A stretch of DNA of 53,394 nucleotides from Methanolobus psychrotolerans (GTDB lineage Archaea; Halobacteriota; Methanosarcinia; Methanosarcinales; Methanosarcinaceae). The position numbers and the translations under genes are program-made. Under the pieces are notes generated by a model. That model made no database searches. It worked only from the letters and a program-made list of their open reading frames with translations, and was not told the DNA's origin. Numbering within the stretch: position 1 is the first letter of the stretch; each line of letters starts with the position of its first letter. This document shows, in pieces, positions 1-53,394 of the stretch. The stretch is from positions 1 through 53,394 of the forward strand of contig NZ_MBKP01000036.1 in assembly GCF_002243045.1 (NCBI RefSeq). The letters are read 5' to 3'.

Positions 1-1
1 G

Positions 2-331
2 CTTGTAGCGGCTGGCAGTGTCAAAGCTATTCCAGTTAAAGGCGTAAGTCGTGGTCGTGCAAGAATCAGGGATGCCAAGCGTAAGTATGGTCACCGCAAA
101 GGGCAAGGTAAAAGGAAAGGTACAAAAGGTGCACGTAATCCTCGCAAGGAGCAGTGGATGAAGAAGATTCGTGCTCTGAGGAAAGAACTCAAACAAATGC
201 GCGAAGACGGCTCATTGGATAGGTCAACTTTCTGTAAAGTTTACCGTAAGGCAAAGGGTGGGGAATACCGTAGTGTAGCTCACCTTAAGACACACCTTGA
301 GTCAGAGAAGCTAATAAAGCACGAGGAATAA
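2..331 (+). CDS. rpl19e: 50S ribosomal protein L19e (C-terminal part)
   Basis: The window opens inside this gene, so the N-terminus is missing; the visible 109 codons end at TAA 329-331. The protein is very basic, with a run of Arg, Lys and Gly ([20 protein letters not shown]) followed by a helical tail, as expected for the rRNA-binding end of L19e in the large subunit. It lies directly ahead of L18, S5, L30 and L15, which is the conserved archaeal spc-like order, and its stop is 2 bases from the L18 start. It is almost certainly cotranscribed with the genes that follow. Confidence 0.93.
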
Positions 332-333
332 TC

Positions 334-855
334 ATGGCAACAGGACCCAGATATAAAGTCGCTTTCAGACGACGAAGAGAAGGGCGTACTGATTACCACC
401 AGAGACTCAGGTTACTTCTCTCAAAGGAAGACCGTGTGGTAGTACGCAAGAGTTCAAGGCATATGCAGGTCCAGCTTGTAGCTCCTAAACCCGAAGGGGA
501 TGTAACCCTTTCATCTGCAATTTCAACAGAACTTAAAAAGTATGGATATGACGCATCTACTGGAAATACAACAGCTGCGTATCTTACTGGTCTGTTGTTC
601 GGTTATAGGGCACTTAAAAAGGGATATGATTACGGCGTTCTTGATATGGGACTCCAGGCATCATCCCCTGGATCACGCGTGTATGCAACCTTGAGAGGTA
701 TCGTAGATGCAGGATTCGAGATTCCTCATGACTCATCTGTTCTTCCTTCAGATGAGAGGATAAGAGGAGAACACGTAGCAGAGTACATGGAAGGTTCAAA
801 TCTGCCTGAACTGTTTGATGCAGTTAAGGATAAGATCTCTGCAGAGTTCAATTAG
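334..855 (+). CDS. rpl18: 50S ribosomal protein L18
   Basis: A 173-residue protein of the archaeal/eukaryotic L18 (uL18) family, which binds 5S rRNA in the central protuberance. The N-terminal segment ([21 protein letters not shown]) with its many Arg residues and the later [20 protein letters not shown] region are family hallmarks. The length is normal for archaea. The ATG follows the L19e stop by 2 bases, so translation is probably coupled. The next gene (S5) starts 8 bases after its stop, with a GGTGAT ribosome-binding site overlapping the stop. Confidence 0.96.
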
Positions 856-863
856 GTGATTAC

Positions 864-1499
864 ATGGCATATGAATATGAAGAAGAATGGGTTCCACAGA
901 CAAGGCTTGGAATACTCGTTCAAGAAGGGCAGATCACTTCCATGGATGAAGCGATCGAGTCAGGTCTTCCTATAAGGGAATCCAATATAATCGATATCCT
1001 GTTACCTGATCTTGTAGATGAGGTTCTTGATATCAACATGGTCCAGAGGATGACTGACTCTGGACGTCGTGTAAAGTTCAGAGCAACGGTCATTGTTGGT
1101 AATGGAAATGGTTTTGTCGGTCTTGGACAGGGTAAGGATGTTCAGGTAGGGCCCGCAATCAGGAAAGCTATCAGCAATGCCAAGATAAACATAATCAAGG
1201 TAACACGTGGATGCGGTTCATGGGAATGTGCATGCGGGCTTGGGCATACTGTACCTTCAGAGGTACGTGGAAAAGCTGGCAGTGTCATTGTCGAACTTAA
1301 ACCAGCACCACGTGGACTTGGTCTGGCTGCCGGAGACACTGCAAGAAAAGTGCTTGAGAAGGCAGGTATCAAGGATGTCTGGACAAGGACCGAAGGTACT
1401 ACAAGGACAACTCTTAACTTTGCAAAAGCAACATTCAATGCACTGCAGAACGCAGGTACTGTAAGAGTTCCTGTGCGTCTGGAGAAGAAGGAGGCTTGA
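864..1499 (+). CDS. rps5: 30S ribosomal protein S5
   Basis: A 211-residue S5 (uS5) of the small subunit, involved in decoding accuracy and mRNA entry. The double-stranded RNA-binding S5 domain is in the middle ([20 protein letters not shown]) and the conserved second domain follows ([20 protein letters not shown]). The N-terminal extension is typical of archaeal homologues. It is preceded by GGTGATTAC, a good ribosome-binding site, and is one base from L30. It is in the middle of a tight ribosomal operon. Confidence 0.96.
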
Positions 1500-1500
1500 A

Positions 1501-1962
1501 ATGTACGCTTTGGTTAGAGTACGTGGGAACGTGAATGTAAGGGGCTCTATTAAGGATACTCTGAAGATGCTTCGCCTGCATAAGGTGAACCACTGTGTCC
1601 TCCTTAACGATACTCCTCACAATGTAGGAATGATCCAGAAGGTTAAGGACTACGTAGCATTCGGTGTCATTGATGCCGGTACTCTTGCAGAGATGCTCAG
1701 TAACCGTGGAAAGCTTGAGGGTGACATAAAACTCACCGACGAGTATGTAGCTGAGAACACTGAATATGATTCCATCAAAGCTTTGGCACAGGCTATCTGT
1801 GACGGTGCTGCAACACTGAAAGATGTTCCTAATCTCAAACCGGTATTTAGGCTCCACCCACCAAGGAAAGGCCATGCTGGTGTGAAGAGGACTGTTCAGC
1901 AGGGTGGTGTTCTGGGTAACCATGGTGAAGACATTAACAAACTACTGAAGAAAATGAGGTAA
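1501..1962 (+). CDS. rpl30: 50S ribosomal protein L30
   Basis: A 153-residue archaeal-length L30 (uL30). The start [15 protein letters not shown] and the [12 protein letters not shown] motif are typical of the family. The C-terminal [12 protein letters not shown] stretch is conserved in archaeal L30. Bacterial L30 is only about 60 residues, so the length itself marks the archaeal form. It starts one base after S5 ends, and its stop overlaps the first possible ATG of L15. Confidence 0.95.
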
Positions 1963-1967
1963 TGCCA

Positions 1968-2408
1968 ATGTCTAAAAAAACCAACACAAGGAAATTCAGA
2001 GGATCACGCACATGTGGTGGCGGTACTCACAAAAACAGACGTGGTGCCGGTAACCGTGGTGGAAGAGGTAGATGTGGTGAAAATGCGCATCATGCAACCC
2101 GCGCATTGTTACTCGGTTACTTCCGCGGACACCAAAGGGGATTCAAGCGCCCATTGAAGGTCATATACGATGCTTCTATCGTAAACGTAGGGGAACTTGA
2201 TGAACTTGCAGATCAGCTTGTTGAAGATGGCTTTGCAGAACTTAAGGATGATACATATGTCATCGATCTTGCTGTACTTGATATCGATAAGGTACTTGGC
2301 TCCGGTAAGGTTTCAAAGAAGCTTTCTATTACAGCAGCTGAATTCTCTGCCAGTGCAAAGGAAAAGATCGAAAGTGCAGGTGGATCTTGCACTGAGATAG
2401 AAGAGTAA
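1968..2408 (+). CDS. rpl15: 50S ribosomal protein L15
   Basis: Archaeal L15 (uL15), 146 residues from the chosen start. The Gly/Arg-rich N-terminus ([20 protein letters not shown]) that threads into 23S rRNA is clear. Two ATGs are possible: 1962 overlaps the L30 stop, while 1968 lies 7 bases after GAGGT (1956-1960), so 1968 is preferred. It is the last ribosomal gene before a hairpin that includes its stop codon; secY follows after a 131-base gap. Confidence 0.95.
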
Positions 2409-2437
2409 TGCCATTTGGCATTACTTATTTTATTTTA
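2404..2437 (+). terminator. Hairpin and T-rich tract after rpl15
   Basis: A perfect 10-bp inverted repeat (AGTAATGCCA, then TGGCATTACT) spans the L15 stop codon and is followed by TTATTTTATTTT. This looks like an intrinsic terminator or attenuator that separates the ribosomal genes from secY. The gap to secY also contains an AT-rich stretch (catatttattaatg near 2460) that could be a TATA element for secY. Confidence 0.6.
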
Positions 2438-2539
2438 TATTAGTGCAATTAAAGGGTGCATATTTATTAATGTTTAAATCTATTTAGGTGTACTTTACCT
2501 AACAATTGCATGGATTTTTCCATTCAAAGGGTGGAATTA

Positions 2540-4018
2540 ATGAGTCTTAAGGATAGTTTGGAACCAATTTTCAATAAATTGCCTGCGGTTGCAAGTCCGG
2601 AAGGGCATGTCCATTTTAAAAATAAATTAATGTGGACGCTTGGCATTCTTGTGCTCTATTTTGCGCTTGCTAATGTACCGCTGTTTGGATTGTCAGCGGA
2701 TTCGATAGATCTTTTCGAGTCCTATAGAGCATTTTTTGCAGGAGCTTCGGGTTCTCTGATTCTTCTTGGTATAGGTCCTATTGTTACCGCATCCATTGTC
2801 CTTCAACTATTGGTTGGCGCCGATGTCATAAAGCTTGACATGTCCAATCCATCTGACCAGGCGTTCTTCCAAGGCGCACAGAAGTTTATGGTCTTTGTAA
2901 TGATAGTACTCGAGGCTCTGCCACAGATCGTAGGTGGTTATCTAATGCCGGACGAAGCACTTGCAGCGACTTTGGGTGTAGGTGTCGGAGTAATTACATT
3001 TCTCCTCTTCATACAGATATGCATAGGGGGCACGCTGATACTCTTCATGGACGAAGTAGTTTCCAAATGGGGAATCGGTTCAGGTGTCGGTCTTTTCATC
3101 GTGGCTGGAGTTTCCCAACAGATTGTGACCGGTTTGTTCAACTGGACGTCAGATTCAACAGGTCTGCCTACAGGTTTCTTCCCCAAGTGGTTATACATCC
3201 TTCAGAATGTGGAAGCTGATTTCCTTTTTTCAGGGGATGGTATCATGTTCATGCTGATAAGTGGTGGAATACTTGCGCTGGTAAGTACGATATTGATCTT
3301 CCTGCTGGTCGTCTATGTTGAAAGTACTCGCATCGAAATTCCTCTGGCACATAGTGCAGTAAGAGGTGCAAGAGGTAAGTTTCCTGTTAAACTCATATAT
3401 GCATCAGTCCTGCCGATGATTCTTGTAAGGGCATTGCAGGCTAATATCCAGATGGTAGGTCTTTTGTTGAGTGGCAAGGGAATAACTTTCCTTGGTGAAT
3501 TCAACGGTTCAACACCTATTAATGGTATTATGTATTATCTGGCTCCGATCCACAGTCCTTATGATTGGATACCTTCCTTAGTAAGGGAATCATTTACAAG
3601 TTATGGTGCTCCGGTACCTGCTCTCTGGCAGATTGGATTACATGTGTTTGTTGATGCTTTCTTCTTGATAGTTGGAGGTATTATCTTTGCTCTGTTCTGG
3701 ATTGAGACCACAGGAATGGGTGCAAAACCGACTGCAAAGAAGATATTTAACTCTGGTATGCAAATTCCGGGTTTTAGAAGGAATGTAGGAAGTATTGAAA
3801 AAGTGATGTTAAGGTATATTCCAAAGGTAACCATCATTGGTGGTGCCTTCATAGGTTTCCTCACACTCGTTGCAAGTCTGATGGGTACTCTTGGAGGTGC
3901 AGGTGGAACTGGTCTTCTACTTGCTGTAAGTATTGTATATCGCCTCTATGAAGATATAGCATCCGAACAAATGATGGAAATGCATCCGATGGTAAGATCC
4001 TTCTTCGGAAAAGAATAA
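2540..4018 (+). CDS. secY: Preprotein translocase subunit SecY
   Basis: A 492-residue channel protein of the Sec translocon in the cytoplasmic membrane. About ten hydrophobic segments are visible, and the N-terminal half has the plug region after the first membrane helix. The loop VVYVESTRIEIPLAHSAVRG and the end FFGKE match archaeal SecY. An upstream in-frame ATG (2510) exists, but ATG 2540 follows GGGTGGA at good spacing and gives the usual N-terminus MSLKDSLEPIFNKLPAV. The neighbours adk, DUF106 and cmk are the standard archaeal partners. Confidence 0.95.
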   Translation: MSLKDSLEPIFNKLPAVASPEGHVHFKNKLMWTLGILVLYFALANVPLFGLSADSIDLFESYRAFFAGASGSLILLGIGPIVTASIVLQLLVGADVIKLDMSNPSDQAFFQGAQKFMVFVMIVLEALPQIVGGYLMPDEALAATLGVGVGVITFLLFIQICIGGTLILFMDEVVSKWGIGSGVGLFIVAGVSQQIVTGLFNWTSDSTGLPTGFFPKWLYILQNVEADFLFSGDGIMFMLISGGILALVSTILIFLLVVYVESTRIEIPLAHSAVRGARGKFPVKLIYASVLPMILVRALQANIQMVGLLLSGKGITFLGEFNGSTPINGIMYYLAPIHSPYDWIPSLVRESFTSYGAPVPALWQIGLHVFVDAFFLIVGGIIFALFWIETTGMGAKPTAKKIFNSGMQIPGFRRNVGSIEKVMLRYIPKVTIIGGAFIGFLTLVASLMGTLGGAGGTGLLLAVSIVYRLYEDIASEQMMEMHPMVRSFFGKE

Positions 4019-4029
4019 GGTGATTGATT

Positions 4030-4677
4030 ATGAATATTGCATTGTTTGGTCCACCGGGTGCCGGAAAAGGTACCCAGGCAAAGGAATTATCAAAACACTA
4101 TAATATTCCCCATATATCCACAGGAGATATCCTGCGGGCGAATGTCCGCGACGGGACTGAGCTTGGGGTAAAGGCAAAAGAATACATGGATAAAGGTGAG
4201 CTTGTCCCTGATGCAGTCCTGATTGGACTCATCCGGAACAGGTTGACGGAGGCTGACTGTAAGAATGGTTATCTTCTTGACGGTTATCCAAGAACTATCC
4301 CGCAAGCAGATGCACTTGCAGACATTCTTAAAGAAATCAGCAAGCCACTTGATGCTGTCATTAACATTGAAGTAAGTGATGAGGAACTTGTCAAAAGGCT
4401 CAGTGGACGTCGTAGTTGTGCCTGTGGTGAAAGCTATCATTTGATGTTCAACCCTCCTGAAAAGGAAGGTGTTTGTAACGCATGTGGTGCTGCACTCTAC
4501 CAGAGGGATGACGACAAAGAAGAGGTCATACGCCAAAGGCTTACTGTCTATAATAAAAAGACAAAACCCTTGATCGATTATTATGGCAACTCCGGACTTC
4601 TTGTGAATGTAGATGGTACAGGGTCTGTTGATTCTGTCTTTGTTGTTGTCTGCAGGATTATGGACCAATACAAATAA
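4030..4677 (+). CDS. adk: Adenylate kinase
   Basis: A 215-residue nucleotide kinase (ATP + AMP to 2 ADP). The P-loop GPPGAGKGT is at residues 7-15, and the AMP-binding ISTGDILR and LLDGYPRT motifs are present. The lid carries four cysteines (C130, C132, C149, C152), which suggests a zinc-stabilised lid as in Gram-positive and methanosarcinal enzymes, not the short form of thermophilic methanogens. ATG 4030 is preferred over 4024 because GGTGA (4019-4023) is 6 bases upstream. It is in the secY operon. Confidence 0.95.
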   Translation: MNIALFGPPGAGKGTQAKELSKHYNIPHISTGDILRANVRDGTELGVKAKEYMDKGELVPDAVLIGLIRNRLTEADCKNGYLLDGYPRTIPQADALADILKEISKPLDAVINIEVSDEELVKRLSGRRSCACGESYHLMFNPPEKEGVCNACGAALYQRDDDKEEVIRQRLTVYNKKTKPLIDYYGNSGLLVNVDGTGSVDSVFVVVCRIMDQYK

Positions 4678-4699
4678 ACAAGTCAAAAGAGGCTATCTA

Positions 4700-5320
4700 T
4701 TGGTTACAAAAAAATTTAAGAAAAAACTGGATCAACTGCTGTTGGCTTTCGGTATTTCTCTAATGGTGGGTATAATGTTACTCGGGGAAGACTTCAGGGA
4801 TTCTCTTGGAGGTTCTATGAGCCTCATTATGGATCCACTAGTGACCATTCTAGGGGCAAGTAATTTTCACATAGTTCTGTTCATAATGGCATCAATTACT
4901 GCACTTTACGCGTCACTCATTCAGAAATATACCATTGACTGGGATCTGATGCGTAATACGCAGGAAAAGATGAAGTCTTTCCAGAAGGAGTTCAGAGAAG
5001 CCCAGCTTTCAAATAACACTGCTCTGATGAAGAAGATGGATGAAGAGCGCTCAAAGATGATGCAGGATCAGATGGAGATGTCAAAACAGCAGTTCAAGCC
5101 AATGGCATACATAAGTATAATCTCCCTGCCACTGTTCATGTGGGCTTACCATTATATTAAAGCACATGAAGCTGCTTCATTTGTTTTTCCTTTCTGGGGG
5201 CAGCAAATACTGGTCGATACTATATGGGGTCCTTTCCAGTACTGGATCTTCTGGTATTTTATTGCCTCACTGGCTGTAAGCCAGCTGATCAGAAAGGCTC
5301 TGGATGTCGGTGGAGTATAA
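4700..5320 (+). CDS. DUF106/EMC3-TMCO1-type membrane insertase (archaeal YidC-like)
   Basis: A 206-residue membrane protein with an N-terminal membrane helix, a second hydrophobic segment (FHIVLFIMASITALYASLI), a charged coiled-coil hairpin rich in Met, Lys and Glu (about residues 90-140), and two or three C-terminal helices. This is the DUF106 layout, which belongs to the Oxa1/YidC/EMC3 superfamily and is thought to insert membrane proteins. A TTG start at 4700 is chosen: GAGG is 7 bases upstream, and it removes the 65-base overlap with adk that the ATG at 4613 would create. Its place after secY-adk is conserved in archaea. Confidence 0.88.
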   Translation: MVTKKFKKKLDQLLLAFGISLMVGIMLLGEDFRDSLGGSMSLIMDPLVTILGASNFHIVLFIMASITALYASLIQKYTIDWDLMRNTQEKMKSFQKEFREAQLSNNTALMKKMDEERSKMMQDQMEMSKQQFKPMAYISIISLPLFMWAYHYIKAHEAASFVFPFWGQQILVDTIWGPFQYWIFWYFIASLAVSQLIRKALDVGGV

Positions 5321-5321
5321 C

Positions 5322-5849
5322 GTGTTACTGACTATTAGTGGTCTTCCGGGAAGTGGTACTACCACTGTATCCCGGTTGCTTTCTGAGAAATACGGTCTTG
5401 AGATGGTATCCGCAGGAGAGGTTTTTCGTTCTCTTGCAAAAGAGTACGGTATGAATCTGGCGGAATTTGGTGCACTGGCCGAGTCGGATGAAAGCATCGA
5501 TCTTAAGATTGATGAACGTCAGAAAGAGATTGCCCGTACTCGTGATGATATTCTCCTTGAAGGAAGGCTTGCAGGCCACATGGCTAAAAAAGCCATGAAG
5601 GTCTGGATAAAAGCTTCAGTTGATGTTCGTGTTGGTAGGATCATCACAAGAGAAGGCGGTTCTTTCGAGGCCAAGCTTAGCGAAACAATTGGTCGTGAGG
5701 CATCTGAATCTATTAGGTACCGGACAATATATGGTATCGACATAAACGATCTCTCAGGTTACGATCTTGTGATTGATTCTGGGAAGTGGAATCAATTTCA
5801 GATTACAAACATCATTTCCTCTGCTATTGACAACATTTCTTATTTCTGA
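5322..5849 (+). CDS. cmk: Cytidylate kinase
   Basis: A 175-residue archaeal-type CMP/dCMP kinase. The P-loop ISGLPGSGTTT is at the very N-terminus, and the archaeal/long-lid-less form is recognisable from VSAGEVFR and LLEGRLAGHMA. The start is taken as GTG 5322, because GGTGGAG (5309-5315) lies 6 bases upstream and the protein then begins at the P-loop strand, as in relatives. The upstream ATG (5304) would overlap the DUF106 gene. It stands between DUF106 and cbf5; genes for L34e and L14e, often found here in other archaea, are absent. Confidence 0.93.
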   Translation: MLLTISGLPGSGTTTVSRLLSEKYGLEMVSAGEVFRSLAKEYGMNLAEFGALAESDESIDLKIDERQKEIARTRDDILLEGRLAGHMAKKAMKVWIKASVDVRVGRIITREGGSFEAKLSETIGREASESIRYRTIYGIDINDLSGYDLVIDSGKWNQFQITNIISSAIDNISYF

Positions 5850-5864
5850 TTTTTGGCGGTTTCT

Positions 5865-6866
5865 ATGAATTCTGGTATCTTACCTTCGGAATATAAACGT
5901 GAATTGGTGCATAAGGCAGAGGCAAAAACCAGTTTTATACATGGATGTTCTCCCTACGAGCGTCCTATTAGGCAATATATAGAGATGGGTGTGGTCAATC
6001 TTGACAAGCCTGCAGGTCCAACCAGTCATGAGGTCACGGCCTGGGTTAAGGATATCCTTGAGCTGAACAAGGCCGGACACTCTGGTTCACTGGATCCTGT
6101 AGTTACGGGTGTACTTCCAATCATGCTTGGCAGAGCCACCAAATCAGTTGCAGCTCTTCGTTTGTCAGGGAAGGAATACGTCTGCCTAATGACTTTGCAT
6201 CACCCTATTCCTGAGAAGAAGGTCCGTAAGGTATGTAAAGAGTTTACAGGTCCTATTTTTCAGATGCCTCCGATTATCTCTGCCGTTAAACGTGCTGTGC
6301 GTGTGAGAACTATCTATTATCTTGAAGTTCTTGATGTAAGGGATAAATCGGTTCTGATGAGGGTTGGCTGTGAAGCTGGTACCTATATGCGAAAGTTATG
6401 TCATGATATTGGCATTGCATTGGGTTGTGGTGCCCACATGCAGGAGCTTCGCAGGACAAAGACAGGTCCTTTCAGAGAGGATACGCTTGTAACTCTCCAT
6501 GAACTGAAGGATGCCTATGTTTTCTGGAAAGAGGATGGTGATGAATCCTTCCTGCGTCAGGTAGTCAGACCTATGGAAGAAGGCTTGGCACATCTTCCTA
6601 AAATTATCATTCGTGACAGTGCGGTAGATGCTGTATGTCAGGGTGCGGCAATTGCTGTGCCGGGTATATTAAGCCTTGACCGTAATATCAAAAAAGATGA
6701 TGATATTTGTCTTTTTACTTTAAAAGGAGAGGCTGTAGCATTATGTACATCCCTGATGAATACGGGTGAAATGCTTGAAAATGAGCATGGAATCGCAGCT
6801 GCGACCGAAAGAGTAATAATGGATGCTGGCACTTATCCGCAAGGCTGGCGCAGCAAGCCAGAATAA
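5865..6866 (+). CDS. cbf5: tRNA/rRNA pseudouridine synthase Cbf5 (TruB family)
   Basis: A 333-residue catalytic subunit of archaeal H/ACA ribonucleoproteins, which also modifies tRNA U55. The catalytic motif HSGSLDPVVTGVLP places the nucleophilic Asp at residue 77; GTYMRKLCHDIG and the MQELRRTKTGPF segment are conserved. The C-terminal PUA domain covers about residues 245-330. ATG 5865 follows GGCGGT (5855-5860) and is preferred to TTG 5853. It ends 8 bases before the tRNA-Ser gene, which fits its role in tRNA maturation but may be chance. Confidence 0.95.
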   Translation: MNSGILPSEYKRELVHKAEAKTSFIHGCSPYERPIRQYIEMGVVNLDKPAGPTSHEVTAWVKDILELNKAGHSGSLDPVVTGVLPIMLGRATKSVAALRLSGKEYVCLMTLHHPIPEKKVRKVCKEFTGPIFQMPPIISAVKRAVRVRTIYYLEVLDVRDKSVLMRVGCEAGTYMRKLCHDIGIALGCGAHMQELRRTKTGPFREDTLVTLHELKDAYVFWKEDGDESFLRQVVRPMEEGLAHLPKIIIRDSAVDAVCQGAAIAVPGILSLDRNIKKDDDICLFTLKGEAVALCTSLMNTGEMLENEHGIAAATERVIMDAGTYPQGWRSKPE

Positions 6867-6874
6867 TCACGTGT

Positions 6875-6961
6875 GCCGAGGTAGTCTAGTGGTAGGGCGC
6901 AAGCCTGGAAAGCTTGTGGGGCATCCGCCCCTCGGGAGTTCGAATCTCCCCCTCGGCGCCA
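6875..6961 (+). tRNA. tRNA-Ser(GGA) with encoded CCA
   Basis: A class II tRNA with a 7-bp acceptor stem (GCCGAGG with CCTCGGC). The anticodon stem CAAGC/GCTTG holds the loop CTGGAAA, giving anticodon GGA. The long variable arm is GGGGC/GCCCC and the T arm is GGGAG-TTCGAAT-CTCCC. The discriminator is G and CCA is encoded. It follows cbf5 by 8 bases. The two genes downstream are accessory, so this tRNA may mark an insertion point between two ribosomal clusters. Confidence 0.97.
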
Positions 6962-7057
6962 CAACTCTTCTTTTGCAAATCATTTGTTTAGTAAATCTCC
7001 GTTCCTAAAGCGGTAAGTTCTTTAAGTAGTAAATACCTGTAGCTATGGAGCTGTTGA

Positions 7058-7513
7058 ATGGAAAATAGTGAATTTATAGTTGATCTTTTGCATCTCAGTT
7101 TCAATTCTTGTCTGCAAACGATAGATTGGGAAGAAGCCTCAGCGTTATTTGAGCGTGCTCCTCTTGGTAATCAAAGACGTGAGCCTGAAAAACTGAAAAG
7201 GGCATTTGAAGCAAGTTATTCAGTTGTTATTGTTCGCGATCCTAATCGTCTTATTGGTATGTGCCGGGCTCTCTGTGATGGGGAATATCAGGCTGCTATC
7301 TATGATATGGTATTGTTGCCTGAGTATCAGGGAAAGGGTATTGGAAAAGAGATGATTAGTAGGTTATGTGAAGCTCTTCCCGTTGAAAATATAATCCTGT
7401 ACTCTGTTCCCGGACGTGAGGGATTTTACATAAAATGTGGATTTAAAAGGATGTGTACTGCGATGGCAAAATTGAATATGTTTATGTCTGAACCGGGCAG
7501 TGGATACTTCTGA
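7058..7513 (+). CDS. GNAT family N-acetyltransferase
   Basis: A 151-residue protein with the GNAT fold. The acetyl-CoA pyrophosphate-binding motif VLLPEYQGKGIGKEMISRL is at about residues 86-104, followed by the typical C-terminal strand with FYIKCGFKR. The substrate cannot be told from the sequence; similar small GNAT proteins act on amines or protein N-termini. GGAG (7047-7050) precedes the ATG by 7 bases. It sits alone between tRNA-Ser and an MFS gene in a place where archaeal relatives usually have ribosomal genes, so it may be a later insertion. Confidence 0.85.
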   Translation: MENSEFIVDLLHLSFNSCLQTIDWEEASALFERAPLGNQRREPEKLKRAFEASYSVVIVRDPNRLIGMCRALCDGEYQAAIYDMVLLPEYQGKGIGKEMISRLCEALPVENIILYSVPGREGFYIKCGFKRMCTAMAKLNMFMSEPGSGYF

Positions 7514-7528
7514 TTCAGAAGTTTTTTT
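7506..7528 (+). terminator. Hairpin with T7 run at the end of the GNAT gene
   Basis: ACTTCTGA pairs with TTCAGAAGT across the GNAT stop codon (TGA 7511-7513), and seven T residues follow. This is a compact intrinsic-terminator shape. The 278 bases after it, up to the MFS gene, hold no convincing reading frame. Confidence 0.6.
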
Positions 7529-7791
7529 AAAAAACAATGGGAGTAAGTTATGCTTACTCTTCCTTGCGGCGCTGCATTAATAATTCAAGACTGGGGATTG
7601 CGGCTACAGGACGTGCAATGGTTTGGAATTGTGGAATTTGAGTGTTAAATCTGGTGTGCTAAACGCATAGTATGTCCTATTTCTTCCATGAATTTTATTT
7701 TGGAATGTAAATTGATTCTAACGCAGGACTTTTTTAGTTCTTCTTTACAATATCTTAAAATACCCGGAATGGTTTTTGTCATCATAGTATC

Positions 7792-8880
7792 ATGAAAGTA
7801 AATACCATTCAATTTTTGGCAAGTACCTCTCATATGATGTCCAACGTTTTCATTCCTATATTTGCTCGATCTTTAGGGGCGTCCTTCTTTGAGGTAGGGG
7901 TCATAACTGCTTGTTTTGGTCTTGCTTCATTCATTTCTTCCTTCATATTTGGAAAAGCTGCTGATATCAATCGTCTTCGACCAATCGTCCTTATAGGTCT
8001 ATTGGTATCCACATTTGCTTTTCTATTGCAGGTGTTTGCCAGCAGTACTCTTTCACTTGCTATTATCCGGGCACTGGTGGGTTTTTGTATGGGCATTTAC
8101 CCGGCAGCACTAACTGTCTATGTTTATTATCAGAAGGGGAGTATAGGTAAGTTCAGTTCGTTTGGTTCACTGGGTTGGATGGCAGGTTTTCTTATTGCAG
8201 GTTTTGTGGGAAATGTGAAATATCTCTTTATTTTGTCTTCTTTTTTTTACTTCATTTCATTCATGGCAGCATTGAGGCTTAAGGATATTGAAAAGCCTTC
8301 TCTGAAGGCAAGTTATTTTTCACTGGAAGCCTTAAGGGCTAATATTGCAACTTACCTATCAGTGTTTGTCAGGCACACGGGCGCTGCTGCTGTGTGGGCA
8401 ATATTACCTCTTTATCTTGCTTTTTTGGGTGCATCCAATCTATGGATCGGACTTATCTATGCTATCAATCCCTTCCTTCAATTTTTGATTATGCGAAGGT
8501 TGGACCGGTTTAGGAATGAATGGCTTATGAAATGGGGATTTATAATGTCTGGCATAGCTTTTTTTGGATATTTCATGTCGCCAAATTATATATTCATAAT
8601 TCCTGGCATGTTTTTTGTTGCATTCGGGTGGTCTTTCCTTTTTGTGGGTGCCAGCCAGTTACTCATGGAACGCAGTAATGAAAAAGCAACAGTGACAGGT
8701 ATTCTTAACTCTGTGATAGCCGCAAGTAATATTGTTGGTGCCATTCTGGGCGGATTAACGCTCCAGTTATATGGTTTCAGGGAAACAATGGCATTGGCTG
8801 TTCTTTGTTCCATTGGCGGTGTCTTTGTATTCAAAGTACTGGATAAACCGTTTGCAATCAACTACTTAAAAAGTAAATAA
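7792..8880 (+). CDS. MFS transporter
   Basis: A 362-residue polytopic membrane protein of the major facilitator superfamily. About eleven to twelve hydrophobic segments are visible, and the loop after helix 2 contains FGKAADINRLRPIV, a weak form of the MFS motif (GxxaDrxgrr). The second half repeats the pattern, as expected for the 6+6 fold. Length is slightly short for the family. No ribosome-binding site precedes ATG 7792, so the mRNA may be leaderless or the start may differ. The substrate is unknown; sugar or drug efflux is possible. Confidence 0.85.
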   Translation: MKVNTIQFLASTSHMMSNVFIPIFARSLGASFFEVGVITACFGLASFISSFIFGKAADINRLRPIVLIGLLVSTFAFLLQVFASSTLSLAIIRALVGFCMGIYPAALTVYVYYQKGSIGKFSSFGSLGWMAGFLIAGFVGNVKYLFILSSFFYFISFMAALRLKDIEKPSLKASYFSLEALRANIATYLSVFVRHTGAAAVWAILPLYLAFLGASNLWIGLIYAINPFLQFLIMRRLDRFRNEWLMKWGFIMSGIAFFGYFMSPNYIFIIPGMFFVAFGWSFLFVGASQLLMERSNEKATVTGILNSVIAASNIVGAILGGLTLQLYGFRETMALAVLCSIGGVFVFKVLDKPFAINYLKSK

Positions 8881-9035
8881 AGCGGAGGTTCTGCATCATG
8901 GAATATGGATTTCCGTATACAAACTTCTGCCCTCTATTCGTGGGAAAGTATTTATGTAATTAACCTATAGTAAGTGCTCACTTGTATTACTACTGTCTGT
9001 TATTTAATGAGTGTTAAATAAGATAAATAGTATAT

Positions 9036-9073
9036 GCAGGCGAATTATTCTATAAATCTTTAGAATTGCCTGC
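9036..9073 (+). promoter_or_regulatory. Promoter of the S13 operon inside an inverted repeat
   Basis: A TATA-like box (TATAAATC, 9051-9058) lies between the half-sites GCAGGC (9036-9041) and GCCTGC (9068-9073); the repeat extends inwards as AATT on both sides, with one extra G in the left arm. An archaeal start site would fall about 25 bases after the TATA centre, near 9080. A factor bound to this repeat would cover the TATA box, so an operator role is possible but unproven. Confidence 0.5.
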
Positions 9074-9140
9074 CCCTTCATAAAGGGGTGTGTCGGGACT
9101 TTTGTTTCGAGGCTACAGGGCGCTTGCGTCCCTAAGGAGG
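9073..9140 (+). promoter_or_regulatory. Structured leader and ribosome-binding site of rps13
   Basis: Two hairpins precede the gene. CCCCTT/AAGGGG (9073-9088) has a CATA loop. GGGCG/CGTCCC (9118-9132) has a CTTG loop and one bulged T. The second one ends just before the strong ribosome-binding site AAGGAGG (9134-9140), 9 bases from ATG 9150. The position suggests control of translation, for example by a ribosomal protein of the operon; this is inference. Confidence 0.45.
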
Positions 9141-9149
9141 AAAATAATA

Positions 9150-9596
9150 ATGGCAGATGAAGAAATAAGACATTTAGTCCGTATCATGAATACTGACCTT
9201 CAGGGTAGTCAGCCTGTAATGCATGCGCTGACAGGTATTCGCGGTATTGGGCTTCGAACCTCAAGAATCATAGTTGAAAGTACAGGGATTGACGCGAAAG
9301 AAGTTATCGGTTATCTTTCTGATGATGATGTTGCAAAGATAGATGCGGCTATAGAAGAATTCGAGAACAAAGTCCCAACCTGGATGCTTAACAGATGTGC
9401 AGACCCGCTCACCGGTGAAGATAAACACCTTCTTGGCCAGGACATATTGATGACCTTTAGGGAAGACCTGAACAATTTGAAGAAAGTCAGGGCATACCGT
9501 GGTCTCAGGCATGAGAGAGGTCTCAAGGTCAGAGGTCAGAGAACAAAGTCCACAGGAAGACGTGGCTCAACCATCGGCGTAAGCAAGAAGAAGTAA
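9150..9596 (+). CDS. rps13: 30S ribosomal protein S13
   Basis: A 148-residue S13 (uS13) at the head of the small subunit, contacting tRNA and 50S. The helix-hairpin region [19 protein letters not shown] and the basic tail [21 protein letters not shown] are diagnostic. ATG 9150 follows AAGGAGG at ideal spacing; the longer frame from 9090 is only the leader. It is the first gene of a four-gene operon S13-S4-S11-rpoD, which is the conserved archaeal alpha-like order. Confidence 0.97.
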
Positions 9597-9609
9597 ATAA
9601 GGTGATCTT

Positions 9610-10170
9610 ATGGGATATCCAGGTAAAAAAAGAAAGAGTTATGATACTCCAAAACACCCTTGGCAAGCAGCCAGGATGGCCACCGAAGTAGAACTCCTTA
9701 AGAAATACGGTCTCCGTAACAAGAAGGAACTCTGGAAGGCAATTAGTATTCTTAGAAGGTACAGGGCAGATGCTCGCAGAATTCTTGCAGGATCTGCAGA
9801 GTCAGAACTTACAGGGCACCTCAAGACCGAATCTGATCAGATCCTTGAAAGGCTTAGAAGATATTCACTCCTGTCATCTGATGCAAATATTGATGATATT
9901 CTTGCATTGCAGACCGAAACAATTCTTGAGCGCAGGTTGCAGACTCAGGTCTACAGACTTGGGCTTGCAAGAACTCCAAGGCAGGCAAGACAGTTTATCA
10001 CACATGGTCACATTGCAATAGACGGTCAGAAAGCAACTATTCCGGGTATGCTCATCTCAAAAACAGAAGAGATGCTGATTGATTATTATGGCAATTCACC
10101 ACTCATGGGTGAATCACACCCTGAAAGGCCAGCGCAGATTGCTTCGGCAGTTGCAGGAAGGGAGGAGTAA
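9610..10170 (+). CDS. rps4: 30S ribosomal protein S4
   Basis: A 186-residue archaeal S4 (uS4), a primary 16S rRNA-binding protein. The start [18 protein letters not shown] is typical of archaea. The S4 RNA-binding domain is at about residues 105-165 ([35 protein letters not shown]). It follows S13 by 13 bases with AAGGTGAT as ribosome-binding site, and is 3 bases from S11. Confidence 0.97.
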
Positions 10171-10557
<387 letters not shown>

Positions 10558-10579
10558 ACGAATAAATGGATATGAACTC

Positions 10580-11374
10580 ATGACAATGGAAGTAGACATA
10601 CTTGAGCTGTCAGAGAGGTCAGCAAAGTTTATATTATCCAATGCAAGTGCAGCATTTGCTAACGGTATAAGGAGAGCAGCGCTCTCTGACGTACCAACTC
10701 TTGCCATAGATGATGTGAACATTTATAATAATACGTCTGTCCTCTTTGACGAACAGCTAGCTTTAAGGCTTGGCCTTATTCCTTTGACAACAGACATTGA
10801 GGAGTTCGTACCTGTTGAAGAGTGCACATGTGGCTCAGAGTGCCCTGCATGCAAGGTATCCCTGACGCTCAGTGCTGAAGGTCCGAGAATTGTATATTCA
10901 GGTGATCTCGTATCATCTGATGAGAAAGTGCAGCCAGCCGATCAAAATATCCCTATAATTGATTTAAAGGAAGGCCAGAAGGTTGTGCTTGAAGCCATTG
11001 CCCATATGGGTTATGGTTACACGCATGCAAAATGGCAGGCTGGTGTAGCATGTGGCTACAAGAATATGCCAGTTGTCAAGTTTGAAAACTGTGATCAGTG
11101 TGGTGCATGTGTGAACGAATGTCCAAAAAACATCATTCACCTTGGTCCAAACGGTGCAGAAATATCCGATGACGATATCCTAAAATGTATACTCTGCAAA
11201 TTGTGTGCATCAGCTTGTGAAATTGATGCGATTACTGTTTCCGAAGATGAAAAATCTTTTGTTTTCACCATGGAGTCGGATGGTTCTTATACAGTCCAAC
11301 AGTTAATTATAAATGCAGGGACAACTATTAAGGAGAAAGCCAGCCGGTTGGGGCAGATTTTAGAGTCTCTCTGA
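10580..11374 (+). CDS. rpoD: DNA-directed RNA polymerase subunit D, ferredoxin-domain form
   Basis: A 264-residue archaeal RNA polymerase subunit D (Rpb3/alpha-like), which pairs with subunit L to start core assembly. The dimerisation parts are at the ends (NGIRRAALSDVPTLAID; the tail VQQLIINAGTTIKEKASRLG). C82-x-C84-x3-C88-x2-C91 matches the zinc-binding pattern of yeast Rpb3. A ferredoxin-like domain follows with two complete CxxCxxCxxxC sets (C171, C174, C177, C181 and C203, C206, C209, C213), so two 4Fe-4S clusters are expected, as known for Methanosarcina. Start 10580 (MTMEV) is used; 10586 is also possible. It is the last gene of the operon. Confidence 0.95.
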   Translation: MTMEVDILELSERSAKFILSNASAAFANGIRRAALSDVPTLAIDDVNIYNNTSVLFDEQLALRLGLIPLTTDIEEFVPVEECTCGSECPACKVSLTLSAEGPRIVYSGDLVSSDEKVQPADQNIPIIDLKEGQKVVLEAIAHMGYGYTHAKWQAGVACGYKNMPVVKFENCDQCGACVNECPKNIIHLGPNGAEISDDDILKCILCKLCASACEIDAITVSEDEKSFVFTMESDGSYTVQQLIINAGTTIKEKASRLGQILESL

Positions 11375-11382
11375 CTTGGTTT

Positions 11383-11400
11383 AGGAGATTAACTCTCCTT
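11383..11400 (+). terminator. Hairpin after rpoD
   Basis: AGGAGA and TCTCCT form a perfect 6-bp stem with a TTAAC loop, 8 bases after the rpoD stop and followed by TATCTTTAT. It probably ends the S13 operon before the tRNA-Leu gene. Confidence 0.45.
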
Positions 11401-11425
11401 ATCTTTATCGGATATGCTTCATTAT

Positions 11426-11513
11426 GCGGGGGTTGCCCAGCCAGGCCAAAGGCGCTAGGTTGAGGGCCTAGTCTCGTAGGAGTTCGTGTGTTCGAATCAC
11501 ACCTCCCGCACCA
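11426..11513 (+). tRNA. tRNA-Leu(GAG), copy 1, encoded CCA
   Basis: A class II tRNA with acceptor GCGGGGG/CTCCCGC (one G-T pair). The anticodon stem CTAGG/CCTAG holds loop TTGAGGG, giving anticodon GAG. The variable arm is TCTCGTAGGAG-like and the T arm is GTGTG-TTCGAAT-CACAC. Discriminator A and CCA are encoded. It is identical over 88 bases to a second copy 160 bases downstream. Confidence 0.97.
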
Positions 11514-11585
11514 AACTTTTCAATGTCAAGCTATTCAGTAAGAATTTCTCCAGTTTAAGTCAATGTTTTATTCCGTAAATCATAT

Positions 11586-11673
11586 GCGGGGGTTGCCCAG
11601 CCAGGCCAAAGGCGCTAGGTTGAGGGCCTAGTCTCGTAGGAGTTCGTGTGTTCGAATCACACCTCCCGCACCA
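11586..11673 (+). tRNA. tRNA-Leu(GAG), copy 2, identical to copy 1
   Basis: The same 88-base tRNA as copy 1, with anticodon GAG and encoded CCA. The match covers the gene and only two extra bases upstream (TA before the T that both share), while the flanks differ. So it is a duplicated gene kept identical, possibly by gene conversion. The ribosomal cluster that usually follows rpoD is missing here; uppS on the other strand is next. Confidence 0.97.
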
Positions 11674-11818
11674 GTTTCTCTACGTACTAAAAACCGGATT
11701 ACTTTTGTCTCTTTATTAATAATACTGTTTTTAACCAAATGACTATTTTATTGAGATTTTATTACGTTGAAGCAAGAAGACCTGGTTTTAATGGGTGTTA
11801 GTTCTCAAGCGCAAAAAC

Positions 11819-12700
11819 TCAATTATGGGTTTTAGAATGCTGCCTTACTTCCTCTATCTCTGCCTTTCCAAGTACTTTCAGGAAATGTGCAGCGCGGGTA
11901 GTCATATGCATACGCCTTTCCTTCATACGGGCTTGGTAGGTGCGTATAGAACGAAGAAAATCTATCTTTCTAAACTCTGGCCAGAAAGGTGCACAGAAAT
12001 ATGCTGCACATTCACTTCCATTGGCCTGCCATGGGAGGAAATTAGATACTCTCTCATCTCCGCCAGTGCGTATGATAAGATCCACATCTGGAAGTGCTGT
12101 CTTTCCTGATGGATACAGGTGACTGGATATTGTATCCTCATTTATGTCTTCTGGTTCCAGTTCCCCGGTTTTTACCTTGTTTGCTATCTCCCGTACAGCC
12201 TGGACAATCTCCTGTCTTCCTCCATATGCGATTGCAACGTTGAGGTTAAATTTATCATAAACAGAAGTTGCAAGTTCAACATTCTTGATAGAATCCCGAA
12301 GGGAATCAGGCAATTTCTCAATATCACCTATGGCATGAACTCGCATCCTTCTCTCATGCGTTCTTTCATCCACGACGATCTCATTGAACTTTACCCGGAT
12401 AAGATCAAATAGCTTCTCTTTCTCATCGTTGGACCGGTTAAAATTCTCCGTAGAAAATGCATAGATAGTCAGGTACTCTATTCCAAGTTCACAGGACCAT
12501 TCCATTACTTTTTCAGTAATGTCTGCTCCCTTGCTATGTCCAAAAGATGTCATCTGACCTAACTTACGTGCATACCTACGGTTTCCATCCATAATGATAG
12601 CTATGTGCCTCGGTACGTCTGCATTTTGAACTTCCTGCGTAAGCAGGCTTTCATATCCCTTGTAAAATATTCGGGGTATACTACGAAGTATAAGTGACAC
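11819..12700 (-). CDS. uppS: Polyprenyl diphosphate synthase (cis-prenyltransferase)
   Basis: A 293-residue cis-prenyltransferase that adds isopentenyl units to make the long-chain polyprenyl carrier used for S-layer and envelope glycosylation. The signature HIAIIMDGNRRYAR is at residues 32-45 with the metal-binding Asp38. YLTIYAFSTENFNR and DLIIRTGGDERVSNFLPWQ are the other conserved blocks. The end is longer than in bacterial UppS, as in other archaea. It reads towards the tRNA-Leu pair and is alone on its strand next to a DUF2551-like gene. Confidence 0.93.
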   Translation of the reverse strand: MSLILRSIPRIFYKGYESLLTQEVQNADVPRHIAIIMDGNRRYARKLGQMTSFGHSKGADITEKVMEWSCELGIEYLTIYAFSTENFNRSNDEKEKLFDLIRVKFNEIVVDERTHERRMRVHAIGDIEKLPDSLRDSIKNVELATSVYDKFNLNVAIAYGGRQEIVQAVREIANKVKTGELEPEDINEDTISSHLYPSGKTALPDVDLIIRTGGDERVSNFLPWQANGSECAAYFCAPFWPEFRKIDFLRSIRTYQARMKERRMHMTTRAAHFLKVLGKAEIEEVRQHSKTHN

Positions 12701-12776
12701 TCCCGTGCTTTAAATAGAACCTAGTTTTGATTTTAGTCTAAAGTCTGCAAAGTACGAAAAGAAGATGAATGCATCC

Positions 12777-13100
12777 TTAGTAGTTATCGAGGACGTTTCT
12801 CACAATATCTCTGTAATCTTCCTTTAGTAGGTATATGTTATGATCGCCAGTGACATCGATGCTCAGGATTCCCAGTCTTGTGTTCATCAGGCCTACCATT
12901 GCGGAAACGCCTCTGTAACTCACATCAAAATCCGTATTATGAAGATGCTCGTACACGTCACCTGTAGTGAATTTACCACCGTTAAGGAACAATTTCAGTA
13001 CTACTTTACGTATACCCGTATCATCGCGACTAAGATATTTGATTAGTCTTTCTCTTACCCGCTCTTCAATCGTTTCCAGTACAAACACCTCTTTCTTCAA
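12777..13100 (-). CDS. Small winged-helix-like protein of the DUF2551 type
   Basis: A 107-residue soluble protein without Cys clusters or membrane helices. The middle (RKVVLKLFLNGGKFTTGDVYEHLHNTDFDVSYRGVSAMVGLMNTRLGILSI) has the helix-turn-helix plus wing pattern of a winged-helix domain. It resembles DUF2551, a family I know only from methanogenic archaea and whose role is unknown; that match is from memory. The frame starts at TTG 13100; AGAGGTG just after it hints that the true start may be slightly downstream, but no good codon follows. DNA binding is inference. Confidence 0.65.
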   Translation of the reverse strand: MKKEVFVLETIEERVRERLIKYLSRDDTGIRKVVLKLFLNGGKFTTGDVYEHLHNTDFDVSYRGVSAMVGLMNTRLGILSIDVTGDHNIYLLKEDYRDIVRNVLDNY

Positions 13101-13206
13101 TATGTTATTTTATCTTATAAAACTATTTACTTGAAATAGTTTTAAAACCCATGTTGGATATGAAAATTGTACCATCTATATCATTCTCCCATATATATTT
13201 TAGCTT

Positions 13207-14262
13207 TTAGAGTGGTATCTTCTCAACAATTAATCCATTCTCAAGAGGATATCTTTCAATGATATACAATTTTCTCCCCGGACTCCTGATATACTCTACA
13301 ATGTCTTCAAGTATCCACCAGGCAATATCAATTCCATCTGCAGTGATTTCCATCATTTCAGATGGTACTTCCATCCGTGATAGTTCATCATTTATCTCTT
13401 TTATTGCATCATTTACAGTACATTCTATATTCCCGTAAAGTATAGTTCCGTCCTCACTAATCTCATCAAAGGGTCTTGCAGTGTTTTCAGCAATACGTAT
13501 AAGCCTTTTTCGAAGCTGTACTGCATCCTTATAGCTGGAAGCGCAAAAGTGTATTTTTTCACAATTTCGGGCAATCTTAGTTGCATATTCCTCTGAGCCA
13601 ATCACCGCATTAGATACATCATCCCTGAGGGAATAACCCATTGTTTTCATTGATGCGGCATTTGTATCGGAGAACTCCAGTTCATTTAGATTAAGAAAAC
13701 ATCCTGCCCTCTCTGCAAAAAGTGCCACCTTGTCAGCACCTTTTATTGAAGGTATCTCAATTCCGGTTTCAATTTTCAGTTCCTTTGCAAAGCGGATTGA
13801 ATCAGCATAAGGGGTGTCATGCAATTTCATCCATAGTTTCACCGGCGGGTGAAATCTTATCTCATCAAGTCCTGCTTGTGCCAGTTCTTTTAGTACTTCT
13901 ATATCAGGGGCAATGGCTGTATACATGTGTATGTGATGCCCGGTACCAAATTCTTGTTTAAGTAATCTTATGTAGTGAAGCACTTTTTCAATTTTTAAAA
14001 GTGGCTCACCGCCGGTAATTCCTGTTCCCAGAGCGTCCATTTGCCGTGCTTCATCAAGTACATCCCTCTCAGAAAGAACCTTTCTTTCGTTAGCATATGT
14101 AACATCAGTACGTCTTTCTTCTGACACCGGACAATAGAAACAGTTCTTAGGGCATATTCCAGTAATGAAAAGGACCATCTTCGCTCCCAGCTGGCAGAGT
14201 TTACAGCCATCTGAAAGAAAAGAATAGAAAGAACCTGCTTCCCCTGGGATAATTGTACTCAT
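13207..14262 (-). CDS. Radical SAM protein (COG2108-like Fe-S oxidoreductase)
   Basis: A 351-residue radical SAM enzyme. The cluster motif CPKNCFYC (Cx3Cx2C) is at about residues 37-44, and GITGGEPLL is the SAM-binding GGE motif. An earlier pair, GCKLC, lies at about residues 19-23. This arrangement (GCKLC, then VLFITGxCPxxCFYC) is that of an uncharacterised archaeal family related to pyruvate formate-lyase activating enzymes (COG2108, from memory). Substrate unknown. It is divergent from a small 2[4Fe-4S] ferredoxin gene 92 bases away, a likely electron donor. Confidence 0.82.
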   Translation of the reverse strand: MSTIIPGEAGSFYSFLSDGCKLCQLGAKMVLFITGICPKNCFYCPVSEERRTDVTYANERKVLSERDVLDEARQMDALGTGITGGEPLLKIEKVLHYIRLLKQEFGTGHHIHMYTAIAPDIEVLKELAQAGLDEIRFHPPVKLWMKLHDTPYADSIRFAKELKIETGIEIPSIKGADKVALFAERAGCFLNLNELEFSDTNAASMKTMGYSLRDDVSNAVIGSEEYATKIARNCEKIHFCASSYKDAVQLRKRLIRIAENTARPFDEISEDGTILYGNIECTVNDAIKEINDELSRMEVPSEMMEITADGIDIAWWILEDIVEYIRSPGRKLYIIERYPLENGLIVEKIPL

Positions 14263-14354
14263 TCAGGCATCCTATAACCTGCAGGTATATAAGGCTATTT
14301 TTATAGTCATCAGGTCCGAGAATTTATGTAATATCCCTGCATTATTCTGTTTTG

Positions 14355-14540
14355 ATGGAAGAGCTTGAAGGCTTCATTGTGGCTATAGGCTGCAGGAAAT
14401 GTGGCAAATGTGAGAATATTTGTCCAAGTGGAGCGCTTTACAGGATAAATGGTTTTGTGAATGTGGATCACAAAAAATGTAATCTCTGCATGAAATGCGT
14501 AAAAATCTGTCCTAACAAAGCCCTGGTGTATATGGAATAA
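14355..14540 (+). CDS. 2[4Fe-4S] ferredoxin
   Basis: A 61-residue ferredoxin with two complete motifs, CRKCGKCENICPSGA and CNLCMKCVKICPNKA, each CxxCxxCxxxCP. It carries electrons at low potential in the cytoplasm. ATG 14355 is preferred; a TTG one codon upstream is also open. No ribosome-binding site is seen, so the mRNA may be leaderless. The divergent radical SAM gene and the nearby flavoredoxin-like gene suggest a local redox group. Confidence 0.9.
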   Translation: MEELEGFIVAIGCRKCGKCENICPSGALYRINGFVNVDHKKCNLCMKCVKICPNKALVYME

Positions 14541-14565
14541 CCAGAGCCTGTATAAGTTCTAGTAG

Positions 14566-15129
14566 TTATTTTTCCACTCCTACGGAAAAGGCTTTTCCAA
14601 GAAATCCTCCAATACCGAAGTAGCTTCTCTGGGGTGAGTATATTATAGGCTTTATTTTCTTTATATCTGGATTTCCATTTTCGTCCAGTACTGATTCTTC
14701 CGTTTTTATGTCCACGATCTCGCCTATAAACTGTGTGTGAAGTCCAAGCTCAAAGCTGTGTACCAGTTTGCATTCAATAATAATTGGGAATTCTTCAATG
14801 TAAGGTGCATACACAAGATCACTTTTTACGGCAGTAAGTCCCGTCTTTTCAAACTTGTCTACATCCTTACCACTTACGATACCAAAGAAATCTGTTTCCT
14901 TCACATATTTCTCGGAAGGTATGTTTACAGTAAAGGCTTCCTTTTCCATTATATTGCCATAGGTGTAGGTGGCTTTACGCATGGATACACTGATACACGG
15001 TGGTTCTGAACAACAGATACCTCCCCAGGCTGCAGTCATTGCATTTGCATTCCCAAACATATCATAACTTCCCACAACCCACGCAGGTGTAGGATATGCT
15101 AAAGATTTTGCTCCGATTGATTTTTTCAT
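14566..15129 (-). CDS. Flavoredoxin-like FMN-binding protein (flavin reductase domain)
   Basis: A 187-residue protein of the flavin reductase-like (DIM6/flavoredoxin) family, which binds FMN and moves electrons. The opening [50 protein letters not shown] is the FMN-binding half, with the Cys pair in [10 protein letters not shown] typical of methanogen members. The C-terminal half includes [11 protein letters not shown]. It lies 25 bases from the ferredoxin gene, converging on it, so the two may be functionally linked although not one operon. Confidence 0.85.
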
Positions 15130-15187
15130 TGATGCACCTATACAAAAAAGGAATCCAGTAACCTTAAATCTTGCGGCAGTTCTCTTT

Positions 15188-17134
15188 TCAGATCATTCCT
15201 CCGAAGATGATCCTTGAGAATATAGTCGAGACCGTGAAGATTATTATGGTTATTGGAAGGGTCTGCCCGATCTCATATCGTAGTTGTGCTTTATCGCCGC
15301 CATATTCAATTGTGCCAGAAAAGCGAACTAATATCACGGTTATCAGAATTATGTATATACCGATTGCAAACATGAAAAGTTCAGAGGGAATTGACTGATT
15401 TAGATTCTCGGGTGATATCTGTGCAGGTCCTGGAAATGCATTTTCTGGGAGTCGTTTGATGCTGTCCGATATGTTCTGGAGGATCTTTGCTATCACTTCT
15501 GAGAGTGCAATGGTGACACCTGCTATGAGGGGTGCGAAGACAGCAGCAGTTGAGCGCATGGTTGAAGTCATATCATAGAGTGACTGCTTAATTTTCACTT
15601 CTACATCCTGGAGCTCCTTGAGATGGTCTGCAAGCTTGATAATTGCCACACCTGCCACAACATGGCTTTTATGGGCACTTTCTACGAAGAGCATCATGGT
15701 AGTCTTTATCCTCTCTGAATAAATATCCTTAAATGCTCCGAAATCCTCGTCAAATATTGCAGAGTAGACATCAGTTCTAATATTCATCAGGTTCAATGAT
15801 ATCTTTTCAAAAACACTTGCTATGTCAGAACCCTCCATAGTTGCTGCTGTGTGAATGAATGCCTCTTCAGCAGACCTTCCTTCGGAGATCCTCCTTCCAA
15901 GGACAAACAGAGCATCTGAAAACTCATTTTCCATTCTGCGTATTTCCTCCCTTATTTTTTTGTAAGGGGAATAGCTGATATTCAGATAAACGGCAACAGA
16001 AAATACAATACCCCATATGATGAAAAGTGTAGGTGGAATAATTCCATCCAGGGTTGCCGTTGAGACTATATTCAAAGGATTGCCTTTGTAGATCAAAATA
16101 TAGCCAAGTGAAGATATGATAATCCCTATAGCTGAGGAAAGAATCAATGCATGTTGCTTTTTCAGTTTGATATTAGTGAGTTCCGGATGGCTTTCCGGTA
16201 TGTTCTGTGGGATAAATGCAGCAGGCCGTTGCATTAGTATGTACTCTGCGTATGCAAATGTAAGAAGTGGGAGCACCACATCGTAGACTATGACCAGTGT
16301 CCCAATTCCAAAACGAATTCCAACAACTGTAATTGCGGGCATCAGGGCTACCAGTGCAAGAGGAATCAGTATGAATATAGAGTAAAGTACATATGTTGGA
16401 GTTTTCAGTTTTGATGCAAAACTGTCCATAAGGTTCCGTGTGCTTTCAAGCACAAGGTCCAGTGATCTGTTAAGTGTGATGATTCTCTGTGCTTCGTCCG
16501 GCTCGCTTGTGGAGCTTTTTATCAGATGGAGTGCCCTTTTAAAATACTCGCTATCTTTTCCCCACAGGTTGGAGAATTCAAGTATTGCATCATCAATTCC
16601 CCTGTATTCTCTCACATGCAGGTTCCATATCATTTTTTTCAGGTCCTTTGCAAGAGGCCTGCTGGAATTACTAGCTGCAAAACGAATGGCTACTTCCATA
16701 TTTGGTACGATTTTCATTGACATTACAATGTAACTTATGATCTCTGGCATATCTCCAAGAGAGCTTACTTTCATCCATTTTGCATGTATCTTGATGTATT
16801 CGCTCATATATATCAGCACACCCAATGGGAGCAGCAGGCTCAGTACCAATACTGCTCTGAGTGTGGATGCTTCAAAAGTAGTTACCCTGAAAAGAAAGAA
16901 ATCGAAAGTCAATATTCCTATAAGCGTAAGGAAAGCGGATACATAGGAAAAAAGCACCGTTTCATGAGCTTCAAGTCCGAATCCTGTATAGGTCATAGCA
17001 TTGTGATAATCTTCACCGGTTGCCTTCTCAGATCTCTGGCGGAACGCATCGAAATCTTTTAAAAGCCACCGGAAATTTGCAGCAGTGAACTTGCAGCAGG
17101 TGCAGTACCAGTTATCATTATACAGCCTGATCAC
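15188..17134 (-). CDS. Type II secretion/pilus membrane platform protein (FlaJ/TadC-like)
   Basis: A 648-residue membrane protein with two T2SSF-like halves. Each half has a cytoplasmic helical domain (first about residues 120-240, second about 390-540, the latter with [13 protein letters not shown]) followed by clusters of membrane helices. This matches the archaeal FlaJ/PilC platform that the ATPase drives. It overlaps the ATPase gene by 17 bases, so the pair is translationally coupled. The GTG at 17134 is the first start; a later one (for example Met48, [12 protein letters not shown]) is possible. No prepilin or prepilin peptidase is in view, so the fibre or substrate is unknown. Confidence 0.82.
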
Positions 17135-19649
17135 CTGTGCATATATATTGTTCAGGTTGCCCTATTGTTTTCTGTATTTCATCACCCATGGAGAAAACAC
17201 AGGAAGCACCTTCTTCTTCTTTCTTGCCGGCAAATCCATTGAACCAGTTCAGCCACCTGTCATAGATTATCTGGTAATTTGTTTCTTTGGACTCTGATAT
17301 CTCTCGGTCCATGAGCAGCCAGAACATGTTGTTCGCAATAGCCACATTTCTTGCTTCCAGCAGGCAATGGTTCTCTTTACCGTAATCTGCTATCTTTCCT
17401 TTTACTTTTGCTCTCATGCGTATGTTACGCGAAGCCTCATCCATAGAAATGCCCCATTTGTCTGCAATCTTGCCTATCAGGACTGATTGTCCCCTGTCCA
17501 TTATATCCGATGGCTGAAGACAGTCATTTGAAGCATCATACGTGAGTATGTCCGAGAACACTTTTTCCGGATTCTCTTCCCATTTCTCATTGACTTCAGC
17601 AACCTGCATGATGCGTCGTTTCATTTTCATGCCGCCTGCTATCCTTGTATTAGCACAGACGATAACTGCATCAGTGGCCTTGAAGGATGCAGATGGGACT
17701 CTAAGGGTGTTCACTATCCTCTCGTATACAGCATCTGTTGATGATCCGTGTATTGTTCCTATGACTGAGTTTCCGGCTGCACCTACTTGCATGGCTTCAT
17801 ACAGCACGGCTACTTCCGGACCTCTTACCTCTCCCATTATAAGTGATGAGCTGCCAAGTCTCAGGGATGCCCGCAATGCAACAGAAGGCTCTATTTCTAT
17901 GCCATACTTCATGATTGCAGATTGTGAATTGAGGCCCTGGACTTTCCAGCCCATTTCCTGGAACTCTTCAACAGGTATCTCAGGAGTGTCCTCTATGGTT
18001 ATCATGCGGTATTTTTGTGGCATTTCCAGAAGCAAGGCACACATGAGTGAGGTTTTTCCGGCTCCGACTCCGCCTGCAACCAGGACGGAGGCCTGCCCAT
18101 CCATGATAAAACTGAGCAGGCCTGCAGTGAGTGATGACAGGGAGCCGTTATTGATTAACTTGGGCAGCGTCCAGGGGTCCTTTGCATGTTTTCTGAATGC
18201 ATAGGCAATTCCTTTAGCACTTAAAGGGTCTCCAATGACCGATACACGTACTCCATACTCTTTTAAAAACATTTCAAGCACAGGTGTTGCTTCACCGAAA
18301 GGACGTCCGCTAATGGAACGAAGTCTTGATACCATAGATTCCATATCTTCCTGAGAGAGGTATATGTTGGTTACACATTCCTCACCGTCCAGTACTACAT
18401 GCACAGGATTCAGGTCGGCAGGTGCGTTCACATAAACGTCATTGACACGCTCATCGGAGAGTAGGTCCTCAAGTATCCCAAGTCCTGTAGTGTATTTCGT
18501 AAGCAGATCGCAGCATAGCTTCACTTTTGCAGGGTCTGATAGTATATCATCGAACTCTTTCTCTTCAAGTAAAAGCTGTTTGCTGAGCCTGTGAAAATAT
18601 TCCCGTGAGTTCACAGGATCGGCAAATTGCAGGTTGGCAGGCCGGTGTACTATCATCTTCTTCCGTACTTTTTCTATCAGATTGAGTTCCCTTTCTTCCA
18701 GGGAATATTCTGTCGGGGTGATCATGTACATTTTCTCAGGACGGTCTGTCAGCTGGTATATACTCACAGGCAGCGGTCTCTCATCCTGAAAACGGATGTC
18801 GTAACATTCCTGGAATATAGTATTGTCCGGTGGTTCGGTGTAGATCCTTGATGTGGAAAAAGGTGGTCTTACATAAGATCTGAGATACTTTTCATATTCA
18901 ATTCCATATTCTCCTTGATATTCTCCAGAGATTTGCATATCAATACAGTTTGTTATTTTTTTCGATATTGAGTTTATTTCACGGAGAATATGTGTGGATT
19001 TTTCCCTACAAAGTACACATTCGGGCCTGGTCTCTGATCGAGGGTCCCTCGTTACTTTGTATTCAATAAGTTTGTCAATGATATAACAGGCCTTAAGAGG
19101 GTCTGTTTCTGATGTTTCAATTATCAGTTTCATTACCTCTGTATACTCTTTGCTGCACTGTGCGGAGTTATCGCATGTTTCAAGTACAAACTTTGAAGTT
19201 TTGTATGGAACTAGTTTGTCTTTCAGGCTAGCCATGAGGTATATCATTTCCATGGCCTTGCCTTCGTAATCTCTTTCGTAGAGTTTTGAAAGGGTGAGCC
19301 TTTCAGCAACCGTTTCTTTCTGGAGAATGTGAAAAATGCTTTTTCTACAGTGCTCATTTTCAAAACAGGACCCATGGTCACATTCCTTGCAGTCAATAAT
19401 AATGCCTCTGCTTTTTTTAGATATTCTTAGTTTGTAAGTACAGCCTTTATTGTCTTCTTTCTGTTTTCCTGCAAGCGAGGACAAGCTCCCTAGAAATTTA
19501 TTGAAAACTCTTTTTACCTTTCCTTTGTTTTCCGGTAAAATATCAACCGGTCTTCGTTCGGACAGGACCAGTTGTATTTGATCATATTGTGCAATATCAA
19601 TAGTATCGTTTTTCAGTGTAGGGTAAGTTTCTGTTTTTTCAAAGATCAC
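17118..19649 (-). CDS. Type II/IV secretion ATPase (FlaI/GspE family) with Cys-rich N-terminus
   Basis: An 843-residue hexameric motor ATPase for a type IV pilus-like or secretion system. The C-terminal half has the Walker A motif VAGGVGAGKTS at about residue 527, ITIEDTPEIP (Asp box), SLRLGSSSLIMGEVRGPEV (Walker B) and GTIHGSS (His box). The N-terminal 350 residues are unusual: Cys70, then C87-x2-C90-x4-C95-x5-C101, then further Cys near 158-164 and a CVLC pair near 210. They could bind zinc or an Fe-S cluster. It is longer than FlaI (about 550). It starts with GTG and leads the platform gene. Confidence 0.85.
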   Translation of the reverse strand: MIFEKTETYPTLKNDTIDIAQYDQIQLVLSERRPVDILPENKGKVKRVFNKFLGSLSSLAGKQKEDNKGCTYKLRISKKSRGIIIDCKECDHGSCFENEHCRKSIFHILQKETVAERLTLSKLYERDYEGKAMEMIYLMASLKDKLVPYKTSKFVLETCDNSAQCSKEYTEVMKLIIETSETDPLKACYIIDKLIEYKVTRDPRSETRPECVLCREKSTHILREINSISKKITNCIDMQISGEYQGEYGIEYEKYLRSYVRPPFSTSRIYTEPPDNTIFQECYDIRFQDERPLPVSIYQLTDRPEKMYMITPTEYSLEERELNLIEKVRKKMIVHRPANLQFADPVNSREYFHRLSKQLLLEEKEFDDILSDPAKVKLCCDLLTKYTTGLGILEDLLSDERVNDVYVNAPADLNPVHVVLDGEECVTNIYLSQEDMESMVSRLRSISGRPFGEATPVLEMFLKEYGVRVSVIGDPLSAKGIAYAFRKHAKDPWTLPKLINNGSLSSLTAGLLSFIMDGQASVLVAGGVGAGKTSLMCALLLEMPQKYRMITIEDTPEIPVEEFQEMGWKVQGLNSQSAIMKYGIEIEPSVALRASLRLGSSSLIMGEVRGPEVAVLYEAMQVGAAGNSVIGTIHGSSTDAVYERIVNTLRVPSASFKATDAVIVCANTRIAGGMKMKRRIMQVAEVNEKWEENPEKVFSDILTYDASNDCLQPSDIMDRGQSVLIGKIADKWGISMDEASRNIRMRAKVKGKIADYGKENHCLLEARNVAIANNMFWLLMDREISESKETNYQIIYDRWLNWFNGFAGKKEEEGASCVFSMGDEIQKTIGQPEQYICTGDQAV

Positions 19650-19880
19650 GTTTTATCCCACCAGCTAATTTTTTTTAAAAACAGGGTAATCTATTAATAA
19701 GTTTCGAAATTATCTTCTAATGATTAATTTTTTTAAACACTCATATAATCCTAAATACTCGGTTCTTTTCTTTTAAATCCACATCTGCGGGTAACAAGTG
19801 TTAATATAATACTTTCACCTAACTCCCCTCTGGACTTTATATTTGCAGAGCCTATCTTCTTTAAGGGCCGGAGATTTTAC

Positions 19881-21110
19881 ATGGGTATATACACTGTTTC
19901 ACAATTGAATGACTATATAAAGCAGGTTTTTTCACATGATCCGCAACTGGGGCAGGTATGGGTGCGAGGTGAGATATCAAACCTGACAAAACACAGCTCT
20001 GGTCATTATTATTTCACTTTGAAGGATAAAGGTGCACAGATAAGTTGTGTGAGTTTCCGGATGACTAACCGAACCCTTAAATTTGAACCGGAGTCGTCCA
20101 TGAAGGTTCTTGTTTTCGGGTCAGTGGATGTTTATACCGTGCGAGGCCAGTATCAGCTGCGGGTACTGGACATGCGTCCTGATGGTATCGGTGAGCTCTA
20201 CAAGGCTTACGAACAACTCAGGAACAGATTGGAAGAAGAAGGTTTGTTCGATGTGTCCCACAAGAAAAAGATTCCTCGTTTCCCGGGGAAGGTAGGAGTT
20301 ATCACCTCGCCAACAGGCGCTGCTATTCATGATATACTCAATGTGCTCAAACGCAGGTTCCCTGTGGATGTACTGCTAAGTCCGGCAATTGTCCAGGGAG
20401 AACAGTCTGCTGCAAGTATCGCCAGGTCAATTGAACATCTCAATAGAACAGACGTTGATGTGATAATTGTTGGCAGAGGCGGTGGTTCATTAGAAGACAT
20501 GTGGTCATTTAATGAGGAAATTGTTGCAAGATCAATATTCGAGTCCAAAGTACCGATTATCTCAGCTGTGGGACATGAAACAGATTACACAATTGCTGAC
20601 TTTGTGGCTGATGTGAGGGCTCCCACACCATCGGCAGCTGCAGAGATCGCAGTTCCGGAAAAGTCTGAATTGACGAAATATGTGTTTTCTCTTTCATTAC
20701 GTATGGAGCAAGCTGTAATGCATTATATGTCTGACAAAGTCCGCCATGTGGACTATCTTTGTTCCAGAATTGACCACAAAAGATTTGCTGAGATACTGCG
20801 GCGTGATCTACAAAGGGTTGATGAACTCAGCTCACGCATGGAGTTCGGAATTGCTAAGATAATTGAGTCAAAGGTGTCCTCGTTATCCGGGGTTGCAGGT
20901 CGTCTGAATGCTGTAAGCCCGTTGAATACGTTAGAGAGGGGATACAGTATTGTTCTTCGTAGCAGGGATCATAGCATTGTCAGAAGCATCGGGGATGTGA
21001 GTCCGGATGAATGTCTGGATATAAGGGTCATTGATGGTACTGTGAAATGCAGTGTAAAGGGTATCAAGCCTGAGAGGCGAAACATTGATGAGATGGAGTT
21101 GAATCTATGA
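19881..21110 (+). CDS. xseA: Exodeoxyribonuclease VII large subunit
   Basis: A 409-residue XseA. The OB-fold is at about residues 20-100 (VWVRGEISNLTKHSSGHYYFTLKD), followed by the catalytic domain with GVITSPTGAAIHDIL, VIIVGRGGGSLEDMWSFNEE and PIISAVGHETDYTIADFVADVRAPTPSAAAE. The enzyme degrades single-stranded DNA to oligonucleotides in recombination and mismatch repair. It is typically bacterial and known in only some archaea, so early transfer is likely. GGAG (19870-19873) precedes the ATG. The stop overlaps the xseB start by 4 bases (ATGA), as in bacteria. Confidence 0.95.
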   Translation: MGIYTVSQLNDYIKQVFSHDPQLGQVWVRGEISNLTKHSSGHYYFTLKDKGAQISCVSFRMTNRTLKFEPESSMKVLVFGSVDVYTVRGQYQLRVLDMRPDGIGELYKAYEQLRNRLEEEGLFDVSHKKKIPRFPGKVGVITSPTGAAIHDILNVLKRRFPVDVLLSPAIVQGEQSAASIARSIEHLNRTDVDVIIVGRGGGSLEDMWSFNEEIVARSIFESKVPIISAVGHETDYTIADFVADVRAPTPSAAAEIAVPEKSELTKYVFSLSLRMEQAVMHYMSDKVRHVDYLCSRIDHKRFAEILRRDLQRVDELSSRMEFGIAKIIESKVSSLSGVAGRLNAVSPLNTLERGYSIVLRSRDHSIVRSIGDVSPDECLDIRVIDGTVKCSVKGIKPERRNIDEMELNL

Positions 21111-21358
21111 AGGAGATAATAGATGATAATGAAGAGCTGGAAGGGCTGAGTTTTGAAAGCTCGCTGGAAGAGCTGGAATCCCTTGTAGATAAGCTTGAAA
21201 GGGGCCAAATGACCCTGGATGAAAGCCTTTTGATATTTGAGCGTGGCATGAAACTTGCCCGTGTGTGCAACCATAAGCTATCAAAGGCTGAAAGGAAGAT
21301 TGAAATACTGATTGTAAAGAATGGTAAACTAAAAACAGACACGTTCATTGATGAATGA
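21107..21358 (+). CDS. xseB: Exodeoxyribonuclease VII small subunit
   Basis: An 83-residue XseB, with LSFESSLEELESLVDKLERGQMTLDESLLIFERGMKLARVCNHKLSKAERKI matching the family's two long helices. Several small subunits bind each XseA and are needed for a soluble, active nuclease. The C-terminal tail (KNGKLKTDTFIDE) is slightly longer than in many bacteria. The 4-base overlap with xseA implies translational coupling and equal origin of both genes. Confidence 0.93.
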   Translation: MKEIIDDNEELEGLSFESSLEELESLVDKLERGQMTLDESLLIFERGMKLARVCNHKLSKAERKIEILIVKNGKLKTDTFIDE

Positions 21359-21466
21359 TCTGGCTGGGGATTAGATCATAACTATTTTGACGGAGATTAT
21401 ATTAACAATTCCTTAATATTTCCTCAATTAAATATAATATTTAAAGTAGTTTACATAGTTGAAGAT

Positions 21467-22549
21467 TCAGGCAGAGTCTGATATATTCTTTTCATTTTCC
21501 AGATATCTTTTTGCTAAGAGGTATACGCTGATTCCTGTTATTATCAAAAGGAATATGGCAATCACAAGTCCATGGGTTGTGAAATCCTGCCATGAATGCA
21601 CTGAAGCCCATATTCCACTCCTTGTAACAAAGGTTGCAAATATCACCAGAATGAATGATGCTACTGCAAGCAGTGGTGCCAGGAATCCGTATTCGCCGTG
21701 TTTTGCGCGTGTCTGGGCATGCAGGTATGCTGTGGCTGTTATCCATGGTATAAGTGAGGATGTTTCTACGGGATCCCATGTCCAGTACCATGCGCCCCAT
21801 CCAAGTACCTCGTATGCCCAGAATCCTCCAAGGCCAATCCCTAGTGTGAGGAAGAGCCATGCAATTCTCATCCAGTCTCTTGCCACAAGTGTCCATCGTG
21901 TGTCCTTTGTGACAAGGTTGGCAATGGCAGCTGCGAAAGGTATAGTGAATGCTGCATATCCAAGGAAGAGTACAGGTGGGTGGACAGCCATCCAGGGATT
22001 GCGCAGGAGTGGGTTCATGCCCTGTCCGTAAGGTACATCAAACAGAACCGCAAACGGATTCCAGTTAGTTGCTTCAACAGCGCCAGATGGGAGTATACGG
22101 TATGCTGAGAATGGGTTGTCGATTACCAGCAATGTCAGAAATACGGATACTATTGCTATAGATGCCATTCTTGTAATGTCCATCATCCTTGTTTCAGTAA
22201 GCTCCTTTGTGTGTCCTGTGTAACGGAGGAACATCAGCATTACAAGTATTGCCCATGTCCAGAGCAGAAGAGAACCTTGTTGTCCTGCCCAGAAAGCAGA
22301 CATGCGATAGAACCATGAAAGGTCTTTGCTAGAGTGATTGAATACGTATTCATAGGAAGCATTGACACTCAGAAGGTATGTCATGAGTATGAATGCAGAG
22401 AGTGTAATACAAGCAGTACACATCATTTCCAGTTTACTTAAGCGTATCTTTGCTCTGTAATCGGATAATGTATAATAACGAATTGAATAGAATGTGGCAC
22501 CCCAGCCGCATATAAAGGCCAGCCATATGAAGATCATACCCAAATTCAA
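21467..22549 (-). CDS. ccmF: CcmF-type cytochrome c haem lyase, N-terminal half (WWD domain)
   Basis: A 360-residue membrane protein equal to the first half of bacterial CcmF. It has about nine membrane helices, the haem-handling WWD motif GGFWAYEVLGWGAWYWTWDP at residues 241-260, and conserved HPPVLFLGY (His190). It attaches haem to apocytochrome c on the outer face of the membrane. The second half is a separate gene just upstream (22554-23585), 4 bases away, so the protein is split and the halves are in reverse order. TTG 22549 follows AGGTGAT; ATG 22537 is an alternative. Expect multihaem cytochromes c in this organism. Confidence 0.9.
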   Translation of the reverse strand: MNLGMIFIWLAFICGWGATFYSIRYYTLSDYRAKIRLSKLEMMCTACITLSAFILMTYLLSVNASYEYVFNHSSKDLSWFYRMSAFWAGQQGSLLLWTWAILVMLMFLRYTGHTKELTETRMMDITRMASIAIVSVFLTLLVIDNPFSAYRILPSGAVEATNWNPFAVLFDVPYGQGMNPLLRNPWMAVHPPVLFLGYAAFTIPFAAAIANLVTKDTRWTLVARDWMRIAWLFLTLGIGLGGFWAYEVLGWGAWYWTWDPVETSSLIPWITATAYLHAQTRAKHGEYGFLAPLLAVASFILVIFATFVTRSGIWASVHSWQDFTTHGLVIAIFLLIITGISVYLLAKRYLENEKNISDSA

Positions 22550-22553
22550 ATCA

Positions 22554-23585
22554 TCACCTCTTTCCCTCTGCTCTTTTTAACCTACGTTTTTCTATTTCCT
22601 GTTCGAGCAGTCTGTCATATGTTCCTTCCGGGCCTGTTTTCCTACTTACACTGGATGAAGTTGCTTTTCCGTCGTTTGTGCGGTCTGCCAATAGCAGGGC
22701 AGTGATGCCTATTACCATCAGGTATATTCCTCCCCAAAGGCAGTTGATGAAGGGCACAGTTCGCATGTAGATATCGACTTTACCGCCGGATTCATCTATA
22801 GCCCTTGGAGCAATGAACAGCTCTTCTGTAAGTCCTCGATTAATGTAAGTGGTGGTGTATGTCTGTCCCCATTTGAAATCAGTGATATAATTGATCTGTC
22901 CTGTCTTGAAATAGTTCCCGTTCTTATATATGTCAAAATCAATTTCAGTAGTGTATGATGATGCAGGATAGCTGCGGAAAGCCTCACCACTATAGTATGA
23001 ATTCATACTGTTGATCTTCAACTGGTAGTGCTGTCCGTCAAATGAGCCTGTCTCAGTTGTCCCGAGTACAGCGGAATTTTCTACTTTCATGTTAGAACTG
23101 AGGACGATTCCAAGCAGGATGAGCAGGATTCCCACGTGTATCACATGTGCGCTGAGTTTCTTGATCTTTACTAAAGTGATATCATTCTTGCTGATGCTGT
23201 ATATTTTTATTATTCTGTAAAAGGTTGCCAGAAGGGCAACGATAAGTACGGGCACGGAAATGTCCATAGGTGTATTCTCTAAGGGTGAGATTACGGCAAA
23301 AAGGATTGAAAGTGCAGCTGTTCCTCCTACTATTGGGACGATGTGCTTGCGGTTTGCATAACCTACGAGCATGCATGTACTCAGGAGAAGAACCAGGATG
23401 GTCACAGGAATTGCAGCCCTGTTGTTGAAGTAGCTGGATTCAAGGCTAAGTTCAGCTCCGGTTGTCAGTTTTGCGATGAGGGGTGTTAGCATTCCCATTG
23501 TTATGATTGTTGCCAGCATGAGAAAAGTGACAACAGTCGCAAGCATAGTATTGCTAGTTGTTAAAGGGGGTATTTTGTTTTTCAT
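22554..23585 (-). CDS. CcmF-type cytochrome c biogenesis protein, C-terminal half
   Basis: A 343-residue protein matching the second half of bacterial CcmF. GMLTPLIAKLTTGAELSLESSYFN corresponds to the helix-loop after the WWD region, HVIHVGILLILLGIVLSS to the next His-bearing helix, then a large outer domain (about residues 170-290) and a last helix at about 285-305. The C-terminal tail is charged. It is the first gene of the pair. CcmA, CcmB, CcmC and CcmE are not in this window and must lie elsewhere. Confidence 0.85.
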   Translation of the reverse strand: MKNKIPPLTTSNTMLATVVTFLMLATIITMGMLTPLIAKLTTGAELSLESSYFNNRAAIPVTILVLLLSTCMLVGYANRKHIVPIVGGTAALSILFAVISPLENTPMDISVPVLIVALLATFYRIIKIYSISKNDITLVKIKKLSAHVIHVGILLILLGIVLSSNMKVENSAVLGTTETGSFDGQHYQLKINSMNSYYSGEAFRSYPASSYTTEIDFDIYKNGNYFKTGQINYITDFKWGQTYTTTYINRGLTEELFIAPRAIDESGGKVDIYMRTVPFINCLWGGIYLMVIGITALLLADRTNDGKATSSSVSRKTGPEGTYDRLLEQEIEKRRLKRAEGKR

Positions 23586-23699
23586 CTTGCAGGCAAATTC
23601 TATGTATACAACATATTTATAATTAGAGCTATTTTACCCAATGTGTTTCGATATCTTAAATAATGATGTTGCATATCAGAACAGAGCAACAAATGTGAG

Positions 23700-24269
23700 T
23701 TGATAAATACGATAGAGATGCTGATAACTGCTGTCTGGCTGATGCTTCCTGCCTATATTCCAAGTCCTGTGGCAGCTGTCTTTGGTGGAGGAAAACCAAT
23801 TGATGGTGGCAAGACACTTGGGGACGGAAGGCGTATACTTGGTGATGGAAAAACATACCGTGGCCTTCTTTCAGGCATATTTTTCGGAATGGTAGTTGGT
23901 CTGTTGCAGATGTATTATCTGTCCATGAACTCAATGTTGTTCTCAGTAGAGCTTCCTTCTTTTGCAGGAAACGGTGTAAATGCTACAGTTGTTATCTTTG
24001 CACTGGCATTTGGTTCTCTGTTTGGGGATATGTTCATGAGTTTCTTCAAGAGGCGACTTGGCCTTAAAAGAGGTGCACCGCTTCCGGTTGTCGATCAGCT
24101 TGATTTTGTATTCGGTGCATGGTTGCTCACGTACATAATAGCTCCCGGCTGGTTCACAGCCAACTTTACTGCTTCAATAATAATTGTGCTGCTGGTTCTG
24201 ACTCCTGTCCTGCACCTGAGCACGAACATTATAGGATATTTCATCGGGGTCAAGAATGAGCCTTGGTGA
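23700..24269 (+). CDS. carS: CDP-archaeol synthase (CarS)
   Basis: A 189-residue membrane enzyme that joins CTP to digeranylgeranylglyceryl phosphate, giving CDP-archaeol, the precursor of archaeal phospholipids. The motif FGGGKPIDGGKTLGDGRRILGDGKTYRG is at about residues 27-54 from this start. FGDMFMSFFKRRLGLKRGAPLPVVDQLDF is the second conserved block, and five membrane helices are visible. TTG 23700 opens the frame; ATG 23718 (MLITAVWLMLPAYIP) is as likely from comparison with relatives. It is divergent from the ccmF pair and 41 bases before pyrE. Confidence 0.9.
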   Translation: MINTIEMLITAVWLMLPAYIPSPVAAVFGGGKPIDGGKTLGDGRRILGDGKTYRGLLSGIFFGMVVGLLQMYYLSMNSMLFSVELPSFAGNGVNATVVIFALAFGSLFGDMFMSFFKRRLGLKRGAPLPVVDQLDFVFGAWLLTYIIAPGWFTANFTASIIIVLLVLTPVLHLSTNIIGYFIGVKNEPW

Positions 24270-24310
24270 GCATTTAATATTTTGAACGATTTTAATTATC
24301 AGGTGATCTA

Positions 24311-24844
24311 ATGTCTGAAGGGAATGGTAAACGTGCATTGATAGATGCTCTGAAGGCGTGTGGTGCTGTTAAGTTTGGCGATTTCACACTTGCCTCAGGT
24401 AAGAAAAGTACATATTATATTGATATCAAGAAGGCAAGCACGGACCCTGCTACGCTTAAAGTTATAGCAAAGGAAGCATCAAGGGTCATTAAAGGACTTG
24501 AAATTGATGCTGTCGGCGGTGTTGTGCTTGGCGGTGTTCCTCTTGCCACGGCTGTCTCTCTTGAGGCAAACCTGCCACTTGTGCTGATACGCAAATCTGA
24601 AAAAGGTTATGGCACAGGCGGGCGTTTTGTCGGTGATTTCCACGCAGGCTCAAAGATATTGCTTCTTGAGGATGTGACTACAAGTGGTGGTTCTGTAAAG
24701 GATGCCATTGAGGCAATACGTGAAGCAGGTGCCGTTGTTGACAGGGTCATTACAGTTGTTGACAGGGATTCAGGGGCAGAGAAGAGCCTAAGTGACATTG
24801 GTGTGAAGCTTGTTCCTCTTGTCAGGGCAAGTGATCTGATCTGA
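24311..24844 (+). CDS. pyrE: Orotate phosphoribosyltransferase
   Basis: A 177-residue enzyme of pyrimidine synthesis that makes OMP from orotate and PRPP. FTLASGKKSTYYIDIKK is the N-terminal orotate-binding block, and ILLLEDVTTSGGSV is the PRPP-binding motif at about residues 115-128. Length fits the short archaeal form. AGGTGAT precedes the ATG. It follows carS by 41 bases and may be cotranscribed with it. Confidence 0.95.
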   Translation: MSEGNGKRALIDALKACGAVKFGDFTLASGKKSTYYIDIKKASTDPATLKVIAKEASRVIKGLEIDAVGGVVLGGVPLATAVSLEANLPLVLIRKSEKGYGTGGRFVGDFHAGSKILLLEDVTTSGGSVKDAIEAIREAGAVVDRVITVVDRDSGAEKSLSDIGVKLVPLVRASDLI

Positions 24845-25025
24845 TTCATTTTAATTTGATTTTGCAGGTAAAAAAAGGCAAGTTATTTATTTCAGGAATT
24901 AGAACTCTCTGATATTCTGATTCCTAATAAAATAACAAACATAATTACGGATATTGAATACAGATATTGAATTGAAATTATCTGCACGTAGTTAATAGTA
25001 GTTTTCTTATGATGAGGTTTGATAT

Positions 25026-26330
25026 ATGAACATATTAGTAGTTGGTGGCGGCGGAAGAGAGCATGCTATCGCAGCAGCAATGGCACGAAGCAGGAAAGAT
25101 CCGTCCATCTATGCCGTGATGTCAAAGAAGAATCCGGGAATTGCTGAATTATGTGAGGATTTCCTTCTTGAAAAAGAGACCGATGTGGATAAAATTGTCG
25201 GGTTTGCATTGTCAAAGAATGTAGAGCTCGCTGTAGTTGGCCCGGAAGCACCGCTTGCAGCTGGTCTTGCAGACGCTCTGGAGGATGCGGGTATCAGTGT
25301 TGCCAGTCCGAAAAAGAAGGTTGCACAGCTTGAGTTTGATAAGGCATGGGCACGCAATTTCATGAAGAACAATAACATTGCAGGTTGTCCTGTCTTTGAG
25401 GTATTCACTGAGAAGGATGCTATGGATGCTTTCATCTATGAGCTTGGAAATGTTGCTATCAAGCCATCAGGTCTTACAGGTGGCAAGGGTGTCAAGGTAA
25501 TGGGCGACCAGTTGCCTGATGTGGATGCCGCAAAGGAATACGCTTCAAGCCTGCTTGGTCAGGGAAGCGTTGTTGTTGAGGAGAACCTCGTTGGCGAGGA
25601 GTTCACACTGCAGGCTTTTGTTGATGGGAGGAACCTTGCTTTCATGCCAACTGTTCAGGATCACAAGAGGGCATTTGAGAACGATCTTGGCCCAAACACA
25701 GGTGGTATGGGTTCTTACAATGCACCAGGTGAGATCCTTCCTTTCCTTACTGCCGGGGATGTTGAGAGTTCCAAGCAGATAATGATCGACACTGTCAAGG
25801 CGCTTTACAAGGAAACCGGACAGAAGTACAGGGGTACGCTGTATGGCCAGTTCATGATCACAAAGGATGGTCCTAAGGTCATTGAGTTCAATGCGCGGTT
25901 CGGTGACCCTGAGGCTATGAATGTGTTGCCTTTGCTTGAAACCGATTACGTGGATGTGCTTTCTGCAATGGCAAGCGGTACGCTTGATAAGCTGGATGTG
26001 AAGTTCAGCAAGAAGGCAACAGTTTGTAAGTATGCTGTTCCGGCAGGCTACCCTGACAATCCGACAAAGGACAGGGAAGTAGTTGTAGGTGACATTGGCA
26101 GTGCCATTCTTTTCTATTCCAGTGTTTATGAGAAGGGTGGAAGGGTCTTCACCACCGGTTCAAGGGCAGTTGCTGTTGTAGGTGTTGCGGATTCCATTGC
26201 TGAGGCTGAGAAGATAGCTCAGAATGCCCTGGAGAATCTGTCCGGTGACCTGCACTACAGAAGTGACATAGGTACGGCAGGCCTTATCCAGAGACGTATT
26301 GACCATATGAAACAAATACGCGGGCAGTAA
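25026..26330 (+). CDS. purD: Phosphoribosylamine-glycine ligase
   Basis: A 434-residue GARS enzyme, step two of purine synthesis. The N-terminal Rossmann part [19 protein letters not shown], the ATP-grasp loop [14 protein letters not shown], and [23 protein letters not shown] and [18 protein letters not shown] are all present. Length is normal. The 181 bases upstream contain AT-rich stretches but no gene. It is followed by argF after 52 bases. Confidence 0.96.
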
Positions 26331-26382
26331 TATAGTTTAATAGTGATGTTAGTTTATTAATAGTTTAGTGAAGGTTGATAGT

Positions 26383-27288
26383 ATGAAACACCTGATTTCA
26401 ATGGCTGACCTGACTCATGATGAAATAGTTGAGTTACTCGATATGGCGGAAGACCTGAAGGAAAAACGCCTGCGGGGCAAGGTCACAGACCTCCTGAAGA
26501 ACAAGAGCCTGGGTATGATATTTGAGAAATCCTCTACACGTACCAGAGTGTCATTTGAGGTTGCTATGTGCGATCTTGGCGGGCATGGGCTCTACCTGAA
26601 TCCAAGGGATATGCAGCTTGGCCGTGGTGAGACGGTTGGGGACACTTCCGAGGTGCTCTCAAGATATCTCTACGGTATCATTGCAAGGGTCTATAGCCAT
26701 GAGACGGTGAAACAGCTGGCAGAGCACTCTTCTATTCCGGTCATCAATGCGCTTTCAGATAAGGAGCACCCATGCCAGATACTTGCCGACCTGCAAACTA
26801 TCCGTGAGTACAAAAACAGGCTCACTGGCTTGAAATACGCATGGGTCGGCGATGGGAACAATGTATGTAATTCGGCTATCCTTGGTTGTGCCATCATGGG
26901 TATGGAGGCTGCGGTTGCATGTCCTCCGGGATATGAGCCGGATGAGGATATTGTGGAGCTTGCAAGGGAGCTTGGCGGAAAGGTCACTGTCACCAACGAT
27001 CCCAACGAGGCTGCCACAGATGCTGATGTTATCTACACTGATGTGTGGGTGTCCATGGGCGATGAGGAAGAGCGCGAGCAGCGCCTGAGGGACCTTGCTC
27101 CCTACCAGATAAACTCCAGACTGGTCGAGCTGGCAAAATCCGATGTTATCGTCATGCATTGCCTCCCTGCACACCGTGGCGAGGAAATAAGCGCAGAGGT
27201 CATGGATGGTCCTCACTCGGTCGTCTTCGACCAGGCCGAGAACCGCCTGCATTCCCAGAAAGCACTGTTACTGAAACTGCTGGCATAA
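26383..27288 (+). CDS. argF: Ornithine carbamoyltransferase
   Basis: A 301-residue enzyme of arginine synthesis that makes citrulline from ornithine and carbamoyl phosphate. SSTRTR (residues 50-55) binds carbamoyl phosphate, [11 protein letters not shown] is the second site, and DVWVSMGDE and [12 protein letters not shown] bind ornithine. ATG 26383 follows GGTTGAT and gives the usual [10 protein letters not shown] start; the GTG at 26368 is less likely. The codon mix in the last third is richer in C than the neighbours, but nothing else is odd. Confidence 0.96.
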
Positions 27289-27378
27289 CCCGCCACCAGT
27301 TTTCATTTTCCATCCGTTTTGTCCCCTTTCAAACACAAAGTTTAATTACAAAAAGCACTACTAACCATCACTCACAAT

Positions 27379-27466
27379 GCGGGAGTCGCCCAGCCAGGTC
27401 AAAGGCGCTAGATTCAGAGTCTAGTCTCGTAGGAGTTCGTGCGTTCGAATCGCATCTCCCGCACCA
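27379..27466 (+). tRNA. tRNA-Leu(CAG) with encoded CCA
   Basis: A class II tRNA with acceptor GCGGGAG/CTCCCGC. The anticodon stem CTAGA/TCTAG holds loop TTCAGAG, giving anticodon CAG. The T arm is GTGCG-TTCGAAT-CGCAT. CCA is encoded. It is close in sequence to the tRNA-Leu(GAG) pair at 11.4-11.7 kb but differs in the anticodon stem and T arm. Confidence 0.96.
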
Positions 27467-27612
27467 AGCACTATTTTAGGACAATATTTTTCTGTATTTA
27501 TTAACTTGAAATCTTGTTTTATTGTTATTTCTCTTCATCAACGATTTATACCTCTCCATTTCATATTCTCATCTAATCAATCCAAACAACCCCGAAAACA
27601 GAGGAACACACC

Positions 27613-28191
27613 ATGAAGGTAGTCGCTATAAACGGAAGTCCACGAAAAGAAGGCAATACTGCTGCTCTGCTGAAAGAACTAACATCCAAACTTGAAGCTG
27701 AAGGAATAGAAACCGAACTCGTACACATAGGCGGGAAGAAGGTTCACGGCTGTACTGCATGTATGAAATGCTTTGAGATGAAGAACGGTCTTTGTGTATT
27801 TGATGACGATGGCATCAATGAGTGTATCGTAAAGATGAGGGAAGCTGACGGGATTGTCATCGGCTCACCAACATATTTTGCTGATGTTTCCACCGAAGTA
27901 AAAGCGCTCATTGACCGTGCAGGATTCGTTTCTATAGCAAATGGTGGATTACTTGCTAGGAAAGTCGGTGCTGCTGTCATAGCTGTGCGCAGGGCAGGAG
28001 CGGTGCATGCTTACGATACTATCAACCATCTCTTTGGTATTTCCAGCATGATAACCGTGGGGTCATCTTACTGGAATCTGGGTGTCGGGCTGAATCCGGG
28101 GGATGTCAATGATGATGCTGAAGGGATGCTGACCATGGGTAATCTTGCTTCGAATATGGCGTGGCTATTGAAGAAGATCAATTCTGAATAA
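27613..28191 (+). CDS. Iron-sulfur flavoprotein (Isf-like NAD(P)H-dependent FMN reductase family)
   Basis: A 192-residue flavodoxin-fold protein. The FMN phosphate loop INGSPRKEGNT is at residues 6-16. The compact cluster motif C47-x2-C50-x2-C53-x7-C61 is that of Isf, an FMN and 4Fe-4S protein of methanogens used in electron transfer and oxidative-stress response. SPTYFADVSTEVKALIDR is the second flavin loop. It stands alone between tRNA-Leu(CAG) and a convergent phosphoesterase, with no ribosome-binding site other than GAGGAACAC. Confidence 0.88.
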   Translation: MKVVAINGSPRKEGNTAALLKELTSKLEAEGIETELVHIGGKKVHGCTACMKCFEMKNGLCVFDDDGINECIVKMREADGIVIGSPTYFADVSTEVKALIDRAGFVSIANGGLLARKVGAAVIAVRRAGAVHAYDTINHLFGISSMITVGSSYWNLGVGLNPGDVNDDAEGMLTMGNLASNMAWLLKKINSE

Positions 28192-28252
28192 AGGTAAAAC
28201 AGGAACAAAATAAAAAAGGAAAAATTGATTTTCCTGCAGGGAATTTGCAGAT

Positions 28253-29068
28253 CTATCCTGTAAATTCCTTTAGCATCACTTCATCATTAACGATCTCAAT
28301 ATACTCTAATTTCTTATCATCGCCAAAACCCCAGCTGCCTGTATTTGCAACCTTATTTTCCTTTTTTAAATATTGGTGGTGGGTATGGCCATAGATTAAA
28401 TGTTGTCCAGGGTGTATGTCGAACAGGAAATGTCTTGTCTCAGCTCCTGCAAGCTCTTCAATCGGTTCAATGACATTATGCTTATTGAAGTTCCTGATTC
28501 TTTCCTCCGGCGGCTTCATCATTGATCGAAGCGCATCCAGAGGATTTTCAGGAATTCGTTTTAACGAATCCAATATTGATCTACTTGACTGGAATAATTT
28601 CCATGCAGCATCAGCAGCATTACCAGTGTCATCTCCAGCAAGGCACATTTGCTCGCTGAAGGTTTCGTATGTTTTCATAGACTTGTAATACGGGTTACAC
28701 AACACCTCCAGCTGGTAACCATGAAAGAAGAAAAACTCCTGGTTTTTACTCTTTATTACAGTTGATTTCTTCACCTCGAAAGGAAAGTTCTTTCCCAAAA
28801 GTTCACTGAGCCTCAGTAAATAAAAGTCATGATTTCCCACAATATAATGGACTTTCATTTTATCTGCCAGATCATTTAGTAGTGTCAACGATCTTGAACA
28901 CTCAAGAACCGCTTTTATAAAATCTCGTCTCCATATATCAATTATATCTCCAAGAAGAACTAAATGTTCAACCCCTTTAAGTTTTGCCTCTTCGATAAAA
29001 TTGACGAATTCTTGCTCTTTTGCTCCCTTCATACCAAGATGTACATCTGAAACTGCTATAATTGACAT
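28253..29068 (-). CDS. Calcineurin-like metallophosphoesterase
   Basis: A 271-residue phosphoesterase with all the metal-binding motifs: SDVHLG (residues 7-12), LLGDIIDIW, VGNHD and IYGHTH. The order and the DIIDIW form resemble the LpxH-like branch, but archaea make no lipid A, so the substrate is unknown; nucleotide or phospholipid headgroups are possible. A helical insert of about 80 residues sits between GNHD and the last motif. It converges with the Isf-like gene. Confidence 0.82.
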   Translation of the reverse strand: MSIIAVSDVHLGMKGAKEQEFVNFIEEAKLKGVEHLVLLGDIIDIWRRDFIKAVLECSRSLTLLNDLADKMKVHYIVGNHDFYLLRLSELLGKNFPFEVKKSTVIKSKNQEFFFFHGYQLEVLCNPYYKSMKTYETFSEQMCLAGDDTGNAADAAWKLFQSSRSILDSLKRIPENPLDALRSMMKPPEERIRNFNKHNVIEPIEELAGAETRHFLFDIHPGQHLIYGHTHHQYLKKENKVANTGSWGFGDDKKLEYIEIVNDEVMLKEFTG

Positions 29069-29595
29069 AAATCTCCCTCAAGAAATGCGTTCCATCTCAC
29101 ATATGTAAAATTAGTAGGTTTCTACCAACCGGTGTGATAATGAAGTAGCTTTATTATAATATCTAAAATCTTTTTTGAAGCATAATTTCTAATCTATTTT
29201 TCTGTCCTATATTTAGAAACAATATCCTTTATCACTATTACATATTGATATGATAAGGTAAATATACGGAAGGGGCATCAGGAGTTCCTCTCCTTGTCCA
29301 TTCTTCCGGCATTTTCAATGGTTTTTGTTAGACTTCTATTAATTAATACCAACAGCTATTCTCCTCCTTCAATGAACTATACTGTACTTTGATGCATAAT
29401 AAAGTACAATAAAGTTTGAATATGTTTTTGTTCTGTCTGGCTTCTTATTAGTCTCTGGAAGTCTATCATGTTTCCTGATTCAGGTATAAGTTAAGCCGGA
29501 TCTGGCATTTTGGGGATGGCAAGTTATTCATACTTATTTATCCTTTAAAGGTCATTATCTAGTTTATACCCTTATCAACTGAATTCCTGGTTAAA
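29069..29595. other. Intergenic region upstream of thrC
   Basis: 527 bases with no convincing gene. An inverted repeat GTACTTT/AAAGTAC (29384-29407) lies in the middle. The last 50 bases contain cttatttatcc (about 29535), a possible TATA box for thrC, and the thrC start has only a poor ribosome-binding site. Confidence 0.5.
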
Positions 29596-30939
29596 ATGAA
29601 ACTCTATAGCACAAATCTTAAGGCGCCGGAAGTTAGCTTTCAGGAGGCTCTGATCACAGGGCTTGCACCGGACAGGGGGCTTTACATGCCAAAGAGCCTT
29701 CCGACCTTCTCTAAGGAAGAGATCGACTATTTCAGGGATGCACCATATCCTGAGATCGCGTACAGGGTCCTGAGCAAGGTCCTTGAAGGCGAAGTTGACG
29801 AAGAGTCACTGAAAGCGCTCACTTTTGACGCTTACAACTATGATGTTCCTCTTGAGAAAATAGATGAGCAGACTTACATAATGAGGCTTGACAGAGGACC
29901 CACAGCTTCCTTTAAGGACTTTGCAGCCCGCATGATGGCAAGGCTCATGCAGCATTACCTCAGCAAAGAGAACAAGAGCCTGACCATCCTCACAGCGACC
30001 TCCGGAGATACCGGCAGTGCCGTTGCTCATGCATTCTATGGGCTTGACAACATAAAGGTCATCGTACTCTTCCCAACCGACGAGGTATCTGACCGCCAGC
30101 GTAAGCAGATGACAACCCTGAACCAGAACATCACAGCTATCTCAATAGATGGCAAATTCGATGACTGCCAGGCAATGGTAAAGCAGGCTTTTGCAGACGA
30201 GGATCTCACTCATTTCAATCTCTCCTCCGCAAATTCAATTAACATTGGTCGTCTTGTCCCGCAATCTATCTACTACATCTATGCATATGCAAGACTCAGG
30301 AACTACCCGGATGATATCATATTCTCGATTCCCTCTGGCAACTTTGGTAATATGATGGGCTGTGTCCTGGCAAGGACCATGGGCGTCCCTATAAGAAAGA
30401 TAATTGCGTCTGTGAATGAGAACGATGAGGTCCCTCATTTCCTTAGTACCGGTAACTATGAGAAGATTGTTCCATCAAAGAACTGCCTTTCAAATGCAAT
30501 GAACGTGGGACACCCAAGTAATCTTGCAAGGCTTATCGCTGTTTATAGCGGTGAAATGGATGAGAAGGGTACTATCAGCAAAGAGCCTGACATGGAAAAG
30601 CTCAGGGATGATATTTACTCCGGCTCTGTCACAGATAGTGAGACCAAGGCTACAATAAGGGATATTTACGAGAAGTATAACATTCTTATCGAACCACATG
30701 GTGCAGTAGGTATAAAAGGGCTGCTTGATTACAGGTCTCAAACAGGTGATAATACACTTGCAGTAACACTGGAAACAGCAGACCCTGCAAAGTTTCCTGA
30801 ACATGTAAAAGCCGAAACAGGTGTTGAGCCTGAGCTTCCTCAAAGCCTGAAGGAGATCGAGGCAAGGGAAGAACACATGGATTATCTTGGTACGGATTAT
30901 GCAAGTTTTAAGAAATACCTGCAGGAAAAGCTCGGATGA
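29596..30939 (+). CDS. thrC: Threonine synthase
   Basis: A 447-residue PLP enzyme that turns O-phosphohomoserine into threonine. The lysine that binds PLP is K107 in GPTASFKDFAAR, and ILTATSGDTGSAVAHAF and FSIPSGNFGNMMG are conserved. The N-terminal MKLYSTNLKAPEVSFQEALITGLAPDRGLYMP is that of the longer, E. coli-like type, not the short archaeal type, so this branch may have been acquired from bacteria. No strong ribosome-binding site is seen. Confidence 0.95.
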   Translation: MKLYSTNLKAPEVSFQEALITGLAPDRGLYMPKSLPTFSKEEIDYFRDAPYPEIAYRVLSKVLEGEVDEESLKALTFDAYNYDVPLEKIDEQTYIMRLDRGPTASFKDFAARMMARLMQHYLSKENKSLTILTATSGDTGSAVAHAFYGLDNIKVIVLFPTDEVSDRQRKQMTTLNQNITAISIDGKFDDCQAMVKQAFADEDLTHFNLSSANSINIGRLVPQSIYYIYAYARLRNYPDDIIFSIPSGNFGNMMGCVLARTMGVPIRKIIASVNENDEVPHFLSTGNYEKIVPSKNCLSNAMNVGHPSNLARLIAVYSGEMDEKGTISKEPDMEKLRDDIYSGSVTDSETKATIRDIYEKYNILIEPHGAVGIKGLLDYRSQTGDNTLAVTLETADPAKFPEHVKAETGVEPELPQSLKEIEAREEHMDYLGTDYASFKKYLQEKLG

Positions 30940-30946
30940 GCTTTTC
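30925..30946 (+). terminator. Hairpin across the thrC stop codon
   Basis: GAAAAGCTC and GAGCTTTTC form a perfect 9-bp stem with the loop GGAT; the TGA stop (30937-30939) is at the loop-stem border. A short T-rich stretch follows. It probably ends the thrC transcript. Confidence 0.5.
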
Positions 30947-31897
30947 TTACATCCATTTCAATAATCCTTTAAAATCAATAACAAAAGCATGTTTCGTTTT
31001 TCATTGTCCTTTAATATATTGTGAGGTGTACTTCTGGATACTGATCCTTCTAATAAATCGTGCTTATCAGAAAGATGTGGCAAATATTTTGGGATTTGTA
31101 CTTCCTTTCATCACTCCAAAGGTTGTAGTTGTCCTTCCTGCCCATCTTATCCGGGAGCAGGCACCTTCATGTTTTGTTCTAAGGGAGCATATCCGGATAC
31201 ATTAAAAAAGGGGTGTATGTGTTCTGAATGTTTCATATATGCAAAATTTGCTTTGCAAGGGGAGTATTTTTGCTTAGAATAATATCTTTTGATATATTCT
31301 TTGTTATATTTTCTTCTCGAATTCAACCTCATCATCATTATGCTCATTATATATTATAATGTAGATATATTTTTATAGTAGAAAAATATACTACTAATTG
31401 TGGCAAGATCTTCCAAGCAGAGATTGCCTCAATTGAAATGTACCGTCTAATAGTACGATGTGGACTTCATCCCAAATCCCCTCGGTAAAAATGAAATTGG
31501 ATTGCACGGAATTGTGGGCGTGATACCTTCCCTCTCGGTATCCAAAAACAGCATATTAAAAACGGAAAATGCTCACACTTCTAAACCAATGGGAAAATGA
31601 AGTAGGAGTATGAGCGATTTCAAAGTGGGGTATAGTGGATAATGGAGTATGAGCGGGTTCGGGGTGCCATTCCAGGATCTTCCGGATGGTTCCGGGGTTA
31701 TTGTCAGCATTATTGCCAATGGGGTTATTGGCAATAAGATATTTTCCTGCTTTTGCAGGTAATCTTATTTTTTTAGTTTATAGCTGCAATAGTTATTTCT
31801 TATGTGTCTAATATATTATGATGTAGTACACTCCGTGCACTATTTGCCAATATTTAGTTATCATTAGGTTTTTATAATAATCGACCGGTGTTACTTA
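30940..31897. other. Gene-poor region with structured segment
   Basis: Nearly 1 kb without a recognisable protein gene; the open frames here are short and show no known family. The stretch 31340-31390 is very AT-rich with several TATA-like runs. From about 31390 to 31775 the base mix is higher in G and C and contains stem-loops: GATACC/GGTATC near 31540, two copies of GGAGTATGAGCG (about 31606 and 31645), and the paired hairpins described at 31711-31774. It could hold a noncoding RNA or a decayed gene. Confidence 0.45.
31711..31774 (+). terminator. Tandem hairpins with T8 tract
   Basis: First hairpin: ATTGCCAAT/ATTGGCAAT, a perfect 9-bp stem with a GGGGTT loop (about 31712-31735). Second: AAGAT-CCTGC-TTTT-GCAGG-ATCTT (31736-31766) with an internal bulge, followed by A and TTTTTTT. 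This is the strongest terminator-like structure in the window and has no annotated gene upstream on the same strand for more than 700 bases. Confidence 0.6.
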
Positions 31898-32749
31898 ATG
31901 AGTGAAAGAGGAGATTTTCAGATTCGCAAGATGAAGCGTTCAGATGTAGATATAGCTATTATGTGGGCAGAAGAAGAAGGCTGGAATCCTGGGATAAATG
32001 ATGCTGAGTGTTTTTACGCTGCAGATCCTTTCGGTTTCTTTATAGGTGAGCTTGATGATGAGCCTATATGCTGCATGTCAAATGTCATCTACGATGATAT
32101 GTTTGCATTCGCCGGTTTCTACGTTGTAAATCAAGAATACAGGAATCAAGGCTACGGAAACAGGCTTTTTGCTGAAGCCATGTCTTATGCAGGCAACCGA
32201 AACATTGGTGGTGACGGGGTAATGGAAATGCAGGAGAAGTATCAACAGAGGTCTGGTTTCACTTTTGCTTATTGCAACATCCGTTTTGAAGGTATCGGAG
32301 GCGGCAAAGAACCTGCTGGACTTGTCCCGGTTTCAGAAGTTCAATTTGACGCTCTTGCAGATTATGACAGTTTGCATTTTCCCTCCCGCCGTGAGAATTT
32401 CTTGCATGCATGGCTCTCTCAAAAAGGATGCAATTCATTTGTAAAACTTGACAAGTCGGATGCAATTTGTGGATATGGTGTTATAAGGCCATGTTTCACT
32501 GGCTTTAAAATAGGTCCGCTATTTGCTTCAGATCCTGAAATTGCGGAAGATCTATTTAATGGCCTCTTGTCCTCTGTTGGCGAAACACCCGTGTTCTTTG
32601 ATGTTCCTGAACCCAACAGGCAGGCATTAGATATCGCAAAAGCACACGGTATGACTAAGGTTTTTGAGACTTGCAGAATGTATACAAAAGAAGTTCCTAA
32701 GCTTCCAATTAACAATATTTTTGGTGTAACCAGTTTTGAATTAGGTTGA
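31898..32749 (+). CDS. GNAT N-acetyltransferase with second acetyltransferase-like domain (YitH type)
   Basis: A 283-residue protein. The N-terminal GNAT domain (about residues 6-125) has the acetyl-CoA motif VNQEYRNQGYGNRLFAEAM and YQQRSGF. The C-terminal 150 residues form a degenerate GNAT-like domain (FFDVPEPNRQALDIAKAHGM, then a final GVTSFELG), as in the YitH/HolE group. Substrate unknown. It starts after the structured gene-poor region and shares no strand partner nearby. Confidence 0.82.
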   Translation: MSERGDFQIRKMKRSDVDIAIMWAEEEGWNPGINDAECFYAADPFGFFIGELDDEPICCMSNVIYDDMFAFAGFYVVNQEYRNQGYGNRLFAEAMSYAGNRNIGGDGVMEMQEKYQQRSGFTFAYCNIRFEGIGGGKEPAGLVPVSEVQFDALADYDSLHFPSRRENFLHAWLSQKGCNSFVKLDKSDAICGYGVIRPCFTGFKIGPLFASDPEIAEDLFNGLLSSVGETPVFFDVPEPNRQALDIAKAHGMTKVFETCRMYTKEVPKLPINNIFGVTSFELG

Positions 32750-32896
32750 AAGATAACTATTTCTCAAATTGGCGGAATAATATCCTTTATTTCTGTTATC
32801 TATGGCTCTGTAGGTCTTATTATCCTCTAAGATATATTCATGATTGTTTGTTTCAAATTTCTTTATATATCATGGGGTTATTCCTGCAAAGCCAGG

Positions 32897-33880
32897 ATGA
32901 TATCCACTAAAAGTAGCAACTATTCTTATATAGAGCTTATAATTTCATGTACAATATTTGGAGCTAGTGGAATCTTTATAAAGCACATTTATGAAATGCA
33001 AACAGCATCTATAATCTTTTACAGGCTTATATTTGGATTCACACTGCTATTGGCCTATTGCATATTAACTAAAAAGTACAAGATGCTTTATTTGGGCAAA
33101 AAGAAGCTTTTTATTCTTTTAATTGCGATATTCAATGTTTTGACTCTTTACACTTACTTCAGCTCTATAAAATATGCAGGTGTTTCATTAGCTGTTCTGT
33201 TGCTTTACACTGCTCCTGTATATGTTGCATTACTATCTCCTTTTTTTCTAAAAGAAAAAAGAACAAAACGTGGCATTTTTTCCATGTTAGTCTCAATAGC
33301 CGGGATTCTTATTATCATATTGCCTGGAAGCAGTGCATCTGGGTATGATGCCTGTCTTTTAACAGGTATTGTCCTTGGTATCCTGTCAGGTCTTTCGTAC
33401 AGTGGTACCATCATGACTGTAAGTTATCTGAAAGACGAATATTCCGGAATTGCCCAGTTGTTCTGGTCAACGTTGATCAGTTTGCTGATTCTGTTGCCTT
33501 TTGGTAGCAAAGTTCCTGCAGACATTTTTTTCATGAACATGCGTACTCTTTTTCTCTTCGGACTGATAACTACAGCTTTTGCTTCAGTCCTCTATCTTAA
33601 CAGTGTTGCAAAAATTCGCGCACAGACCGTAAGTGTACTCGCACTGCTTGAACCAGTAAGTGGCATATTCTTCGGATTCCTGTTCCTTCACGAACCAATA
33701 TTCCTGAATACGATACAAGGGTGTTTCTTCATAATACTGGGTGCATTCATCCTCATTTATGAGCCGGGAAATGCAGCTATCATGTCTTTGAAAAGCTCAG
33801 GAACTTACTTGTCGGTAATTGGTAAAAATAAATTATTAAATATCCCGTCAATATATTCTTCATGGATCTTTAAAAAGTAA
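32897..33880 (+). CDS. DMT-family transporter with EamA domains
   Basis: A 327-residue membrane protein with about ten hydrophobic segments in two EamA repeats. The first opens with IELIISCTIFGASGIFIKHI, and the second closes with LLEPVSGIFFGFLFLHEPIFLNTIQGCFFIILGAFILIYEP, which is a well-conserved EamA ending. Such proteins export amino acids or metabolites. An ATG at 32840 would add 19 residues; ATG 32897 fits the first helix better. The gene is AT-rich compared with its neighbours. Confidence 0.85.
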   Translation: MISTKSSNYSYIELIISCTIFGASGIFIKHIYEMQTASIIFYRLIFGFTLLLAYCILTKKYKMLYLGKKKLFILLIAIFNVLTLYTYFSSIKYAGVSLAVLLLYTAPVYVALLSPFFLKEKRTKRGIFSMLVSIAGILIIILPGSSASGYDACLLTGIVLGILSGLSYSGTIMTVSYLKDEYSGIAQLFWSTLISLLILLPFGSKVPADIFFMNMRTLFLFGLITTAFASVLYLNSVAKIRAQTVSVLALLEPVSGIFFGFLFLHEPIFLNTIQGCFFIILGAFILIYEPGNAAIMSLKSSGTYLSVIGKNKLLNIPSIYSSWIFKK

Positions 33881-33883
33881 TCT

Positions 33884-34279
33884 CTATTTTCTGCTAAATA
33901 GTGCTATTGAAATTATAATGAAGACCGGTAGTATTATGGTAGAGAATTCCGGAATTTCATGATTTTCTTTCTCCGTGCCATCATCTGAATCATTATCAGT
34001 GTTTTTGTCATTGTTGAACTCGTCTCTAGTAGTCTTAGAAGATACTGTGCTGTGTCCTGTATGTTTCCACCACCCGACTACTTCTTCAGCAGGTGTATTG
34101 TCTGTTGTTGACATCAAAAGTGTTTTTTCGGAAGTAATACCTGATGGGTTATCTGTTATATTTGTTATATTTTCAAAATCCTCATAAACTGTTTTTTCCA
34201 GTGGTATTTGCGTTACCACTATAAGTAGCAGAAAAAGTATGAACCCCGCAATAGCATGGTATTTAGTAAAAGCCACCAT
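33884..34279 (-). CDS. Small surface protein with PEF-CTERM sorting signal
   Basis: A 131-residue protein with an N-terminal signal helix (about residues 9-24, FILFLLLIVVTQIP), a Thr/Asn/Asp-rich low-complexity middle, and a C-terminal IPEF (109-112) followed by a hydrophobic helix and FSRK. That tail is the PEF-CTERM type, known in archaea as a signal for an archaeosortase that cuts the tail and anchors the protein. The middle contains no known domain. The gene converges with the EamA transporter, with 3 bases between stops. The cognate archaeosortase is not in the window. Confidence 0.75.
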   Translation of the reverse strand: MVAFTKYHAIAGFILFLLLIVVTQIPLEKTVYEDFENITNITDNPSGITSEKTLLMSTTDNTPAEEVVGWWKHTGHSTVSSKTTRDEFNNDKNTDNDSDDGTEKENHEIPEFSTIILPVFIIISIALFSRK

Positions 34280-34563
34280 TCTTTATCTCCTCAATCCTGA
34301 TTAAATAGGATCAATCTGTCTCCTACTTTTATGTATTGCGTGAAATATATATCTTTCTATATACGTAGTGAAAAAATATTCATTGTTTGTAAGACAAACT
34401 AATTTACACCGGTGCTGCAAAACTATGTAGTGTCTTTCAGATCATGCCGTTTGCGACATCTATTAACATAGGTGTTTCAAATTGGTGTTGAGCAGATACT
34501 GGATATTAATTTTGGACACCAAAAAGGTTTAAAGTTAAAAATCCTATACACAGTAGCATCATT

Positions 34564-35274
34564 ATGAAAATTCATTGTCTGGTTCATCTGGAATTCGAAA
34601 CCCTTGGTAATATCAGAGAATGGGCATGCAGTAAAGGCTATTCTATATCCGTAAGCATGCCATCTGCAAATTCATTTTTCCCACAGCCTGATGACTTTGA
34701 TCTCCTCATAATAATGGGTGGGCTGATGAGCGTTTACCAGGAGGCAGAGTATCAGTGGCTGAAGAATGAAAAAGAATATGTAAAAGCTGTAATCGGATCT
34801 AGCAAAGCTGTTTATGGAGTCTGCTTTGGTGCCCAGATGCTTTCCGAAATATTAGGCGGGACAGTATCGAAAAACAAGTTCAGGGAAATCGGCTGGCACA
34901 AAGTCAGGTCACTGGCAGTATTTCATGAAGATCACACTCTATTTCATGTACCGTATGAATTAATTGCTTTCCATTGGCATGGTGATACCTTTACTCTTCC
35001 AGAAGGTGCAAGACGTCTATTTGAAAGTGAAGCCTGCATGGAGCAGGGTTTCATCTATGGGAGCAATGTACTTGCAGTGCAGTTCCATCCGGAAGTTGAT
35101 GAGGATTGTGTGGACAATCTGCTCGTAAATTGCAGTTCAGATCTTATAGACGGAAAGTACATTCAATCGGAATATTATATTCGTAGTAGAACTGATATGA
35201 TCAAATCTTCTTCTGATCTGATGTTTGCAATACTTGATTGGTTTGAAGGCAATATCATGCAAAAGAGAAACTAG
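34564..35274 (+). CDS. Class I glutamine amidotransferase (GuaA-like domain protein)
   Basis: A 236-residue protein with the class I GATase fold. The triad is visible: Cys87 in YGVCFGAQ, His175 and Glu177 in QFHPEVD. It has no synthetase domain, so it is one of the stand-alone members related to the GMP synthase amidotransferase domain; gamma-glutamyl hydrolase activity on small amides is possible. The end (residues 185-236) is less conserved. TATA-like AT runs precede it, and the ATG has no strong ribosome-binding site. Confidence 0.82.
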   Translation: MKIHCLVHLEFETLGNIREWACSKGYSISVSMPSANSFFPQPDDFDLLIIMGGLMSVYQEAEYQWLKNEKEYVKAVIGSSKAVYGVCFGAQMLSEILGGTVSKNKFREIGWHKVRSLAVFHEDHTLFHVPYELIAFHWHGDTFTLPEGARRLFESEACMEQGFIYGSNVLAVQFHPEVDEDCVDNLLVNCSSDLIDGKYIQSEYYIRSRTDMIKSSSDLMFAILDWFEGNIMQKRN

Positions 35275-35506
35275 TTTCATCTTCGGTCGATGTAACGACT
35301 CTAAAGCAACTAAAGGTGTTCCATTCTGGATAACGAACCTGATGTACAGGACAAGCATGGAAAAGTGACTACTTCTTCTGCCAGCCGTATAACTTCTCAT
35401 ATATGAAATATGTACCTATACACTGAATACTTATACATATAGAGTTCGATATAAATACAGGTTCATAATAATTCATAAAAAGAGGGATATGAGGACATGC
35501 CTCATA

Positions 35507-35842
<336 letters not shown>

Positions 35843-35852
35843 TCACATCACC

Positions 35853-37049
35853 TCAGGCTGTTGTGGATTCTCCGTGCTGGGATATATCAAGTCCAACATA
35901 TTCTTCTTCTTCGGTCACCCGCAATCCCATTACTTTGTCTACTATCTTGGCAAGTATGTATGTCATTACGAATGCATAGATTATAGCAACAGAAGCATCA
36001 AGGATCTGTATCAAAAACTGGTGTGTGTTTCCGTAAATAAGTCCGTCAACTCCTCCAATGGCTGCGCTTGCAAATATTCCTGTTGCAATTGCTCCCCAAA
36101 AACCCCCCATTCCATGAATTGCCCATGCATCAAGACTTTCATCAAGTCCCTTACGCACACGGAATAGCAATGCTCCGTAACAGAGTAGTCCGGCAAAACC
36201 GCCTATTATTATGGCAGACATCGGGCCAACAAAACCGGAGGCTGGTGTAATGGCTACAAGACCTGCAACAGCTCCACTAACAAGACCCAGGGAACTTGGT
36301 TTGCCTTTGATCCATGATGCTGCCATCCAGGTAATCGCTCCTGCTGCGGCAGAGACATTGGTAACCACAAGTGCATTGACGGCAAGTCCGTTTGCTGCAA
36401 GGGCGCTTCCTGCATTGAATGCAAACCATCCAAACCAAAGAAGTGCTCCTCCGAGGAGAGTTGTTGTTATGTTCTCTGCCTCCATGCTGTACTTGCCGAA
36501 TCCGGCACGGCTGCCTATAACAAGAGCAAGGGCAAGAGCACCGAATCCTGAGCTTATGTGTACTACAGTGCCACCTGCAAAATCAAGTGCACCTATGCTA
36601 CCTGCCCAGCCGCCCCCCCACGCCCAGTGGGCAAGTGGATCATATACCAGGGTTGTCCAGAGTAATCCAAAAACAATAAAAGAGCTCAATTTGATACGTT
36701 CCGCAACACCTGATGTGAGGATTGCCAGTGTGACTCCTGCAAAAACGAGTTGAAATGCCATAAATAACATGTCAGGAATTCCTTCGCCGTCCAGTCCTAC
36801 GCCTGCAAGGCATAAGTGATCAAGGCCACCGATAAATCCTGAGATGTCAGTTCCAAAGGCAAGGGTATATCCGATTGTAACCCACTGGATACTTACAATG
36901 GCAAAGGAAACAAAAGCCATGGCTATCATCGAAATTATGTTCTTACTGCGCACCATTCCGCCGTAAAATAGTCCTACTCCCGGGGTCATAAGCATGACCA
37001 TGGCGGTACAGATAATGATGAATGCTGTATCTCCTGTGTCAAGTACCAC
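35853..37049 (-). CDS. amt: Ammonium transporter
   Basis: A 398-residue Amt channel with about eleven membrane helices. The pore His pair is His164 ([10 protein letters not shown]) and His312 ([10 protein letters not shown]), and Asp137 lies in YDPLAHW. It brings ammonium into the cell and is gated by the PII protein encoded just downstream. The start is GTG 37049, preceded by AGGTGAT. It is divergent from the gene at 37317; I saw no clear NrpR-type operator in the 267-base gap. Confidence 0.95.
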
Positions 37050-37316
37050 TTACATCACCTGTTTTTTTGAATTATAATTTATTGTCTGTTCCATAGTTCC
37101 ACCTAAATTTAATATTTGGTAAATAGAAGTCTGCAATATCCTTCCCTTTTCCTATTCCCTTATATTTAAAACAATTGGTCAAATCCACAGACTGTCATTG
37201 TAATACTTATAGTATTTGTAGTTACTCAGGGATGTATGTGAAATACAGTCATATCACAAGTCTTTTAAGTACATTCATTATTTTCGGTTTATACAATAAA
37301 CTGGAGGTTGGTCTTT

Positions 37317-38021
37317 GTGCCCAATATAACGAGTATTGTAGAGAAAAATGATGCAATCAGTAATTTGAACATAATTATCGCAGTTGTTGGTGTTGTTGTT
37401 ATAGGTGTGCTTACAATTGTAGCAGCTTCAGGAATGATATATATTCCAATCCTGACCGAAATACTTGGTACTGATGAACCGGTAGATCTGGGTGTGGAAG
37501 TTGATCCAGTGTTATTCGATAATCTCGTAGAAGAACAGGGTATTACTCTTGCTGATCCTGTTTCACAATACCAGTTAACGAGTAACATTGTTTATTCCGA
37601 TACAGCACCTATGGATGTGAGCCTTTCAAGCTCTGATCTCAGTTCATATCTGCAGGCGACAAATAACGAAGGACCCCTTCGGGATATACAGGTAAAACTT
37701 GGGGATAATAACCAGGCAGAGATGTCAGCATACATCGATCTTAAAGACTATGGTTATGACTTCAAAGGACCTGTGTATGCAGAGGGCAGCATTTCCAAGG
37801 CAAGTGATAGTAGTATCCAGATCGATATAACAAACGCAAAGGTAGGGCTTCTTCCGCTTCCCGAAGGCAGTGCTGACCAGGGAGCGCAGGAACTTGAGAG
37901 TCTTATTAATTCACATCTGGCAAAGATGCCGGGACTTAATATAGAAACTCTGGATATATCTAATGGAAATCTTAATTTTAACGGGGATTTCCCCAAGACG
38001 GCTGATGTCGTCAATGAGTAA
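37317..38021 (+). CDS. Membrane-anchored protein of unknown function
   Basis: A 234-residue protein with one N-terminal membrane helix (about residues 18-42, from LNIIIAVVGVVVIGVLTIV), then an acidic soluble domain that would face outside. The domain has repeated beta-like blocks (SAYIDLKDYGYDFKGPVYAEGSISK, SSIQIDITNAKVGLLPLPEG) and no Cys. I do not recognise the family; the pattern recalls lipid- or ligand-binding beta-sheet proteins. GTG 37317 lies 9 bases after GGAGG (37303-37307), which fits better than TTG 37308. It is divergent from amt. Confidence 0.7.
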   Translation: MPNITSIVEKNDAISNLNIIIAVVGVVVIGVLTIVAASGMIYIPILTEILGTDEPVDLGVEVDPVLFDNLVEEQGITLADPVSQYQLTSNIVYSDTAPMDVSLSSSDLSSYLQATNNEGPLRDIQVKLGDNNQAEMSAYIDLKDYGYDFKGPVYAEGSISKASDSSIQIDITNAKVGLLPLPEGSADQGAQELESLINSHLAKMPGLNIETLDISNGNLNFNGDFPKTADVVNE

Positions 38022-38187
38022 AGCATTCCATATCAGGCATTGCTGCCTCTTTTTTATTTTAGGTCCATACAAAGCCTATTTATTGGTAGATTAACTATAC
38101 CAGAAGCATACTGTTAATTTGAATGATATCTATAATAGATTTGTATATAGATATTTTACTTAAATCAAGATCATGGAGATTCAATAA

Positions 38188-39525
38188 ATGGCAATCCATC
38201 CTATAGAATACCGTTATGGAACAGACGAAATGAAGTTTGTCTGGAGCGAGGCAAACCGCCTGGAGAAAATCATGAAAGTTGAGGCTGCACTTGCCAGAGC
38301 CGAGGCAGACATAGGACTGATCCCTAAGGAAGCTGCAGATATAATAGGGGCAAGCATAGGTTATGTGGAACTTAGTAGGGTCAAGGAAATCGAAGATGAG
38401 ATACACCATGACATGATGGCAGTAGTTATTGCAATGTCAGAAAAGTGTGAAGAGGATGCCGACAAGTGGGTACACTTTGGTGCCACATCAAACGACATGC
38501 TTGATACCGCGACAGGTCTCCAGTTAAAAGAAGCTGTAGAAATCCTGGAAGATAGGATCTGCAAGCTTCTGGATGTACTTCTCCTGCAGGCGGACGCCCA
38601 CAAGAAACTGGTATGTGCGGGAAGGACACATGGTCAGATAGGTGTCCCGACAACATACGGACTGAGGTTTGCTATCTGGGCATCTGAGGTTGCACGTCAC
38701 ATTGAGCGCCTTGAACAGCTCAAACCACGCCTGATCGTCGGCCAGATGACAGGTGCTGTAGGTACACAGGCTGCATTCGGTAAAGACGGTATTGAGATCC
38801 AGAAAAGAGTTATGCAGTATCTTGAGATCGGTTCTGTGGATGTCTCAAACCAGATCATCCAGAGAGACCGCCATGCTGAATTTGTCATGTGGATGGCAAA
38901 CACCGTAACAACAATGGACAAGATAGGTGTGGAGATCCGCTCCCTGCAGAGAAGCGAGATCGCGGAGGTAGAGGAAAGTTTCAGGAAAAAGCAGGTTGGC
39001 TCTTCCACAATGCCACACAAGCGCAATCCTATCAAGTCCGAGCAGATATGTGGTCTTGCAAGAATAGTGCGTGCTATGGTCGAACCCGAACTCCAGAACA
39101 ACACCCTATGGGATGAAAGGGATCTGACAAATTCATCATGCGAAAGGATAGTGTTCCCCGAGGCATGTGTCCTTACCGACCATATCATAAAACTTGCAAT
39201 AGGCGTTATCGAGAACCTCAGGTTCTATCCGGAAAATATCCGCCGCAACCTTAACCTGCTCAGGGGCCTGAATATGGGAGAGGCTGTAATGATAGAACTT
39301 GCAAAACGTGGTGTAGGTCGCCAGGAAGCCCACGAGCTTGTACGCTCAAGTGCAATGGAGGCTCACGAGACCGGCAAACACTTCAAGGAAGTCTTGCTGG
39401 CAAATCCGAATGTTGCTAACTATCTAAGCGAAGAGGACATTACCAACCTTGTAGACCCGGACAAGTACATTGGTACTGCTGTGGAACAGGTTGAGGCTGT
39501 AGTTGCCAAATTGAAGAGGAATTGA
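38188..39525 (+). CDS. purB: Adenylosuccinate lyase
   Basis: A 445-residue enzyme acting twice in purine synthesis (SAICAR to AICAR, and adenylosuccinate to AMP). The fumarase-superfamily signature GSSTMPHKRNP is at residues 271-281, and KWVHFGATSNDMLDTATGLQL and CAGRTHGQIGVPTTYGLRFA are present. A weak ribosome-binding site (GGAG, 38173-38176) is 11 bases from the ATG. It is alone in its operon and ends in a terminator that includes the stop codon. Confidence 0.96.
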   Translation: MAIHPIEYRYGTDEMKFVWSEANRLEKIMKVEAALARAEADIGLIPKEAADIIGASIGYVELSRVKEIEDEIHHDMMAVVIAMSEKCEEDADKWVHFGATSNDMLDTATGLQLKEAVEILEDRICKLLDVLLLQADAHKKLVCAGRTHGQIGVPTTYGLRFAIWASEVARHIERLEQLKPRLIVGQMTGAVGTQAAFGKDGIEIQKRVMQYLEIGSVDVSNQIIQRDRHAEFVMWMANTVTTMDKIGVEIRSLQRSEIAEVEESFRKKQVGSSTMPHKRNPIKSEQICGLARIVRAMVEPELQNNTLWDERDLTNSSCERIVFPEACVLTDHIIKLAIGVIENLRFYPENIRRNLNLLRGLNMGEAVMIELAKRGVGRQEAHELVRSSAMEAHETGKHFKEVLLANPNVANYLSEEDITNLVDPDKYIGTAVEQVEAVVAKLKRN

Positions 39526-39537
39526 TTTCCTTTTTTT
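39517..39537 (+). terminator. Terminator across the purB stop codon
   Basis: AGGAA and TTCCT form a short stem with the purB stop TGA (39523-39525) in the loop, followed by a run of seven T. It resembles the stop-overlapping hairpins after rpl15, the first GNAT gene and thrC. Confidence 0.5.
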
Positions 39538-39621
39538 ATATTTTTGGAAACTAATTATTGAACTGACTGCTTTGGAAATGAGTGTATCTGTGGTTCATAG
39601 TTCTCTAATTGATCAGGATTT

Positions 39622-42264
39622 CTACAAAGTCCTTTTTGTGATCTCTTTTTCCAATTCCTGTTTAACGAATTCGATCTCATCTTTTATCTGTTCAAGCAAC
39701 TCAGGAACATTTTTCTGATTTTCCTCAATGGCTTCTTCCAGTTTCTTTGCCAGATTTCCAAGAACATTGAACCCAATATTAAGTGCGGCTCCTTTCATTT
39801 TATGGGCGTGAACTCTTACTCCATGCATATCTTTCCCTGAAAGATCCATCATCATATCTTCCAGATTACAGGTAGTAGATCCGATTGCCATGTTAGTCAA
39901 CATGCAGTAAACTTCCTCATTACCATTTGTTGTATTCCATAATCGTTCTCTGTCAAAATGAACTGGTTCAATAACAACATTGTCGCAATCGCTTATTTTA
40001 TTAAGATCACTCATGAAAAGCCATTTATCTATAATATATTGGATCACATTGGAAACAATGGGTTTGGTAATATGTTCATCCATACCTGCTTCTAGGCATC
40101 GCTCTTTTTCACCACTGAAAGCACTGGCAGTGATAGCGATGATGGGTGTACGTCTTTCATTTTCAAGTTTTCTGATTGCCATGGCAGCATCATATCCGTT
40201 TATTCCAGGCATTTGTATATCCATAAAAATCAGGTCTGGCTTTTTTTCCTTGAACATCCGGACGACTTCAATTCCATTTTTTGCTTTCAATATTTCTGCC
40301 CGTGGCAATAATCTAGAAACAATAATTGAAGCTACCTCCATGTTTGTTTCATTGTCTTCAGCTATAAGTATGGAGCATCTTGCATCGTTTCTATTTTTTA
40401 CTAGAGATTTGTAGTCATTTCCGGAAGCATCTGCAACAACATTTTCTCCTTCTTCCACAGGAAAAACGGCAGTAAAATAAAAAGTACTTCCTTTTCCAGG
40501 CTCGCTTTCAAGCTCAAGTTTTGATCCCATCATTCCCAGGAGTCTGCTTGATATAGTGAGTCCAAGCCCGGTACCTCCGTATTTGCGGCTAATAGAACCA
40601 TCTGCCTGTGAAAATGAATCGAATATCCTGATCCTGTCGTTTTCTGCAATTCCAATTCCTGTGTCTCTGACCGAGAATTTAAATTTCATTTCATTGGTTT
40701 TGTCCGGAATAATAGATGTTTCTATTTTTAATTCGATTTCCCCTCTTTCTGTGAACTTAATGGCATTGCTTAAAAGATTTATTAATACCTGCCGCAGTCT
40801 CAGGTGATCGACAACAATATGCTTTGGCAGATTTGCTGATACATTTAATTTAAGTTCAAGCTCTTTCTCATGGGATTTGTATTTTACAATATCTGTTATC
40901 TGGTTAAGTAGGACAATGAGTTCTGTTGTTTCAGGATCGAGCTCCAGTTTTCCAGCTTCTATTTTTGAAAAATCCAATACATCATTGATAAGATCTAGCA
41001 ATGTAATAGCTGATGTATGTACTGTCTGCATGTAATGGAGTTGTGAATCTGTAAGTTCTGTTTCCATCAGCAGGTCCGAAAAACCAATAATTCCATTAAG
41101 TGGTGTGCGAATTTCATGACTCATGTTGGCAAGAAATTCGCTTTTGGCACGGTTTGCCAGTTCTGCCTGAACAGTCATGTTTTTTGCATAGACTGTTGCT
41201 TCTTCAAGTTCCCTGTTAGTTTTCAGGAGTTCTTCCTCTGCTTCTTTGCTCTCCGTAATATTTCTAAGTATTATCATTTGCCCCATGCTGTCATTTTCAT
41301 TGGAAAGTGGCAGGAAATCAACATTCAGCCAGACATATGATTCTTCAATCTTCTTTTTGAGTTCGATGCTATTTCTCTTATCGATGTCTTGCTCTTCGTT
41401 AATGAGTTCAGGCCAGGAATCCAGTACATTGGAAGCTGACTTTCCAATATCTTCGGATGTTATTTTTAGATATTTTGCAGCAGACGGGTTATAATCTACG
41501 ATTCTCTGCATCCCGTCAAGAACGATTACCCCATCAGGGAGTTTTCCAAAAAGCAAACTGCGTGCAAGGGGAGCAACATCAAGCAATCTATATTGAGTTA
41601 TTCCCACATAGATCAACAGGCTGCTAAATGCAAGGGAATAGGGAATGGGATCAAGGCCGGGTGGGATCATGCCGGCAATGTACAGTAATAATGCTAAAAA
41701 TGGTATCAAAGTACCGATCATTACTATTGTCACCTGCTTTCTGAAAGCTGGTGTCACTTCCAGCCACATCTTCAGGAGAAGAATGATGCTGAAAATAATA
41801 CAGAGAATGTTGTAGAATTCCTGGACTCCATACCATATGCCCGGTACAAATGTCAGGGCAGGGAAGAGTGCTTCAGAATTCATGAACAACTCTTTATGAT
41901 AAAGGGTGTGTTTTCCGGTGGTAAACACAAGTATCAGAGTTATCAATGGAATAGCAAAAATTGAAACTAAAGTAGGTGTGGTTAACCAGTGTTTTTTTCC
42001 AGTGTATTTTATTGCAAATGTCAGAAGGAAAGCAGGTATGAAAGGAATTCCTATATACTCCAGTTTATAGTATATCAGTGCAGAATCAAGTGTTGTTGAA
42101 CATATTTCAAATGCATAAAAGAACGCATAGATGATGGTAGAAAGCAAGAGGAACGAAAAACAGGTTGTGCCAATTGCATCTTTGTGTTTTCGTATATGAA
42201 ATAACAATGCGCTCAGAATTAATATCAGGACAATTAAGGGAATTGCGTAGTAGTTGAGATACAT
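39622..42264 (-). CDS. Hybrid sensor histidine kinase (7TM, PAS, HisKA, HATPase, REC, HPt)
   Basis: An 880-residue membrane kinase. About seven N-terminal helices (residues 1-225) form a 7TM sensor of the histidine-kinase N-terminal type. A PAS domain follows (about 240-355, ending at [15 protein letters not shown]). HisKA has His383 in [18 protein letters not shown]; the ATPase domain has [16 protein letters not shown] and [11 protein letters not shown] receiver follows with Asp682 ([10 protein letters not shown]), and the C-terminal HPt has His821 ([12 protein letters not shown]). All parts of a phosphorelay are in one chain; no partner regulator is adjacent. ATG 42264 is preferred to GTG 42291. 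Confidence 0.9.
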
Positions 42265-42509
42265 TTTACTTCTTCTGCCATCCGACAGCACTTTTTATGG
42301 TTGGTTTTGGACTTTGCTGTATGGCTGTTTTTCAGGTAACCCTTATCTCCGGGTTCAGGAATTCTATAATGACCTACTGTAATACTGTCTAATGTAATAC
42401 TGTCTAATAATATATAAATTTAATATATATCAGTAAAAGTATATTTATCCGGCGATTCAGCATTCGTGGAATACTGTTGTATTACTGAGCATGATGCAAT
42501 ATGATATTT

Positions 42510-45338
42510 TCATATCAACATTTTCTTCAAAAACCTACCTGTATAGGAAATATCACTCTTAGCAACCTCTTCCGGAGTTCCCTGCGCGATGATCTCGCCG
42601 CCCCGGTCTCCGCCCTCAGGTCCAAGGTCAATTATCCAGTCTGCTGTCTTAATTACATCGAGGTTGTGCTCAATGACGATTACAGTATTGCCTGCATCCA
42701 CAAGTCGCTGGAGAACTTCCAGAAGCTTTTTAACATCGTCAAAATGCAAACCTGTAGTAGGCTCGTCAAGTATATAGACAGTCTTGCCGGTGGATCGCTT
42801 GCTTAGTTCTGTTGCGAGTTTCACTCTCTGTGCTTCTCCGCCTGACAGTGTAGTAGATGACTGTCCTAGTTTAATATATCCCAGTCCCACATCGTTGAGT
42901 GTTTGTAGCTTGCGGGATATAGTTGGGACGTTCTCGAAGAACTCAAGTGCTTCCTCTACTGTCATGTCAAGGACTTCTGCAATGTTCCTGTTCTTGTAGG
43001 TCACTTCCAGGGTTTCCCTGTTGTACCGCTTGCCGTGACACACTTCACATGGAACGTAAACATCAGGCAGGAAGTGCATCTCTATTGTGATTATACCGTC
43101 ACCTGAACATGCTTCACACCTGCCGCCCCGGACATTGAAACTGAAGCGTCCTGATTTGTAACCCCTTGCACGTGCTGTCTTTGTCTGGGCAAAGAGTTCC
43201 CTGATAGGGGTAAACAGATTAGTGTAAGTTGCAGGATTGGATCTGGGTGTGCGTCCGATCGGTGACTGGTCTATAGTTATGACCTTGTCCACATTCTCAA
43301 GGCCTTTTATGGAGTTGTACTTCCCCGGTATTTCCCTTGCTTTGTTTAGTTGCTTTGCAAGCACCTTGTTGAGTGTTTCATTGATAAGTGTGCTCTTTCC
43401 AGAACCTGAGACGCCGCTGACACAGATCAGAATACCAAGGGGAAATTCCACATCAACAGATTTGAGGTTGTTCTGGCCTGCACCGAAAAGGGTCATGGTG
43501 CCAGTTGGTCTTCTCCTTTTCTCCGGGACCTCTATCTTCATTTTTCCACTCAGGTATTTTCCGGTCATGGAGTTCTTGTTCTTCATTATTTCCTTTGGAG
43601 TACCTTCGGCAACGATCTCTCCGCCATGGATGCCTGCCCCTGGTCCCATATCAACCACATAGTCAGCATTCATTATAGTTTCCTCGTCGTGCTCGACCAC
43701 AAGTACGGTATTACCTATGTCCCTCAGGTGCTTCAGAGTTGTAATAAGCCTGAGATTGTCCCTCTGGTGCAGGCCGATACTTGGCTCGTCAAGGATGTAA
43801 AGCACACCCATGAGGCTGGAACCAATCTGTGTTGCAAGCCTGATACGCTGTGCCTCTCCTCCTGAAAGTGTAGCTGCAGACCTGCTTAGCGTGAGATAAT
43901 CCAGTCCTACATCTATCAGGAATCCCAGTCTTGCCTTTATCTCTTTGAGTATGAGGCGGGCGATGGCATATTCCCTGTCATTGAGTTTTGTTTCAATCTC
44001 CTTGAAAAATTCCAGTGCCTCTTCAACGGACATCCCTGTGACATCAATGATATTCTTACCGTCAATTGTCACGGCAATGCTGACAGGTTTTAGCCTCAGG
44101 CCCTGGCACACAAGACATGGTTTTGTGCTGATGTACTTTGTCATCTTCTCTTTGCTGTTTTCGGACTCTGTACCTTCATATATTTTAGAAAGGTTTGCTA
44201 TAACTCCCTTGAAGCGTCCTTTATGTTTCCAGACTCCTCCATTCTTTCCCATATGAACAAAGGGAATTAGTTCTTCACTTCCATAAAATATGATATGCTG
44301 TATCTCAGGTTTAAGCTCCTCAAAAGGAACATCCATTGAGAATCCCATGTAATTTGCTAGGGATTCAAGTGACTGCATATAGTATCCGTCTTTGGTTTTA
44401 CTGTACCAGGGCTCGACTGCTCCCTGGTTTAAGGTCAGCGTTTTATCAGGCACTATCAGGTCCGGGTCGAATTCCATGGATGTACCCAGTCCGTGGCATT
44501 CCGGACAGGCACCCTGCGGGCTGTTGAATGAGAATGCTGCAGGTTCCATATCCTCAAAACCTATCCCGCATTCAGGACATGCAAGCTTCTCGCTGAATGT
44601 AAGTTCCTCTCCATCGATTATCTGGACTGTAAGTGTCCCTCCGCTTTTTAGAAGTGCGGTTTCAACTGAATCCGATAGCCTTTCCTCCATTCCTTTTTTA
44701 ATGACAAGCCTGTCTACAATGATGTCAATGTTATGCTTGAAGTAACGCCCGAGTTCTACATTCTCAATATCATCTAGTGAATGTACTTCTCCGTCCACAC
44801 GCACACGTGTGAAACCCTCGGCAAGCAGGTCGGTGAGGAGTTTCTTGTATTCTCCCTTTCTCTCCCTCACAAGCGGAGCAAGTACGTGTATTTTTGTACC
44901 TTCCCGCAGGTTCATGATGCTGTCAACTATCTGGTCAATGCTCTGGGTCTCGATTATCCGTCCACAATCCGGGCAGTGCCTTATGCCTATGCGAGCAAAG
45001 AGCAGTCTCAGGTAATCATAAATTTCAGTAACAGTACCCACTGTAGAGCGGGGGTTCTTGCTTGTGGTCTTCTGCTCGATGGATATGGCAGGGGACAGCC
45101 CTTCGATATATTCCACATCCGGTTTTTCCATAAGTCCCAGGAACTGCCTGGCGTAAGCAGAGAGCGATTCCACATACCTGCGCTGTCCCTCGGCGTAAAT
45201 TGTATCAAATGCAAGCGATGATTTACCTGATCCGCTAAGCCCGGTGATGACTATAAGCTTGTCACGGGGCAGAATGAGGTCAATATTCTTAAGGTTGTGC
45301 TCCTTAGCACCCTTTATCCTGATGCTGCTCAAAGACAT
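42510..45338 (-). CDS. uvrA: UvrABC excision nuclease subunit A
   Basis: A 942-residue UvrA, the damage-sensing ATPase of nucleotide excision repair. Two ABC modules are present, with Walker A motifs [21 protein letters not shown] near the start and [17 protein letters not shown] in the second half, and [12 protein letters not shown] and [12 protein letters not shown] signatures. Zinc modules are seen as [13 protein letters not shown]...CPECHG and CEACSGDG...CEVCHG. The system is bacterial and present in mesophilic methanogens by transfer. uvrB and uvrC are not in the window. Confidence 0.96.
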
Positions 45339-45576
45339 TATCTATTCTCTTGAGATGGCTGATAGGTATAGTTTACGGTGTGAGCATGATAAGTTCAAAA
45401 CAGGTTTTGCCTTCTGGCCTTATCTCTGGCGGAGGCATCCTTTTTTTGTATACTTCTGATCGTGGTTATGATCTTTACTTTTTTCTCGAACTCTGTCATT
45501 GGTTGTTAAATGAAGTTTTGTCTATATATGGGTAATGTAAGTGGAGTGAAAGTATTATAATATGAATTTTTAGTTT

Positions 45577-45584
45577 GTTTTTAG
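45577..45584. repeat. Target-site duplication GTTTTTAG, left copy
   Basis: Eight bases identical to 45779-45786 directly flank the MITE. The direct match exactly at both ends of the inverted repeat supports transposition, not chance. Confidence 0.8.
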
Positions 45585-45778
45585 GTAACTATTCAGCCTG
45601 ATAGAATCACCATCAATAACCGTTGTGATAAAAAGTTGATACGTGAATTTCTTACGCTACATTTATTTTAATTGTACCACTTGCTTTCGTTTTGCATTTC
45701 AAATTAATTTAGGACTAAACTTCTCAATTTTAACCGAATCATCATCAATAGGCTGATATGGATAGGCTGAATAGTTAC
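45585..45778. mobile_element. MITE (194 bp) with perfect 15-bp inverted ends
   Basis: The left end GTAACTATTCAGCCT (45585-45599) is the exact reverse complement of the right end AGGCTGAATAGTTAC (45764-45778). Both ends are flanked directly by the same 8 bases, GTTTTTAG (45577-45584 and 45779-45786), a target-site duplication. There is no reading frame for a transposase inside. Ends that begin with GTAA and an 8-bp duplication are features of the IS66 family, so it is probably moved by an IS66-type transposase from elsewhere; that link is inference. Confidence 0.8.
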
Positions 45779-45786
45779 GTTTTTAG
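45779..45786. repeat. Target-site duplication GTTTTTAG, right copy
   Basis: Right-hand partner of the duplication at 45577-45584, directly after the end of the MITE. Confidence 0.8.
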
Positions 45787-46064
45787 GACGAAGGGCAAAA
45801 TGTGAAATCATATATGCTTGTACTTGTGATGATTTAGGTAGTTGAAGATTACAAAGCTTGGCAGTTTGAAGCATTGTGTACTAAATGTTCATCAAAAAAC
45901 TTTTATATCGGTATTGCCTTGGACCCTCCAAATGGACATTTAAGTGGTATTATTTTATCATTAATGTATATGAATATTCATTAGTGTCTTAAAATGTTAA
46001 TATAACTAAGATTTCGTTGTTAACTAGTCGGTGTATTTGAATCGGATCAGGAGTGTAGATTCCC

Positions 46065-48419
46065 ATGAAAAACGAACAGCTTCGCGTTGTCCAAAACAAA
46101 GAGATGCATTCTGCCTTTAGAGATAAAGACTCTTTGATCAATGATTTTCAGAATATTGAAATGATTTGTGAAAACTGTAAGAAAAACGATTTGTTTTTTG
46201 GAAATGAAGGTATTTATAGTTCCTTCTTTAAGGAAAATAACATGGCCATGCTACTTATAAATTCGAATAGTTCGGATATTGTTGATGCAAACAAGGCAGC
46301 ATGCAAATATTATGGCTGGACACTTGAAGAGATAACCCGCAAGAAAATAAATCAGATTAATGCTTTGTCAACAGAAGAGATTAAAGTTGAAACGCAAAGA
46401 GCAGAAGATGAAAAAAGAAATTACTTTTTGTTCAAGCACATTCTTGCAAATGGTGAAATACGCGATGTAGAAGTTTATTGTGGTTCGATTGTATATAGTT
46501 CTCATTATCTGATCTACAATATAGTTAATGACATCACTGAACGCAAGCTTTTAGAAGATAAATTAAAAAAGAAGAGGATGCAGCTTTCTACTGTACAAAG
46601 ACTTAGAGATGTAGGAAGATGGGAAGTTGATCTGTCATCTGGTATGACGACTCTCTCGGATGAAGCACGAAAAATATACGGACTTGAAGGTGAAATATTC
46701 ACAAGGGATCAGATTCGAAAAATACCATTGTCACACTATCTTCCGATGCTTGACAAAGCGTGTAATGACCTTGTAGGGAATAACGTCCCTTATGATGTGC
46801 AATTCAAAATAAAAAGGCAAAACGATGGATATGTCCGTATCATACACTCCGTGGCTGAATACGATATTGAAAGAAATATGGTCATAGGTATTTTTCAAGA
46901 TATTACGGAACTTAAGCAAACAAAGAATAAACTTCGAGAAAGAAAATCTCTTTTGAATGAAGTTGGTAGAATTGCACATGTTGGTGGCTGGGAACTCGAT
47001 GCACCAACAGGTAATATTACATGGACTAATGAAGTTGCAAAGATACATGAAGTGGATCCAAATACTGCTGTAAATCTTGAATTTGTTTTGAGTTTTTATC
47101 CCACAGCTTCCAGAAAAGTTCTTGAAGATGCTGTGAAAAAAGCAGTGGAAAAAGGCCAATCTCATGATATGGAACTGGAATTTATTACTGCAAAAGGAAA
47201 GCACAAATGGATTCGTATAATTGCCCATCCTAAAATAAGTGATGGTAAAGTGGTGAAAGTAACCGGATCATTTCAGGATATTACAGAGCAAAAACAGGCT
47301 GAAATCAAATATTCAGAGGAGGCAATGTGGCGTCGTCTCCTAATGGAACAGTCACGAGATGGGATAGTCATTATTGATCAGGATGGAAAAGTTATCGAGG
47401 CAAATCCGCGTTATGCTGAAATGCTTGGTTATTCCCACGAAGAAATGAAAACATTACACATCTGGGATTGGGATGTCCATGCAAGTGAGCAAATAAAGGA
47501 AATGCTTCAATTAGCTGATAATAAAGGAATCCTTCATGAAACACGCCAGCGACGCAAGGATGGTGATCTTATTGATGTGGAGATTAATGCAAACGCAGCT
47601 ATATTTGGAGAAAGGAAAATGATTTTTTGCGTTTGTCGTGACATTAGTCTTCGTAAGAAGGTTGAGCAGGAACTTCTGAATGCTAAAATTGTTGCTGAGA
47701 ATGCTAATAAGGTAAAGAGTGAGTTTCTGGCTACCATGAGTCATGAACTCAGGACGCCACTCACTGCAATAATAGGTTTTTCGGATGTGATACTTGACGG
47801 AATGGCTGGTAGTCTGAATGGAAAACAGACAGTTTACATGAATCATGTTTTAAATGCTGGTAAGCATCTATTGGAGCTCATAAACGATATACTTGATCTC
47901 TCAAAGATCGAAGCTGGTGAGATGGAACTTAATTATGAAATATTCAATGTTTCTCAAGTTATTAAGACTTTAATAGTACAATTTTCTCCTCTTGCAATAA
48001 AGAAGAACATTTATCTGGATGTTGATGTTGATCCAAAATTAGAAATGATCAATGCAGATAAAACCAAATTTAAGCAAATTCTCACTAACCTTCTTAGTAA
48101 TGCCATTAAGTTCACACATGAAATCGGGAATGTGGAGGTCAAAGCAAATTATTCAGGCAATTTTGTACAAGTCAGTGTAAAAGACAACGGTATTGGAATT
48201 GCAGGTAAAGATATGGGCAAACTCTTCCAGCCATTTAAACAACTAAATCCGTACCTTGCCCGAAAATACGAAGGAACGGGGTTAGGCCTTTCCCTTTCCA
48301 AAAAGTTTGTTGAGATGCATGGGGGGGAAATATGGGTTGAAAGCAAAGTTGATGAAGGCAGTATTTTTACATTTATGATTCCAGTAGATATTGAAGTTGA
48401 TAATACTCTCCAAATCTAA
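46065..48419 (+). CDS. Multi-PAS sensor histidine kinase, soluble
   Basis: A 784-residue kinase without membrane helices, so it is probably cytoplasmic. Four PAS-like domains can be traced (about residues 52-165, 180-285, 300-408 and 425-535), most of them ending in the PAC-type DITE/DISL motif. HisKA carries His560 in ATMSHELRTPLTAIIGFSD. The ATPase domain has [22 protein letters not shown] and YEGTGLGLSLSKKFVEMHGGEIWVES. There is no receiver domain and no response regulator next to it. Sensed ligand unknown; such kinases are abundant in Methanosarcinales. Confidence 0.9.
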   Translation: MKNEQLRVVQNKEMHSAFRDKDSLINDFQNIEMICENCKKNDLFFGNEGIYSSFFKENNMAMLLINSNSSDIVDANKAACKYYGWTLEEITRKKINQINALSTEEIKVETQRAEDEKRNYFLFKHILANGEIRDVEVYCGSIVYSSHYLIYNIVNDITERKLLEDKLKKKRMQLSTVQRLRDVGRWEVDLSSGMTTLSDEARKIYGLEGEIFTRDQIRKIPLSHYLPMLDKACNDLVGNNVPYDVQFKIKRQNDGYVRIIHSVAEYDIERNMVIGIFQDITELKQTKNKLRERKSLLNEVGRIAHVGGWELDAPTGNITWTNEVAKIHEVDPNTAVNLEFVLSFYPTASRKVLEDAVKKAVEKGQSHDMELEFITAKGKHKWIRIIAHPKISDGKVVKVTGSFQDITEQKQAEIKYSEEAMWRRLLMEQSRDGIVIIDQDGKVIEANPRYAEMLGYSHEEMKTLHIWDWDVHASEQIKEMLQLADNKGILHETRQRRKDGDLIDVEINANAAIFGERKMIFCVCRDISLRKKVEQELLNAKIVAENANKVKSEFLATMSHELRTPLTAIIGFSDVILDGMAGSLNGKQTVYMNHVLNAGKHLLELINDILDLSKIEAGEMELNYEIFNVSQVIKTLIVQFSPLAIKKNIYLDVDVDPKLEMINADKTKFKQILTNLLSNAIKFTHEIGNVEVKANYSGNFVQVSVKDNGIGIAGKDMGKLFQPFKQLNPYLARKYEGTGLGLSLSKKFVEMHGGEIWVESKVDEGSIFTFMIPVDIEVDNTLQI

Positions 48420-48885
48420 CAGGAAATAAATGAAATAAAGAAGTTCGATTCAAATGAAATAAGCAGTTGAATTAATACAACTTATATTCCGCAGATGTCC
48501 TCGAATTTTGCCAATTATCTGGATTGCAATTATTTATCAATTAATCGTAACATAATTAGATTGATAAGTAGCACTTATTAACCTCTATTTGATATAAGTA
48601 TGTGCAAATCTACGCTAAAGGAAAATATCCGTTTTTCTCTAGACATTTGCGGAAAGTCGGATACAATGCTTATAATGTATTATCAAAATGTTTATGGCCC
48701 CAAGATCTCTCTAAAGACCATTTACTTTATCTGTTAATCATTCAGACTCTATGTCTGAAAGATGCTATTGTTTGCTTTACTAGGTCATTTTTTTGTATCT
48801 CCCACACCCTACTACACTTTCCTGACGCTTATCTATATAAATCTATAGCGAATACACTAATTTATCAAAAAACAGAGGTATCCGC
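48420..48885. other. Intergenic region before the flavodoxin gene
   Basis: 466 bases with no gene. The first copy of the 183-bp repeat (48481-48663) is here. Near 48830 the AT-rich run atctatataaatctatag is a likely TATA element for the flavodoxin gene. Confidence 0.5.
48481..48663. repeat. 183-bp repeat, intact copy
   Basis: It starts with CTTATATTCCGCAGATGTCC and ends with GCGGAAAGTCGGATA. The ends hold an inverted repeat, TTCCGCAGATGTC on the left against GACATTTGCGGAA on the right (one mismatch). The second copy at 52609-52959 is almost identical but is cut by an insertion. There is no reading frame. It looks like a second small nonautonomous element or another dispersed repeat; no clear target duplication was found. 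Confidence 0.7.
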
Positions 48886-49380
48886 ATGAAAACACTTGTT
48901 ACATACACGTCCCAGACGGGAAACACAAAGAAGATAGCTGAAGCTATTTATGGTGAGATCAAAGGTGAAAAAGAACTAAAAGACATATCTGAGGTCAAGA
49001 ATCTTGAAGGCTATGACCTTGCATTCATAGGTTTCCCTGTATTGCAGTTCGATGTTCCTCCTAAGGTAAAGTCATTCTTATCAGAGAACACTGCCGGCAA
49101 GAACATCGCCATATTCATGACCCACGCCGTGCCAGAGGGATTCGAAGCCATCCACTCATGGACAGGTTCTTGTGCACAAGCAGCAGCCGGTGCTAAGATC
49201 CTCGGATCATTTGACTGCCAGGGAGAGCTTGCCCAGCCTGTTATCGACATGCTGCTCAAGGCAGACGACCCGCAGATGAAAGCATTCGGTGAAATGGGTC
49301 CGGCAACAAAAGGACAGCCTGACGAATTTCGTGTACAGAAGGCAAAGGAATTCGCAAAGGAAATCCAGGCTAAATTATAA
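48886..49380 (+). CDS. Flavodoxin
   Basis: A 164-residue flavodoxin. The FMN phosphate loop TYTSQTGNTKKIAEAI is at residues 6-21, and the second and third loops can be recognised (FIGFPVLQFDVPPKV; MTHAVPEGFEAIHSWTGSC). It carries electrons in the cytoplasm. The C-terminal half is close to a flavodoxin-like family of methanogens and anaerobes. It is followed after 68 bases by a 64-residue Cys protein with a strong ribosome-binding site, probably in the same operon. Confidence 0.86.
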   Translation: MKTLVTYTSQTGNTKKIAEAIYGEIKGEKELKDISEVKNLEGYDLAFIGFPVLQFDVPPKVKSFLSENTAGKNIAIFMTHAVPEGFEAIHSWTGSCAQAAAGAKILGSFDCQGELAQPVIDMLLKADDPQMKAFGEMGPATKGQPDEFRVQKAKEFAKEIQAKL

Positions 49381-49448
49381 TAACCTGTCTTACTTATCTT
49401 TATCTGTAAAAACGGCAGACAAATCTAAACAAACGGAGGGGATAATTA

Positions 49449-49643
49449 GTGACAGACCAAAAGAAGGCTCCTGTATTCTGTGAGAACTACTGTCTTGTAT
49501 GCAAAGGTGCACGTGCCGGCAATGGCTTTTTCAAGGCGATTCAGAACCTTGAACTCAAGATATTCGGTAAAAATGGTTGCCCGTGGGGCAAGGCAAGAAC
49601 GGAATATTACGGTGTAACACCGGATAAGCCAATTCAGAAATAA
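49449..49643 (+). CDS. Small Cys protein (CX3CX2C) next to flavodoxin
   Basis: A 64-residue protein of no family known to me. It has C11-x3-C15-x2-C18 and one more Cys at 44 (NGCPWGK), enough to bind an Fe-S cluster or zinc, and a conserved-looking end TEYYGVTPDKPIQK. GTG 49449 follows GGAGGGG at good spacing. It is 68 bases after the flavodoxin gene. A decayed copy of its last third is at 51451-51545, where the Cys of CPW is lost, so it has been duplicated at least once. Confidence 0.75.
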   Translation: MTDQKKAPVFCENYCLVCKGARAGNGFFKAIQNLELKIFGKNGCPWGKARTEYYGVTPDKPIQK

Positions 49644-49808
49644 GTTTTTAGTTAAAAGGTAAAATAACCCTTTTTCTCTTTTATTTTTGTACGTTTCTGA
49701 TATTTTCTTGTTCTCTTGCTTTGTTATTGAATGGATAATTAAGAGTTGCGAGATGTGCGGCTGATGTATGTGGAGGTTTTTTGACTTCATGTTTCCCATA
49801 AAAAAGGA
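49557..49808 (+). repeat. Segmental duplication, left copy
   Basis: The 3' end of the small Cys gene and about 165 bases after it match 51451-51700 in the same orientation. Shared blocks include GGGGCAAGGCA, CGGAGTATTA-like TEYYG coding, and a 22-base identical stretch GATGTGCGGCTGATGTATGT plus GG. The noncoding block is as well kept as the coding part, so the duplication is recent or the block has a function. Confidence 0.75.
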
Positions 49809-49946
49809 AGATATGGAACAATTTGATTTTTTAGCTGGTAGCTGTACCAGGGACAATTCTGCACTGTCCTGAACGTTCTTTAAAAAACAAAATCATTATC
49901 TTGATACCACAAAAGATTTAAGCAAGAGTTATCTTAAAAAATATTC

Positions 49947-50693
49947 ATGAGCGAATCACCTATTTTTGAGATATTTGATGGTTTACCCAGACAGGGTCCT
50001 GGCAGTAATGAATGTACTGAAAAAGCCTTTAATTTGCTTTCTTCCGTTCCTGCAGGCAGTAAGATCCTTGACATTGGTTGTGGTGTCGGTATGCAGACAA
50101 TACATCTTGCGAAGATATGCAACGACTGTCACATCACTGCAACTGACGTTTACCAGCCTTTTCTGGACAAACTGATGGAAAATGCGGTTAAAGAAGGAGT
50201 AGATGCCAGGATCACTACAGTTTGTGCTTCCATGGATGACCTGCCTTTTGAAGCAGAAGAATTCGACATCATATGGGCAGAAGGCTCCATCTTTATCCTT
50301 GGTTTTGAAAAAGGAATTAGCTACTGGAAACAGTTTCTTAAAAATGGAGGATATATGGCAGTGACAGAGAACACATGGTTCACGGATGAACCTTCTCCAG
50401 AAGTGCTTCTATTCTGGAAGGAGATATATCCTGGCATCATGAACATACCTGACACTGAAAAAGTTATCACAGCAACAGGATATGATATCATTGACCACTT
50501 TAAACTTCCAGTTTCTGTCTGGTATGATTTTTACTCCAATCTGGAAAAAAGAATCGATGACATCAGTGATAACTATAAAGGAAACACCGAGGCAGAAATG
50601 ATACTTGAGTTTAACATAAAAGAGATTAAGCTCTTCAGAGAACGCCCGGATGAATATGGTTATGCATTCTACATTTTTCAGAAGAATATCTAA
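49947..50693 (+). CDS. SAM-dependent methyltransferase, class I
   Basis: A 248-residue methyltransferase. Motif I is ILDIGCGVGMQT (residues 40-51); FDIIWAEGSIFILGFEKGISYWKQFLKNGGYMAVTENTWF covers the later motifs of the Methyltransf_11/25 type. Substrate unknown; arsenite, quinone-like or small-molecule methylation cannot be told apart. It lies between the two copies of the segmental duplication and has no close operon partner. Confidence 0.85.
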   Translation: MSESPIFEIFDGLPRQGPGSNECTEKAFNLLSSVPAGSKILDIGCGVGMQTIHLAKICNDCHITATDVYQPFLDKLMENAVKEGVDARITTVCASMDDLPFEAEEFDIIWAEGSIFILGFEKGISYWKQFLKNGGYMAVTENTWFTDEPSPEVLLFWKEIYPGIMNIPDTEKVITATGYDIIDHFKLPVSVWYDFYSNLEKRIDDISDNYKGNTEAEMILEFNIKEIKLFRERPDEYGYAFYIFQKNI

Positions 50694-50706
50694 TATTGTA
50701 TATGGG

Positions 50707-50733
50707 GTGACTTGCTTATAACAAGCAGGTCAC
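50707..50733 (+). terminator. Inverted repeat after the methyltransferase gene
   Basis: GTGACTTGCTT pairs with AAGCAGGTCAC (one T-G pair), an 11-bp stem with loop ATAAC, 14 bases after the stop. No T run follows, so termination may depend on other factors. Confidence 0.4.
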
Positions 50734-50975
50734 ATCCGAATACAAATCGTTCTTTATTTGATTTTTTGCTCTACTACTCGTTCCCACTTGTTCGATTCGT
50801 CAACCGCATTTTATTCAAGTCTGCCAAATAAAGGAAAAACTTCCAACAGCATTTTGAAAAAAACCTTTTTCATTTTAAGCAATCTCGGTTTTACTGCAAG
50901 CCTGAAAGGTGAAGATATATTTTATCCTCCTACATCACCACCAATTTTTTATGGATAAATCGGGATTCCCTATTA

Positions 50976-51155
50976 ATGGCTCTAAACACGCATCCTCATA
51001 AAACGACTAAGAAATGTAGTCATTCTATTGTTGGTGTGGATTCCACTCCATTGAGCTCACGTACTATCAAGCGCATAGAGGAAGCTGAAAATGATTTTCT
51101 GGAAGGCAATGTTTTGACTCTGCAGGAGATTAAAGCCAAGTACGGATTAGAGTGA
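50976..51155 (+). CDS. relB: Antitoxin of a RelB-like family
   Basis: A 59-residue protein from ATG 50976 to TGA 51153-51155. The end RTIKRIEEAENDFLEGNVLTLQEIKAKYGLE matches archaeal antitoxins that precede RelE toxins. The stop overlaps the toxin start (GTGA). The N-terminus (NTHPHKTTKKCSHSIVG) is less typical. The upstream sequence has no strong ribosome-binding site. Identification rests on the toxin next to it and on the tail motif. Confidence 0.7.
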   Translation: MALNTHPHKTTKKCSHSIVGVDSTPLSSRTIKRIEEAENDFLEGNVLTLQEIKAKYGLE

Positions 51156-51440
51156 GATTTAATGGCATTTTTACTAGTGCTTTTGATAAAGATCTAAAAG
51201 CCATTAGCAAAAAGCACCCCAAAGACGTAAGATATATACCTGAGTCTATTGACGCTATCCTTTTAATGATTCTTTCTCCGCTGATACTAAACAGCTGGAA
51301 TGCTTCAAATATTACAGATACCGGATTGGAAAATACAGAATTGTATTTGATCTCTGGGAAACAAACACCATTGTTTTTCTGGCTATTGACCACAGGGGCT
51401 CAATATATGAGAAGTTGCGTAAAAGGTTCAAAAGATGTTG
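51152..51440 (+). pseudogene. relE: RelE-type toxin with a frameshift
   Basis: The first 36 codons (GTG 51152, VRFNGIFTSAFDKDLKAISKKHPKDVRYI...) match the start of RelE toxins. At about 51257-51261 the frame is lost; the other frame then continues with PFNDSFSADTKQLECFKYYRYRIGKYRIVFDLWETNTIVFLAIDHRGSIYEKLRKRF up to TGA 51438-51440, which is the rest of the toxin. One base too few, or two too many, explains it. So the toxin is inactive unless a ribosomal shift or a sequencing error is involved. The known active RelE cleaves mRNA on the ribosome. Confidence 0.8.
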
Positions 51441-51450
51441 ATTTATAATT

Positions 51451-51545
51451 TGAAGTATTGGTGAAAAAGGTTTTATATGGGGCAAGGCAAAAACGGAGTA
51501 TTATGGTGTAATGCCTGATAAGCCGATTTCGAAAGAAGGTTTAAT
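51451..51545 (+). pseudogene. Decayed fragment of the small Cys protein gene
   Basis: Read with one shift, this codes for ...GKAKTEYYGVMPDKPISKEG, a close match to the C-terminus of the protein at 49449-49643 (GKARTEYYGVTPDKPIQK). The start, the CX3CX2C part and the stop are absent, and a TGA interrupts the front. It is a dead partial copy. Confidence 0.75.
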
Positions 51546-51700
51546 TGAAAGGAAAAATAGCTTTTATTCTCTTTATTTTACTGTATGATTCGTGTTTTCT
51601 TTTATCTTGCACCCTGTTATTGAACAGGTAATTAGGATTTTAGGGATGTGCGGCTGATGTATGTGGGTTTTTTACTTCCTGTTTACCATAATAAAGGAAA
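51451..51700 (+). repeat. Segmental duplication, right copy
   Basis: Direct-orientation copy of 49557-49808, diverged by small indels and substitutions. It starts 11 bases after the toxin pseudogene. The two copies enclose the methyltransferase and the toxin-antitoxin genes, about 1.6 kb. Confidence 0.75.
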
Positions 51701-51819
51701 GGATACAACAAAGTTGCAATTATTTAAGATGATGATATTTATTTGCGTATAAGAAGTCCGGTATTATTTATGGTAATCGTGACAAATATTTATGTAGTAC
51801 CCATTATATGTTCACTTAT

Positions 51820-52602
51820 ATGAAAACTCACATTGCTATAATAATTCTAATTGCCGGAATGGTTGTGCTGTCAGGTTGTGTTGAAGACACTTCTGTAGAT
51901 TCGATGATTGAAGACTTAGGTAGCGAAAATACAAGTGTTAAAATCAATGCAATGGATTCTCTCGTAAAAATTGGTGATGAAAGTACAATTCGATCACTAA
52001 TTCAAGTCATGGAAAATAAAAGTGAAACGATTGAAAAACGAGAGAATACAGTTGTTGTTCTTGGCAGAATAGGCGACAATGAAACAGCAGACGTGCTATT
52101 AAATATTGCCATGGACGAAGAGGAAGAAAAAGGCATCAGGATGGCGTCAATATTAGCTCTTGGGGATATTGGAAACGAAACTGCACTTAAGTCTCTCTGG
52201 GGATTGAGTTATGGTGATGACGGGCTCATTCTATATCATGCTGCGTACGTCCTCAATCAATTGGAGGGGAGTTATGAAGTTTTTGCAACTTATGGAGAAC
52301 TTCCGTATCCTTTGAGTGATGAACAGAGGCTTTACAGGAACAATGTGTATGAAATAAGCAGAGCTTCTCGGAATAATAGCATTTTCCCAACTATAGAAAA
52401 TGCAACCAGTGTTTTAATCGGTTACAATAGCAAAAGTGGCTACATTGATGTTTTAAGTGATGTAAGACCGAAGACTTCAGTAATGGATGAGATCTATCAG
52501 ATATATGACAATGAAGCAAAGAAAAGAGGAGTAAATCAAGTACCTGTGCGATTTGTTCATGCTGAGGCCACCCTCCCATATTATTATTATCCTGATTTAT
52601 AG
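51820..52602 (+). CDS. HEAT-repeat lipoprotein
   Basis: A 260-residue predicted lipoprotein. The signal peptide ends in VLSGC with the lipidated Cys at residue 20. At least three HEAT/PBS-lyase-like repeats follow (about residues 28-135; VKINAMDSLVKIGDESTIRSLIQVM, VVVLGRIGDNETADVLL, SILALGDIGNETALKSL). The C-terminal 120 residues have no repeat that I recognise. It probably binds proteins at the outer side of the membrane. ATG 51820 is preferred to 51808, since the signal starts with MKTHIAII. Confidence 0.8.
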   Translation: MKTHIAIIILIAGMVVLSGCVEDTSVDSMIEDLGSENTSVKINAMDSLVKIGDESTIRSLIQVMENKSETIEKRENTVVVLGRIGDNETADVLLNIAMDEEEEKGIRMASILALGDIGNETALKSLWGLSYGDDGLILYHAAYVLNQLEGSYEVFATYGELPYPLSDEQRLYRNNVYEISRASRNNSIFPTIENATSVLIGYNSKSGYIDVLSDVRPKTSVMDEIYQIYDNEAKKRGVNQVPVRFVHAEATLPYYYYPDL

Positions 52603-52608
52603 ATATAG

Positions 52609-52959
52609 CTTATATTCCGCAGATGTCCTCGAATTTTGCCAATTATCTGGATTGCAATTATTTATCAATTAATCGTAACATAATTAGATTGATAAGTAGC
52701 ATTTATTAACATCTATTTGATATAAGTATGCGTAAATCTACGCTAAAGGAAAATATCCGTTTTTATCTAGACCATGACTTCCGCCTTTTTAGGCGCATAC
52801 ACGTCTCTTGATGCGGAAATATGTGCTTATATTTTACAACATTATTCCGTTTGGCAAGAAGTAAAAATCAAATTCTAGTGGCGTTTTCTATTTACATCTC
52901 CTGCTGATATGCGCTTAAAACTTGGGAACTCAGGCTAGACATCTGCGGAAAGTCGGATA
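52609..52959. repeat. 183-bp repeat, second copy split by an insertion
   Basis: It matches 48481-48663 from CTTATATTCCGC to ccgttttt-TCTAGAC and again from CTAGACATCTGCGG to AGTCGGATA, with a 162-bp element between. Without the insertion and one CTAGAC the copy is about the same length as the intact one, with a few substitutions. Confidence 0.8.
52773..52934. mobile_element. MITE (162 bp) nested in the repeat
   Basis: The insert is flanked by CTAGAC on both sides (52767-52772 and 52935-52940), while the intact repeat has it once (48638-48643), so this is a 6-bp target duplication. The ends are imperfect inverted repeats: CATGACTTCCGCC...TTTTTAGGCGCATA on the left against CCTGAGTTCCC...TTTTAAGCGCATA on the right, 20 of 27 positions equal. 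The IS end at 53165 (CCTGACTTCCGCTTTTTTAA) has the same sequence, so the MITE was probably moved by that IS or a close relative. No reading frame inside. Confidence 0.8.
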
Positions 52960-53014
52960 TAGTCCTAAACAACCAAGTAAAGGAAGCCATCCCATAGATA
53001 AGGAAGTGTGAAAG

Positions 53015-53230
53015 ATGGTAAAGTGTTGCAGTTGTGGAATATACAACGATGAAGAGGACTTCTTTGTCTTGGTCCGTGGTAAATGGTACTGCGTGATATG
53101 TGACGAATCTAACCCACATGAACAGTTCCCATGGGAAAAGCTCAGGACAGAAAAAACATTAGATCCTGACTTCCGCTTTTTTAAGCGCATAATTCCATTT
53201 TCCCCAATATCTCCTTTTGCTTCCTTGTGA
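53015..53230 (+). CDS. Small zinc-ribbon-like protein, 3' end replaced by an IS
   Basis: A 71-codon frame. The first 50 residues look native: C4-x2-C7 and C26-x2-C29 (KCCSCG and WYCVICDE), a zinc-ribbon or rubredoxin-like pattern with acidic and aromatic residues between. From about residue 51 (DPDFRFFKR) the sequence is the inverted end of an IS that begins at 53165, so the original C-terminus is lost. The function is unknown. GGAAG (53002-53006) is the ribosome-binding site. Confidence 0.55.
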   Translation: MVKCCSCGIYNDEEDFFVLVRGKWYCVICDESNPHEQFPWEKLRTEKTLDPDFRFFKRIIPFSPISPFASL

Positions 53231-53394
53231 GTTCTGTAACGATCACTTCCCCATTCTGCATTTCGATTTTCCTTATCTTTTCAAGCTCTAAAAGTAAACT
53301 TTCTACTGTATGGTCTTCGATAATACCAGTTTCCTTCATCATTTTCAGTAACCTCATTCTGATCATCAGTCCAATGAAGCAGATGAAAATGAAT
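53165..53394 (-). mobile_element. IS element, partial (cut by window edge)
   Basis: The end CCTGACTTCCGC (53165-53176) continues as TTTTTTAAGCGCATA, which matches the nested MITE ends. The reverse strand encodes the C-terminus of a transposase whose stop lies inside this end. The element continues beyond the window. From the transposase tail it is probably an IS4/IS1634-type element; this is a family judgement by eye. Confidence 0.65.
53181..53394 (-). CDS. Transposase, C-terminal fragment (IS1634/IS4-like)
   Basis: At least 70 codons, open at the window edge (FIFICFIGLMIRMRLLKMMKE, then HTVESLLLELEKIRKIEMQNGEVIVTELTRKQKEILGKM), with the stop at 53181-53183. The hydrophobic FICFIGL helix, a leucine-rich ELEKI helix and the T-x-x-T-R-K-Q-K-E-I-L end are familiar from archaeal DDE transposases of the IS1634 type. 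The catalytic residues lie outside the window. Confidence 0.6.
   Translation of the reverse strand, partial: FIFICFIGLMIRMRLLKMMKETGIIEDHTVESLLLELEKIRKIEMQNGEVIVTELTRKQKEILGKMELCA

Follow-up and report, generated by a model that had tools for sequence, protein, structure and literature searches.

The IS1634 family of insertion sequences (ISs), formerly the IS1549 group (De Palmenaer et al. 2008), comprises elements of 1500–2000 bp with ends of the type C-----YT, which generate target duplications of 5–6 bp (PMC2266710). Prokaryotic MITEs, for their part, have been reviewed (PMC10969869). Both kinds of elements provide the framework for the locus described here, from the methanogen Methanolobus psychrotolerans. 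The window, i.e., the whole stretch of DNA that was analysed (53,394 nucleotides), corresponds to C58, one of the 106 contigs that make up the 3.16-Mb genome. It contains a 180-bp host repeat, hereafter A, present as one intact copy (A1) and one split copy (A2), the latter interrupted by a 162-bp insert, hereafter B.

The resemblance to the IS1634 family is close: all four ends of A and B read C-----YT, both elements are flanked by 6-bp duplications, and autonomous relatives of 1.7–1.9 kb match the transposase model of the family. A and B differ from it in having no transposase gene and in measuring only 180 and 162 bp. Like prokaryotic MITEs, they are short and geneless, carry the terminal inverted repeats of ISs, occur in several copies, and are bordered by target duplications, but they differ from those reviewed in being nested in one place and adjoining at a common target in another. 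MITEs of about 250 bp with ends CTGACTTTCCGCAGATGTC, found in Methanosarcina-like genomes (e.g., G149), have A's ends and a 6-bp duplication (ATGGAT); nevertheless, with their 252 bp and their different interior, they constitute a sister family rather than copies of A. In the literature searched on Methanolobus MITEs and archaeal nested MITEs, no description of the A or B families was found. As a pair, these MITE families are new, their kind being already known; the nested event itself is ordinary.

Structure of the Nested Insertion

Alignment and flank comparison delimit A1 at 48481–48660 (+ strand), with unequal terminal repeats (CTTATATTCCGCAGATGTC and CCGACTTTCCGCAAATGTC), between two copies of the target duplication ATACAA (48475–48480 and 48661–48666). 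A2, on the same strand, lies between two copies of a different duplication, ATATAG (52603–52608 and 52957–52962). Its first 164 bases (52609–52772) end with CTAGAC, and its last 16 bases (52941–52956) follow the duplicated hexamer. B occupies the space between these two parts (52773–52934), with the 3′ end of the IS at the left of its + strand and the 5′ end at the right, and is bounded exactly by the two CTAGAC copies (52767–52772 and 52935–52940). When positions 52773–52940 (B and one CTAGAC) are removed, A2 amounts to 180 bases, which align base by base and without any gap to 48481–48660, with 174 of the 180 identical and 6 differences. CTAGAC is found once in A1, as in all intact, close A copies, including the one closest to A2 (2 differences in 180), located on contig 89, which displays the empty site. 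As CTAGAC is single in these copies, and as other hexamers surround B elsewhere in the genome, this motif is part of A and was duplicated by B. The earlier note on this DNA, made from the window alone, had described a 162-bp MITE nested in the second copy of a repeat, with CTAGAC once in the intact copy and on both sides of the insert in the split one, and had ordered the events as repeat first, then MITE. All of this holds in the alignment that it had recommended, where the ends of the insert coincide exactly with the CTAGAC repeats.

The same note had given the host repeat a length of 183 bp, at 48481–48663 and 52609–52959. The repeat is real and both starts are correct, but the ends lie at 52956 and 48660. 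The 183-bp length was rejected: the final ATA does not belong to the repeat, but is the start shared by the two different target duplications, ATACAA and ATATAG. That the host repeat is a MITE too, bordered by 6-bp target duplications of its own, had been overlooked.

Given that both elements are repetitive and that the contig terminates 432 bases further on, in a third repeat, the assembly could have wrongly joined two repeat copies, leaving B only seemingly inside A. Such an artefact is nonetheless very unlikely, as the junction falls, to the base, on a perfect 6-bp duplication, like those at seven other B sites. Moreover, the unique hexamer ATATAG stands on both outer sides of A2, which is not expected from a chimera of two A copies, and A2 and its B copy each contain private bases.

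Genomic Copies and Target Duplications

Searching for more copies of both elements had also been proposed. The genome searches, from which all copy numbers derive (copy L024 being left out of the counts), yielded 9 copies of B and about 17 matches to A, so that neither the repeat nor the insert can be put down to chance. All B copies are 162 bp long, and 14 of the A matches are complete and well aligned (180 or 182 bp). Perfect 6-bp target duplications, all different and mostly A+T-rich, surround eight of the nine B copies (CTAGAC, CTTTAT, ATAAAT, TTATAC, TTGTTA, ATTTAA, ATTAAT, and CTGTAG). They are also found around 11 of the 14 complete A copies, while one has a 5-bp duplication and two have none. 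The chance of a perfect hexamer duplication is about 0.0003 per copy, considering base composition alone; given this rarity, transposition accounts for both A and B. Both show the features of MITEs: they are short and multicopy (about 180 bp and about 17 copies for A, 162 bp and 9 copies for B), devoid of a transposase gene, surrounded by target duplications of constant length (6 bp), and terminated by imperfect inverted repeats (CTTATATTCCGCAGATGTC and CCGACTTTCCGCAGATGTC for A, CCTGACTTCCGCCTTTTTAGGCGCATA and CCTGAGTTCCCAAGTTTTAAGCGCATA for B). One A copy with a degenerate end, on contig 52 (15674–15852, L022), is peculiar in that its left flank and end (gtgaaagaaacttt, 14 bases) recur directly on its right side.

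Seven of the nine B copies are 98–100% identical, and identity among A copies ranges from 84 to 100%, with two or three subfamilies. This genome-wide divergence agrees with A first and B second, B probably representing the younger wave. Of 16 loci homologous to this region in sister species, 15 are free of A and B end motifs, with one match (L146); as the divergence of the intergenic DNA prevents any alignment over the insertion point, this comparison adds little.

Since A and B fold better than shuffled sequences (z of about −3.8 and −3.5), they could be viewed as structured RNAs or regulatory elements rather than mobile DNA. Terminal inverted repeats alone, however, produce such folds, and target duplications and IS-shared ends show mobility, which leaves this interpretation next to no probability. 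No Rfam family was detected at threshold; the only two matches, both sub-threshold, fell outside A and B, and an RNA or regulatory family was rejected.

Relationship to IS1634-Family Insertion Sequences

Another aspect that had been overlooked is that A and B both derive from IS1634-family ISs. The ends of B are unequal, with CCTGACTTCCGCC on one side and CCTGAGTTCCCAAG on the other, and this end pair is found in autonomous-type, full-length elements. One of them, in Methanosarcina spelaei (L048), is flanked by the 6-bp duplication ATTAAA, and its frame is broken. The other, in a Euryarchaeota MAG (L049), is 1733 bp long and encodes an open transposase of 523 aa, which matches the NCBIfam model NF033559 (IS1634) with E = 1.8e-88. 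The ends of a resident IS of the same end type, which B also shares, are present in the genome itself: its 3′ end on C58 (53165–53394), C54, and C104, and its 5′ end on C41. In the window, this relative of B's parent lies on the − strand, where the last 70 transposase residues and the terminal repeat CCTGACTTCCGCTTTTTTAAGCGCATA are visible before the contig end cuts it. It starts about 200 bp downstream of the nested elements, at 53165, and had not been noticed before. C58 stops 230 bases inside this IS1634-family IS, and C54 and C104 also end in the same IS. Just beside it, a small cysteine-rich reading frame (MVKCCSCGIYNDEEDFFVLVRGKWYCVICDESNPHEQFPWEKLRTEK...; 53015–53164) leads directly into the terminal repeat of this IS1634 element (53165), and the IS may have truncated it.

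Each of these resident IS ends coincides with the end of a contig, the pattern that a collapsed repeat should give, the assembly being broken by the IS. As contigs break within it, no parent of B can be read whole: an intact one was not found in the genome assembly, only its two ends on broken contigs. The interior of B aligns, with a short gap, to the region around the L049 transposase start, better than all of 500 shuffles. In the comparison with the resident 5′ end (C41), the score was equalled by 3 of 500 shuffles, the match being weak outside the ends. A 109-bp relative of B occurs in a sister species. From these sequence comparisons, B seems to have arisen from such an IS1634-family IS by internal deletion. 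A transposase fragment, 90% identical, occurs in a Methanolobus MAG (L051).

The end type of A (with TTCCGCAGATGTC as core) is frequent in the taxonomic family. Allowing up to two mismatches, the 19-base A end was detected in 48 of the 186 genomes of the order, and the reversed control in none. In Methanosarcina-like genomes, A-type ends bound elements of about 1.7–1.9 kb encoding transposases of 530–540 aa (DUF4277 + DDE_Tnp_1). For example, TTCCGCAGATNTC ends bound L116, L117, and L121, and the transposases of L116 and L117 match NF033559 (IS1634) with E = 1.7e-114 and E = 2.4e-121, respectively. A has its ends in common with these autonomous IS1634-family elements, the match being limited to the terminal repeats. 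As A and these ISs share ends and not interior, A is linked to a family and an end type, and not to a single parent copy. In the genome, an intact parent IS of A was not found, only decayed transposase fragments. To judge from its terminal sequences, the ends of A are those of another IS1634-type IS, which is intact in related Methanosarcina-like genomes. G149, a Methanosarcina-like genome, harbors many copies of the 252-bp MITE with A-type ends (L120, G149:C1:88249-88500), the 19-base end being present 76 times.

Second A–B Contact and Target Choice

A and B meet a second time on contig 89 (23244–23603; L002 and L004), where they abut and a single hexamer occurs three times, in the order ATAAAT-B-ATAAAT-A-ATAAAT. 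This triple occurrence indicates that one element, be it A or B, inserted exactly on the target duplication of the other. A2 and the A copy of contig 89, which resemble each other more than any other A copies do, thus both have B at hand, which could evoke a composite A-B-A unit moved or copied by recombination, without any transposition of B into A2. Nevertheless, on contig 89, B stands outside A and next to another hexamer, so that the arrangements at the two places differ, and comparing the genomic A copies revealed no other one with B inside; a composite unit is, therefore, hardly credible, and transposition of B into A2 is retained.

With 9 B and 16 A copies, the chance of finding B inside an A is about 1–8%, depending on the space open to insertion, while that of an exact hit on a target duplication is about 0.01–0.1%. 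The contact on contig 89, although a single case, gives a hint of a target preference common to both elements, or of an attraction to existing ones. Taken together, B inside A, B adjoining A at ATAAAT, and a third IS1634 element 200 bp away could be read as guided insertion. IS1634 elements here would then have a preference for inserting at or within each other, the transposase or the end sequences guiding insertions to existing target duplications, a proposal that we consider rather improbable.

Proposed Course of Events and Significance

The locus is very probably explained by two non-autonomous IS1634-family MITEs, one of which inserted into the other, A first and B then, with mobilisation in trans as the inferred part. 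A would have amplified earlier, and B more recently, one of its copies landing in A2. The transposase of the corresponding IS1634-type IS presumably acted in trans on each MITE, with cuts staggered by 6 bp; repair of the gaps would then have produced the target duplications. The arrival of B in A2 may have been fortuitous, or may reflect a preference for A+T-rich intergenic targets common to both elements.

No known rule is overturned by this locus. It documents to the base, in a natural genome, two transpositions that followed each other, and fixes the boundaries of both elements as well as the 6-bp length of the duplication. It also connects two families of small methanogen repeats with their IS1634 parents. 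Finally, the hexamer common to A and B on contig 89 constitutes a lead on target choice in this little-studied family.
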